Shown here piece after piece: positions 1 through 64,000 of a DNA stretch of 64,000 nucleotides (positions are counted from its first letter, which is position 1; each line of letters begins with the position of its first letter). The stretch comes from Medicago truncatula (taxonomy: Eukaryota; Streptophyta; Magnoliopsida; Fabales; Fabaceae). The position numbers and the translations under genes are program-made. The notes beneath the pieces were generated by a model that was given only the letters and a program-made list of their open reading frames with translations, did not search any database and was not told the origin of the DNA. The stretch lies in NCBI RefSeq assembly GCF_003473485.1, contig NC_053043.1, positions 18,664,001 through 18,728,000 of the forward strand. Reading direction: 5' to 3'.

Positions 1-76
1 GTGGTGAAGCATCCAAAATCTGTTACATAGATCAAGCACAAAAGAAAAGTGCCACCACCAAACAAAACATACACAA

Positions 77-646
77 TTACATGACACCAATACAAAGTAG
101 TGGGAGTCTCCACCAGTCATGAAAACTAAAAGTTAAAGGAACAAAGTTCGACGATAGCCATAAAAAAGAAGTCCGTTTCACCTTGTCGAAAATACTATGA
201 GGATCGATTACCATATTTTTGAAGATACAATTGTTTCTATCCTTCCATATTACCCAAATAGAAGCAAGCCAGATAACCTTTAAGTAAGAGTATAATGCTC
301 GCAGCAAGCTCGCCAAATGAGTAAATTACGTATAATGATCTTTGATATGCCCTAGACAAACAAATGAAATTCCAAGCCAATGAAATATTAGGAGCCAAAC
401 CTGCCGAAAAACATTGCATCCAAGAAATAGATGATTTGCCGTCTCGATACTACCACACCCTCCACCACACAAATTATTATGTGGTTGGAGAACAAATTGT
501 CTCACAAAATTAACTCTTGTCGGAATTCTATTTCGAAGAAGACGCCATGCAAAAAATGGAAACTTTAGCCGGAATAAGTTTATGCCAGACATCGTTGTAG
601 TTGTAACACTCCGTTTTCCCAACTTAAAAATTTCACATATAATCAC
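77..646 (-). mobile_element. LINE (non-LTR retrotransposon) 3' end, zf-RVT region, degraded
   Basis: Read on the minus strand, the frame from 646 to 77 encodes the C-terminal end of a plant L1-type polyprotein. A zf-RVT zinc-binding segment (WRLLRNRIPTRVN, then C-G-G-G-C-G, then NHLFLGC) is followed by the usual tail with IWVIWKDRNN and a closing W-rich block. The frame is interrupted once, by a stop at about 326-328, and continues in the same frame beyond it. Endonuclease and reverse transcriptase are absent, so this is a 5'-truncated dead copy. The family call rests on the zf-RVT pattern and typical tail. Confidence 0.8.
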
Positions 647-965
647 ATATAAATCAGAGTATTTTCAACGTAAACGGAATGTTACACTACTTTTCATAAA
701 ATCATAAACTGAATAAATAACTATTTATCCTTCAAATTCAACAACATACCAATTATCAGCTTAGTAGGATTGTATATGACAGTTAGGATAAATGTCTGAA
801 AACCGAATAAGACCTGGGAGGTATAAAAGGAAGGCAAAGGCGAAGATTCTTCAATATTCAGAAAATGATTCTTCAATATTCAAAATATTTCAAGACCAAG
901 AAGGAGTACCTTAATATTGTTGGACACGCAGTTATATGATACCTTGCTTTGGTAGTAGAAAAATG
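647..965. other. AT-rich intergenic stretch, nothing recognised
   Basis: No open frame, tRNA-like box or paired termini were seen here. The sequence is AT-rich and noncoding by eye. Confidence 0.5.
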
Positions 966-1050
966 ATCAGTTGTTCTTGTGAACTTAGCTCAGTTGGTAA
1001 TAACAGTGTATAATATCTGCAAGGTCTGAGGTTCGAAAAAGTGACCAGTT
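966..1050 (+). repeat. tRNA-derived SINE-like fragment
   Basis: The stretch carries a tRNA A-box-like motif (TTAGCTCAGTTGG, about 977-989) and a B-box-like motif (GAGGTTCGAA, about 1029-1038) at tRNA-like spacing. It does not fold as a complete tRNA and lacks a proper acceptor stem. It resembles the tRNA-related heads of SINE/LINE-associated repeats common in legumes. The same head occurs reversed near 3110-3165. Confidence 0.5.
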
Positions 1051-1845
1051 TTAAAATATCTTAAGGGGGATTTCGGACCTTGTTGGAAGGACGGATATAA
1101 AAAGAAAGAGTGTTAGGATATTAAAGTTGGATATTTCAAATTGTTGATATTTAAGTAGGATCGATTTCATATGATGATTTTATTACTAGAAACTTTACCT
1201 TTTTAGTGTAATTTTTTCAGCCTCTTTGTTTCTCCTATATTATATTTTTGAATAAGTGTTTTTCCTATATTAATTATATTACTTGAAGCTATTTATTCTG
1301 ATTTTTTATTTGCAAAAATAACTACACTGTTATGAAATTAATCAAAAGTATTGTAAGATATTGTACAATGTAGAAGAGTAGAGAGAAAGGATAAAGAGAG
1401 AACAAAGAGAATGATGTATTACTTCTCAAGTGAATCTTTACATTACATTATAGGTCATATTTATAGGACACAAATAGGTGAATGAATACGCATTTTACAA
1501 TCCACTTACTAGTGGGAGTTATAAGTATGTGGAAGGTTAAAAGTTGAACATCCACTACTTGATATATTCATAACATACACTAGATTATAGCATGTTTTCT
1601 CACTTTGACTTTTGAAACCTGTTTAATACTATTTTTAATTTGCTTATTTTAGTTCTTCTTTTAACATGAATGTAATCAGATATGAAGGCTAAGAAGGAAT
1701 TCGAGAACACAACCTGATGATTTTATTTGGTAATAAAATAAAGTTAATAATTTAAATTGGCGTATTTTTCACAGTTGTGTCAAAGCATAGTACTAAATAT
1801 ATCTTGCAAGTAAAAATATAGCCAATTTTTTACTTATATAAGAAA
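1051..1845. other. AT-rich noncoding DNA, probably interior of a Helitron-like element
   Basis: No coding frame is recognisable. A Helitron 3' terminus lies at its right end (1858-1883), so at least part of this stretch is probably the body of that nonautonomous element. I could not place a convincing 5'-TC start. Confidence 0.35.
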
Positions 1846-1855
1846 TTCTATAAAA

Positions 1856-1884
1856 CTCGTGCATCGCACGTGTTACAGTCTAGT
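1856..1884 (+). mobile_element. Helitron 3' terminus (hairpin plus CTAG)
   Basis: A short GC-rich hairpin CGTGC-ATC-GCACG (about 1858-1870) is followed nine bases later by CTAG (1880-1883) and a T (1884). This is the canonical plant Helitron 3' end, a hairpin 10-12 nt before CTRR with insertion before a host T. The element would extend leftwards. No Rep/helicase coding is visible, so it would be nonautonomous. The F-box remnant begins 79 bp beyond the end. Confidence 0.65.
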
Positions 1885-1962
1885 TATAATATAAACTCTT
1901 ATTCTATTTTCTTATCAGCCTCAAAAATTAGGGTTTTCATTTTGTGTTCGGCACGCCTCAAA

Positions 1963-2755
1963 ATGGGAGCATTTGAAGAGTTGCCGGAAGAGTGCTTCGT
2001 CGCCATACTCTCTCGTATGACTCCGGATGACGTTGGCAGGCTCTCCGTCGTTTCCAAAGCTTTCCGTTCTGTTGCCGATTCTGACACCGTCTGGAATCAC
2101 TTTCTCGATCCCAAATTCATCGATTTCATCATCCCACACTCTCATCCTTCCATTGCCAACGCTCCAACCAAAAAGGCTCTCTATCTCGCCCTATCTGATC
2201 GCCCCATCATGATCGACAATATTGATACGGTATTATTCTTTGTATTTCCAATTTCTGAATTAATTGTTGGATTTTGAAATGTGAATACTAATAAATAAGT
2301 CTTGAATGTTGAAATGTAGAGGATTCAATTGCATAGAAAGAGTGGAAAAAAGAGTTTTATGTTTGCTATTGCACTACCTATTGCCTCTGATTCCAGGTTT
2401 TTTCTCAACTCTTCTATTTATTTTATAACCTATAACCACTCAAATCTGTATTAACTTGTCTAACTTTTTTTATTTTCTTTTATCACCTTGATGATGAATA
2501 TTAAATCCGTGAATCAATGGTTCACACTCAATGTTTTTATGGTCTTGAATGATTTTATTTCTTAGTAAATGTTAGTCATTGATACTAACACTTATACTTC
2601 ATTTGTTTGTTTAGTAGGATTGCAAGTCCTAGTGTGAGACGTGATGGGTGGTTGGAGATTGAGACATGAGAGTTTAATTTATGCCTCGAAGATGACGAAG
2701 TCCAAATGAGTTTTATTGAGGGAAATTTCTTTCTTTTGAAGGAATAGAAGTTAAA
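1963..2755 (+). pseudogene. PP2-B-type F-box protein gene, truncated pseudogene
   Basis: Exon 1 (1963-2229, 89 codons, ATG preceded by AAA) encodes an N-terminal F-box (FEELPEECFVAILSRMTPDD, then VSKAFRSVADSDTVW) typical of phloem-protein-2-like SCF substrate adaptors. Exon 2 (2320-2396) keeps phase and gives the PP2 motif IQLHRKSGKKSFMFAIA. The central PP2 domain, roughly 100 residues carrying the family's tryptophan-rich core, is missing. About 2625-2755 only the tail remains (RRDGWLEIE, then EDDEVQMSFIEG) with an in-frame TGA right after GWLEIET. Family proteins are usually about 260-300 residues. It therefore looks dead as an SCF adaptor, although the F-box exon alone is open and could be transcribed. 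Confidence 0.8.
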
Positions 2756-2990
2756 TCAAGCAACCTTGATTGAACTATTCAGGGGTCTTGCATTTTGGAT
2801 GGCAGAATACTACTTGGAAGTTTCAACTTTTCAACATACCATGTGGCATATATTCATGTTCTAAACGTTAATAAAGGGATTGTTAAAGTGATAAAACCAT
2901 TATCATTGCTGGTAAAAAAATGCCATTATCATATGGATTAAAAAGTTTTCATTATTCTCATACTAAAATCTTCTTGCAATTGCCAATTAT

Positions 2991-3016
2991 ATACATATAT
3001 ATATATATATATATAC
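2991..3016. repeat. (TA)n microsatellite
   Basis: A short dinucleotide TA run in noncoding DNA. Confidence 0.9.
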
Positions 3017-3027
3017 GCATATACATA

Positions 3028-3165
3028 CTTGGTTAAGTAGTCTAATGGTTAAAGCTCACACATTATACATAAATGTGAATAAGTAGGGTGTCTGGAGTTC
3101 GAACACCATTACATATAATATGCAATATCCCTATCAACTGAGTTAAACTTACGAAGATATAATAT
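3028..3165. repeat. Head-to-head tRNA-like SINE fragments
   Basis: The left half has an A-box-like TAGTCTAATGGTTAAA and a B-box-like GAGTTCGAACACC on the plus strand. The right half (about 3110-3165) reads on the minus strand as TTAACTCAGTTGATAGGGA, the same head seen at 966-1018. The two tRNA-like heads face each other. Confidence 0.5.
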
Positions 3166-4380
3166 GTATTATATCCATATACAATGAATAACATCAAAAG
3201 TTTATTGCAACTGTTAGGTAGTTAGTGCCTTATCAATTAAAGCAAAGATCTGAAGTCAATTTAGTACAATCATTCATTTAATATATTAAAAAAAAGAGCT
3301 TTAAATTTATATTTTTGGTTGCGGTAGTAGTTACATAACAAAATCTAAGTAATGTATTAGTATAGACATATAAAACAATAAAATGCAGGAGAAGGCCTCA
3401 ATCCTATGCAGTAAGAGATTACACCTGAGAAATCAATCCAAGACTATCCCTAAGAAGCAAAACATCAACCATCTAGCTATTAGCATTACAAAAGTAAAAG
3501 ATCAAATATCAATACAATCAATGAAACAAATCTATCTCATTAAGATAGATCTACAATAGTAAGAACCATTTACACGACAATGACACAGATTTGAGATTGC
3601 TTTTGATTACGCCCTTTTTAGAACGAGTTTGTATCTGCTCGTTACTTATACTTTTTGGTGAAACTTGTCTATTTGTTTGCTTCTTTTTCTTTTTGTTTTT
3701 AGTTGTTGTTGGACAGACAAAGCTAGATTCGTGCTCCTCATTAGTATAATCCCCTCAAAACTTTTGTAAAATGTTCACACTTCTCTGAACTTCAGAAGAA
3801 CAAACAGTTGCAGTATGCACTGGTGTGTGGACAGACTACAAAACAGAATTATGTAAAGTCACACACTGATTCTCAATCTGATCTTTAGTAGAATGAGAGA
3901 AGTTCACATCAGCATTTTTAATATTATTCTCCACATTCTCCTCCAATTGAGCCATTATCTCAATCAATCTTGCATTTATCTCCTGTGTTTGGTGAATCTG
4001 AGCTGGTTCTTCTGATGGCTTTTTATAGTTTTGAAAGAATTGGCCAAAGAGAGAGAATCAGATTGCACATCTTTACCACTCTGCTCAGAACCTATATGAT
4101 TGGTATCAAAAGCTTGCACCATTGTAGGAACAATCTCAGTAACATGGGATTCAATATCTAATACACACATATATAACAAAATTAGGATTGTTCGCGGTTC
4201 GGTTCATGAAAGAAACTGAATCGAACTGGAGTAAACTTTTTTTACCGTACGGTTTAAACCGAACCAAAATGTTAATAGTTTGTCTCAAACTGAACCATTA
4301 GAAAAGTTCAGTGCAGAAAGTTTTGTATTTTCAAACAAAATTACTTACCAATCCTACTAAAACAAATTAGTGTTAAATAA
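3166..4380. other. Noncoding region with decayed minus-strand coding traces
   Basis: On the minus strand, 4180 to about 3600 contains protein-like stretches (for example QIHQTQEINARLIEIMAQLEE and a basic KNKKKKKQTN tail) broken by stops. The composition resembles a decayed transposon or hypothetical-protein C-terminus, but I cannot name a family. The rest (3166-3550 and 4180-4380) shows nothing recognisable apart from GGTTCGGTTC-like repeats near 4195-4270. Confidence 0.3.
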
Positions 4381-4830
4381 ATAAATGGTCCCTAAATATA
4401 TCAACATTTGATTTTAGTCTCCTTAAAATATTCCTTAGACTTTTGATCCAGTGAAATTTTTCATCCATGAGATTAGTCCATACTTTTTAGTCAACTCATC
4501 TCTAACTTTCATATTTTATAATGAAATTTTTCAGGAACGGACGTTAGTCGTGATAGTTCATGTTAAAGTTGTTTGGAGTTCAACATTGCTTAGTTTCCTA
4601 GATTGTTTAATGTATAAATGTGTTCGGGCATCCTCACTCTTTAAGCTAGCCTTTGTGATGAGATACAAACCCGTTTAACTTGGTATCAAAGTCGGATTAA
4701 AGACTACAATGTGTGAATTGAACGCAAGACCCACACTAGGCATGAAGGTGAGTTTGTATTGAGAAAAATTCAAGTCCCACATAGAATAGAGTATAAAGCC
4801 TGAGATCGCGCAAAACCCAACATAAAAACC

Positions 4831-5328
4831 TATGAAGTTCAGATACTCCAAAATGGAGATGTATCTATATTGAGTACGTATCAGATACCGATACTCCACG
4901 GATTATCGCGGATATTAGATTCTTATACGATAGCCCACATATACACAAGGATACTTCAAAGATATGTATCCTATAAAACATGAAGAGTAAAAAAGTGAGA
5001 CAATGTTTTGAAAATTCAGTGGAAATGTATATGATTCAATTTTTATAAAAAAACTTTACATTTTTTTTATTTTGATCATATGTATTATTTTTTTAAAAAT
5101 TGTGATTTTAATAATGAAGAGTAATCAATTATGGTTTTCTTCGTAACCAATTTTTTTTTTTTTTTTTTTTTATGGTTTTCTACAAGTATTTTACATTCAT
5201 ATAAATTTTGATATAAAAAATTTGTTAACGTATCCTAGCCGTATTATATTTTAAATTTTAAAAATTCCGAGTATCCGTATACCCTATTGTATCTTACTTG
5301 CACCCGTATCACGTATCCGAACTTCATA
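4831..5328. mobile_element. MITE-like element with TATGAAGTTC terminal inverted repeats
   Basis: The left end TATGAAGTTCAGATAC is matched in inverted orientation by the right end (reverse complement TATGAAGTTCGGATAC). The interior holds further inverted GTATCCGTAT-like words. ATAAAAAC occurs at or near both flanks and may be an 8-bp target duplication, offset by a base or two. It is noncoding. Confidence 0.55.
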
Positions 5329-5460
5329 AATAAAAACTTTATTGTTTGCTTATGAAAATGTGTTAGATAATTCATTGTCTTGGATGAAAATATTGGTAAA
5401 ATAAGATTTTATATGAAAGAAAATATTAATTTTTTTTAGAGATTAATAAATTAAATAAAT

Positions 5461-5628
5461 GAGTAAACCACCAAATTAGTCATGTCTTTGTAAGTCATTC
5501 TCAAATTAGTCTTCAACTTTATTAATAGAGTTTCTTAAAAAAAATAAAAAAAATCTATTAATAGAGTTAGAGATCAATTTGAAAAATGACTCACTTATAA
5601 AAACTTTGACCAATTTGAGTGTTTACTC
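5461..5628. mobile_element. Fold-back MITE, 168 bp
   Basis: The two halves are long imperfect inverted repeats: the left starts GAGTAAACCACCAAATTAG and the right end reverse-complements to GAGTAAACACTCAAATTGG. The flanks TTAAATAAAT and TTCAATAAAT match at 9 of 10 positions, consistent with a 9-10-bp target duplication and a Mutator-type MITE. Confidence 0.7.
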
Positions 5629-5670
5629 TTCAATAAATACATCAATATCAACCAGAATTACATAACTTTA

Positions 5671-6015
5671 GACTTTGTTTGGGAGTTTTGTTTTGGCGGG
5701 GCGTACTAAACCCACTACGTACCATACCATCGGGCGGCTCGCCTGAATGTCGAGTCTTTCTGCGCCGCCAACTCGACGAGGAGGGGAGGGTTTTGAAAAA
5801 AAAGGAAGAAGCAAGTAGAAGAAATTGAAGACATTGGGAGGAGATGACTTTGAAGGTTAATTTTTTACTCATAATAAAAAATCTCCCTCATTTGATGGAA
5901 CTCAAAAATTCTCTAAAAAACTGTTGTTTTAAAAAATGTGAATATTTTATCCATTTTTCTATATATTTCCAACCCCCAAAACCCTCCCTTCCCCTCCATA
6001 CTCCCAAACGGATCC
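5671..6015. mobile_element. PIF/Harbinger (Tourist-like) MITE, 345 bp
   Basis: The left end GACTTTGTTTGGGAG pairs with the right end, whose reverse complement is GGATCCGTTTGGGAG. The element is flanked on both sides by TTA (5668-5670 and 6016-6018), the 3-bp target duplication of this superfamily. G-rich (GGGGAGGG) and C-rich (CCTCCC) inner blocks are also inverted. A related copy lies at 33830-34163. It supplies the false in-frame 5' extension of the PPR reading frame. Confidence 0.75.
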
Positions 6016-6311
6016 TTAAGGTGGGAGAGTTAGGTAATTTTGCCTCACATTTCATCCAATTATTTTATGTAAAAAAAAAAAAACTCATTCGGATCGAGAG
6101 ACATGGCTCAACCATTTTCACCACCGGTCGCCACTCCTTGACCCGCCGCCTTAAACCTGCCGTGCACCGCCGCGCACAGCCGTCCTGCAGCCACCACCAT
6201 CCCTCTCACCGCCAGATACAATCACAGGGTACTGACAGTGTTGTTACCATTTGGTTCTGTTCTGAAAGAAACATAACCAAATCTTCATCAAACTCAAATT
6301 TTCTTGATTTC

Positions 6312-8117
6312 ATGAAACCCAAAAACCACATATTTAACCACCCAACACTCCAAACATTACAACAAAAATGCAACAATTTCAATACCCTTAAACAAATACA
6401 CACCCAAATAATAACAACTGGTCTATCATTTCAAACATATTGTCTTAGTCACTTAATTAAGATATCCTCTAAATTTAACTTACCCTATGCTTTCAAAATC
6501 TTTAATTATATCTCAAACCCAACAATTTTCCTCTACAATACACTCATTTCATCTTTGATTAATCAAACTAATCAAAATCAAATCCATTTAGCATTCTCAC
6601 TTTATAATAAAATTCTCACAAACAAAAATCTTCAACCTAATAGTTTCACTTTTCCCTCACTTTTCAAAGCTTGTTGTTCTAACCAATCATGGTTTCATTA
6701 TGGTCCATTACTTCATACCCATGTTTTGAAATTTCTTCAACCACCTTTTGATAATTTTGTTCAAGCTTCATTGCTTAATTTTTATGCTAAATATGGGAAA
6801 ATGTGTGTGTCGAGATATATTTTTGATCGAATTAATGAACCTGATTTGGCTACGTGGAATGTTATTTTGAATGCTTATGCGCGTAGTTCGAGTTATCATA
6901 GTTACTCGAATAGTTTTGATGATGCTGATTTTTCGTTAGAGTCGTTGTATTTGTTTCGTGACATGCAAGTGATTGGAATAAGGCCTAATGAAGTTACGAT
7001 TGTTGCGTTGATTAGTGCTTGTTCTAATTTAGGTGCTGTTAGTCAAGGTTTTTGGGTTCATTGTTTTGTGTTAAGGAATAAGATTAAGATGAATAGGTTT
7101 GTGGGAACTGCATTCGTTGATATGTATTCGAAATGTGGATGTTTGAATCTTGCATGTCAAGTGTTTGATAAAATGCCTGAAAATGATAGGGATTCGTTTT
7201 GTTATACTGCAATGATTGGGGGTTTTGCTGTTCATGGTTATGGGAATCAAGCACTTGAACTTTATAGAAAGATGAAGTTTAAGGGTTTAGTTCCTGATAG
7301 TGCAACTTTTGTGGTTACGATGTTTGCTTGTTCGCATGTTGGATTAGTGGAAGAAGGGTTGGAGATTTTCAAATCCATGAAGGAGGTTCATGGGGTGGAA
7401 CCGAAACTCGAGCATTATGGATGCTTGATTGATCTTCTGGGTCGAGCCGGGCGATTAAAGGAGGCAGAGGAGTGGTTAGCAGATATGCCGATGAAACCAA
7501 ATGCGGTATTGTGGAGGTCTTTACTTGGTGCAGCAAGAATTCATGGTAATTTAGGTGTTGGAGAAGTTGCTCTCACAAAGTTAATAGAGTTGGAACCAGA
7601 AACTAGTGGAAATTACGTGCTTTTGTCGAATATGTATGCTAGTGTTGGTAGAGTGAATGATGTTAAGAGAGTGAGGAAGCTAATGAAACATCATGGTGTT
7701 AACAAGTTGCCGGGTTTTAGCTTAGTGGAAATAAAGGGTGCAATGCATGAGTTTCTTACAGGTGACAGAAGTCATCCATTTTCAAAGGAGATATATTTGA
7801 AGATCGCGGAGATTAATAGTAGACTTGAAGAATATGGTCACAAGGCAAGAACATCAGAGGCTCTGTTCGATCTAGAAGAAGAGGATAAGGAAGGTGTACT
7901 CTCTTACCATAGTGAAAGATTAGCCATAGCATTTGCTCTTATAGCATCTCCTTCAAGTTTAGCTATAAGAATTATTAAAAACCTTAGAGTTTGTGGGGAT
8001 TGTCATGCGTTCACCAAGCTAATATCAGTGGCATATCATAGAGAAATCATAGTTAGAGATCGAAATCGGTTTCATCATTTTAAAGACGGGAGTTGCTCTT
8101 GTCTAGATTACTGGTGA
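6312..8117 (+). CDS. DYW-class PPR protein, probable organellar RNA-editing factor
   Basis: A single-exon 601-residue PLS-type pentatricopeptide repeat protein. The N-terminus carries LKQIHTQIITTG, followed by degenerate P/L/S repeats (for example FLYNTLISSL, PDLATWNVIL, ALISACSNLGA, GTAFVDMYSKCGCL, LEHYGCLIDLLGRAGRL). E/E+ domains (about 430-510) and a complete DYW deaminase domain follow. The deaminase zinc signature is present: HSERLA (about 533) and CGDCH (about 561), with the terminal DGSCSCLDYW. Such proteins bind organellar RNA and direct C-to-U editing in mitochondria or plastids. By memory it is closest to Arabidopsis At5g43790, which to my recollection ends before a DYW domain. The frame is open back to 5844, but 5844-6015 is MITE, so I chose the ATG at 6312. 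Intron-less structure is usual for the family. Confidence 0.9.
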   Translation: MKPKNHIFNHPTLQTLQQKCNNFNTLKQIHTQIITTGLSFQTYCLSHLIKISSKFNLPYAFKIFNYISNPTIFLYNTLISSLINQTNQNQIHLAFSLYNKILTNKNLQPNSFTFPSLFKACCSNQSWFHYGPLLHTHVLKFLQPPFDNFVQASLLNFYAKYGKMCVSRYIFDRINEPDLATWNVILNAYARSSSYHSYSNSFDDADFSLESLYLFRDMQVIGIRPNEVTIVALISACSNLGAVSQGFWVHCFVLRNKIKMNRFVGTAFVDMYSKCGCLNLACQVFDKMPENDRDSFCYTAMIGGFAVHGYGNQALELYRKMKFKGLVPDSATFVVTMFACSHVGLVEEGLEIFKSMKEVHGVEPKLEHYGCLIDLLGRAGRLKEAEEWLADMPMKPNAVLWRSLLGAARIHGNLGVGEVALTKLIELEPETSGNYVLLSNMYASVGRVNDVKRVRKLMKHHGVNKLPGFSLVEIKGAMHEFLTGDRSHPFSKEIYLKIAEINSRLEEYGHKARTSEALFDLEEEDKEGVLSYHSERLAIAFALIASPSSLAIRIIKNLRVCGDCHAFTKLISVAYHREIIVRDRNRFHHFKDGSCSCLDYW

Positions 8118-8936
8118 TAATACCATGTAACATGTTCACCTCACAACAAAATCAATACCTGAATGAAAATATATAGTTTGCTATGTTCATCTGAAATTCA
8201 ATTTACTTATAAAATAATATAGTTGCATCAGAATCTTCCATAAGCTTATATTAATTTCAGTTTTTCTATTGGTGTACTATATGTATTTAATTTCTTAGTA
8301 ACTGGATCATGATTGAGAAGGTGCCTTAACACAAATAAATGTTCCACCTTGAAGAACATATTTTGTATATTGCTTCAATAGTACTTGTGTTCTTTAACTT
8401 TTAGATTGAGCTGGCTCCAATTCAAAGATGTTCAGGTGAACTTGTCTTGCAACTTGGATATAATGTAGCATTCCATACTTCTATCGCTGTCGAGATTAAG
8501 CATCTATGAGTTTGCAGGTAAACCCTTCCGGTCGGAGACTTGTACTGTCATCCAACAGTTGCTACCATAGAAGCAGGGAAAGACAATTTTGTTCTTTCTC
8601 CTGTTCAGAAGCATACCATAAAAATACTTCTTACTTATGCAGAACATTCTGCCAATTTTCAAGTAAAAAATACATGAATCTATTAACAATTTATGTGTGT
8701 GCACAAAGTTTAATAGACTCTACACATAACATTTTATTTATTACACGTTATATTATCTAGTATCTATATACTTTTTTACTGAACTCTCAGCTTCTCCACT
8801 TGTGACTTCAAAAACTTCAAAGGATTCTTTGTTTGGGTGTATCTTCAGGTTGAACTATTTAAACTGCATCAAAAATCTCAAATCATTATTTTGAAGAAAT
8901 TGGTTTGTTATAAGAAATTGTCAAAATAAATAAATA
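8118..8936. other. PPR 3' flank, AT-rich, nothing further recognised
   Basis: This presumably contains the 3' UTR and polyadenylation region of the PPR gene. No further coding or paired termini were seen. The open frame at 8506-8760 has no family resemblance. Confidence 0.4.
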
Positions 8937-9260
8937 GGCTAAATTGCATTTTTGGTCTCTTAACTATTTAGGCAGTATCGCTTTAGTCCCTTAATTAAAA
9001 TTCGATTTATTTTGGTCCCTTAACTTCTCTCCGTTACACATTTTGGTCATTTCCGTTAGTTTTAATTCAAAAACGTTAGATTTTCTTCTGGAATTTTTCT
9101 GGGATTCTTGTTGAAGGTTGATGGAGATGATATGAAGATGAAAAAGAGGACCAAAATATGTAACAGGGAAAAGTTAAGGAACCAAAATAAATCGAATTTT
9201 AATTAAGGGACCCAAGCGATACTACCTAAATAGTTAAGGGACCAAAAATGCAATTTATCC
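8937..9260. mobile_element. Mutator-type MITE with long TIRs, 324 bp
   Basis: About 90 bp at each end are near-perfect inverted repeats, beginning GGCTAAATTGCATTTTTGGT on the left with the mirror at the right end. It is flanked by a perfect 9-bp duplication AAATAAATA (8928-8936 and 9261-9269). Nine-bp duplications with long TIRs are the signature of MULE derivatives. It is noncoding. Confidence 0.9.
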
Positions 9261-9269
9261 AAATAAATA

Positions 9270-10723
9270 CTAGTAACTTTGCTTAAGAAGACAAAAAGCA
9301 TTGAAAGAATTATGTGGTTGATCTCAACATCAAAATGTATTGAACTCCACTAGTAATTTTTATAAAGGAAATGCTAACATGCGTCCCTAGAACACTTGTT
9401 AGAGCATCAATATCACCTTTCCATATGGGTGGCAACACAATAACCAATGTCTTTGTGTCAGAATATCTTGGATAATTGGCATTGAAGAAGAGTAGCCAAA
9501 CTCTCCATAGTTGCTCTCGGCATTGCAACGTTTCTTTACCTGCAATTGTCATACTTTTTATTAATTTTTAGTTTTTTCTTTTGTCCTATATACATGTAAA
9601 ATATACTTTTGAGTGGTATGGATATTTAAAAAATGTAGTTGAGTCATTTAAATAATTGAGAAGTCGAAAGTAATATAATGTATTATATGAGACCCATTTA
9701 TACCACTCATATGGATGACATGAATATGGATGTTCTTAGTGTCCCAAAGATACAAATTTTATATTGAAAATTGTGTTTTTCATTTCTCGAGTTAAAATTG
9801 TTGTTTTCAAGACATGATTACGTGTTTCTTAGCATCTGTTCTTATGGTATAAATTAACATAACCTTTTTTTTTTATTTTTTATTTTTTATAAATTGTAGA
9901 ATTCTATAGGTGTAACCAATTCTGAAAAAAAATTGACGAAAACAAAAGTTCAAAATTAACCAAATAGAAAATGTATTTGATCTTCTCAGGTTTAAAATTG
10001 AATCGACGTAAATCGAACGAGTTTCATTCGATTATAGATTTTTAATTTCGAGATCCAAAGTTAAGAGAATTTTATTAATCCCGGAATATGTGTCTATTGT
10101 TTCAACACCTTAGGGAGTTCTAATTTTATATGCATTTTATTTTGGTAAAAAACTTCGCTTAATTCTAAACAGATTTTAACCTATCCAAATGCACTTAGAT
10201 GAAATGGCATGGACCTCTTCTAACTTATCAAGGTCCTGTGTTCAAATCCAACTTTGAGCAGTTGCGTGTGTGAAAGATACCCGGTCCAAATCCAGCTCCG
10301 ATCAAACCATTACATTTTAACGATGATAGACTTTTTCGATTTTTTTTCCCTTGTGACGTATTATGCATGAGTTGGACGGTCTACTCAAGAAAATAATTGA
10401 TATGGTTTTGTCATGTTTCTTTTCTATGAACCAAATAAAGGCAAAAAAAAAAGTACAGCATGAGTTGCATGACAAGGACACAATGAATCCATTTCCAATG
10501 TAACATGCCACATACGTTACACATTTCCAACATCACGTCAATGTTATTTTAAACCCACCTATTTTTATCCATTACACCAGAAAAACCAGAACCAAACTTT
10601 TCAAGAACAATAACAAAAACAATAATGAAAATCTCAAGCTCAATAACAATGATAGAGGCCTAAGACAAAAGGAGAAACAATACAGGAATTTCCAAATTCC
10701 TTATCCACTCTCCTTGTGTCATT
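9270..10723. other. Intergenic, includes a tRNA-like SINE trace and the VIT/vWA promoter
   Basis: A weak tRNA-like B-box (GTGTTCAAATCC, about 10241-10252) marks a decayed SINE. The rest is AT-rich noncoding DNA. The last 200 bp before 10724 should hold the promoter and 5' UTR of the VIT/vWA gene. I see no unambiguous TATA box. Confidence 0.4.
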
Positions 10724-13700
10724 ATGGCTGAAGAGTTTTCGAAATCGGTTGAAGAAGGAATAAAATTATCAAAACGAATATATTTCGGCAATGATAGAGC
10801 GGTAACAGCACCAAAACCACCACCAACAATGTCAAAAACAAATACAGCTTTTCTACCGACGTCACCGATGGTTTATGCAGTTATTCATGATCCTAAGATT
10901 GTTGATAATCCTGATGTACCTAGCTATCAACCTCATGTGCATGGGAGGTGTGATCCTCCTGCGTTGATTCCGCTTCAGATGATTAACGGTGTTGATCTTA
11001 GGGTTGATGCTTGGTTGGATACTGCTTTTGTTGAGGTTTCGGGATGTTGGAGGCTTCATTGTGTTTCTGGGAGTAGGAGTTGTGATTGTATTGTTGTTGT
11101 TCCTATGAGTTCTCAGGTTTGTTTTTATGTCTTTCTTCATTACATTCTCATTGTTTATTTTTGTTTCTAATTTCTATTAGAGGTTTTTGCAGAAAATTAA
11201 ACAAAAATAATTATCATTTGATAACTTAATTAATCTGATATAATGTAATTTTTTTTTATAAACTTCACTTTTATAGATAGTGTAATGTTGTCAAAAAAAC
11301 AGAAAAATAGTGTCATATTCATTTTGAGCTACAGGTTTAATGTATGTGAATATCTTTAGAAGTTAAAAAGTTCATACTGATAAAAATAGTTTTAAACATT
11401 TTTTGTTTAACACTCTTGTTTTCAAGAATTTGGTCCGAGGGTAAATCAATTCTAGTTAGGGATTGTTCGATAAGAATGTAGGTACTCCTCGTCAATTTGA
11501 CTTTAACTGAAGTTCATTAACTATTTGATCATTTTATGTGAAAAGAATTGAACTTTAAGAATATATTCAATCACGTCTCGTCATATATATAAATAATTAT
11601 GTTGTTATTTTAGAAAAAAATTAATCATCTGATAATGCGAAAATTATATTGTGAATGCATAATAAAATGTAAAGTGTGCATCAAATATTTGATATGTAAA
11701 GGTGTTCACACGACATGGTTAGTACTCAGTACCGATCGTTTGTTAAGTTGATTGTATTTGAATAATGTTTTAATGGTGTATTAGATTTTGTGTTCTGATA
11801 CCATTTGGCTAACAGGGTTCAATTCTAGGTGTGGAAGTCAGTGTTCATAGGAAATCATATTCAACTCAACTGGTCGATATGGAAGATAAAACTGGTGGTA
11901 AGGACAACGCGACCAAAACTCACGATGGAGGTTTTCTCAAGTCCAATATATTTACTTTGACTATACCACAGGTAATATATATAATCTGTTATTCTGAATG
12001 TTATTGATATCTGAACTCATTTGATTATGTTATCTTATTCCGATTTCGTTTGTAACAGATAGATGGAGGTTCAAATTTATCAATTAAACTTAGTTGGTCC
12101 CAAAAGATAACATGCTGCAACGATGTTTCCTCATTGAATGTGCCATTCACCTTTCCGGATTTCGTTAACCCTGCTGGGAAGAGAATGGGTAAAAAAGAAA
12201 AGATACAAATAAACGTGAACGCTGTTACCGGCAGTGACGTTAAGTGCAAGACAGCAAGTCATCCAATGAAGGTTCATATTTGGTTATTCATTTTTTGTTG
12301 GATTGTAGTTGAAATTTCATGTATAACCAATTAACCTTATGTGTGATAATGTGGTGTTTTGTTCCCTGACTGCACAGGAAGTAAGGCGCAGTGCCGGGAG
12401 CATAGGCTTCTCACATGACACCGATCTTCTCTCCTGGTCGAAATGTGATTTTAGCTTCTCATATTCTGTGAGTCTCAATAGTGGTTTCTATTATCATTGT
12501 TATTTTCAGCTTCGGTTGAAATGTAAACTTATTGGCATGTTACCGAAATACAGGTCTCTTCAAGTCAAATAAATGGTGGGGTTATTTTGGAATCGGCATC
12601 TGTCGATGACATTGATCAGAGAGAGATGTTTTGCATGTACCTTTCTCCTGGAAATCTTCAAAGTAGGAAGGTTGGTAACATCTCTAAACTTTGTATGCGT
12701 ACATTTCTTAAATGATTGAGATGCAGATGTTGATTTCAACTTATACCAATAGCAGTTCTTTACAAAATATGTAGTAAATGTTTTTAATACTTATTTTTCA
12801 TAAGTACTTGCTGAGAAGTTTATCGAATCTGCTAGGTATTCAGGAAAGACATTGTATTCGTTATCGACATAAGTGGAAGCATGCGAGGAAAGCTAATTGA
12901 TGACACAAAGAATGCATTATCAGCTGCTCTGTCTAAGCTTGATCCTGATGATTCATTTAGTATTATAGCATTTAATGGAGAGATATATCAATTTTCAACT
13001 TCAATGGAATTGGCTTCAAAGGATGCTGTTGAAAGGGCCGTTGAATGGATCGGCATAAATTTTGTTGCTGGAGGTGATACAAATATTTTGCATCCATTAA
13101 ACACGGTAACTTAGATATTCATACAAATTTTTCTGCTTTTTTGTTGGAGATGAGTTTATTTTATTACTAAATACATTATTCGATAAATTTTATACGCAAC
13201 ACCATTATAGCGGCTACAACAGTTCTATATAGTGTCTGGGTAGTACAATGTTGTGAAATAGCGGCGACAACAGTTCTATAGTGTAGCAGAATTTCGTCAA
13301 ATTATTATTGTTCTGTGATATGCTATTTAGTATAAAGTGTTGTCAAATAGCCGCTATAGAGACATAAATAGCACTGTAGTGTAGCAGAATTTGAACAAAC
13401 CGCTATTTCCCGCGACCTGTGATTGACAACACTAGGTCAGTAACACATGGATGTTTTGTTTCTGATCTTCACAATACATTTAACTTACTGAGAAGTGGTT
13501 ACTTAGCTGTTAAGAACTGTACTAACAAATCAATATAGACTCAAGTTGATGCATATAGAATCAAAATGTTACATGCCCTCGAAAAGATACTATATATTAT
13601 CGATGTTCTTAATAGTTATTTTCTGTTCTATGTTGAACATAGGTGTATTATATGTTTTTATTTCATTTTATTTTCAGGCATTAGAGATGCTATCCGATGG

Positions 13701-15557
13701 CCGAAGATCAGTTCCGATTATTTTCCTAGTTACAGATGGAACTGTTGAAGATGAGAGGGAAACTTGTGATATGATAAATAAGAAGATCAGAGGAGAATCA
13801 ATATTCCCCAGAATTTACACTTTGGGCATAGGTATCACTTCTCTTTTCTATTCTATTTAAAGACCGAATCAAAATTTGTTATTTCGTTCACTTGTACTAA
13901 TCATATTCAATCCCAGGTTCATTCTGCAATCAATATTTCTTGAAGATGCTTGCTATGATTAGTAGGGGACAACATGTTGCAGCTTTGGATGTAGGCAAGT
14001 TCTGAATTCTAACTTCAAAACGTAAATATCATTTTCATTGTTTAATTTTCTTTTTGTTATAAGCTTAGTAACATAGTTGTATTCTAGAGAAAATTTGGTT
14101 ATCAAGATTTTCAATAAACATATGCATAACAAGAAAGAAGTATCTTCAATGTGACTGTGACATATTTCTGTTACTTATTGCCAGATTTGGTTGAGCTTCA
14201 AATGCTAAAACTGTTTGACAAAGCTGCATCTGTTGTTCTTGCAAATATCACGATGGACGTATTCGATGATCTGGATGAATTTGAGGTAAACCTTTTACTG
14301 TTACCTATTTGTTTTCTGATATTGCAGCTCTCTAATGCTTATTATTTGCAATGTTTGTATAGGTCTATCCTTCTCAAATTCCAGATCTTTCATCAAATGG
14401 TCCATTGATCTTACCTGGAAGATTCAGGGGAAACTTTCCAGAAGTTGTTAAAGTAAAAGGTGTCTTACCTGATTTCAGTAATTTTGTGATAGATTTGAAA
14501 ATACAAAATGCCAAGGACATGCCATTAGAGAGGGTAGTGTTCTCTACACTATATAGAATATTTAAATTTCAAGTTTCTTTGTTGCATAGAAATATACTTA
14601 CAAATTCTTCAAAAGATCTAATTGTGTTTCATTTTCTTCATTATTAATTGTAAATTAAAATTCTGTTGCACTGCATTTTGTTAACAGGTTTTTGCAAGAG
14701 AACAAATTGAGTATCTTACTGCACAAGCATGGCTTACTAACAATAAACAATTAGAACACAAGGTTTGTTATTACTTTTTGTGTCATCACACCAAATACTC
14801 GCATGCTATGAAGCACAGACTTAGACACGGACACAGACTGTCAACACCGATAATAATTTGAGAAAATGACATAATTCAATGTAATCATATGTGTCAGTGT
14901 CGAACACGATACATATCCGACACCAGGACACGCCTAATCTGAAGAGTATACGTTCCCTTAGATATATTTCTTTCTGTTTTTAATGACTGTTCTTATGTCT
15001 CATAATTTTTATTGGTAGATTGCAAAACTAAGCTTGCAAACTGGCTTTTTATCTGAGTATACACGTATGTCAGTTCTTGAGGTTGATCATTTGAAGACAG
15101 CCAAGCAATCAGATGGAACAAAAGTATGTATCAAAAGCTTGAAGATTCCTTTCCTAATTACTATATCTTGTTTTTCAAATTAGATGAATTTTTCTAATTG
15201 TTCTTTGGTAATCATGGCGAAAAGGCATCAAAAAAGAAAGGTGAAAAAGACCAAGGCCAGAGAACACTTTTGCTACCAAAACTAGGTATAGGTTTTGGCA
15301 ACTTAGCTGCTACTGCTGAGAACACTCCACCAGGAGGTGATGAACCAAGCTTGAATGATAGTGCTGAAATGTTTGTTAAAGCAGCCACACATTGTTGTGG
15401 AAGCTGCTTAAACCATTGCTGTTGCATGTGCTGCATTCAGGTCTGTACCAAGATGAACAACCAATGTGCAACTGTGTTTTCTCAGCTATGTATTGGTTTA
15501 GGATGCTACAGCTGCCTCACTTGTTGTTCAGAGATGTGTTGTACTGGAGATGAATGA
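10724..15557 (+). CDS. Inter-alpha-trypsin inhibitor heavy chain-like protein (VIT + vWA)
   Basis: Thirteen exons keep frame throughout: 10724-11116, 11816-11971, 12059-12271, 12378-12467, 12554-12670, 12836-13105, 13678-13831, 13917-13994, 14185-14285, 14363-14533, 14688-14762, 15019-15123 and 15225-15557, giving 751 residues. A VIT-like N-terminal half (about 80-250) is followed by a vWA domain with an intact MIDAS: DISGSM (D334, S336, S338) and GGDTNI near 406. The last exon encodes a strikingly Cys-rich tail (about 20 Cys in 50 residues) ending TGDE. By memory it matches Arabidopsis At1g19110 in order and length. The function of plant members is not established, and MIDAS suggests divalent-cation-dependent protein binding. 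Intron 8 uses a GC donor, and the acceptor of exon 13 (AAAAG at 15220-15224) is weak and less certain. Confidence 0.9.
13196..13437. repeat. Intronic MITE-like repeat (GTTGTCAAATAGCGGC family)
   Basis: Within intron 6 of the VIT/vWA gene, blocks such as AAATAGCCGCTATAG, TAGTGTAGCAGAATTT and GACAACACT recur in direct and inverted order, including two copies of AGTGTAGCAGAATTT. The ends CAACACCA and TGACAACACT are inverted-like. I recognise it as a common legume repeat but cannot fix its superfamily. Confidence 0.5.
14803..14955. repeat. GTGTCAGTGTC-type MITE copy in an intron
   Basis: Located in intron 11 of the VIT/vWA gene. It shares CTATGAAGCA, ATGTGTCAGTGTCGAACACG and GACACGCCTAATC blocks with the copy at 33026-33186. 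The left end is CTATGAAGCAC. The right end is eroded. Confidence 0.55.
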
Positions 15558-15804
15558 TGAAATCTCAAAGTTTGTAGTATGATTGTTGTATTTTAATTGT
15601 GTGCGCGCGCGGTTGTTACATGGAAATGTATATTTAAGTCGTATGTTTCGCTTTATAGTTCTTTTTCCTTCAGATTTGTGTTGTATTATAGATTTTCCTA
15701 GAGTTTAGGCCATGTTATATGTCGAAATAGAAACACCATTCTATCAAACATTTTCACTCATTCCGTTTACTATGATATCTTTACTTATATGCACATGCAT
15801 AACA

Positions 15805-15970
15805 AGAGTACTGGTAACGCACTTTTAACACACGTTTTTCAACACACTCCTTTCCAATGGTTGAAATTTAAATGGGACCCACTAAAAAATGTGGGACACA
15901 CATAGATTGGGTAGGCCTATATGAATTTCAACCAATAGAAAGAGAGATGTCGGAAAGTGTGTTGCTAGCA
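15805..15970. mobile_element. Short inverted-repeat MITE between convergent genes
   Basis: CAACACACTCCTTTCCAATGG on the left is mirrored by CCAATAGAAAGAGAG and GGAAAGTGTGTTG on the right. It lies in the 668-bp gap between the stop codons of the VIT/vWA and LAZ1-like genes. Borders are approximate and no target duplication was assigned. Confidence 0.5.
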
Positions 15971-16225
15971 TTTTTCAACGTAACAATCAATGGTGGTTAG
16001 AATATCAACCATTGATTTTGTCATTTCACCGACTACTGTCATTTTCTAGAGGAGCCAATTCCTGATATTTATACAATCTATTCTTGAACTAGTAATTGGC
16101 TGGCAAATCGGCATCTTTGCATGAAATTTCCCATGTAAAACTGGTCACAACATTTCACATGTAATATGATAGCTTAATCTGAAAAACAAAAGCAACCTCT
16201 TTTAGTTTCTCCTACATCCTTGTAA

Positions 16226-18958
16226 CTACACCATTTCATTATCATCGCTTTCTTTCGCCGTGAGATTTTCTGTGACATTTGTCTCGATTTCTATATCTGA
16301 TTCTTCTTCCTCATCATCTGATGAAACCACTGTTTTTTTATGGAAAGTCTTCTGAATTTTAGTCACTCCCTTTTCTACCGGCCCTATTGCTTGATTTATC
16401 GTTAGTGCGACATCCTTGACAACCTGTTCGTTGTTGATATATATGTACAAAAAAAGAACATTACAATGATGACAAGGATGGCTGCAAGTCTTAAAAGTGA
16501 CGATTAATTCAACTTGTGTTATTTGCTATGCAATGAACTTACTCGTTGACCGCCTTCGACAACTATATCTTGGACGCTCTCCTTGACACTAGTTCTTGGA
16601 GCCTCCACCTGCGTCGTTGTTTCTTTAAGCACAGCTGGTTTATGCTCTCCCCCTTCATCGATATCCAATGTTGCTTCTATTGTTTCCTTTGTGACTCTAC
16701 CATGTGCAGAAGAGACGGGAACAAAATTATATGGTTTTGCGGAAAATACAAACACATGTGCAACAGCTGCAATGGCCATCTGCATCATCATTGAAATGAG
16801 TTATAATTAGTCTCGGACAAAAACGGAATTGTAAGGTTATGCTCATTTAAGATAGTTCTCCAGAAAAATAGATATTTGTTACGACGGTTAAGAAAAAGAC
16901 CGCATTACAATTAACATAAAGAATGAACCACCTCTATACAGATTAAGAAATCCTGCAGTCCAGTTTGTAATTTTCCGTCATTCGGTAGCACTCTAAATGT
17001 ACATAATAGTGCAATACCAACACCCTGCCACCAAGTAGCAAACACTATAGCCTTAAAGCTGATGAATTTTGCGAGCGGCTTTATTGGTTGAAGTCTCTCG
17101 TGAGTAACATTGTAGAACTGCACAAGGCAATATAATGCCCATATCTGGCTGAAATTCAATACTACTGCCATATATGGATACCTGCAAAATGATTAGTAGT
17201 TAACAAAGTTGAAGATGTGTTGCCTTAATATTAATTAATGTGTGAAGTTAGTAAAAAGAAAAAATGTATAGTTGAAACATAGGGCACATATATTAGTCAA
17301 TGGTACGATACACTATGATAAATCGTCTTAGATTTTAGCGTGAATTTAATTGGTACGCACTGTGAGTTTGAAATTTGCATTACGATTTTATAAAAATTAA
17401 ACTATTCTGGTTTTGCGTAAGTAACATACCCGTAGTACCATTTGAATTCTCCATCACCATAAACACCAAAGAGCTCCAATATCATTGCTAAGAATGCACA
17501 AACAGTCTTCAGGATCATCTGCGCTATATCTAAGTGAAATTAGGCTTATATAGTCACTTTAAAGCTACAATGAACCGTTCATAAGAAAATTTTAACGCCT
17601 ACATATTGGACGAGACCAAATTTCTCAATAGCAAGAAGATCTTTTCCAAGCCTGCATGGATGCCAAAAGAAGTTGCAAAATGATCTCTGTTCCGTGCCAT
17701 TATTCTCGTCAGAATCATGCAATAAGGGTTTTTCGAGGTGTTCTTCAGATTCATCTTCAAGTAGTTCTACAACCTTTCTTTCACCCCCTAACAGTTTTCA
17801 TTTAAAGAATAGAATTATGTGAAATTTTTTCAAATCTCTGATATTTAGCATCAACATTAGCTATATTCGTATGACATCAAGGTCAAGTATGCAACGTACC
17901 TAGACAGGAAATGAGATATCTTCCAAATGAATATAGAGCAAAGGCTTCATAGTAGTTTCTTAAAATGTCACAAGCAAGAGATAATCTTGGATTCCACAAA
18001 GAAATTATCTGCAATGATAGAGAAGAATAAAGAAAAACTATTAATTATCATTGATGTCTCTATTCTATAATTATCATTGAGTTTTCCACTTAGAATTAGA
18101 AAACTCAAAGACTAGATACTATTGTTCCTTCGAAATGATGCTAAGCTGAAATCAGAAATATGTTTGTCAGAGTAATAGAAATCTTACCGACTCGGTAGCA
18201 TAGATTGGGACCATAGAAATGACAGCAACAATCCATTTTTGTTCCTGAAGGTAAACCAATTTTGAGTTAGCCGAAGTTGTTCCTATCTCCTGAAACTTGA
18301 CTTATAGATCTCATTTTCAACATAAAAAGTTGCAATTACGATATGCAAAAGCACACATAATTTGTTACTTTTTCTTTCTTTTCTCAAACATGAAGAAGTT
18401 TTGATCTATTAATCACCAACACTTCAGATTAAAGGCGTGTCCGACACAACACTGACACATGTGTCAATGCTTCATAGGTTTTTAATTGAATGGACTTCAT
18501 ATTATGTATCTGGTGTCAGTGTTGTATATGGCGTCGGTGTTGTATCTAGTGTCAGTGTATTATCGGTGTCAGTGTTGTATCTGGTGTCTGTGTCAACGCT
18601 TCATAGGTTTTTAATTGAATGCACTTTCAAATTATGATCATGAAATAGCCAAGATTGCTAGTAAATACAGTACATTTTATAACACTAACTTCATTGTATA
18701 CAATTTCGATGACAAATCTCAATAGAACTAACCTACAATTCACATCATATAACAGGCAAACAAAAAAAAAAAATCGAAAACAACATAGCTTTTAAAAAAA
18801 TGATGTACCGAAGGATTGGTATACGATCTGAGATGTTGAAAAATGAGAAAAAGGGAGAGCACTAGAGCTACAAGCACAGAACACCCGGCAACGATGAGAG
18901 CAGGTTGGTGAACAATGTTATAGATTCCTTCATAGTTTGAGAAATGATTTGATGCCAT
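16226..18958 (-). CDS. LAZ1-like DUF300/OSTalpha membrane protein (LAZ1 homolog)
   Basis: Eight exons on the minus strand, all phase-consistent: 18958-18809, 18244-18188, 18008-17900, 17787-17603, 17518-17430, 17181-16932, 16779-16543 and 16423-16226, giving 424 residues. It starts MASNHFSNYEGIYNIVHQP and has a first membrane helix at about 21-40. It then carries hallmark DUF300 motifs: QHLRSYTNPSEQKWIVAV, SMVPIYATES, NYYEAFALYSFGRYL, KFGLVQYMILK, YGYPYMAVVLNFSQ and ATWWQGVGI. Seven membrane segments are expected, followed by a soluble acidic C-tail with SSDDEEEESD. Relatives are Arabidopsis LAZ1 and its homologs (tonoplast proteins tied to brassinosteroid signalling and cell death) and animal TMEM184/OSTalpha. 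It converges on the VIT/vWA gene. It appears intact. Confidence 0.92.
18425..18630. repeat. Rearranged GTGTCAGTGTTG repeat in LAZ1-like intron 1
   Basis: Two copies of a block ending GCTTCATAGGTTTTTAATTGAATG bracket several tandem copies of a roughly 24-bp word containing GGTGTCAGTGTTGTATCT. The left part carries CGTGTCCGACAC, linking it to the family at 14803-14955 and 33026-33186. It looks like a MITE whose centre has expanded into a small tandem array. Confidence 0.6.
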
Positions 18959-19329
18959 TCCTCAAGCATCCTTATCTCCAAAGTACTTCAGAATTTTCGC
19001 AGGTAAATGAGCATTTATGACACCTCTTTCCTATTGTTCTGTAACTCATAGCAACATGAATTAAGTCAATTTCCAAACATGGGACTCTTAAGGAGAGCTT
19101 TAACACATGTATTGGAGTTGTTTTTTTTTTCTATGGTAGGAGAATACTACTCCTACCCGAAAAATCCTATTCAAAGGGTCCGGTACTTAACAGTTTGTCT
19201 GACTCTAAATATGAACATCTCTTTCAACAAAGATTCAAATAATAGTTTATCGTGTGTTGAAATTCGAATCGTAATTTATCATGTTGTTCGAAATAATGGA
19301 GAGGATCCTAACCCCTATAATAGAATCAA
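18959..19329. other. Upstream region of the LAZ1-like gene
   Basis: This should contain the LAZ1-like promoter and 5' UTR, read on the minus strand. No clear motif or coding sequence was recognised. Confidence 0.4.
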
Positions 19330-19546
19330 GAATAAATACCCAATTCAGTCCTTCATAACTTTTTCACGGCTCAAATTCAGTGTCCGACAAAAAATAAACT
19401 CAAACTAATCCATGACATTTACATACCGGTGACAAATTAGTCACTAACTTATTAAACGAGAGGATTAATTTGTCCCTAGTACGAAAATGTCAGGACTAAT
19501 GAGTTTATTTTTTGTTGGGGACTTGAACGGAATTTGGTCTTCACTC
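19330..19546. mobile_element. Mutator-type MITE, 217 bp
   Basis: Long imperfect inverted repeats (left CCAATTCAGTCC and AAAAATAAACTCA, right mirror TGAGTTTATTTTTTG and GGAATTTGGTC) are bounded by a perfect 9-bp duplication TAGAATCAA (19321-19329 and 19547-19555). It is noncoding. Confidence 0.85.
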
Positions 19547-19555
19547 TAGAATCAA

Positions 19556-20170
19556 TCAATCTCTTGAAAATGCAAAATAACATTGTCTACAATAGCTTCT
19601 TCAAAAATAATTGCCTAAAATAAACCAACTTGCCCTTCATCTGCCAATACTTTATCCATGTTAAGGATTCACATGTGTGAGTTTTATCTATGTTAATACT
19701 TGTATAAGATAAAATTCAGAAAAATTGAAATTTTAATTCTAGTGACATAAACTAACAAATTTGGAATTTGCATGTTATCTATCTATGTTATACTAAATAC
19801 AACATTCACTTGTATTATATAAAACACAATTAAATAATCAAGCAATACATAGAAAATTAGATCCACGAATAAAAACAAAGACAAAACAAACCTATATTTG
19901 AAAAAACAACCTAACCTTGTCTTCCACAATCAAAATTCAGAACCCTTGATGCAAAACAGAAATATTATTTTGTTTAAACCACTCAACACAAACTACTGCG
20001 AATTGATATATGAGTGTGGTGTTTATTGTATTTTGTTGGAACATAGAAGTGTAACAAACAATATGTGCATGTCTAACAAAGTGATATCTACAATGGCTTG
20101 ACACGTTTTTCTTGTCATTCGAAACTATGACACGTTAGCTTCATTTTAAAAATTTATATGTTAAATTTAG
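19556..20170. other. AT-rich intergenic stretch
   Basis: I see no gene, RNA or paired terminal repeats. The open frame at 19898-20101 has no family resemblance. Confidence 0.4.
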
Positions 20171-20589
20171 GGGAACTTTTATGGTACACTCACAATTTTG
20201 AGTGTACCGGTACTCTTGTTTCACAAAATATATAAATTAAAGATCACTTTAATGAAATAAAAAGGTATTTGTCAATATTTATATTTTAGAAAACATCATT
20301 TCATAAGAAAAACCATCATTTCATTGTTTATAAGAATCATATTATAAAATTTACATTTTGTCATAAAAAATAATCAATATTCATTTTTATGAGTAATAAA
20401 AATTCTTAAAAATTAAATTTTATTTCGTCGAAACTTTTGGTATATAAAATTTAATTATCTTAGTTGTCAATGATAGAAAATAATTATTTTTCAATTATTT
20501 TTCTTCAAAAAAACAACTCATTTATTATTAATTTTACGACTTGGTGTACCAATACACCCAAATTTATTGGATGTACCATAAAATTTGCC
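20171..20589. mobile_element. Mutator-type MITE, 419 bp
   Basis: The ends mirror each other: the left carries TTTTATGGTACACTC and the right end reverse-complements to TTTTATGGTACATCC. A second inverted GTGTACC block lies inside each end. A perfect 9-bp duplication TAAATTTAG flanks it (20162-20170 and 20590-20598). The interior is AT-rich and noncoding. Confidence 0.88.
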
Positions 20590-20599
20590 TAAATTTAGT

Positions 20600-21080
20600 T
20601 ACATATTTGCTCCCTCCTATTTATTCTTCTTCTTTTTTTTTGTTTGTAAGAAATATTTATTCTTCTCTTTACCAACTAAATCGAAAATAACACATTTACA
20701 TTACGGGTCGTACTAACAAGTCCGACACTTATTAAAGATTTAAAAAAAGAAACAATTGTTAAATTTTATGTAGAAATTTGATTAAAGATAAATGAAATAA
20801 CCAACATAATGTTTCTACTATGAAAAATATAAATTTTTTTAAAATATTTGCACCACACCTGTTGTAGATTTTATCTATATATGTTTGTGAAAACAAATTT
20901 GTATGTATTGAAATGAAAAAGTTGATTTATTAAATTTTAAAAACTCATGTATATTTTTAAAATATCAACATTAATGTAATTTGTTAAAAAAAATATTAAT
21001 GTAATATTTTCATTAAATATTTTTTATTTTATATATAAATTAGTGAGATTAAAAGAGATAAGAATATATTGTTGAAACAA
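20600..21080. other. AT-rich intergenic stretch, nothing recognised
   Basis: There are poly-T and poly-A tracts and no coding, RNA or transposon signatures that I can support. Confidence 0.4.
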
Positions 21081-22760
21081 AAATCTTTTTGATGAATGTT
21101 TTAACGGTAACAATCCTTATGGAATAGACAATAAGTAATACCAAATTAGTAGCATCACAAACTCAAGAAGACGTAGCAAAAGAGTGTTCGGTGAAGATTC
21201 AACAAGAAGATGAACTTTATGATTAATTGATTCATCATCGTCATCATATGGTTTTCAACAATGCCTTAAAGATTCAAGGAAGAAAAGACATGTCTAAACT
21301 AAAACATCTCAAAGATACTCAATGGACAAGAAACATTGTGAAATCACCAAAAGAAATTATGAGATAAATTGCATCATCAACAAAATAATTCAAGGTTAAT
21401 TAATTGAGAATCTATTGTCATCTCATATAGAAAAGAACATTATCAACTCCGATGAAATAATGTTCTCATGACGTTTAAAATTATTCCCATCATTTCATCA
21501 AAATGATTAGAATCAATTTTCAAGAGAAACCAATTCATGAATGAATTATTTATTAAGTAATTCATTAATAATATTGATTGGAGAAATATCAAAGAAGAAA
21601 ATTCATGATCATGGAGATTATATCATAAAAGACTTATGATGGTATAGGAATCTTCCATCACTATTAAAGATATGATTTGGAGAATAGAAATCAATCAAAG
21701 GAAACATTTTTCATGTTCCTACAAATATCATTCTGATTATGCAAAGTGAAGAAAACACCCTCATTTGATGTTTTAAAAGATAAGAAAAATATTACAATTA
21801 TTATTTTGTTATCCGCTAATGTGTTTTATGATAATGTTTCAGTGAGAATGTATTAGAGAACGTTATGGTCACTGTTACGAGAACATTCTGGTTTCACAAA
21901 GCAAATAAATCGTTTACATCAAAAGACAAATCAAGACATTATTGCAAAAGGGCCATGAAACCTACAAGAAAATAAATTCAACAAAAAGGCCTTCATTATT
22001 TTTAACCCATTAAGAAATATGTCTCCAAAGTTACGACCATATGACATCATCTTATGACACCATGCAAGGACATCAAGATTACATCATCATAAGTGGCCTC
22101 CAAGCTTCTACAATTAAGAGAACAACTCATTACAACTTGCAATCACGTGTAAACTTCTTCTTTATGCTAACTGGAAATTACAGAACGTTCTACAAGTGCA
22201 AAATTTCATGCTTTCTCTCCAAGCAACTAAAGGAAGCACATGCTGCATTGGAAAATGTGTTCCAACAACTATTTTTTGAAGTGGTCACCAAGTTTCACAT
22301 CTTCTATAAATAGAGGAACACTTGAATGGAAATAGCAAGAGTTTTTACAACAAAGAATCATCTCTCAAGTGAAATCATCACTATTCTCAAAAACTCTTCA
22401 CAAACAACAAACTCCAAGCTCTCTCACTATATCATTGGATCATAATCTTTTGAGTTTGTTTATTTAAATCTCAAACATGTGTTGAGAAATTTCGATCCAA
22501 CAAATCCCTTCATCTTACAAATTGTAATTTAGTTCTCAAGTATTCGTTACAATAGTTTGAAATAATTGTTAGCTTGATGAGGTTGATAATACAGGGTGTA
22601 ACAGATTGGTCTGGTGTTATCAAGAACTTATAGTCCTAGTCAAAAGTTTCTGTTAGGAGGATATTACTGTGAATAATCTCACACAAGGTGTGGGGACTGA
22701 AAGTAGTCGGGTTTGATGAACATGGATAAATCTCATGTGTTATTCTTCAACCCAAAATCT
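21080..22760 (+). mobile_element. Probable LTR-retroelement noncoding fossil (LTR-like)
   Basis: No protein coding is visible. The stretch 22305-22720 has the layout of a plant LTR: a CTATAAATAG TATA-like box followed by a leader rich in CTCTCAAG and CTTCACAAAC, a polyadenylation-rich part and a GTGGGGACTGAAAGTAGTCG block often seen near LTR ends. Superfamily and exact borders cannot be set. It looks old and broken. Confidence 0.35.
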
Positions 22761-22990
22761 ATATCCCTTAATATATAATATTGTTCCTATTATAGTGGAA
22801 TATTTCCTATTTTAATAGGCTCTAATTTTTTTAATTAAAATTTAAAATAATATTATTAAAGGATAAAATAGTAAATAAAAAAGTTTAAATGAATGGTAAA
22901 ATATGTAATGAAAAAGTCAGCTTACTCATGTATTTTAACTCTATTTTCTTTATATATAATATAGATACTATTAAATTGAATTCATATATA

Positions 22991-23273
22991 CTCCATCCGT
23001 TTTAAAATAAGTGTCGTTTTAACCAACAAAAAGAATTGTTTCAAAATGAATGTCACTTTCAGTTTTCAATGCAATAATAATTTTTTCTTTTCAATTGCAC
23101 CCTTCAATTAATACTATATACACTACTTCCAAAGTATAATTTTTTCTTTAATGAAAAACAAACCAATAGTTGAATAATTCGGTAAAATAACATCTCTTAT
23201 TCTTTAAATTAATGCATTTCTTAATAATATGTGTGTAAAAACCTTAAACACATTGAATTTGAAACAGAGTGAA
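22991..23273. mobile_element. Stowaway (Tc1/mariner) MITE, 283 bp
   Basis: The left terminus CTCCATCCGTTTTAAAATAA is the recognisable Stowaway end. The right end reverse-complements to TTCACTCTGTTTCAAATTCA. TA dinucleotides flank both sides (22989-22990 and 23274-23275), as expected for this superfamily. Confidence 0.75.
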
Positions 23274-23379
23274 TACTATTGATTTTTTTGAAGGAAAGAA
23301 ACTTATATCATTTCATTACTTAACATGTGTTCAATACAATATGTATGGTATTTCTATCAAAATCTGGAAACTAGCTGAA

Positions 23380-24560
23380 GATGTGGCCTACTTAGCTAAT
23401 CTATGGGCTGCCTCATTTGTTTGTCTCCTCACAAACTCAACACTAAAGTTGACATAATATTGTTCTAAGATAGTTTTACAATTATAGATTATCATCCCAA
23501 ATTCTGTAACAACCTGACGTGCAGATGAAAAACTATCCACCACTTTTTTGGCATCAAGCTCAAAATCGATAGGTCCCAAGTGTAATTGATGAACTCATTC
23601 CAAAGCTGATAACAATCCAAGAGCTTCGCAAACATGTACCTCACAGACTGGAGTAAACCATTCAGTTTTTGCCAAAACAAAAGTGCCTGTATCATCCCTT
23701 ATACAAACTCCTATTCCCACTCTATTAGAAAGCTGGGAGAAAGAAGCATCAATATTGCATTTAAATCTTCCTTTCGCTGGTTTGATCCATTTCACATTTC
23801 CTTCTTGTCGCGACTGTGAACAAGATGTATATACGAAACCTACGTGCATCTTGCCAATCATGAAGCATAACTTTTGTGCTCCACAACATAAACTTGAGTA
23901 TCAATTACCTCACTCCACACTTTGTTGATTCTTTGTTTGCATATACTCCACAACACATAACAAAATAAAGCCACATCTTCCTTAGATAAATCTTGTAATG
24001 CTGAAAATAATATTCTTGCTATCCATATCTTGTTGTTGCAAAATAGAAATAAGAAAAGAAATAGAGCATACTCCAAACATTTAAGCTACTTGGACATTGA
24101 AAAAATAAATGAAGTGAATCCTAACTGCCCACCGTACATAGTGTACAATCCATAGGACATGTGACTCCTTTATCTTTTAGACGTACACGAGTTGGTAAGC
24201 AATTCCTACATATTGCCACATAAAGCTTTTTACCTTTGGGAGAATCTTGAGCTTCTAAATTAGATTCCAAGAGCATTGTACCTATGGGGTGTATCAAGTA
24301 ATTCTTGCACACAAAAACGGTATGCACTACGAACAATGTATTCACCATGATTTTCTTTTTTCCATATGAGTCGATCTTTCGTCACTGATGGGTAGAGCGG
24401 TGTGTTCACTACATGTTCAACTACCTGATGATAAAAAAAATTGATTGTAGGAAAGGTAGATTCCATTCCTTGAGGTCATGTAGCATGCAGTCTGAGACTC
24501 TTAGATCCACCGGAGGAAAATCTCCATCAACATTTGGGATAAATGTAACATCATTTGCAA
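23380..24560 (-). mobile_element. LINE remnant with zf-RVT and RNase H regions
   Basis: On the minus strand, 24560 to about 24120 encodes a zf-RVT region (DRLIWKKENHGEYIVRSAYR, then CRNCLPTRVRL, then CPMDCTLC). From 23861 to about 23388 lies an RNase H-like domain of the RVT_3 type (FKCNIDASF, IRDDTGTFVLAK, EVHVCEALGLLSALE, then FVRRQTNEAAHRLAK). Frames shift between segments and reverse transcriptase is missing. It is a 5'-truncated, decayed non-LTR element or RNase H-bearing derivative. Confidence 0.8.
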
Positions 24561-24831
24561 TTTACTTGTTATACCATTGATGATTAATATGAATGTAATT
24601 TTTTTTTTTGGGTACAAATATGAATGTATATATTAGACAATAAAATAAATACATTAACCATAAAGCTGAGTACTAATTTCAAGCATAAAAATCAGTCAAA
24701 AACGATTAACCACTTTGCTTTTTGATAGTAGAGATAGACTCTTAGTTTTTTTTTTTTTTTTTTAAGGGATAGACTTTGTTTTTTGAGAGGAGCAATTTTT
24801 TTAAGAAGGGATTGACTCTTAGAGTAGGGGG

Positions 24832-26874
24832 CAGGGCCGTTCCTAGAGTTTTACAGGCCTTAGGCATAGTATGAAAAAAGGGCCCTTTGTATTACATCAT
24901 TTTTTTTCTTCTTCTGATAAATGATGAATGAGACATGTATTAGTTATAGTGGTTGACATGCCAGCTATGCTTTGTAGATCCCGAAAACACTGAATATAAG
25001 CGCTGAATAACTCCAAAGAAAGAAATAGCCTTACTATCTTGCATCTCACATGATCTTGCATTACCAAATCAAATTCCGCAATCATTTCAATTAATCCAAG
25101 AAAATTACCATTACTATCTTGACTTAATTTTTCTTTGGATCCTCGAAATGCAAGATCATTCTTAGCAAGACATTTCACAACTGAAACTATTCTACGTAAA
25201 ACTAGTCTCCAACGCTCTTTCTCTTTCACAATTTCTTCTTGCAAGTGTCTATCAATTGTCTGATTTTTATCAAATCTCATTCTCAATTCATTCCAAGTAT
25301 TCATATTAGTCATATGTTCGACACCATTTTCATGTTGTTTGAGTCTTTGACTAATATGCTTCCAATCATTTAAACCCTCGGTTGCAAGTAAACTCAAGTT
25401 ACTAGAGGTAGAAGATTTAAACAATTTACAACAAAAACAATATACTTTGTCAACATGTTTGCAATAAACTAGCCACTTTCGATCACTAATCTCACCATTA
25501 CTTAATTTTCTTGAATAATTCGCATATGAGAAATGCCTAGAGTATTTGTCATTGGGAAAATTAAGATTCATTTCTCGAATAGGTCCCTTTTCAACTAGAA
25601 TATCCCTTGAGGTGTTATCAAGATTCTCCCAATTTGTTGGATCATAAATATCAAAATGAGGATCATCACCAAAATTTTCAATATTATATGCATTTGGCAC
25701 ATCATTAGGAACATTTGAATTATCATCAATTTCCTCATTTTCATTTTCATGATCCAAATTTTCATTGTTGTTGTTTTTCAAATTTGGCACATCATTAGGA
25801 ACATTTTCTTGGGTATCTACCTTTTTGAAAACAAATTTATCAAGAGCTCCTTGTTGTGATTTTATTAGCTCTTCATTTCGTTTTTTTTTTTTTTTTCGTT
25901 TTTCACTACCAGACAAATGTTTTTTAGGCAACATCTTTAAATAAATCAGATACTCAATATAAACCAATACAAACAAACAAACAAAAAAGAAAAACCATAT
26001 TAGTACCAGTAGTAAGTGAAGTAGAGAGCAATAGCACCTTAAAATAGACCGAAGTTTTAACACCTGAAAATAAAAGTGCAACAAAAAAAAAGAAATATAT
26101 CAACACTTAATTAAGCAAAAATCAAGAATTGAATTGAAAAAAAAAAATACAAAAATCACGTGTACAGTGTACAAACAATTAATTAAAAAAAAATATCAAA
26201 AATAAAAAATGACTGTTATATGTACAGTACGTGAAGAGAATTCTTAAATCAATATCATGCTATATGCTTTTAAGCTTTTTGGTGTACAGTACAAATCATG
26301 TTATATGGAAAAATAAAAAATTCAATTGGAAAAAACATAAATCATTCAATTAGAATTTTAAAATTCAACACCTGAAACAATTAGATAATTGAAACAATGA
26401 TTATCAAAGAGAATTGGAATAAGAAAAAAAACATAATTAGAATTCAACACTTGAAGCAATTAGAGAATCGAAACAACATTATCAAATAGAATTGGAATAA
26501 GAAAGAAAAAAAAAAAAAACCTAAAACAATTCACCTGGAGAGAAGAACTGATTTTGGAACTTTTGGTTTTTCTTTTTAGGTTTCTTTTTTCATCTGTCTT
26601 TCTAATTGCTCAAAAGAAGTTTTTGTTTGTGTGTTAGTTGGGCCAATTCCATTATTTTCCTCTTTATTGGGCCTTTCCACTTTTTTTTTCTGTTTTATTC
26701 CTAATGGGCCCAAAAATTGATTCAGAATTAGGCCTGCTGTTACGAATTACTATACGCACCTCACTTTTTCCTTAGCTTTGCTATATACACCCCCCTGTAA
26801 AAAAAATTTAGGGCCCCCTACGAGCATGGGCCCTAGGCCGTCGCACTCGCGGCCTATGCCTAGGGCCGGCCCTG
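24832..26874. mobile_element. hAT-superfamily DNA transposon, 2043 bp, internally deleted
   Basis: The terminal inverted repeats read CAGGGCCGTTCCTAG at the left and, reverse-complemented, CAGGGCCGGCCCTAGG at the right. A perfect 8-bp duplication GTAGGGGG (24824-24831 and 26875-26882) flanks the element. The TIR sequence and the encoded TTF-type zinc finger identify the ZMYM1/TTF branch of hAT. Full-length relatives are longer, so this copy has lost much of its transposase. Confidence 0.93.
24897..25934 (-). pseudogene. Truncated hAT transposase (TTF zinc finger, ZMYM1-like)
   Basis: I start at the minus-strand ATG 25934 (MLPKKHLSGSEKRKKK), which matches the usual start of this family; a further 50 codons upstream are open but unlike it. 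A basic N-terminal tract and Asn/Glu-rich linker precede the TTF zinc finger: DPTNWENLDN, FSYANYSRKLSNGE, RKWLVY and CFCCKLF, then GLNDWKHISQRLKQHE and the ETI-like QTIDRHLQEEIVKEKERWR. After FRGSKEKL the DUF4371 catalytic part stops quickly, and the C-terminal hAT dimerisation region is absent. About 345 residues remain against roughly 700-800 in full members, so it is inactive. Confidence 0.85.
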
Positions 26875-27063
26875 GTAGGGGGATAGACTCTATTTTTTGA
26901 GACGAGGATAGATTCTGAGTTTTTTTTTTTCTTTTTCAAAAAGGATAGACTCTTAGTTTTTTTTTTGTAAGGGATAAACTCTTAATCTCAGTAATTAGTT
27001 ATTAGTTGTGATTGGATAAACATAAAAATACAATGGATAAGTGTGAATATGAATTTTACCGTA

Positions 27064-27071
27064 CTATATAA
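27064..27071 (+). promoter_or_regulatory. TATA box of the beta-galactosidase gene
   Basis: CTATATAAGG lies about 50 bp before the ATG at 27119, followed by a short A/C-rich leader (CACACTG, AATAATTCAC). This is the expected geometry for a plant core promoter with a short 5' UTR. Confidence 0.6.
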
Positions 27072-27118
27072 GGTCACTTGCTTCATTCTCAAACACACTG
27101 AATAATTCACAAACGAAA

Positions 27119-30100
27119 ATGGCTTCTAAGTGTTTTGTTTTTCCTTTTTTCCTTTGCTATATTTTCCTTGCTCTATATGGAACTTATGCTGTTGAAGTTT
27201 CTCATGATGGAAGAGCCATCAAAATCGATGGCAAAAGAAGGGTTCTTATTTCTGGATCAATCCACTATCCTAGAAGCACACCTCAAGTAAGTAATTAATA
27301 TTATTTTTTCTTTTTGACCTAAATACATGTTACTCCATTAATTAATTATATGCTAAATGTGTATTTTATTTGTTTTATATTAGATGTGGCCTGATTTGAT
27401 TAAGAAAGCAAAAGAAGGTGGATTGGATGCAATTGAAACATATGTTTTTTGGAATGCACATGAACCAATTCGTCGTGAGTATGATTTTAGTGGCAATAAC
27501 GATCTCATTAGATTTCTCAAAACTATTCAAGATGAAGGACTTTTTGCTGTGCTTCGTATTGGCCCCTATGTTTGTGCTGAATGGAATTATGGGTAAACCT
27601 AATTTAAATATCTCTCCTTACTTTTATTTTGACCTAAATTAATATCATATGTTTCATTATGATTAAAAATTTCTTTAATTTCAGAGGGATCCCTGTGTGG
27701 GTTTACAATCTTCCTGGTGTGGAGATTCGGACGGCAAATAAAGTCTTTATGGTAAATAATTGATAATTTTGAATGTCTATAATACCATTGATATATAGTA
27801 CTTTTTAGGTTTTTGTTGCTAATATAGTACTTTTGTTACAGACGTAACAAAATTAATAAATAAGGATTATTTCTTAGTTTTTATTGAATATCTATGATAC
27901 TACTGATTTTTTTTTATATACTTTTAGTGAATTATTATTTCTTAATTTTTATTGAATATCTATGATGGTATTGATTTTTTTTATACACTACTTTTAGTGA
28001 ATTATTATTTCTTAATTTTTATTGATTGTGGCTTTATTATAGAATGAAATGCAAAATTTCACTACTTTGATTGTGGATATGGTACGAAAAGAGAAACTTT
28101 TTGCTTCTCAAGGTGGTCCTATAATTCTATCTCAGGTAATTTGTTTATTAAAATTATTTAATTAAAAAATCTTCATTTTGTGTATTAATATACTAATTGA
28201 TGATTAATGATTCATATTAAACAGATTGAGAATGAATATGGGAATGTTATGTCAGCTTATGGGGATGAAGGTAAAGCTTATATAAATTGGTGTGCCAATA
28301 TGGCTGATTCATTCAACATTGGAGTCCCATGGATCATGTGCCAACAACCTGATGCTCCTCAACCAATGGTAAGTTTCTGCTTTATATTTGTCTAAGTTTA
28401 AAAAAAATATGTTTTTTCTATGTAAATTTAGTTTATTATAAATTTTATTTATATCAAGTAACAATTAAATGATACTATTGTATTTCATTTTCAAGAGGTG
28501 TTAGAATAAAAACAAATATGATTTAAACATAAACTAATTATCTTTTCAAGAAAATAAAAGTATATAAGAACTATTAGTATTTGATTGTTTTCTTTTCTCA
28601 CTATATTGAAAACTAACAATATTTTCTTAATTAAATTTTTCTATGCAAGATTAATACTTGCAATGGATGGTATTGTCACGACTTTGAACCCAATAACCCA
28701 AACAGCCCCAAGATGTGGACAGAAAATTGGGTTGGCTGGTAAGCTTCAATTACCTATATTTAACTAACCTGATTAATTTTAAAAAAAAATTAATATCTCT
28801 TATTTCTTTGATAAATTCAACTTCAAATTAAATTCCTATTATTCTTCTTTGAAGGTTCAAAAATTGGGGTGGCAAAGATCCACATAGAACTGCAGAAGAT
28901 ATTGCATATTCTGTGGCTAGGTTTTTTGAAACTGGAGGCACATTCCAAAACTACTATATGGTACACAATTTAGAGTCAAAATTATTAATCTATGTGGACT
29001 TTTTATAAATAATATTGATAATAACATTTTCTGATACATATACATTTTATTTTTCAGTATCATGGTGGAACTAATTTTGGAAGAACAGCTGGTGGTCCAT
29101 ACATTACTACTTCATATGATTATGATGCACCTCTTGATGAATATGGTAACCTACATCAATTTTATTTTCATCTTAGAATATACATTTTTTCTTTTTCTTT
29201 TCATGAAGTAAATGTTTGTTTAAAATTTTTGTAGGAAACATTGCACAACCAAAATGGGGTCACCTAAAAGAACTTCACTTGGTTTTGAAGTCAATGGAAA
29301 ATAGTCTTACCAATGGAAACGTATCTAAAATTGATTTAGGAAGCTATGTGAAGGTAAAATAAATAGAAAACAAAATGCTATTTGCATGATTCTATTATAT
29401 TATATGTTATCTCTTAGGATAAAAAGATTTAATGATGTGTATCTTATACTTTCAATTTGTAGGCTACTGTTTATGCAACAAATGATTCATCAAGTTGCTT
29501 CTTGACCAATACCAACACTACCACTGATGCCACAGTAACATTTAAAGGAAATACATATAATGTTCCTGCATGGTCTGTTAGTATTCTTCCTGACTGTCAA
29601 ACTGAAGAATATAACACTGCCAAGGTAACTTTTTCACCATTTTTTTTAAATTTCCGGTAAGGGAATCCCGCACTCGGGACATCATTGTCAGTCTATCAAG
29701 ATTGGTGCATATTATTTTTTTTAAGTCAAAATACTAACCTTAAATTTGGACCGTCTGAATCTTGATCTATCGACAACTGATATCCCGACTATATGAATGT
29801 GGAGAATCGCTGCGAACCAATCACATGTTTTTTTCATAAAGATAAACACAATTATATTTGTATGTAGTTTTGTTATTAATTGATGTTGACTATTTGTTTT
29901 AATAATTAGGTAAATGTTCAAACCTCCATCATGGTAAAGAGAGAAAATAAAGCTGAAGATGAACCAGAGGCTTTGAAGTGGGTGTGGAGAGCAGAGAATG
30001 TTCATAATTCTTTGATTGGAAAATCAAGTGTTTCTAAAAATACAATTGTTGATCAAAAAATTGCTGCTAATGATTCTAGTGACTATCTTTGGTACATGAC

Positions 30101-32600
30101 AAGGTAATTAATAAAACCCTATTAATTTTATCTTTATTATTTCATCTATATATTCAAATATCAATCACTAACATTTTCTTTTTCTTTTTCTAATGATAGA
30201 CTTGATATTAATCAAAAGGATCCAGTTTGGACAAATAATACAATTCTAAGGATTAATGGCACTGGACATGTAATTCATGCATTTGTCAATGGAGAACATA
30301 TTGGTAATGTGACACATGCTATTTAAATTACACTCATGGTTGATTAACATTATGTTAACATTAAATCATTGTCAAATTATTCATTTAATGATATACATAG
30401 GTTCTCATTGGGCTACATATGGCATTCACAATGATCAATTTGAGACTAACATTAAGTTGAAGCATGGCAGGAATGATATCAGTCTTCTTAGTGTCACTGT
30501 TGGACTTCAGGTATCAAAATTATAATTATTCAAAAGCACTCATTTTGGTTACTATTATTGTAATTAATATATGTGTATTTTGTGGATAATAGAATTATGG
30601 AAAAGAATATGATAAATGGCAAGATGGTCTTGTTAGTCCTATTGAATTGATTGGTACAAAAGGTGATGAGACAATCATCAAAGATTTGTCATCACACAAG
30701 TGGACATACAAAGTTGGGTTGCATGGTTGGGAAAACAAATTTTTTAGTCAAGATACATTCTTTGCTTCTTCTTCCAAATGGGAATCTAACGAACTACCTA
30801 TTAACAAGATGTTAACTTGGTACAAGGTAAATCAATTCATTTTTCTTCTATAGTTGTGTTTAATGTTATCTTTTTACAATTTAAACTTACCTAAATTTTG
30901 TAAGAGTTTAATTATTTGTAAGCTCTTTTATACATTCATATTTAACTAAATTTTTTAAGAGTTTAATTACTTGTAAAGCTATTCTACACAAGCATATTTA
31001 ACTAAATTTTTTAAGAGTTTAATTACCTCATACACTTGTAGTGTAAAGTGATTTTACACATGCATCCAATAATGTGTTATCACGTCAATTAATGAATATG
31101 ACTATTCATTTGTTTTTATATGTGTAAAATAATTGTACACCGTCACCACATAGTAATTAAATTCATTTTTAATCCATGTGCTATGTTATAATTGGTGAAT
31201 AAACAACATCTAGGTTTTATATATTTTTTACTATTAGTTTAAAAGGTTAAATATATTTTTAGTCCCTGTAAATATGTCAACTTTTCGTTTTAGTCCCTCT
31301 AAAATTTTCCTTCAACTTTTAGTCCCTATAAAATTTTCAATTTTCACTTGTGGTCCCTCTTTTAAAGTAAACTCATATGTAGAATTCATATTTTTTAATA
31401 AAATTTTCCAGAAAAATTCAAAATATTATAAGAATCACTACAAAAAATTTTGTAGAATTTCTTAACAAAAAAAAAAATTAATATGAATTTTTATATTTTT
31501 TACGGTTAAAAATTCATATTTAATTTGTACTTTGTTAAAAAATTCTAATTTTTTTTAAGAATGTTTTTTTAGAATATTTTACACATTTCTGCACATTTAT
31601 TAAAAAATAAAAAAATTAAATTAAAAATAGGGACCAAAAGTAGTGATTGAAAATTTTATAGGGACTAAAAATTGAAGGAAAATTTTAGAGGGACTAAAAC
31701 GAAAAACTGACATATTTATAGGGACCAAAAACATATTTAACCCTAGTTTAAAATTGTTACTAATTAGTTTGTTTGTTTATAATTTTTAGACCACTTTCAA
31801 AGCTCCACTAGAATCAGACCCTATAGTTGTTGATTTGCAAGGTATGGGAAAAGGTTATGCTTGGGTGAATGGTCACTCTCTTGGTCGTTACTGGCCTAGT
31901 TATAATGCAGATGAAGATGGTTGTAGTGATGATCCTTGTGATTACCGTGGTGAATATAATGATACAAAATGTGTTAGCAATTGTGGCAAACCCTCACAAA
32001 GATGGTTAGTTAACATGCTCAATTAATTACTATTTTAATTCAAGATTATAATAATAATATGAAATGTGTGACAATTAAAATATATATGTTACTTTGAATA
32101 ATTTAGGTACCATGTCCCTCGTGACTTTATTGAAGATGGTGTGAACACATTGGTTTTGTTTGAGGAAATTGGTGGTAACCCTTCACAAATAAATTTCCAA
32201 ACAGTTATTGTTGGAAGTGCTTGTGCAAATGCTTATGAAAATAAAACTTTGGAATTATCATGCCATGGTCGGTCCATTTCGGATATAAAGTTTGCAAGTT
32301 TTGGCAATCCACAAGGTACATGTGGAGCATTCACTAAGGGTAGTTGTGAAAGTAATAATGAAGCTTTGTCTCTTGTACAAAAAGTAAGTTTTTGCTTAAT
32401 TTTATTACTTGCTATTTCAAGATTATTTTATACTATAATAGTATATGATGATGATTAATTAACTTTGTTTTTTGGGTTTTATATAGGCATGTGTTGGCAA
32501 GGAATCATGCTCAATTGATGTTTCAGAAAAAACATTTGGGGCAACTAATTGTGGAAATATGGTCAAGAGGCTTGCAGTGGAGGCAGTTTGTGCTATTTAG
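27119..32600 (+). CDS. Beta-galactosidase, GH35 family with SUEL lectin domain
   Basis: Seventeen phase-consistent exons: 27119-27286, 27384-27592, 27685-27751, 28043-28135, 28225-28368, 28650-28738, 28855-28960, 29058-29145, 29235-29353, 29463-29624, 29910-30103, 30200-30303, 30401-30510, 30593-30826, 31790-32004, 32107-32383 and 32487-32600, giving 830 residues. A signal peptide (about 1-24, [15 protein letters not shown]) points to secretion into the cell wall. GH35 motifs: [27 protein letters not shown] (proton donor E183) and MWTENWVGW (nucleophile E252). Lectin-like beta domains follow, then a C-terminal SUEL/galactose-binding lectin domain with paired Cys (about 740-830). It should release terminal beta-galactose from wall galactans, arabinogalactan or xyloglucan. 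By memory it is nearest Arabidopsis BGAL7/BGAL15. All exons read open, so it appears functional. Confidence 0.95.
31244..31743. mobile_element. Mutator-type MITE in beta-galactosidase intron 14, 500 bp
   Basis: About 100 bp at each end form an inverted repeat built of AGTCCCTNTAAA words (left AGGTTAAATATATTTTTAGT, right mirror GGGTTAAATATGTTTTTGGT). A perfect 9-bp duplication TAGTTTAAA flanks it (31235-31243 and 31744-31752). It makes this the longest intron of the gene without touching splice sites. Confidence 0.92.
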
Positions 32601-33025
32601 GTTATTTTTTAGCTTATATTTAAGTAGGGTAATTTAGTTTAGGTATTATATTTAAGTTATCAAGTGGGTGATTTAGTTTAGGTATTATATTTAAGTTTTT
32701 TTATGTGGTCTTTGCAAGTTTAGGTAGTTAGGTTTTGAAGTTGAAACTCTTGATGTTTTTCATTAATATGGATACAAATAAAACTTAGTCATGATTTTAT
32801 TATCATCATGGATTCCTTCACAAATTTCCAACATTGTTTCATTTAATGTGTATATTTGAAGAATGATCCGATAAAGCTTTAGGTTATTTTTTGTTTCGTG
32901 CTACCCTCTCTATTTTAGGTGAGGACCATAGTAATTCGGAGTTAGAAAATTGCCAAAATGTCCTATATTTTCTTGAAACCAAATCATTTTAACTCTTGTA
33001 CCTACTATTTTGATGTGCTACTACC
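32601..33025. other. Beta-galactosidase 3' UTR and flank
   Basis: The stretch after the stop carries a tandem duplication (two copies of GTGATTTAGTTTAGGTATTATATTTAAG-like sequence, 32625-32695) and AATAAA near 32777, probably the polyadenylation region. Nothing else was recognised. Confidence 0.5.
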
Positions 33026-33186
33026 TATGAAGCATCGATACGGACATGACACGGATACTAACACGCCGACACTGCTAATAATTAGAAAATTACACAATTC
33101 AGTCTAACTATATGTGTCAGTGTCGGACACGAGATGTATCTGACCGGTACATGCCTAATCCGATGAATGTCCGTGCTTCCTAGGCT
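33026..33186. mobile_element. MITE with CCTATGAAGCA / CCTAGGAAGCA ends
   Basis: The left end CCTATGAAGCATCGATACGG pairs with the right end, whose reverse complement is CCTAGGAAGCACGGACATTC. Inner GTGTCAGTGTCGGACACG and GACACGG blocks are typical. Related copies sit in introns at 14803-14955 and 18425-18630. Confidence 0.65.
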
Positions 33187-33538
33187 GATACTATTACTGC
33201 ATGTAGTATGGACTTTTAATGTGCAAGCTTGCTAACTCTGAAGATGTGAGGGTGGAGGGGTGTGAAGAGTGAAGAGATACACTCTGAAGAAGCTATTGTG
33301 AGCATGGAAGTGTGTGAAGAGTGAAGACACTCTAAGGAAGCCATTGATAATGGGCAACTTTGATACAAGTATTATTAGGAAATTAAAATGTATTATTCCA
33401 CTAAGTTTAGATGTGGGTCTATTTGTAATCAGTACACGAACCTGGATATGTAAGCTTGGTCTAGTCTCATCTTTAGCCTATATAAAATCTACATATTGAT
33501 GCTATGAAAGTATGAATGTATAATGTAGTTTCTTCTGC

Positions 33539-33544
<6 letters not shown>

Positions 33545-33574
<30 letters not shown>
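33545..33574. repeat. (TA)n microsatellite
   Basis: About 15 TA units in intergenic DNA. Confidence 0.9.
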
Positions 33575-33583
<9 letters not shown>

Positions 33584-33589
33584 TAGTAT

Positions 33590-33829
33590 TTTCATTTGTA
33601 AAAACTATTTGTTTATTTTTTTAGTGATCGGTTTATTTCTGCAATTTGATATATTTAGTCAGTAACTTAATCAGTCTCTAAAATCGATAGATATGTTACG
33701 AAATCAGCCACTAAATTGCATCTCTAATTCAGTCGCTATATCAGTCAGAAATGCTTAGTGACTAACAATTTACCAAATGTTTTAAGTTCATCTCTAAATT
33801 ACTTTAGCAACCAAATTTTCAATCACTTA
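33590..33829. repeat. Diverged CAGTCACTAAATT-type repeats
   Basis: Short related words (TCAGTCACTAA-like, TTAGTGACT-like) recur in both orientations over about 200 bp, as in inverted-repeat MITE debris. It is noncoding and the family is not assigned. Confidence 0.4.
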
Positions 33830-34163
33830 GGCTTTGTTTGCGAGTTTGGCGGGGAAGGCTTGGAAAAACAGGAATGAGCAAATGGAAGAAATAGAGGAAA
33901 ATGGGAGGGGAGGGTTTTGGGGTGTTAACTGTTCTTCATAATACTAAACTCTCCTCTTTTGGGGGACTAAGAAATATGAATTCTTCAAATTTAATCTATA
34001 TTGGTATATTATTTTTAAAATTAAAAATAGAATAATCATATGCATTAATTTACCATTTTCTAAAAAAACACTCTTTTAAATTTTTTGAAAGATTTCTTCG
34101 TTTTCCCTCATATTTTCTATCCCTCAAAGTCTTCAATTACTTCCCCTCCAAACTTGCAAATTC
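33830..34163. mobile_element. PIF/Harbinger (Tourist-like) MITE, 334 bp
   Basis: The left end GGCTTTGTTTGCGAGTTTGG pairs with a right end that reverse-complements to GAATTTGCAAGTTTGGAGGG. TTA flanks both sides (33827-33829 and 34164-34166). Same family as 5671-6015. The right flank is the low end of the copia fossil. Confidence 0.75.
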
Positions 34164-34166
34164 TTA

Positions 34167-37100
34167 ATTCGCCCCGTAACTTCTCAAACTAAGTTGCATT
34201 CAAAGCCTTAGTAAATATGTCTGTCAGTTGCTTCTCAGTGGCCACAATATGCTCAAGAGTAACAATTTTGTCCTCAACAAGATCCCTAATGAAATGATGA
34301 CGAATGTCAATATGCTTTTTCCTTCTATGTTGAATGAGATTCTTGGATATATTAATTGCATTCAGATTATCACAATATTATGTCATGACATTTTGTTCGA
34401 CATTATATTCCTTTAGCATTTGTTTCATCCAAATCAATTGAGAGCAACTGCTTCTTGCTACAATATACTCAGGCTCAAATGTAGACAAGGACACACATTT
34501 TTGGTTCTTGTTGAACCAAGGGATCGATTGTTTCCTAAGAAGAAACATCCTCCAGAAGTGCTTTTTCTATCATCAGCACTACCTGCCCAATCTGCATCAC
34601 CGCAGACTTTACCCTCCATTTTTTGCATGTAGCATGACTCTAGCTGATTCTTGTAAAGTTCTATTTTTGAGTTCTACAACTCCATTTTGCAGAGGAGTGA
34701 TGGGTGATGAGAATTCATGACCAATACCTTTAGAAGATAAAAATTCATAGAATTTGGCATTTTCAAATTCCTTGCCATGGTCACTTCTGATTCTAACAAT
34801 CAAATTTTTCTGCTCCCTTTGAAGGCGTTGACAAAGATCTTTGAAAACCTCAAAAGTATATGATTTTTCTTTGATAAAGTTCACTCAAGTAAATCTTGAA
34901 AAATCATCAACAACCATATATATATATCTTTCCACCAAGACTTTCAACTTGCATTGGCCCCATTAAATCCATATGAAGAAGTTCTAGGACATTTGAAGTA
35001 GTCTGATTTTGAAACTTTGGGTCTGACATCTTGATTTGCTTCCCAATTCGACAATCACCACAGACTTTACCCTCCTCAATTTTGAGCATTGGTAGACCTT
35101 TAATAGCTTCTTCAGACATAATATTCTTCATACCTTTAAGATTCAGATGTCCAAGCTTCTGGTACCACAGCTTCACGTCATCTTCTTTGGACATTAAACA
35201 TGTGGAAGAATAAGTAGTTTTTTGAGGTACCCACAAATAGTAGTTGTCTTTAGATCTTACTCCTCTCATCAGAACATCATTCTTCTCATTAGAAACCGAA
35301 CATTCTGACTTGGTGAAATTTAATTTTAAACCTTGATCACATAATTGACTAATACTGACCAGATTTGCAATCAATCCTTTCACAAGAAGAACATCATCAA
35401 GTCTATGAAGTCCAGTACAAACTAACTTTCCTACTCCCTTTCACCTTTGGCTACATCATCAAACGTGACAAAACTGGTGGAATAAGACTTAATGTTCATT
35501 AAATACTTCTTGACCTCTATCATATGTCTAGAGCATCCACTGTTAAAGTATCAGTCTTCTCTAGATGAAGCTCTAAGAGATGTATGGGCTATAAGACTAG
35601 TATCAAAAACCTTAGGTTTCCACTCTTTTCTAGTTTTAATCATCACATTGTTTAGTATAGTGGTATGTAATAATGAGGCTTTATATGACCATATTTACCA
35701 CAATAATGACATTTCCAAGGCAAGAACTTGGCTTTAATTTGAGTTTCATGATGTCTAGTAGGATGTTGTAACATTTTGTCTGACATCGTGAGCTCATACT
35801 TACTTTCAGAAGGAATAAATTTTGTCATATGGGTTTTTCCTTGTTTATTTAGAGATTGGTAATTAAAACCCTATACCTTTTAAGTTTTCAGCCCCTTTCC
35901 CAACTTAAAGAATTTCATCTAACATAGAAGACCCATTTTTCAATATTCTTATGGATTTGGTCATGTTTTCAAGTTTAGAAGACAATAGGGTTACCTCATT
36001 TGAAGACCAGAGATAGTAGATAAAATTTTATCTTTTTCAGCATGCAGTTGAGCTATGATTCTCTTCTGCTTTTCTCATATCTTACAAACCTCTTCACTTC
36101 TGGCACAAAGTTCTTTGTAGGAATCAACCAATTCATCATAAGAGATATCCTCATCACATGAATCTTCATTGGATTCACATCTACCAATGAAGGTTGTAAC
36201 ATGCTTAGAAGTTTCATCATCAGGTTCATCGTCAGAGCCAGAAACATACAAGCCCTTCTTTTATTTCTTAAGATACGTGGGACATTATGATCCAATGTGT
36301 CCAAAACCTTCACACTGGTGACACTAAATACCTTTTCCTTGATTGGGATTCTCCTTAGTTCTTGCTTTTCTCTGAAAATCATTGTTCTTACTAATGTCGA
36401 ATGACATGTTCTTGACATTTGGTCTTGGCTTCCTATCCATTCTCTTCAGCACCTTATTGAATTGCTTCCTAAGAAGCAAAATAGCCTCAGAAATTCCTTC
36501 ATTAGACTTCATGTCACATTGAACCTCTTCATTATTAGTATTGGAGACAAAAGTTATGCTCTTCTTCTTCTTTTCAGATCTATCACTGATAGCCAATTCA
36601 AAAGTTTGAAGTGACCCAACAAGCTCATCCACTTTCATGTTGCAAATATCTTGGGATTCTTCAATAGTTGCGACCTTCATGTCAAACTTCTTAGGCAACG
36701 ACCTGAGGATTTTTATAACCAGCTTCTCCTCTAACATCCTTTCTCCCGAGGCACTATTTGTGTTGGCAATGTCAAGAATATTCATGTGAAAATCATGAAT
36801 GGACTCATCATCTTTCATCCTGAGATTCTCAAATTTGATGGTGATAAGTTGAAGTCTTGACATCCTACTTTTGATATGCCTTGAGGAGTGGTTCTGAGGA
36901 TTTCTCATGCATCTTTGATCACGGTACATGTATTTCTTAACCTGAACATATTTTTGTCAACCCCAATGAACAAGGCGTTCAAAGCTTTGGAGTTTCCAAG
37001 AGCAAGTTCATCTTCTTCCTTAGACCAGTCTTCTTCTGGATTTAATTCAGTTGTGTAATTTCCATATTTGTCCTTCACCATATGATCTTCCTAACCTTTG

Positions 37101-37937
37101 ATAACTACTTTCTAGGTTTTGCTATCCATAGATTTTAAAAAAGCCACCATACATGTCTTCCAGTAATCATAGTTGGTGACATCCAAAGTAGGTGGTATGT
37201 TAACAAATCTGGCTTCCTTGTCGATAGTACCAGAAAAAAATCTTCCTTGAGCTCACCCAAAACAAAACAGGGTGCCAACTCTGATGTCAATTGAAATTCT
37301 GGCACGTAGAGGACATATGTCGTATACGATGTCAGGATACCAGTAATGTCGAATGCAATGTCAAGACATCGTAATAACACAAATAACAATAAACAAATTT
37401 AAGTAAATTGTAGGAAGTAAATAACACAAAGTATTTGTTAACCCAGTTCGGTGCAATGTCACCTACATCTGGGGCATCCAAGCCAAGAAGGAATCCACTA
37501 TAATAATATTAGTTTGAAGTCATTTGTATATAACCTCTAGTTTACTTCCTTCACATTTAGTCACTACCCGTGATATTTCTATCTAAGACTCACCTAGATA
37601 TGAGATCCCATCTCACTTCCTCTCAATCACACATCCTGTGATTACAACAAATACAATCAAAAATGAGACACACTCCAATAAATAGAATCCATTCTTTCTT
37701 AAAAGCTTGCGAGTGATTCGCAATTACAACGCAACTATCAGTTTAACTCTAGCATCAATGTGATACAAGAGTGGCTCACAAACAACAATGGACAGACTAA
37801 AACCCTAAATGACACTTTCCAAAATGTGGTTTTAGTTGTCTTCTTAGGTTTAGAGTTTCCTTTATATAGCCTGAGATACGCATGAGCTTGATGAACAATC
37901 CAGCTGATCTAATATGGCCTTCAGCACAACATTCCGG

Positions 37938-38029
<92 letters not shown>

Positions 38030-38235
38030 TTTCCTTAAATGTTTTGACATCTATTCTTAGGAAACACGAAAAATCTTAAACCAACCTTTGTTGCTTATGG
38101 AAACACACGCTTCTTGGACAACACTCTACGTGAATCAAATCTTCATAGAATCTTCAGATATCTCACGCTAAAAACAAATCTTCCAAGAATGTGAAACAAG
38201 GCACGCTAAGATGTGTCAAGACATATTGTCCAACA
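34167..38235 (-). mobile_element. Ty1/copia LTR-retrotransposon fossil with one LTR
   Basis: A minus-strand copia element. Parts recognised from high to low coordinates: an LTR (about 37293-38235, starting TGTTGGACAATATGTC on its own strand), a primer-binding-site-like GACATCAGAG next to it, a UBN2-type gag region (about 36050-36930), a GAG-pre-integrase and integrase zone (about 34610-35400) and an RNase H zone (about 34170-34600). The second LTR is not seen. The element is broken by many changes and is clearly dead. A (TA)n tract has expanded inside the LTR. The part order identifies copia rather than gypsy. Confidence 0.9.
37942..38027. repeat. (TA)n microsatellite, about 43 units
   Basis: An 86-bp TA dinucleotide tract inside the copia LTR. 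It creates artificial Tyr-Ile open frames on both strands. Confidence 0.95.
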
Positions 38236-38479
38236 TCTTACTAGAACACCTGTTTTAACAAAATGCGGCCAATCATAATACAAAAACTTAACACTTATAC
38301 TTCCCTTCAAAACCCTTTGAAATCCAGACAAGACGAGCCATTACAACACTTCCCATGGGATCTGCATAAACAAAGCAAAGCAACAGTCCAGATTGAAACC
38401 CATCATAAATCTGACAGTCTGAGGTGAAATTTTAGAGTTTTCAAACATCAGGGTTACATCTGAAGCCTCTAGCTATAGT

Positions 38480-39790
38480 TTTGATGATGTTCCCTAGCAG
38501 GTTTTTTATGTTTTATCATGTTGATTATTTTTATAAGTTTTTCTATAATGTATAAAAGCACCCTAGCAAGTCTAGCCTTCTTTAACTAGTAATTGTGGAT
38601 CATGTGTCTCAAAAATTGAGTCTATCTCTAGTTGAATCTATTCACAGGGTCTTGTTAAAATGGATTTTTCTCTCTCAATTCGAATGAATCGTTTCATTCC
38701 ATTTTGAATCGATTCACTGTCACATAAAACATGCATATTGCTCTCTGACTAATAATGAATTGTATCACACAAATCCTGAATCGATTCAGTTATGAATTGT
38801 ATCATATTTGTATGAATCGTCTCATCAAGCTCTCTGACTTAGTATGAATCGATTCATGATAGTTAAGAATCGTATCAATCTCCATTCTGGGAAATTTTAG
38901 TCGATTCAAATTTCACTTGACTTGTATCATCCTTCATCACATTTTTCTCTTTTCCTATCTTGTTTTATATGGGTCGAATCGATTCATCCATTAAATGAAT
39001 CGATTTAATGAGTTGTTTTTGTGCGAAAATTTAGCCTTATTACCTTCCTCTATATATAGTCTCTTCCTCATAACTCCTAATTCATTGAATCATTTGCAAC
39101 TATTCTCTCTAGGTCTCAAAAACTCATTGTTCATACATTCTTCAAGATTAAACATTTTTTCTTAGAATCATGTTGTTCTTTGAGTCACATTGATTCTCTA
39201 GGGTGCTAGTAGGGATTGTAAGTTGGTTCTCTCAAGAAGATTGGTTGGGCTTAATTAAGGCTTCAAAGTGAAGTGAATAATCTCATTCCACCTTCAAAGG
39301 ACTTGGGGGTCTTTCTAACCGTTCTTGAAGTCGAAGGGGATTCGTTTACCGGACGTAGCATCAAAGGCTTGAGTGAAGAGTTCAAAGGGGTGCACGGGTA
39401 ATTAAGGATCCGAAGATTCAAGGAGCACCAAATTCAAGGGTTACTTGAAGTTTGGGGGAGTGTTTTACATAGGGGTTGAAGAATTAGGTTTTAATTTCAA
39501 AAAAAATTTGTAAACACATTGTATTCAACATTTGTTACATAGAGGATGACCTTGATGAAGGTGTAGTTCATCAAGAAAAGTAGAGGTAGCTCTAGCGAAG
39601 AGCGGACTACTATAAAAATATCAGTGTTATCTCTCTTTCCCTATCCTCTTTACTTTTTACTATAGCATCTGATTAATTGAATAATTGTTAGTATTGATCT
39701 AAGTTGTTTTTCATTGAAATATAATCTAATTCATTGAATTAGGTTTCAATAAACTCCGTAAAACCTTTCAAAAAAGTGGTATTAACTAGA
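38480..39790 (+). mobile_element. Probable solo or partial LTR with TGAATCGATTCA motifs
   Basis: Noncoding. About nine perfect or near copies of the palindrome TGAATCGATTCA lie in 38685-39010, followed by a TATA-like TATATATAG, a CTCTTCC leader and long A/T polyadenylation-like text. It ends near a degenerate primer-site-like GTGGTATTAACTAG. This arrangement suggests an LTR of a copia element of the SIRE/Maximus kind. It is a fossil and no internal coding follows. Confidence 0.45.
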
Positions 39791-39906
39791 TGGTCAAAAT
39801 ATGTTTACAAATAGGCTATATATGATTGAATCGAAGAGTGTAATTTTTGTAATTTAAATATTATTGGTTTTTTTTTTTATAAATCGTAAAGATTTTTGGT
39901 CCTTTA

Positions 39907-40125
39907 GGATGTGTTTGGTTGTGAGAAGAAAGTGAACAGAGAGAGATAGATGAGAGAGAGTATGGGAAGAGAGAAGAAATCAAAAAGTGGTAGGGACCAC
40001 ATATATCCTTTCTCTCTTGAGCATCTCACTGCACTGCCAAACACGAGAAATTGCTTATTTCTTTGCAATCTCTCTCTCTCATACTTACTTCTCTCGTCCC
40101 TAACTCTCTCCTTCCAACTACAATG
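39907..40125. mobile_element. PIF/Harbinger-type MITE, 219 bp (unit A)
   Basis: GGATGTGTTTGGTTGTGAG on the left mirrors CCTTCCAACTACAATG on the right. TTA target duplications lie at 39904-39906 and 40126-40128. The interior is rich in AGAGAGA/TCTCTCT, with a central GTAGGGACCACATATAT. The unit-B copy of this locus preserves the empty site, confirming the borders. Confidence 0.8.
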
Positions 40126-40249
40126 TTAACTTTTTTACTGTGTATATAAATATTTTTTATTTAATTTTATACTAATCTAGTTTTATCTTATAAAAAATTA
40201 TATATAGATTAATATTATCATTTCTTATCATTTTATGATAAAAAATAAC

Positions 40250-40365
40250 TTCTTTAGTTGATAGCTTAGTGGTTAGATCTTATCATTTTAGTTCCACGGT
40301 ACATAGTTCAAATCTCTCTAGATATCACCTGTAAAATTTTCATTGGTTCTAAAAGTTAGTGTTCC
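40250..40365 (+). repeat. tRNA-like SINE fragment (unit A)
   Basis: An A-box-like GATAGCTTAGTGGTTAGA and a B-box-like AGTTCAAATCTC about 50 bp apart. Cognate copies exist in unit B (44792-44905) and unit C (46010-46120), so insertion predates the duplication. Confidence 0.5.
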
Positions 40366-41591
40366 TCATTGAAAAGTTTAAGAGTGGGAAAAGATAAATG
40401 AATAAGGAAAACTAAATATGGATGAAGGTAGCGTGACAAGAAGAGGGGAAAAATGTAGAAAAGAATAAAGGTGGAGTGATGTCATGCTGGGAAAAAGAAA
40501 AAGGTTAAAAGTGGCTCCAAAAACCACCGTCCCTATAGAAAAGGACGAATATGGGGAAAAAGTAAATAAAAAAAAAAACAGAAACACGGATAAACATAAC
40601 AAGAAAAGGGAACAAGTTGTTGAAAGAAAAAAAAGTGGCCTGTTGCCATGATGAGAAGAGAGAAAAGGTTAAACGTTGCTTCAAAAACCAACCTCCTACC
40701 ACAAAAGGTTGAAATTGCACCACTGGAACAGAATAAAGGTAGTGTCATGCAACAATGAGAAAAGGGAAAAGGACGATGTTTTTTGTTATAGTTTCTTAAA
40801 CTACAGGGGGCGTAGATGACAAGTTACTAAAACGAGTCCAACACTTTAAAAATGGGTCTCACATTAAGTATAAGACTCAAATAAATTTAATGTTTAAAAA
40901 TAATGAGTGTTTGAGTGAGTATTGAAAAGAGAGTGATGATAACATTTCTCTTAAAAATAAATCCCTCCCTGGCATAATGTGTTATCTATTTGAATATTTA
41001 ATAAAAATTAAATAAAAAGTTTATCTGAAAGATAGATAATGATATTATTACTAAATTATAACCTAATAAATTATTTGTCTAGTCATTATTATTATTATCA
41101 TAAGTGAGAAATGGACGATGTTTATTTGAGTGTTATGAAAATAATATTAATTAGAGGGCACAATTAGGAAAAATGTAATTAATCATGCACTCAAAATCTT
41201 CTTGAAAAATAAAAAATAATGCATTGAAAATTTAAAGGGTTATTTCTTTTTAGACAAAATATTTTAACAAATTGGTCACTTGTTATGGAATTGAGGGAGT
41301 AACTTTTCTAAATTACCTATCATATAAAACTCTGGTCATTATTGTAAGCAAAAGATTACCTTTTTTGGTTCATAGAAGAACTGATTCATCTAGTCTACAT
41401 TGTTCACCACATGAATAAAATATTCAATGAACAAATAAAGTAAATTTTTACTTATAATAGTGACCAGAGGGTGTACTTATTAAACTACTTTTTTATTAAC
41501 TGAAAAGCTTTCACATCACATAGCTTTCTGGTGTATATAAATACATCGTTTGGGTTTGAGTTATGTATTCATCATTTTAAAAACACAAACA

Positions 41592-44178
<2,587 letters not shown>

Positions 44179-44589
44179 CGACCATGTTATATTTTTATCA
44201 AAAAATAAATAAAGTATCATTGAGTATTCAATTATGATGCTCTCTAAGTCTATTGTTGTTCTTTTTTTTTTTTACGCAAGTAGTTGTTGATGTTTATTTA
44301 TTAATAATTCAATATTAAATAAAGATAATTTAAAACATAATTGAATGTTGAGGCGATGATGATAAAATAATTCATGTGGAACTAATTTATCTTGATTTAA
44401 TTGGATATTATTTATAATGAAAATTAGTTATAATTTAGTGGTTCTAAGAACCATTTTAGAGTTTTTAAAAAATATATATTATTAACCTATCCTATAGGTC
44501 TAAAACCATCTTAAGCATGATGCATAATTCAACATAGACCCCTTAATAAATAAAAAAATGACCATACAATACCTTAACAAATGGGTTAT

Positions 44590-45110
44590 ATATGATTGAA
44601 TGGAAGAGTGTAATGTTTCTAATTTAATTATTACTATTCTTTGTATCAATCGTAAAGATTTTTGTTTCCTTAAATTTTTTGTGTGTATATAATTTTTTTA
44701 TTTTTTATTTTATTTTAATCTAGTTTTATCTTTAAAAACTTATATATAGATTAATATTATCATTTCTTATGATTTTATGATATAAAAAATTCTTGAGTTG
44801 CTAGCTTAGTGGTTAGATCTTAGGCTTGTAATTTCATGGTACATAATTCAAATCTCTTTACCGACCTGTAAATATTTTGGTGGTTCTAAAATTAGTGTTT
44901 CACATTGAATAGTTTAAGAGTGGAGAAAGATAAATGAATAACAAAAATTAAACACGGATGAAGGTAGCGTGACGAGAAGAGGGGAAAAAAGTAGAAAGGA
45001 ATAAAGGTAGAGTGATGTCATGCTGAGATAAAGGAAAATGTTGAAAGTGGCTCTAAAAAATACCGCTCCCTACAGAAAAGGTTGAATATGGGGAAAGAGA
45101 ACATATAAAA
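44590..45110. repeat. Gene-less promoter-region copy (unit B)
   Basis: It aligns by eye with 39828-39906 plus 40126-40560 but skips the MITE. At 44668-44674 the sequence CCTTAAA holds a single TTA where units A and C have TTA-MITE-TTA. It contains its own SINE copy (44792-44905) and ends in an A-rich tract where unit C starts. Confidence 0.75.
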
Positions 45111-45166
45111 AATAATTTAAATATTATTTGTTTTTTGTATAAATCGTAAAGATTTTTGATCCCTTA

Positions 45167-45915
45167 GGGTGTTTTGGTTGTTGGAAGAAAGTGAGAAGAG
45201 AGAGATAGGTGAGAGAGTATGGGAAGAGAGAAATAGATGAGAAATAGAGTAGATTTGATGGGTTGTTTGGTGTAAGAGAATGAAGAGAGAAAGGGGAGAG
45301 AAAGAGATGCTACTATTTTTTTAAAAGACAAAAATATCCTTCAATAAAATCAACATATAATTTATGATTAATTAATTTTTTTTTTGTAAAGATTAAATTA
45401 ATTTATTATCCAATTTAATTTAATCTATTAACTAACTATTATTTCCACTAAAAATACTATTATTTTTATATTAGCTCAATATTGATATCTATAAAAAATT
45501 AAAAAAGCATTTGGTTTTTCACTATCAATTAAACAATTTACTTAATTTTAATTTTTTTTTAAAACATTTTTGTTTTTAATTTGGGCACAAGCCAGTAAAA
45601 ATATATCTTAACTTAAAAAACCACAATATGACAGATTTGTGCTCATATCTCCAATGAACTTCAACCATCAGTGTAGTGAAGAAACAGTACCTAAGGATAA
45701 GGGTATATATGAAAAGTGAAGAAAAATATATGTTTCTCTCTTCTTTCTTCGCTCATGTGAGAAGAAAGCAAAAAGTGGTAGGGACCACATATATTTTATC
45801 TCTCTTGAGCATCTCACCGCAGTGCCAAACACGAGAAATTGCTTTTTTCGTTGCAATCTCTCTCTCTCTCTCTCATACTTCTCTCATCCCTAACTCTTTC
45901 CTTCCAAACACAGTG
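45167..45915. mobile_element. PIF/Harbinger-type MITE, 749 bp (unit C)
   Basis: Same ends as the unit-A copy (left GGGTGTTTTGGTTGTTGG, right CCTTCCAAACACAGTG) with TTA at 45164-45166 and 45916-45918. It is 530 bp longer because of extra AT-rich interior at about 45240-45765, so A is probably the internally deleted form. Confidence 0.75.
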
Positions 45916-46319
45916 TTAACTTTTTATTGTGTATATAAATATTTTTTATTTAATCTTATACTAATTAATATTATCATTTCTTATCATTTTATGATAAAAA
46001 AAAAAAATTCTTTAGTTGATAACTTAGTGGTTAGATCTTATCCTTTTAGTTCCACGGTACATAGTTCAAATCTCTCTAGAGACCTGTAAAATTTTCAGTG
46101 GTTCTAAAAGTTAGTGTTCCTCAATGAAAAGTTCAAGAGTGGGGAAAGATAAATGAATAAGGAAAACTAAATATGGATGAAGGTAGAGTGACAAGAAGAG
46201 GGATAAAATGTAGAAAAGAATAAAGCTAGAGTGATGTCATGCTCAGAAAAAGGAAAGGGTTAAAAGTGCCTCGAAAAAAACCACCGCCCCTATAGAAAAG
46301 GACGAATACGAGGAAAAAG

Positions 46320-47346
46320 AAAATTAAAAAAAAAAAAAACAGAAACACGGATAAACATAACAAGAAAAGGGAACAAGTTCTTGAAAGAAATAAAAGTGGC
46401 CTGTTGCCATGATGAGAAGAGAGAAAAGGTTAAACGTTGCTTCAAAAACCAACCTCCTACCACAAAAGGTTGAAATTGCACCACTGGAACAGAATAAAGG
46501 TAGTGTCATGCAACAACGAGAAACGGGAAAAGGACGATGTTTTTTGTTATAGTTTCTACAGGGGGCGTAGATGACAAGTTACTAATACGAGTCCAACACT
46601 TTAAAAATGGATCCCACATTAAGTATAAGACTCATACAAATTTAATGCTTAAAAATAATGAGTGTTTGAGTGAGTATTGAAAAGAGAGTGATGATAACAT
46701 TTCTCTTAAAAATAAATCTCTCCCTGGCATAATGTGTTATCTATTTGAATATTTAATAAAAATTAATAAAAAGTTTATCTTGAAAGATAGATAATGATAT
46801 TATTACTAAATTATAACCTAATAAATTATTTATCTAGTCATTATTATTATTATCATAAGTGAGAAATGGACGATGTTTATTTGAGTGTTATGAAAATAAT
46901 ATTAATTAGAGGGCACAATTAGGAAAAATGTAATTAATCATGCACTCAAAACCTTCTTGAAAAATAAAAAATAATGCATTGAAAATTTAAAGGGTTATTT
47001 CTTTTTAGACAAAATATTTTAACAAATTGGTCACTTGTTATGGAATTGAGGGAGTAACTTTTCTAAATTACCTATCATATAAAACTCTGGTCATTATTGT
47101 AAGCAAAAGATTACCTTTTTTGGTTCATAGAAGAACTGATTCATCTAGTCTACATTGTTCCCCACATGAATAAAATATTCACCGAACAAATAAAGTAAAA
47201 TTTTACTTATAATAGTGATCAGAGGGTGTACTTATTAAACTACTTTTTTATTAACTGAAAAGCTTTCACATCACATAACTTTCTGGTGTATATAAATACA
47301 TCGTTTGGGTTTGAGTTATGTATTCATCATTTTAAAAACACAAACA
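46320..47346. promoter_or_regulatory. Shared promoter region of subtilase C (mirrors 40560-41591)
   Basis: Nearly identical to the same region of unit A, with small indels. A TATA-like GTGTATATAAATACATC lies at about 47286-47302, some 50 bp before the ATG at 47347 (unit A equivalent 41531-41547). No coding is present; minus-strand open frames here are chance. Confidence 0.55.
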
Positions 47347-49678
47347 ATGGCCAAGCATAATGTTGTTTTATCATTCCTTGTTTCTTTATATTTGACATCA
47401 CTAATTCGCTTGGTGTGTGATGCCACTAAAACTGGAGATGAAAGCAGTAAACTTCACATTGTGTACATGGGTTCACTTCCAAAGGAAGCCTCATATTCCC
47501 CAAGATCTCATCATCTCAGCTTGTTGCAACATGTCATGGATGGTAGTGACATAGAAAATCTCTTGGTTCGAAGTTACAAGAGAAGTTTCAATGGTTTTGC
47601 TGCCGTACTCAACGATTAATAAAGGGAATAACTTGTTCGCATGAGAGGTGTGGTCTCAGTTTTTCCAAGCCAAGAGTTTCACCTTCAAACCACAAGGTTT
47701 GGGACTTCCTCAGTCATTCAAAAGAGATCAAACTATTGACAGTAGTTTGGTGATTGTAGTCATGGATACCAGAATATGGCTAGAATCTGAAAGTTTCAAT
47801 TATAAAGGTATAAAATATATATATATTTTTTATAACAATCCCAATATTATATGTTATAATTGTCATACATATTTTTTCTAAATGATTTTCATATCTTTGA
47901 AATACTTAACTTGCTTAAAATGATAGATAATTAATTAATTTCAATAAAAATTTTATTATTATTTTTAATTAATTTCCTCTTATGCGTAGATTTAATTAAT
48001 TTCCTCTTATGTGTAGATTTAATAATAATGTAGTAACCTACTATATATGATGATCTTGTTAATTTGATTTTTTTTATTTTTATTTTTATAATTGATCAGG
48101 TCTTGGTTCGATTCCAAAAAAGTGGAGGGGAGTTTGTGTTGGTGGTGGTAATTTTAGTTGCAACAAGAAGATCTTCGGAGCACGATTTTACGGTGTTGGA
48201 GATGTGAGTGCAAGAGACAAATCTGGTCATGGAATCCACACAACATCCATAGCAGGTGGAGTTGACGTCATCACTATCTCTCTTGATGCCCCTAATGTCA
48301 CTGATTTTTTGAGTGATTCTATCGCCATTGGTTCTTTTCATGCCATGGAGAAGGGAATACTCACAGTGCAGTCTGCAAGAAATGCTAGCCCTATCTCAAG
48401 TAGTGTTTGTAGTGCATCACCTTGGTTATTTACTGTTGCCGCAACTACCATAGATCGAAAATTCATTGATAAGATCATTCTTGGAAATGGACAAACATTT
48501 ATTGGGAAGTCAATTAATACCATACCTTCAAATGGCACAAAATTTCCAATAGATGTGCATAATGCTCAAGCTTGCCCAGCTGGAGGAAATGCATCCCCTG
48601 AAAAGTGTGATTGCATGGACAAAAAGATGGTGAATGGTAAGCTTGTTTTGTGTGGATCTCCAATCGGTGAAATGTTAACTTATACAAGTGGTGCAATTGG
48701 TGTAATCCTTTATGCATCACAATCTGATTTCGATGCTTCATTTGTCACTAAGAACCCTACACTTAGGTTGGAATCAAAAGACTTTGTTCATGTTCAATAT
48801 TACAAAAATTCCATTAATTACCTGTAGCTGAAATTTTAAAGAGTGAAATCTTCCATGACACCAGTGCTCCAAGAATAGCCATTTTCTATTCTCGTGGCCC
48901 AAATCCTTTGGTTCAAGAAATTATGAAACCAGATATAAGTGCCCCTGGAGTAGAAATCTTGGCTGCATATTCACCTTTAGTGTCACCCTCAATGGATCCG
49001 AGTGACAAAAGAAAGGTTAACTACAACATATTATCTAGAACCTCTATGTCTTGCCCTGATGCTGCTGGAGTTGCTGGATATGTGAAATCATTTCATCCAG
49101 ATTGGTCACCTGCAGCTATCAAATCTGCTATCATGACAACTGCTACACCAGTGAAACGTACTTATGATGATATGGCAGGTGAGTTTGCTTATGGATCAGG
49201 AAATATCAATCCAAAACAAGCCATTCACCCTGTACTTGTTTATGACATTACTAAGCAAGATTATGTGCAAATGCTCTGTAATTATGGTTACAGTGCTGAA
49301 AAAATTAAACAAATTAGTGGAGATAATTCAAGTTGTCATGGAACTTCTGAAAGATTATTGGTGAAAGATATAAATTATCCTACTATTGTGGTTCCAATAC
49401 TTAAGCATTTCCATGCGAAGGTTCGTAGAACAGTTACAAATGTTGGCTTTCCCAACTCAACCTACAAGGCAACTCTCATCCATCGTAATCCAGAAATCAA
49501 GATAAGTGGGGAACCAGAAGTACTATCCTTCAAATCGTTAAACGAGGAACAATCCTTTGCTGTCAGTGTTGTTGCTGGAGAAAAATCAAATCAAACTTTG
49601 TTTTCCTCCTCCCTTGTTTGGTCAGATGGTACCCACAATGTCAAGAGTCCCATCATTGTGCAAATAATATCTCTATAG
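47347..49678 (+). pseudogene. Cucumisin-type subtilase gene C, broken
   Basis: It starts with an intact signal peptide (MAKHNVVLSFLVSLYLTSLI) and I9 propeptide, then has a double stop in LND-stop-stop. An 11-nt deletion near 47697 follows, then an in-frame 53-codon deletion near 48258 and a 1-nt loss near 48823. Active-site neighbourhoods are also altered: VMDTRIW for DTG, GHGIHTTS, and SRTSMSCPDAAG for SGTSMSCPHAAG. From 48908 to the stop at 49678 the frame is open for 256 residues, covering the Ser region and fibronectin-like tail. None of its coding-disrupting lesions is shared with unit A, so the two copies decayed independently after duplication. Non-functional as a protease. Confidence 0.9.
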
Positions 49679-49831
49679 TCGACCATGTTATATTTTTATG
49701 AAAAACTAAATAAAGTATCATTGAGTATTCAATTATGATGCTCTCTAAGTCTAGAGTTGTTCTTTTTTTTTTTTTTTTTTACGCAAGTAGTTGTTCATGT
49801 TTATTTATTAATAATCCAATATTAAATAAAC

Positions 49832-50345
49832 TGTTGGATATTTGTATATTGGCTTCACTTTTGCCTAAAACAAATATTCATGTGAGATGTTGAACACGAT
49901 GTGCCAACATCCTGGCATAGTTCAATTGACCTGCACCCTACCTTGTTTTACGCACACACTATTTTACTTAAGGAATCCACGTCTTTATTCTTGTTGGTCA
50001 AGCTGCGTGTTCTTAGCACAGGATCAGATCAGTTTGTGATTTCCTAAGATTGTGTTTTCCACTTAGGAAAGTTTGGAGGTGATCAGGATGTTCCTAATAA
50101 TGTGCCTGCATATTAGGAGTTTCCTTTTCTGATTCTGTTGTACGTGAAATGGATTACCGGATTGTTCTGAAGCCCAACAAGATTAATGACCCGTATTGCT
50201 TCAATATTTAAACAAGACTGGAAGACCTAGAGAAGTATTCAGACCGTCATTTAAAGAATAAATCATCTAGAGTTTTGAGTCTGTTTATGTGAGCCTTTAT
50301 TCTATTCTTGCAAATAAGACAGTTGGCAGAGACATTACAGTAAAT
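49832..50345. mobile_element. Solo or partial LTR (copia-like) fossil
   Basis: It begins TGTTGGATATTTGTATATTGG directly at the end of subtilase unit C, has LTR-like text (TTCAATATTTAAACAAGACTGG core, GAGCCTTTATTC) and ends near CATTACA. No internal coding is attached. The right border and target duplication are unclear. Confidence 0.5.
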
Positions 50346-50931
50346 AAGACAGATTTAAACCAATTCTTAAGTATTTGGTGAATTTCGAACCATTATATTA
50401 TTGGAAGAAAAAAAAAAAACGCAAATATTCAGCAAATGATTTTTATAAAATAAAAGCATAGTTTATCCGGTTAGTGGGATTTGGTATGGCCCAATGGAAT
50501 GGAGGTAGGAGTGAGATTTAGCAGACTTTTGACTGTTCGGTTAGTAAGGAACAGCCAACGCCAACTTTGGCCTCGTATGATCTTCTTCTTTCTTATACCC
50601 ATATCGTGCTGCTTCCAATTCTTTCCAACTAAGAAATATATGGTCACAAAAATAAATGAATACTATTATATTAAAAGATTTTTTTTAATAATAAAAATGA
50701 TGATAAAATGATTTAGTATTTTAAGAAAAAACTTTTTTATATGCGTAACCAAATACTATTCATTTATGTTTTACACATAGAATGTCTCCTTTCCAATATT
50801 ATCATGAATGACAAGTGTTTTAACTTTTAACACCGCATGATTATGATTAATACCAAGTAAAAGTGTTTTTAGTTAGGGCGAATTTCATCTCCTAGAAGAT
50901 AAGTATTTGACAAAATAATATAAGATAGAAC
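50346..50931. other. Intergenic, nothing recognised
   Basis: AT-rich. The short open frame at 50481-50711 resembles no family I know. Confidence 0.4.
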
Positions 50932-51290
50932 TGTTAAAATTTTATGCCTAATTCATCCTTACAAAACCGGCTTTTGAGGTGATGATTGTCCCCACTAATA
51001 AACACATTGTCAGGCCATCACCTATCTGATGTGAGACTCTAAACACACACCCACACGACTAGCACTATTGGGCTTGGTTCGTAGACATAAATGGTGGGTT
51101 GCCCGATAACGGAAACCTGATAGCATGTGGCCCAATGGATCTTGGAGAGGCTCTGATACTATGTTGAAATTGGAGGCCTAACTCATCCTTAAAAACCGGT
51201 TCGTAAGGTGAGAATTACCTCCTCTTTATATACTCTTCTTAAGAGTCTTGTCTATCCGATGTGAGACTTGTGTTTTTCCCAATAAGAACA
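50932..51290 (-). mobile_element. TRIM-type (short LTR) retroelement fossil
   Basis: Two direct repeats of about 120-130 bp (50932 to about 51050 and 51162-51290) share CCTAACTCATCCTTA-like, AAAACCGG and ATCCGATGTGAGACT blocks. The space between them holds, on the minus strand, a primer-binding-site-like TAGTATCAGAGCC beside the upper repeat. There is no coding, as expected of terminal-repeat retrotransposons in miniature. It looks structurally complete but old, judging from divergence between the repeats. Confidence 0.7.
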
Positions 51291-53408
51291 ATATAAGGGA
51301 GGATATAACAAAACTTTTATGGTATTGAGACCAAAGACTATTTTAATAGTATTTTAGACAACTTGTATTTGGGGCAAAAAAAATGTTTTTTTTTGTTAGT
51401 CTTTCAATATATCTAGGGGAAAGAACCCTGATAATCCGGATTTTAGCCGCGAGTTAATTAAAATCTGACAAAAAATTATTTTCTCCTTAATAATTCATTA
51501 TTTGGCGGAATTCATTAACAACTTGCAATCTCATAAGAAACAATTTTCAAACTTGGAATTCATTATTTTTCATTATTTGGCGGAATTTATTTGATGGTAC
51601 ACCTTATTTCCACAACTTTTTCAAAGCTTTTGTTCTATTGCATAAGATAAACGAGGTAAACGTTCCACTAATTGCGAGTAACCCATATCAACCACAAAAC
51701 TTCCTTTACAAAAGAGATGGCATATAAACTGGGAAAAACATCAACAATTCAGTCTCTAAGCAATGGTCATTCAAAAAAATTTAATAATATTTTGTCCTAT
51801 TATATGTGTAGCGTTTGCTTAATCATGTCAAGCAAATTATAGAGAAATTATTCGAAAATAAATAAATAGACAGATAAAAAGATAATAGCAATTTTATTAA
51901 AATATAAATTTAACATTAAGTAGAATGAAATGATATGGACTTATGGTGCACAAAATATTAATTAGATGGTATAATGCAAGTATTTTGGTTGGACTGTTTG
52001 GTATAATACTATCTTTTCTGGTCTAGTTTGTCTCATTGCCTCTAAGTTTTGGATTGTTTAATTTTCTTTGACTTTTGTTGTATTCCACTTCTTGCAGCTC
52101 TTGCTTTTGTTTCTCTTTTATTATCCAAAATAAAACATTATAAAAAATGGTGCAATAGGAAAGAATAATCAATCTAAAACATTAAAATTTAAAATGACAT
52201 TATTTTGAGATAAATTATTGTGCAAATTTCGCACTCAAAATGGAACGAAGAGAGTAACTTATTTTACGCCTTTATTTTACGTTCCTTTAAATGTTATTCA
52301 TCTGGTATGAAATCTCTCATCCTGAAAGATAAGTTTAGAATTTAATTTCGACTCTTCCTCTTTTTTTTTTTTTTTTCTTTTTTCTTTTTAACACGTAGAA
52401 CTGGTCAAAGATTCAGAGCGAGTATGGGGTATATTATTGGCAATAACACACTATAATGCATTGCATGCAATGAATTATTTTGCAAAGTTTATCGTTATCG
52501 GTTTATGATTGGTATAAACAAGATAGGTTACCTTGTCGTGGCAAACAATGGCAAATGGATTAATATTTTCGACCACTTACTGTCATACAGACAAGCAAAA
52601 ACAACATTTTATACTCAATCATTGACAATCTACTAGAGAGGTGGGGACATTTCACTCATCCACAACTATAAGAAATTTGAGTAGAGTATTAATGGATTAA
52701 TAGATTTTTTTTTTATCTATTATCATCTAAGTTTAAATATATCAAATCAATCCATTTTATCATCTCTATATCCTTCCTTTGTTGCTTAAAATTTCTAGAC
52801 AAATATGAAGGAAAAAAAACAATAAATTAACTAATGGACATAGTTGTTTTACTAATTATTCATATTTATCCATAAATGCATACTCTATTTGATAATATCT
52901 TCGCTTAATAAAAAGTTTTAAGAAAAAGTGCATGTACCTTCGAAAATAGTGTTTTATTTTCAATTGAGTATCGATCTCGCAAGGATTAGAGTAAATAAGT
53001 TCCAAATATTTCAAATCTTTAGTTCAGTTATTCAAGATCCAAATTGACAAACAATAAAGATAAGATTTTAGAGCTTTAAATAAACTAAAGTAAGATGCAA
53101 AAGCAAATAAAACATGTAAAAAAGATGTAGAGATTCAAGGGAAAATGAGTGGTTAAGGAATTAACTTGGTAAAAATAGAGCTTTTCAAGTATTTGAAAGT
53201 TAAAACTCTTAGTTATGGAATGGAAGCTGAACTTCTTACAACTTTCTAGAGAAGTATTTAGAGAGTTGCAGCTTCACACAACTTCTTGGCGGCCAAGTGG
53301 CCTTAAGGGTTTTTCAACTCAACCATCATGGTAAATATGTGCCGACTATCCTTTCGGAATATACTATTTGCACAACGTTTACCATGCACATATTTAGACA
53401 AGGTTTTA
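51291..53408. other. AT-rich intergenic with retroelement-like noncoding text
   Basis: No coding. A Stowaway-like end (AAATGGAACGAAGAGAGTA, about 52238-52256) is a possible MITE scrap. From about 52930 onward the sequence (GAGTATCGATCTCGCAAGGATT and following) resembles gypsy-type LTR leader text and continues past the CACTA insertion to about 54000. Confidence 0.35.
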
Positions 53409-53568
53409 CACTATTAAAAAAACCAAAATTAGTGGGGGAAATTTAGTGAGGGAAAACATGAAATACCTCTCTAATTTCATGACAAAATTTTGCGATCAAG
53501 GAATTTGTGAGGGATTCTATTTTCTCCGTCACTAATTTTCCTCCTTATTTTTACTTTTCCTAATAGTG
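53409..53568. mobile_element. CACTA (En/Spm) mini-element, 160 bp
   Basis: It starts CACTATTAAAAAAACC and ends, reverse-complemented, CACTATTAGGAAAAG. A TTA duplication flanks both ends (53406-53408 and 53569-53571), the 3-bp footprint of CACTA elements. The inside has inverted AATTAGTG / CACTAATTTT blocks. Confidence 0.8.
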
Positions 53569-53571
53569 TTA

Positions 53572-54565
53572 GTAGTTCTTCTCATGGAGAGGCTGAGCCT
53601 TTTGACTATGACAAGGAATCCAAATAGACCTTTGAACTCAACGTTCTAAACTTATGATCAAATCAAACAATTTTTCAAGATCTTTATCTCTTTCAATACT
53701 AAGGAAATAACTCGTATTAAACAAACAGTTTCTACTTTAAAAGTGGCAATAAAAAAATAAGGATAAAAATGGTCAGTTTCTACTTTAAAGATTTGCATTA
53801 AAATAGTTTGTTTGAAAGAAGTTAAAGGTTATAACAAACGTAACTTACAAATTTAATTATTATCTAATCATTCCTTAACCACAAAAGTTGTTTAGCTTAC
53901 AATGAACTTGAACACAAAAATAAAAATAAAAAGACAATAAATAAAAACACAATTGCATAAATAAAAAAAAAGATATTAAAGTTTACAAAAGAGAAATTGC
54001 AATGCAATAAGGATTGTGGTAAGTTCTATGCATCACTCACTTAACAACTTACTCTTATGAGTGTAAAACTCTAAGATCTAGCTACAATGCTTTCAAGGTG
54101 TAATGGATGAAGGTATGAAATGAAGAAAAGTGATTTGAATCTGTAAAATGGTGGTTAGCATTGATTAAAGGTTTAACTTCACCTTCATCAATGGTTTAAC
54201 TTTTTTTGACCACAATATACTTGTTTACCTTTTCACTTGGATGAGGAGGAGACAAGTAAACAAGTATAATAGAAGAAGAAGAAAATAAATAGATAAATAA
54301 ATAATACATGGTTGAGAAGAGTAGATAATAAAAAGACAAGATAGTGAAATCAAGGGGCTTTGTATAGTCACTATTTTGGAACTTGAACCACTAAGTTAGT
54401 CTATTTAAAGTCCTTTGCAGCTCATCACTTTGCTGTACTAGTTAAGTAGCTTTCTTGGATCTGTGCATGCACACTCTACTTCTACTACCTCACTCTACCA
54501 CCTTCATATTATTTTCATTTTATTTTAGCTAGCTAGAAGATCCTCCATTACCAATTCACTACAAA
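53572..54565. other. Upstream region of the LAZY-like gene
   Basis: The left part (to about 54000) continues LTR-like noncoding text. The right part, including CTCTACTTCTACTACCTCAC, is probably promoter and 5' UTR. No single regulatory motif is certain. Confidence 0.35.
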
Positions 54566-57190
54566 ATGAATGTAAGGATATTTACTTTTGTCATATTAAT
54601 TGTTTCATTTTTTTTTTTGACAATAATTGTTTGACATTACATTTATATATCATTATTCATTGCTAATTAGTTTTTATTTTACTTATATCTGATTTTATTT
54701 GCAGATCTTTAAATGGATGCAAAATAGGCTTAATGGCACCAATGGGAAAATGAAACCTAGCTCTATTTCAGCTACTCGTAAGCATCAGTCTCCAATCACA
54801 CCAAAATCCTCAACATATATTTACAAATTAACTGCTTATATTATACACTTTGTTTCTATATGCACATATATACTACATAATGATAAAAAAAAAAAAAAAA
54901 AAAAAAAAAGTACTATTATCTACAGAGTTAAGAACACAATAATGCTCACGGCCAAGAATAAAGTAATGTTTAAATATATAGAATTAAGGTTCTGTATTGA
55001 ACTATTTAATTTTTCAAAAAGATAAAAGAAAATAACATTTACAAATAATACTTGAAATATTTTGCTCATTATGTCATACTAACATATGCCCTAAGGACTC
55101 GTGTGCTAAAGAAATCAAAAGTAAAACTATCAAAGACCAAATTTTAAAGATAGATTTCTTAACATGTGCACATGACATACGTTAGCGTTTCCCTTATCTA
55201 TATTAATATTGCACCCTCTTGAAGCCAAATCAGTGTGAAATGATGATTAACTTTCTTTTTTATGTTTTTGTTTTTTTTATTATTTCAACAGATCATATGC
55301 TGAATGAGACTTATAAACAAGAATTCAGTGATTGGGATCATGCAATACTTGCAATTGGAACACTTGGGAATAACAATTTGAATGAAAATTCAAATAAAAG
55401 TATTGATGAAGAGGATTCACACTCCTTTCAAGATTTCACACATGAGTTCTCTTTTGAAGAAGTTGGGAATTTTCAGAATGAATTGAAAATGAATTTGGAA
55501 GAGAGTGGTAATTTCTATCCAAGCAACAATTTAATATGCAATAGGGGAAGAAAGAGTTTGGATAAAAGTAATAAGAATGAAGTTTCTAATCAATCACTTT
55601 CTTTCCTTCTTAAGAAGATTTTTGTGTGTGGAGGTGAATTGCCACCTACATCTGTGTTCAAAGATCCACTCTCTACAGAGTCTAGAATGGAAAAGGTAAG
55701 TGAAAAGCCATGAAAGCTTTTGTTTTCTCATCTTATTGAATACTCCATAAAATTCTTTTTAACCCCTCTCTCACCCCTTTTTATCTTTTATCAAAAAAGA
55801 TGGAGAGAAAGAGGTTACAAAGAAACAATTGTATATAAACCCAAAAAAATATTTTGTATCTTTTTCATTTGTGGTGTCTGAGGTTTGAACCCCAAACCTT
55901 GCATATATTATGCATTGTATCTAAATCATATAAAAATAGGATGTTAGATGTTATGAATCATGGAATCATTAGGAAGAAGGTCATAATCATCAGCAAGAAA
56001 GCAAGCATAAGAGTACTCATGTGGGAGATATTTACAAAAACTCATTATAGAAATGAATAGATTGATAAAAGTATAATGATTGAGTACAATAGAGTGAAGT
56101 ATTTATAGGAGTGAGTTGGAGTAACTAACTACTTAACCAACTTGGTAACTCTAGTTAACCTATCATCTAACTATAGTTTATTCAATATACTGTAATATTA
56201 GACATCATTTTTACGTCCTCATAATATTTCTCTTATATTTACTAGCGTTCTGCTCTTTATAGGTATAGATCTTTTGCACTTTTATATTGTAACAACTATA
56301 TTTATTTTTTTTCAATGACACCAACAATATAACAAATATAATATAAGTTCATATCTTTTTAAATAAAATCGACATTCTAACAATTTTGTAGATAAATTTA
56401 TTTTAGAGTATAATTGAAAATCAAAAGGTCACTTTAAAACCATGTATTTCATTTAAATAAAATATAGATGTATAGATGATTGACTGATTATTGATTTGGT
56501 TGTCAATTGTGATTACAGATTCTAAGGGCAATACTTCACAAAAAAATACATCCACATGGTTCATGTTCAACAACGTTTGTAAACAAGTACCTTGAAAACA
56601 ATTCAAAGCCCGAGTATGATTATGAAGATGAAGATGAAGATGAAGATGAATATGAATATGAGTATGAAGAGGAGCTTAAAAATAGTGTTGTGGAGAAAGG
56701 ATGCAAATGGGTCAAGACAAATTCCGAATGTAAGTTCTATCATTGATTTGTTTATTTATAGTATAGTATGGCATTCGTAATTTGTAAAAAAAAATATATA
56801 TATATATGCACTAAGTTGATAAATGAAATCTAACTTGAATCTTCTCCTGCCCCTTAAGTTCAACCGTCTCTCATTTTTTTAATCTAACGGTTGATTGATT
56901 TAAAAAGAAAACAAAAACAATAGAGAGATATTAGTGCAGGACATACATATATATATATATGAAGAAGGGCTAGATTTGATCCAAATTTGAGCTAGAAAAT
57001 GAGGTGATTTCACAATTTGTTTTTAGAATAAATTAATGAAATATACAATAATCTAACTATCTAATTTAAGAAATAAGAATAATCTAATTATAGCACACAA
57101 TCATCCTCTAAAAAAATATCTTCTCGATTTTTTTTATATAACTAATACATTTCAATTTCTGTGGTTGCAGATATCGTTCTTGAGATATAA
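54566..57190 (+). CDS. LAZY/DRO1 (IGT) family gravitropism protein
   Basis: Five phase-consistent exons: 54566-54571 (only ATGAAT), 54705-54777, 55292-55695, 56519-56729 and 57171-57190, giving 237 residues. Diagnostic motifs occur in family order: N-terminal IFKWMQNRLNG, the IGT box EFSDWDHAILAIGTLG (about 37-52), a central FLLKKIFVCGG with a following PTSVFKDPL, conserved ILRAILHKKIHPHGS (about 162) and the C-terminal KWVKTNSEYIVLEI, which acts as the conserved C-terminal peptide of LAZY proteins. The tiny first and last exons match the known family gene structure. These proteins act in columella/endodermal cells downstream of statolith settling and upstream of auxin flow to set root or shoot growth angle. 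The length fits the LAZY2-4/DRO1/NGR clade; which member cannot be told. Confidence 0.93.
56617..56676 (+). repeat. Coding GATGAA/TATGAA hexamer repeat in LAZY exon 4
   Basis: A run of GAT/TAT-GAA codon pairs encodes an acidic Asp-Glu then Tyr-Glu stretch of about 20 residues (DYEDEDE then YEYEYEEE). It sits between the ILHKKIHP block and the C-terminal KWVKT block, a variable linker in this family. Such repeats change length easily. Confidence 0.8.
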
Positions 57191-57206
57191 ATGTCTTCTT
57201 TCTCAT

Positions 57207-57210
<4 letters not shown>

Positions 57211-57269
<59 letters not shown>
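57211..57269. repeat. (TA)n microsatellite in LAZY 3' UTR
   Basis: About 29 TA units starting 20 bp after the LAZY stop codon, so it is likely transcribed. Confidence 0.9.
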
Positions 57270-57273
<4 letters not shown>

Positions 57274-59428
57274 TATGCTCTCAACTCTGGTCATGGAAGC
57301 ATGGAAGTTGTCGACGTAGATACTCTTTTGGATGTATGAACCATGCCAAGGAAATGTGACAAACTAGTTAGAGGATGATTCGGAAAATGTTTATATTTTA
57401 AAACATACCTATGAATGCTAAAAATCACTTCCACTTTCTTACGGGAGATGTATGTATATATCTTAATGTCTGCATATCTTTAAAAAAAAATCTTAATGTC
57501 TACATATATTTATGATAATTAAGTTTTTCAAATGATAACAAGCTTTTTTGGACCTAGTATATTTTTTAATTACATAATATAATGATAACAATCTTTTCTT
57601 ATTTTTCAAATTTCGATGAAGTTACTTGAACTATATTTTTAAATACATACTGCCGGGATAAAAGAAAATGGAATGAAAGTAATAGTCAATATATAATAAA
57701 GGTAAAAAAAAAATTGCAAAAATAAAATCAAACTCATAAAAATGTTGATTTAATTAAGATGAAGCAATCCCACCAAATTGTGGTGGTTTCAAGTGTCGCA
57801 TCAACCGTGAACAGTGATAGAGCTCCTCATCCTACTTCTTGACCTTCTCATATGCATTCTTCTTCTTCTCTCCCCAAGACTTCTCCAAAGAAAGTATGGC
57901 CTTCGAAACCTTCTTTTATAATGCTTGTAGTTGAAACAGTACAAAGGGAACAATCCTATATTGGGAAGAGTACTAATAGACACCCAGCTCCCCTTGTCCC
58001 ATAAAAGGAAAATAACACACCCATAATATGATCAACCTAACCCCTTGTAGAGGATTTCAAAAGCTCAAATAAACGCCTAATTGTTATAGGAGATGTTCCA
58101 CCACTAGGTCCTTTAACACGCTGAAGTATATATAATAGTCATAAGAAAGAAGGGTTTGAATTGTGATCCTATTTAAAATTAATCCTACACTTCAAAAAAA
58201 ATATTTCTCAAGTTGAAACTTGGAAGATCAATGTTATAGTTAAATTCAGAAAGTTTTGAAGGGTTAGTATAAAACAGAATATCAAAACTTCAACAAATTT
58301 GTGGATGAGATAGAAACAGCGAAATTATCGTAATTCACCTAGTGTAGGGTACTTAAGTCCCCATCTTAGGTGAGATTTTCCACTATGATGCTTGAAACAA
58401 CTTTCTAAACTCATGCACCTTACAATTTTCTTCCCTTGGAAAGTTTACAACATGTATTCTCTAAGTCGCAACAAGCTTACAACTTTTCTTTCTAAGTCAC
58501 GCAAGACTTTACACTTTTCTTTCACTCAACTCCACTTTATAATCTTAAATCTATTTAAGAATTTCTACACAAGTTATTTGAAAGTTTATAAGAATAAGAA
58601 CAAGAAGCTTATCTTTAAGAAGATAAGAGAGAACTGTTACACATTCTAAGATTTTATGAATCTTGAGAGCTGATTCGCGTAATCAATGACTTTAAGAGAT
58701 TTAAACACTTTTCATAACTTGTTTAAGTATGTTTATTAGTTGCATGTCTTAAAGGTGTGAGTTCTTCTCATTTTATATAATTTTGGACCTCATGTAGTTG
58801 GTAGGACCCTTCCAACAGCCTTTTGTCAATTGTGTTGGTGCTTAGCAACTTTTACATAAAGTTTTGGACCAACATTCTAAACTTAAGATGTTCATGGGCT
58901 CTTTAGTATGAACTTAAGATGTTCTTGAGTTCTTCATATGAACTGTGTTCTTCGTAAAAACTTCAAAAAAAAATTTAGATTAAGGTCTTGTTGGTTGTCT
59001 TGGAACTTGTGGAGTTGTCACTTCATGTCCATGCTTTAAGGGATTTTGCTGACAATGAACATTGTTTTCTCACTCTTTTGTCAAGTGTTAATTGGATCTG
59101 ACTATTTTTTGCTTTTTCTTTTTGTATCTTCTTTTACTATGTTTTTTGTCATCGAAAACACGGTGTTGTACAAACCTTCTAATGTTGATCAGAATGCTCT
59201 TGTGTTCCATTAAGGATGAGTTGTAGAATTTTCACTTGATGTAATCAAATCTTAATAGTGAAACTTATAACATCCAAAAAATTTAAGTCTATATTCGAAA
59301 GTAGCTGAAAATATAAGTCACAATAGTATACTTAATTTTTTTTGTAAAATACTGATGTTGTTACCCCGCCTTTCCAAAGCGACGATAATAATAAAAACAA
59401 ACTAAAATTTTCTCAGAGTTAAAATTTA
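57270..59428. other. Noncoding region downstream of LAZY, LTR-like in part
   Basis: Part of 57750-57960, read on minus, has coding-like text (AILSLEKSWGEKKKNAYEKV) interrupted by a stop, possibly a gene scrap of unknown family. From 58130 to 59290 the text resembles retroelement leader or LTR sequence (GTAGGGTACTTAAGTCCCC, CTCTTTTGTCAAGTG) but no parts can be named. Confidence 0.3.
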
Positions 59429-61039
59429 TGCTTATTAGATCGTTTGGTCCCTTATTTAATTTCATATTTTCATTTTGGTCTCACAATTAATAAAAATGGC
59501 TTTTTAGTCCCCTACATTTTCCTCCGTTTGCCAAATAAATCCCGACTGTTAATTTTAATTTTAAATATTTATGGTGGACGAACCTTAAAAGCGATCCATC
59601 GTAGGCCTTATTAATTTTAACCGTTTGATCTATTTATCATAAAAGGGACCGTTAGATCTTCATAAAATAATATTAAAGATGTGAAATACCTAAAATACCC
59701 CTAATGCCAAATTAAAAATCCCAATTTATTTTCTCTTCTTCTTCTTCTCCAGCAAGCATATTCGTCCCTTTCCTGTTATGTGACTTCATCTACACAACAT
59801 CAATTAGAAACCAGATCGAATTCATCCTTGCAAATCGAATTCATCTTTTGTCAAATCAAAATTTGTGTTCAAATGGAGTTAGTGTTTGGAAAATGAATTT
59901 GGGGGAAAGCCATAATGCAATGAATCATGTTTAGAACAAAAATAAAAAAACGAAAGTAACCCAGAAATACAAATCGAACTGAAAAACAAATGGAATCGAT
60001 AGGAATTCCGAGTTACCATTCAGATCCGAAAAAAGGCTTCCGTCTATTTGTGATTTTTAGTGAAGGTTAGTTTTGAAAGAATCAGAAGAGAAGAACGATG
60101 AAGTGGAATCGAATTCATCCCTGCAAAACGAATTCATCTCTTGTTATGAAATTGTTATTTTCAATTCATCTCTTGTTATGAAACTGTTATTTTCTGAGTA
60201 ATTTAGATTTGTGTGAATCATGAGTTTGGGAGCGACAGTGAAGAGAGATTAGGGAGATTGAGTGATTTAGATTTTTGTGATTCATGGGTTTGGGATTGAA
60301 GAAAAAAATTGGGAATGAAGATGGGTCAAATGAATTTCTAGGGTTATGATAAATTGGGTTATGATAAATTTAACCCAACCCATTTCCATTCTGTTCCTCC
60401 CTCCTTCACACATATCATTGCAACTTCAAAGCCACAATTTTTATTTTTATTCATTTTATATAATTGTAGCAACGACGTGTATTGTGTAATTTATTCTGAT
60501 TGTGGTTTTGTGAATTATCTTCCTCCATTTATATTGGTGATAGCTCACATTCAAATTAATGTTTTATATTATTTTATTTTTTTTAGGTTTTTTTCCTTCT
60601 GCATTTTCTGTTGTTGAAGATGTTTGTTGTTGTTGTTTGTTTAAATTTATTTTTCTGGGTTCTTTTTAACCCATTATTTTTCTGGGTTTGTTTGTATGAA
60701 TGTAGGAATATGATTGATGAAGATGAAAATATAGAAGATGAAGAAAAGGAAAAAAATTAGGTGTTGGTGGTACATCGTAAGATAAAATAGACCTATCTAA
60801 TCCAATGGTTCTCTTTTTTAAAAAAAATCAAACGGTTGAAATTAAAATAATTAATAGGATCTATGGTGGACCACTTTTAAGACTGGTCCACCATAGACAT
60901 CATTTGGGGTTAAACTTAATAGTTGAGATTTATTTGGCAAACGGAGGAAAAGGTGAGGGACTAAAACGCCATTTTTATTAATTGTGGGACCAAAATGAAA
61001 ACATGAAATTAAATAAAGGACCAAATGATCTAATAAGCC
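59429..61039. mobile_element. Nonautonomous Mutator-like element (Pack-MULE candidate), 1611 bp
   Basis: At least 120 bp of terminal inverted repeat at about 90 percent identity (left TGCTTATTAGATCGTTTGGT, right mirror GGCTTATTAGATCATTTGGT), with weaker inverted blocks further in (CCACCATAG-type). A perfect 9-bp duplication TAAAATTTA flanks it (59420-59428 and 61040-61048). No MURA transposase is seen. The roughly 1.1-kb interior has higher-complexity, gene-like sequence (CTCTTCTTCTTCTTCTCC leader, ATGGAGTTAGTG) and an 87-codon frame at 60354-60617 without family resemblance, so it could hold captured host DNA. Confidence 0.9.
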
Positions 61040-61048
61040 TAAAATTTA

Positions 61049-61569
61049 ATTAAGTAAAATAAATGTGATAAACTTCTTATCAATAGTTAAATTTTATTGA
61101 ATAAAATAATAATAGAAAGAAGGAAAAAAAAGGGATCGAGATAGCAGTTTTTTTTTTTAGAAAGAAATGAAAAGAATCGTATACTTTCTCCTCACGTTTT
61201 AAAAAAAAAAATGTTTATAATAAGAAAAAATATATTGATGAAAGCAAAGAAGGAGAAACCGTACATATATTCTGGCTTGGCTAAACTGTTCAACTACACT
61301 CCTTGTCTTTTTACTAATACATTCTACCTAGAAGCACTAAGCCACTAACCATGCACTCTCTCCATTTCTTCAAAGAAAGGTGATATCAGAGCTTCTTTTG
61401 ACGGAAATGATATTCCAACAACTTTCGGAGAACCCAAAGGTAAAGGGAATTACTACTAATAAGTTTTAAAGATTTTGCATAAGTTATATGCTAAATTGTT
61501 TATGTGAGTAAATAACTTTATCTGTGAGAGTTAATTGAGGAACCACTGAATGACGTTTGGGAAATTAAT
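61049..61569. other. AT-rich intergenic stretch
   Basis: Poly-A/T tracts followed by a moderately complex stretch (GGTGATATCAGAGCTTC near 61380, primer-site-like). No feature can be supported. Confidence 0.35.
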
Positions 61570-61920
61570 ATGGCATCCCAAACGTTGTACTTCACCAAAC
61601 TTGTTTGTATTACTATGGGACTTGGTGGTCAGCCGTTTAGATCTATTGTTACTCATAAGACCATAGAGATGATTTTACCATTACAGGGGTTGTACTTAGA
61701 TCTTCATGACATGGGTGTTGTTCCACATGAACCAGTAGGACCAGAGCCACATGAGCCTTTTGTTCACATGTTGATGATCCCGCTGGAGTTGTTGAGCATG
61801 GAGCAGGAGGAGGCATTGTACCTGAGGAGGACGAGGCAGAGAAGGATCCAGATGAGTACCTTGAGGATGGAGTGTTCATTGGGGGAAAACCCTAATGACC
61901 ATGTTTAGATTTGACTTCTT
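61570..61920 (+). other. Unidentified coding-like remnant with an acidic Glu/Asp-rich end
   Basis: One frame is open from 61570 to 61908 (112 codons). However, the protein-like reading near the end is in a different frame (GAGGGIVPEEDEAEKDPDEY, then LEDGVFIGGKP and a stop), while the first half reads better in the first frame. A frame change mid-way suggests a decayed transposon- or host-derived exon. Acidic EEDxxEDPxE tails are common in legume transposon-related proteins, but I cannot name the family. Confidence 0.3.
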
Positions 61921-62020
61921 CCATGTGGGAAAGAGTTTAAGAGTGTTAATTTGTTTGTTGTGTACTTAATGTCTCTTAAAACTCTATTTTTATTTATTAA
62001 TGGTAGCCAGTCTTGGTGAT

Positions 62021-62074
62021 ATAGTATGACTGATGTAGCATGACTGATGTAGTATGACTGATGCAATATGACTC
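62021..62074. repeat. Short tandem repeat, about 15-bp unit x4
   Basis: Four consecutive imperfect copies of a unit like GTAGTATGACTGAT. Confidence 0.8.
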
Positions 62075-63623
62075 TAGTTAGATGGTAACTATGTTTGCTC
62101 ATATTAGGTTTCATAAAGACTTATGGATCACTGTAAAATATTTGCTATGATGAGTATTATGAGCCTCAGGCTTAGACCAAATGATATATATATATTATGA
62201 CTTATGTGTGCTATTTATATTTTGTATTTATTTAGTAGAAATTCCTTTAAGAAAATAAAATGATAAAAAGAATGTTCAAGAAAAAAAATTAATTGAGACG
62301 TAGATGGAAATAATATTATTTTGATGCGCTTTTATTTTTGACATGCCCGTATTATATTTAGTGCGCCCTTATTACATGTGACGCACCCTAACAAGTGGAT
62401 TAAAATAGGGACGTTACAAAACTGAATGAAATGCAACATATATAACAATTAGCATGATATTCTGTATGATTTTGGATTAAAGTCTTAATGTACGTTTTGA
62501 CTTTATTCAAATATATTCCTTCGGTGGTTGTTTTATCCAAATCATCTTAATTACCTACGTGTGTATCTCACATATCCTTTGAATGTTATTTTACTCTTGA
62601 TGAACATTATGAGTAAATTTTTGAACTCTTACTTGATTTATAGTCTCTAATGTTCCTTGATCACTTGATTCTTAGTTTTATTTATACTTTGTTCATATTG
62701 TAGTTCATCATTCAAGAATACATATTAAATACCATGAAACTATCAAAGTCCAATAATTCTTTATTCATCAAGGTTTGTTTATCTTTAAAATATTTTAGAG
62801 ATTTTGCCTCAACAATCACCCTCTATTTGACGATGACAAGCCTCTATCATATTTTACTCCGGCCTAATACTTAAAAACTAGCAAACTTAAATCCTAAAGC
62901 TTTTTCCTCTTTTGACAACAACCAAAAGGTAAGGAGGTACAACATAAAAGTTCTTGGAGTAGAATCTCAAGAGGAGGAGGAAAACTCGGACTCAAAGATT
63001 GAAAGATCATCAAAGATGGGAGGGTCCATGGCCAACCTAGGAGCAACAACATCAGTGGTCCATTGTCCATAGTGCAAACAATCTTATGGGTTTTATTGAC
63101 AACCCTAAGAGACCAACAAACAACTTTCTCAACTTTGAATTTGTTGATGGTGGGAGCAACATTAGGAGCATTATTTGTGTTCATTGTCGGATAACCCTCT
63201 TCGATTACAAAGGTGTCCAAAGATGCAAAAAGACTTGGTATATTAGGAAGTTATGGACGGTTGGAGCAGGAGTAGATGAATTAAATATGGGAGGACCGGG
63301 GAGAGAATAAGAATATAATGTGAGTACGAGAGAGAAAGTTGTCAAAAAGTTGTAATAAAGTGGTTATGGAAATACCATTTCTCGTAAATAAATGAAGGTG
63401 TAATATGTGTCAGATTGTGTCAAATATCACAATGTGACTACCTACAACTGTTGTCATATTCGTTGTTATGCTTTACACAATTCAATCACTCATCCCCATG
63501 ACCGCAACAATGGAAGGTGATGACCACAGTGGCAATTAGCAGACAAATGGCTGCAATGGTTAAATTGGTCGTCTGAGTGGTAAGTAGTTGGTAGTGGCCT
63601 AAGGTGATTAAAGGTGGTCCATG
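62075..63623. other. Noncoding, retroelement-like text
   Basis: The GCCTCAACAATCACCC / TGACGATGACAAGCC block near 62808-62840 is typical of legume retroelement leader/LTR regions. Open frames at 62894-63310 on either strand show no family features. No gene is supported. Confidence 0.3.
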
Positions 63624-64000
63624 TGTTGGAGCAAGCCTTAATAGTCAATCTATATTGATTGCATTTGGCCATGTATCATGATATTGATATAAATATATAT
63701 ATTGTGAATATATATAATAATAAGGAATTTCTTTGTTGATTTTGTTTTGTTTCAAAATAATAAAGTCCCTATAATAATTAGTCTGTTTAATGGAGCATTA
63801 AGTGTGACTTAATTATGAGACCCATTAAACAAAAGGATATTATTCTTAAAGTATCTGTGGTCAAACTTTATTGTGAAAAGGGATAATATTAAAGCATATA
63901 GACTATTATGTGGGTAGGCCGATGATCACATCTCACGGATCATAGATAAAGAGTTATCATGTCTTCACATAGGTATAAATATTAGGAGTAATATTTATAC
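63624..64000. mobile_element. LTR-like fragment running off the window edge
   Basis: It begins TGTTGGAGCAAGCCTTAATA, a typical copia LTR start, and continues through AT-rich text with GATCACATCTCACGGATCA and TATAAATATTAGG. The rest lies outside the window, so family and state cannot be judged. Confidence 0.35.

Follow-up and report, generated by a model that had tools for sequence, protein, structure and literature searches.

A five-exon IGT/LAZY-family gene, probably DRO1-like, in Medicago truncatula

The gene found at positions 54566..57190 on the forward strand of a 64-kb stretch of Medicago truncatula DNA (the whole of which is called here the window) is almost certainly a member of the IGT/LAZY family, which takes part in setting the growth angle of roots and shoots, and it is probable that membership of this family, placement in its DRO1-like (LAZY2/3/4, NGR) clade and a working state all hold together. 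A previous sequence-only reading had identified an IGT-family gene at this position, and the structure, motifs and exon sizes agree with published descriptions of IGT/LAZY genes. According to PMC9702816 (section 3.4), these genes have five exons, the first of six nucleotides and the last of about 20 nt; the same hallmark is described in PMC12150781, where ATGAAG is given as a common first exon. The present gene shows this layout, with exons of 6, 73, 404, 211 and 20 nt (Table 1). In peanut, another legume, five exons are reported for all LAZY-like and DRO-like genes except LAZY1-1, which has three (PMC10663514), and most of 17 DRO1-like orthologues are likewise five-exon genes, with ATGAAG as the first exon in all but Oropetium (PMC6448822). 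Further background on the family is provided by PMC7170825, PMC8513883, PMC9409014, PMC10888659 and PMC10823791.

Gene structure and protein layout

The five exons are separated by introns of 133, 514, 823 and 441 nt in phases 0, 1, 0 and 1, all four of which show GT-AG ends, with gtaagg, gtaagc, gtaagt and gtaagt as successive donors. Each of the junctions proposed beforehand (54571/54705, 54777/55292, 55695/56519 and 56729/57171) proved to be exact to the nucleotide. The joined coding sequence of 714 nt is divisible by three and encodes 237 residues followed by TAA, with no internal stop, whereas all three frames hold stops in each of the four introns; the description of the gene as intact is borne out only at the level of open frame and splice sites. 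It had also been remarked that the longest single frame covers only the middle exon. Consistent with this, among the open reading frames of at least 120 codons in the window, a single one lies within the gene, at 55219-55713 (164 aa), and it spans exon 3 alone among the exons. Read-through at donor 1 would yield MNVRIFTFVILIV..., and read-through at donor 4 would yield CKFYH and a stop in place of YIVLEI. Upstream of the start codon, the stricter TATA[AT]A pattern has no match in 54201-54566. Downstream, a perfect (TA) array of 29.5 copies (57211-57269) starts 21 nt beyond the end of the stop codon and probably lies within the 3' untranslated region.

Table 1. Features of the gene model, in coordinates of the window
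Feature	Position	Strand	Description
Candidate TATA-like TATTTAAAG	54402..54410	+	about 156 nt 5' of the ATG; seen by eye
Exon 1	54566..54571	+	6 nt; ATGAAT (Met-Asn), then gtaagg donor
Exon 2	54705..54777	+	73 nt; remainder of the domain-I-like peptide MNIFKWMQNRLNG
Exon 3	55292..55695	+	404 nt; AILAIGT (domain II), then LSFLLKKIFVCGG and ESRMEK blocks, which we take to be domains III/IV
Exon 4	56519..56729	+	211 nt; ILRAILHKKIHPHGS block, acidic tract and KWVKTNSE
Exon 5	57171..57190	+	20 nt; last part of the Tyr codon, IVLEI, TAA

The joined protein begins with MNIFKWMQNRLNG, a sequence that includes the WMQNRL peptide and is formed only when exons 1 and 2 are spliced together. This peptide, a candidate domain I, occupies the far N-terminal place expected of that domain. 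The IGT motif follows at residues 44-52 (AILAIGTLG, of which AILAIGT is coded at 55342-55362) and retains the phi-L-A-I-G-T of the GphiL(A/T)IGT signature, its first G being replaced by A. Further along lie LSFLLKKIFVCGG (residues 129-141), ESRMEKILRAILHKKIHPHGS (residues 156-176), and an acidic tract of about 18 residues (about 196-213), coded by an in-frame array of ATGAAG-like hexamers (56622..56670, forward strand, about residues 196-212; 8.2 copies, 90% match). Because changes in length by whole units preserve the frame, this array may vary between individuals. The C-terminus KWVKTNSEYIVLEI (residues 224-237) corresponds to domain V, or CCL, with its EAR-like motif.

Two other positions depart from consensus: residue 2 is Asn (ATGAAT) rather than the Lys of an ATGAAG first exon, and WVKTN carries N at the D position of WxxTD. 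The protein starts with MN and has no Gly2, the residue needed for N-myristoylation, and its longest run of K/R is 2. Neither SP nor TP, the dipeptide sites preferred by MAPKs, occurs anywhere in the 237 residues. MAPK phosphorylation of LAZY proteins forms part of one published model of the gravity response (PMC10888659).

The C-terminal peptide and its predicted action

In Arabidopsis, the C-terminal peptide of LZY3 and the BRX domain of RLD2 associate with a KD of 9.7 nM, through a hydrophobic core formed by LZY3 residues Trp275, Ile283, Leu285 and Ile287 and through salt bridges made by Lys277 and Glu286; a mutant in both Trp275 and Leu285 neither recruits RLD1 nor complements (PMC6941992). 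When the two proteins are lined up from their C-termini, all six of these contact residues are identical in the Medicago protein (W225, K227, I233, L235, E236 and I237). Four of the six (I233, L235, E236 and I237) are coded by the 20-nt exon, and read-through would replace YIVLEI, so that the predicted mechanism could not operate without this exon. Overexpression in rice of DRO1 lacking exon 5 shortened the roots and reduced the number of lateral roots (PMC9487910).

In the mechanism that we propose by analogy with characterised relatives, the 237-residue protein would reside in gravity-sensing cells at the plasma membrane, on the lower side of the cell, where its C-terminal peptide, folded as a beta-hairpin, would recruit RLD/BRX-domain proteins. 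Recruitment of RLD would in turn steer PIN-dependent auxin flow (compare PMC7893674, section 9), which would set the growth angle of root or shoot. We infer in this way that the gene would be expressed, and that its product would be anchored at the membrane, bind RLD and affect organ angle.

The N-terminal peptide had been described beforehand as membrane-binding. This holds for AtLZY1/LAZY1 (PMC7893674, section 7), but NGR1 is a member of the DRO1 clade whose anchoring has been mapped to two internal tetrabasic stretches and Cys206, and in which the N-myristoylation site of LZY1 is stated not to be conserved (PMC10942638). With a longest basic run of two residues, against the two runs of four in NGR1, the anchoring of the Medicago protein is uncertain. 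Its cysteine C139, situated mid-protein, is a candidate equivalent of NGR1 Cys206.

Clade assignment and alternative readings

The DRO1-like clade (AtLZY2, AtLZY3 and AtLZY4, also named NGR or DRO) is the most likely placement as judged from the predicted protein and exon layout. The features shared with this clade are the five exons with a six-nucleotide first and a last of about 20 nt, an IGT motif (apart from its first G), the C-terminal IVLEI, the six named LZY3 contact residues and a candidate counterpart of the middle cysteine; the comparison draws on features printed in the text of the papers and not on a sequence alignment. The present gene differs from the clade in having MN instead of MK, AILAIGT instead of GphiL(A/T)IGT and WVKTN instead of WxxTD, in carrying an acidic tract some 18 residues long, and in lacking a tetrabasic run and any SP or TP. 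The IVLEI end is described as the dicot DRO1-like form in PMC6448822, but rice DRO1 is also given IVLEI in PMC9487910, which makes this ending a weak mark of the clade; the two sources differ in how they word it.

The three consensus departures (K2N, the A for G in the IGT motif and the N for D in WxxTD), together with the missing SP/TP sites and basic runs, could also be read as signs of decay, in which case the gene would be an IGT paralogue, recently silenced or degenerating, that has kept an open frame by luck. Divergent legume copies do exist, such as MtLZY7, which matches AtLZY2 with an E value of 4.27e-9 (PMC7893674, Table 1). However, GT-AG ends in four of four introns, a frame held through five exons and retention of the six named RLD contact residues all speak against decay, and we regard this reading as unlikely. 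We rate just as low the probability of a divergent DRO1-clade paralogue that has retained the RLD-binding end and lost other controls. Were this the case, the losses would concern firm anchoring (basic runs and N-myristoylation) and MAPK control (SP/TP sites), a hairpin residue would have been changed (D to N), the hexamer-coded acidic tract would be expandable, and the protein would modulate the main LAZY proteins or compete with them, and would not itself drive the gravity response.

Slightly less probable again is membership of the LAZY1-like clade, with action mainly in shoots. All five conserved domains are held in that clade as well (PMC9702816), including the C-terminal EAR-like/CCL peptide, and IVLEI-type ends are not strictly clade-specific. 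Three characters nevertheless speak against this placement: the middle cysteine C139, of a kind that PMC10942638 states for NGR1 and describes as absent in LZY1; the MN start, which lacks the Gly2 of a predicted N-myristoylation site such as that of LZY1 (PMC10942638); and the IVLEI end itself, given as the dicot DRO1-like form.

TAC1 and LAZY5-like identities were also considered; the combination of an N-terminal peptide with an IGT motif and a domain V argues against both. TAC1 is described as lacking domain V (PMC7893674, section 12), which the present gene possesses, and in peanut it has four exons (PMC10663514) compared with five here; almond TAC1 shows natural Asp/Glu indels at residues 105-109 (PMC8513883), comparable to the repeat-coded acidic tract. 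LAZY5-like proteins share domains I and V with the Medicago protein and are described as having these two only (PMC9702816), whereas the IGT motif is also found here.

The gene model was further compared with chance expectation. If stop triplets were as frequent as in introns 2-4 (0.079), open stretches as long as those of exon 3 (134 codons) and exon 4 (70 codons) would have probabilities of about 1.5e-5 and 3e-3, respectively. In 100 random sequences of 64 kb each, generated by a first-order Markov model based on the window, the mean number of matches per sequence was 0 for domain I, 0.01 for the IGT pattern, 0 for WxKT[DN][SA] and 0.27 for xVLEx-stop; no sequence in the set contained all four patterns. 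The real window holds each of them once, in family order, on the same strand and within the gene. A fifth pattern, WxKT[DN] with the next Tyr, finds no contiguous match because intron 4 splits the Tyr codon. Because the patterns were composed with the sequence already in view and draw partly on prior knowledge of the family, these counts test plausibility and are not blind. Little information resides in the 6-nt exon by itself, for which support comes from its GTAAGG donor, the open frame gained and family precedent. An assembly of open stretches by chance, with no gene behind it, would find some footing in the AT-rich region with its abundant GT and AG dinucleotides and in the near absence of information in the 6-nt exon alone, but its probability is negligible in view of the random-sequence counts, of the stop-free exon 3 and of the agreement of motif order and exon sizes with the published family (PMC9702816).

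Database searches, surrounding sequence and annotation

A Pfam search with the protein returned a single match, sub-threshold and unrelated (E 0.27). Against PDB sequences the whole protein gave seven matches (best E 0.53) and its last 22 residues gave one (E 1.7), none of them meaningful; the LZY3 peptide of the published complex (residues 274-287) is shorter than the 20-residue limit of the PDB library used. Pattern matches in viral contigs (232) and prokaryote contigs (449) included none confirmed as a relative, as expected for a plant family. Since the collections searched (Pfam, PDB, viral and prokaryote) comprise no plant collection, these null results say little. A literature text search for four peptide strings matched no paper. 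Within the window, a tblastn search for a second copy recovered the three larger exons of the gene itself and three matches at E 4.4 to 7.9, and Rfam gave no match at gathering thresholds. The 25 longest of 122 inverted repeats near the gene consist mostly of AT or A/T runs, with no clear inserted element.

Several other features lie elsewhere in the window. A tandem duplication of several kb relates 39971-44323 to 45759-49830 (pieces 89-95% identical) and contains pieces of subtilase genes, with Peptidase_S8 matches in the open reading frames 42550-42978, 43268-43864 and 48908-49678; the open reading frame 48204-48827, within the duplicated copy, has no Pfam match. These pieces may be intron-containing genes or may be partly degenerate. 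Copia-type retrotransposon pieces with GAG-pre-integrase and Retrotran_gag_2 matches occupy 34907-36929 on the minus strand. On the same strand, a 395-codon open reading frame (24897-26084) has a weak DUF4371 match (E 9.2e-4, below the curated cut-off) and is a possible remnant of a hAT-type transposase. At 5844-8117, a 757-codon open reading frame encodes a PPR protein that also matches E, E+ and DYW deaminase; its translation probably begins at an inner Met. Each of the segments 31245-31742 and 8937-9260 matches its own reverse complement (about 76%) and is a possible foldback or MITE-like element. Finally, the open reading frame 1870-2277 carries an F-box domain (F-box-like, E 4.5e-10) and probably represents exon 1 of an F-box gene.

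The claim that automated callers lose both ends of such genes agrees with the literature, in which frequent misannotation of both tiny exons has already been reported (PMC9702816, PMC12150781). The expected domains were present in only 56 of 124 reference-database models, and in 33 of 96 from other Rosaceae (PMC9702816, section 3.4). PMC8831610, which documents misannotation of plant microexons in general, makes no mention of LAZY. As the tiny-exon structure and its misannotation are both in print, the fact that this gene is hidden by tiny exons adds no novelty: it is an ordinary addition to a known family, and leaves what is known of that family unchanged. The practical value of the finding lies in annotation, where both tiny exons must be included for the model to be correct: omitting the last removes the RLD-binding end of the protein, and omitting the first removes the start codon. 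For Medicago truncatula, the gene is a candidate for the control of root or branch angle.
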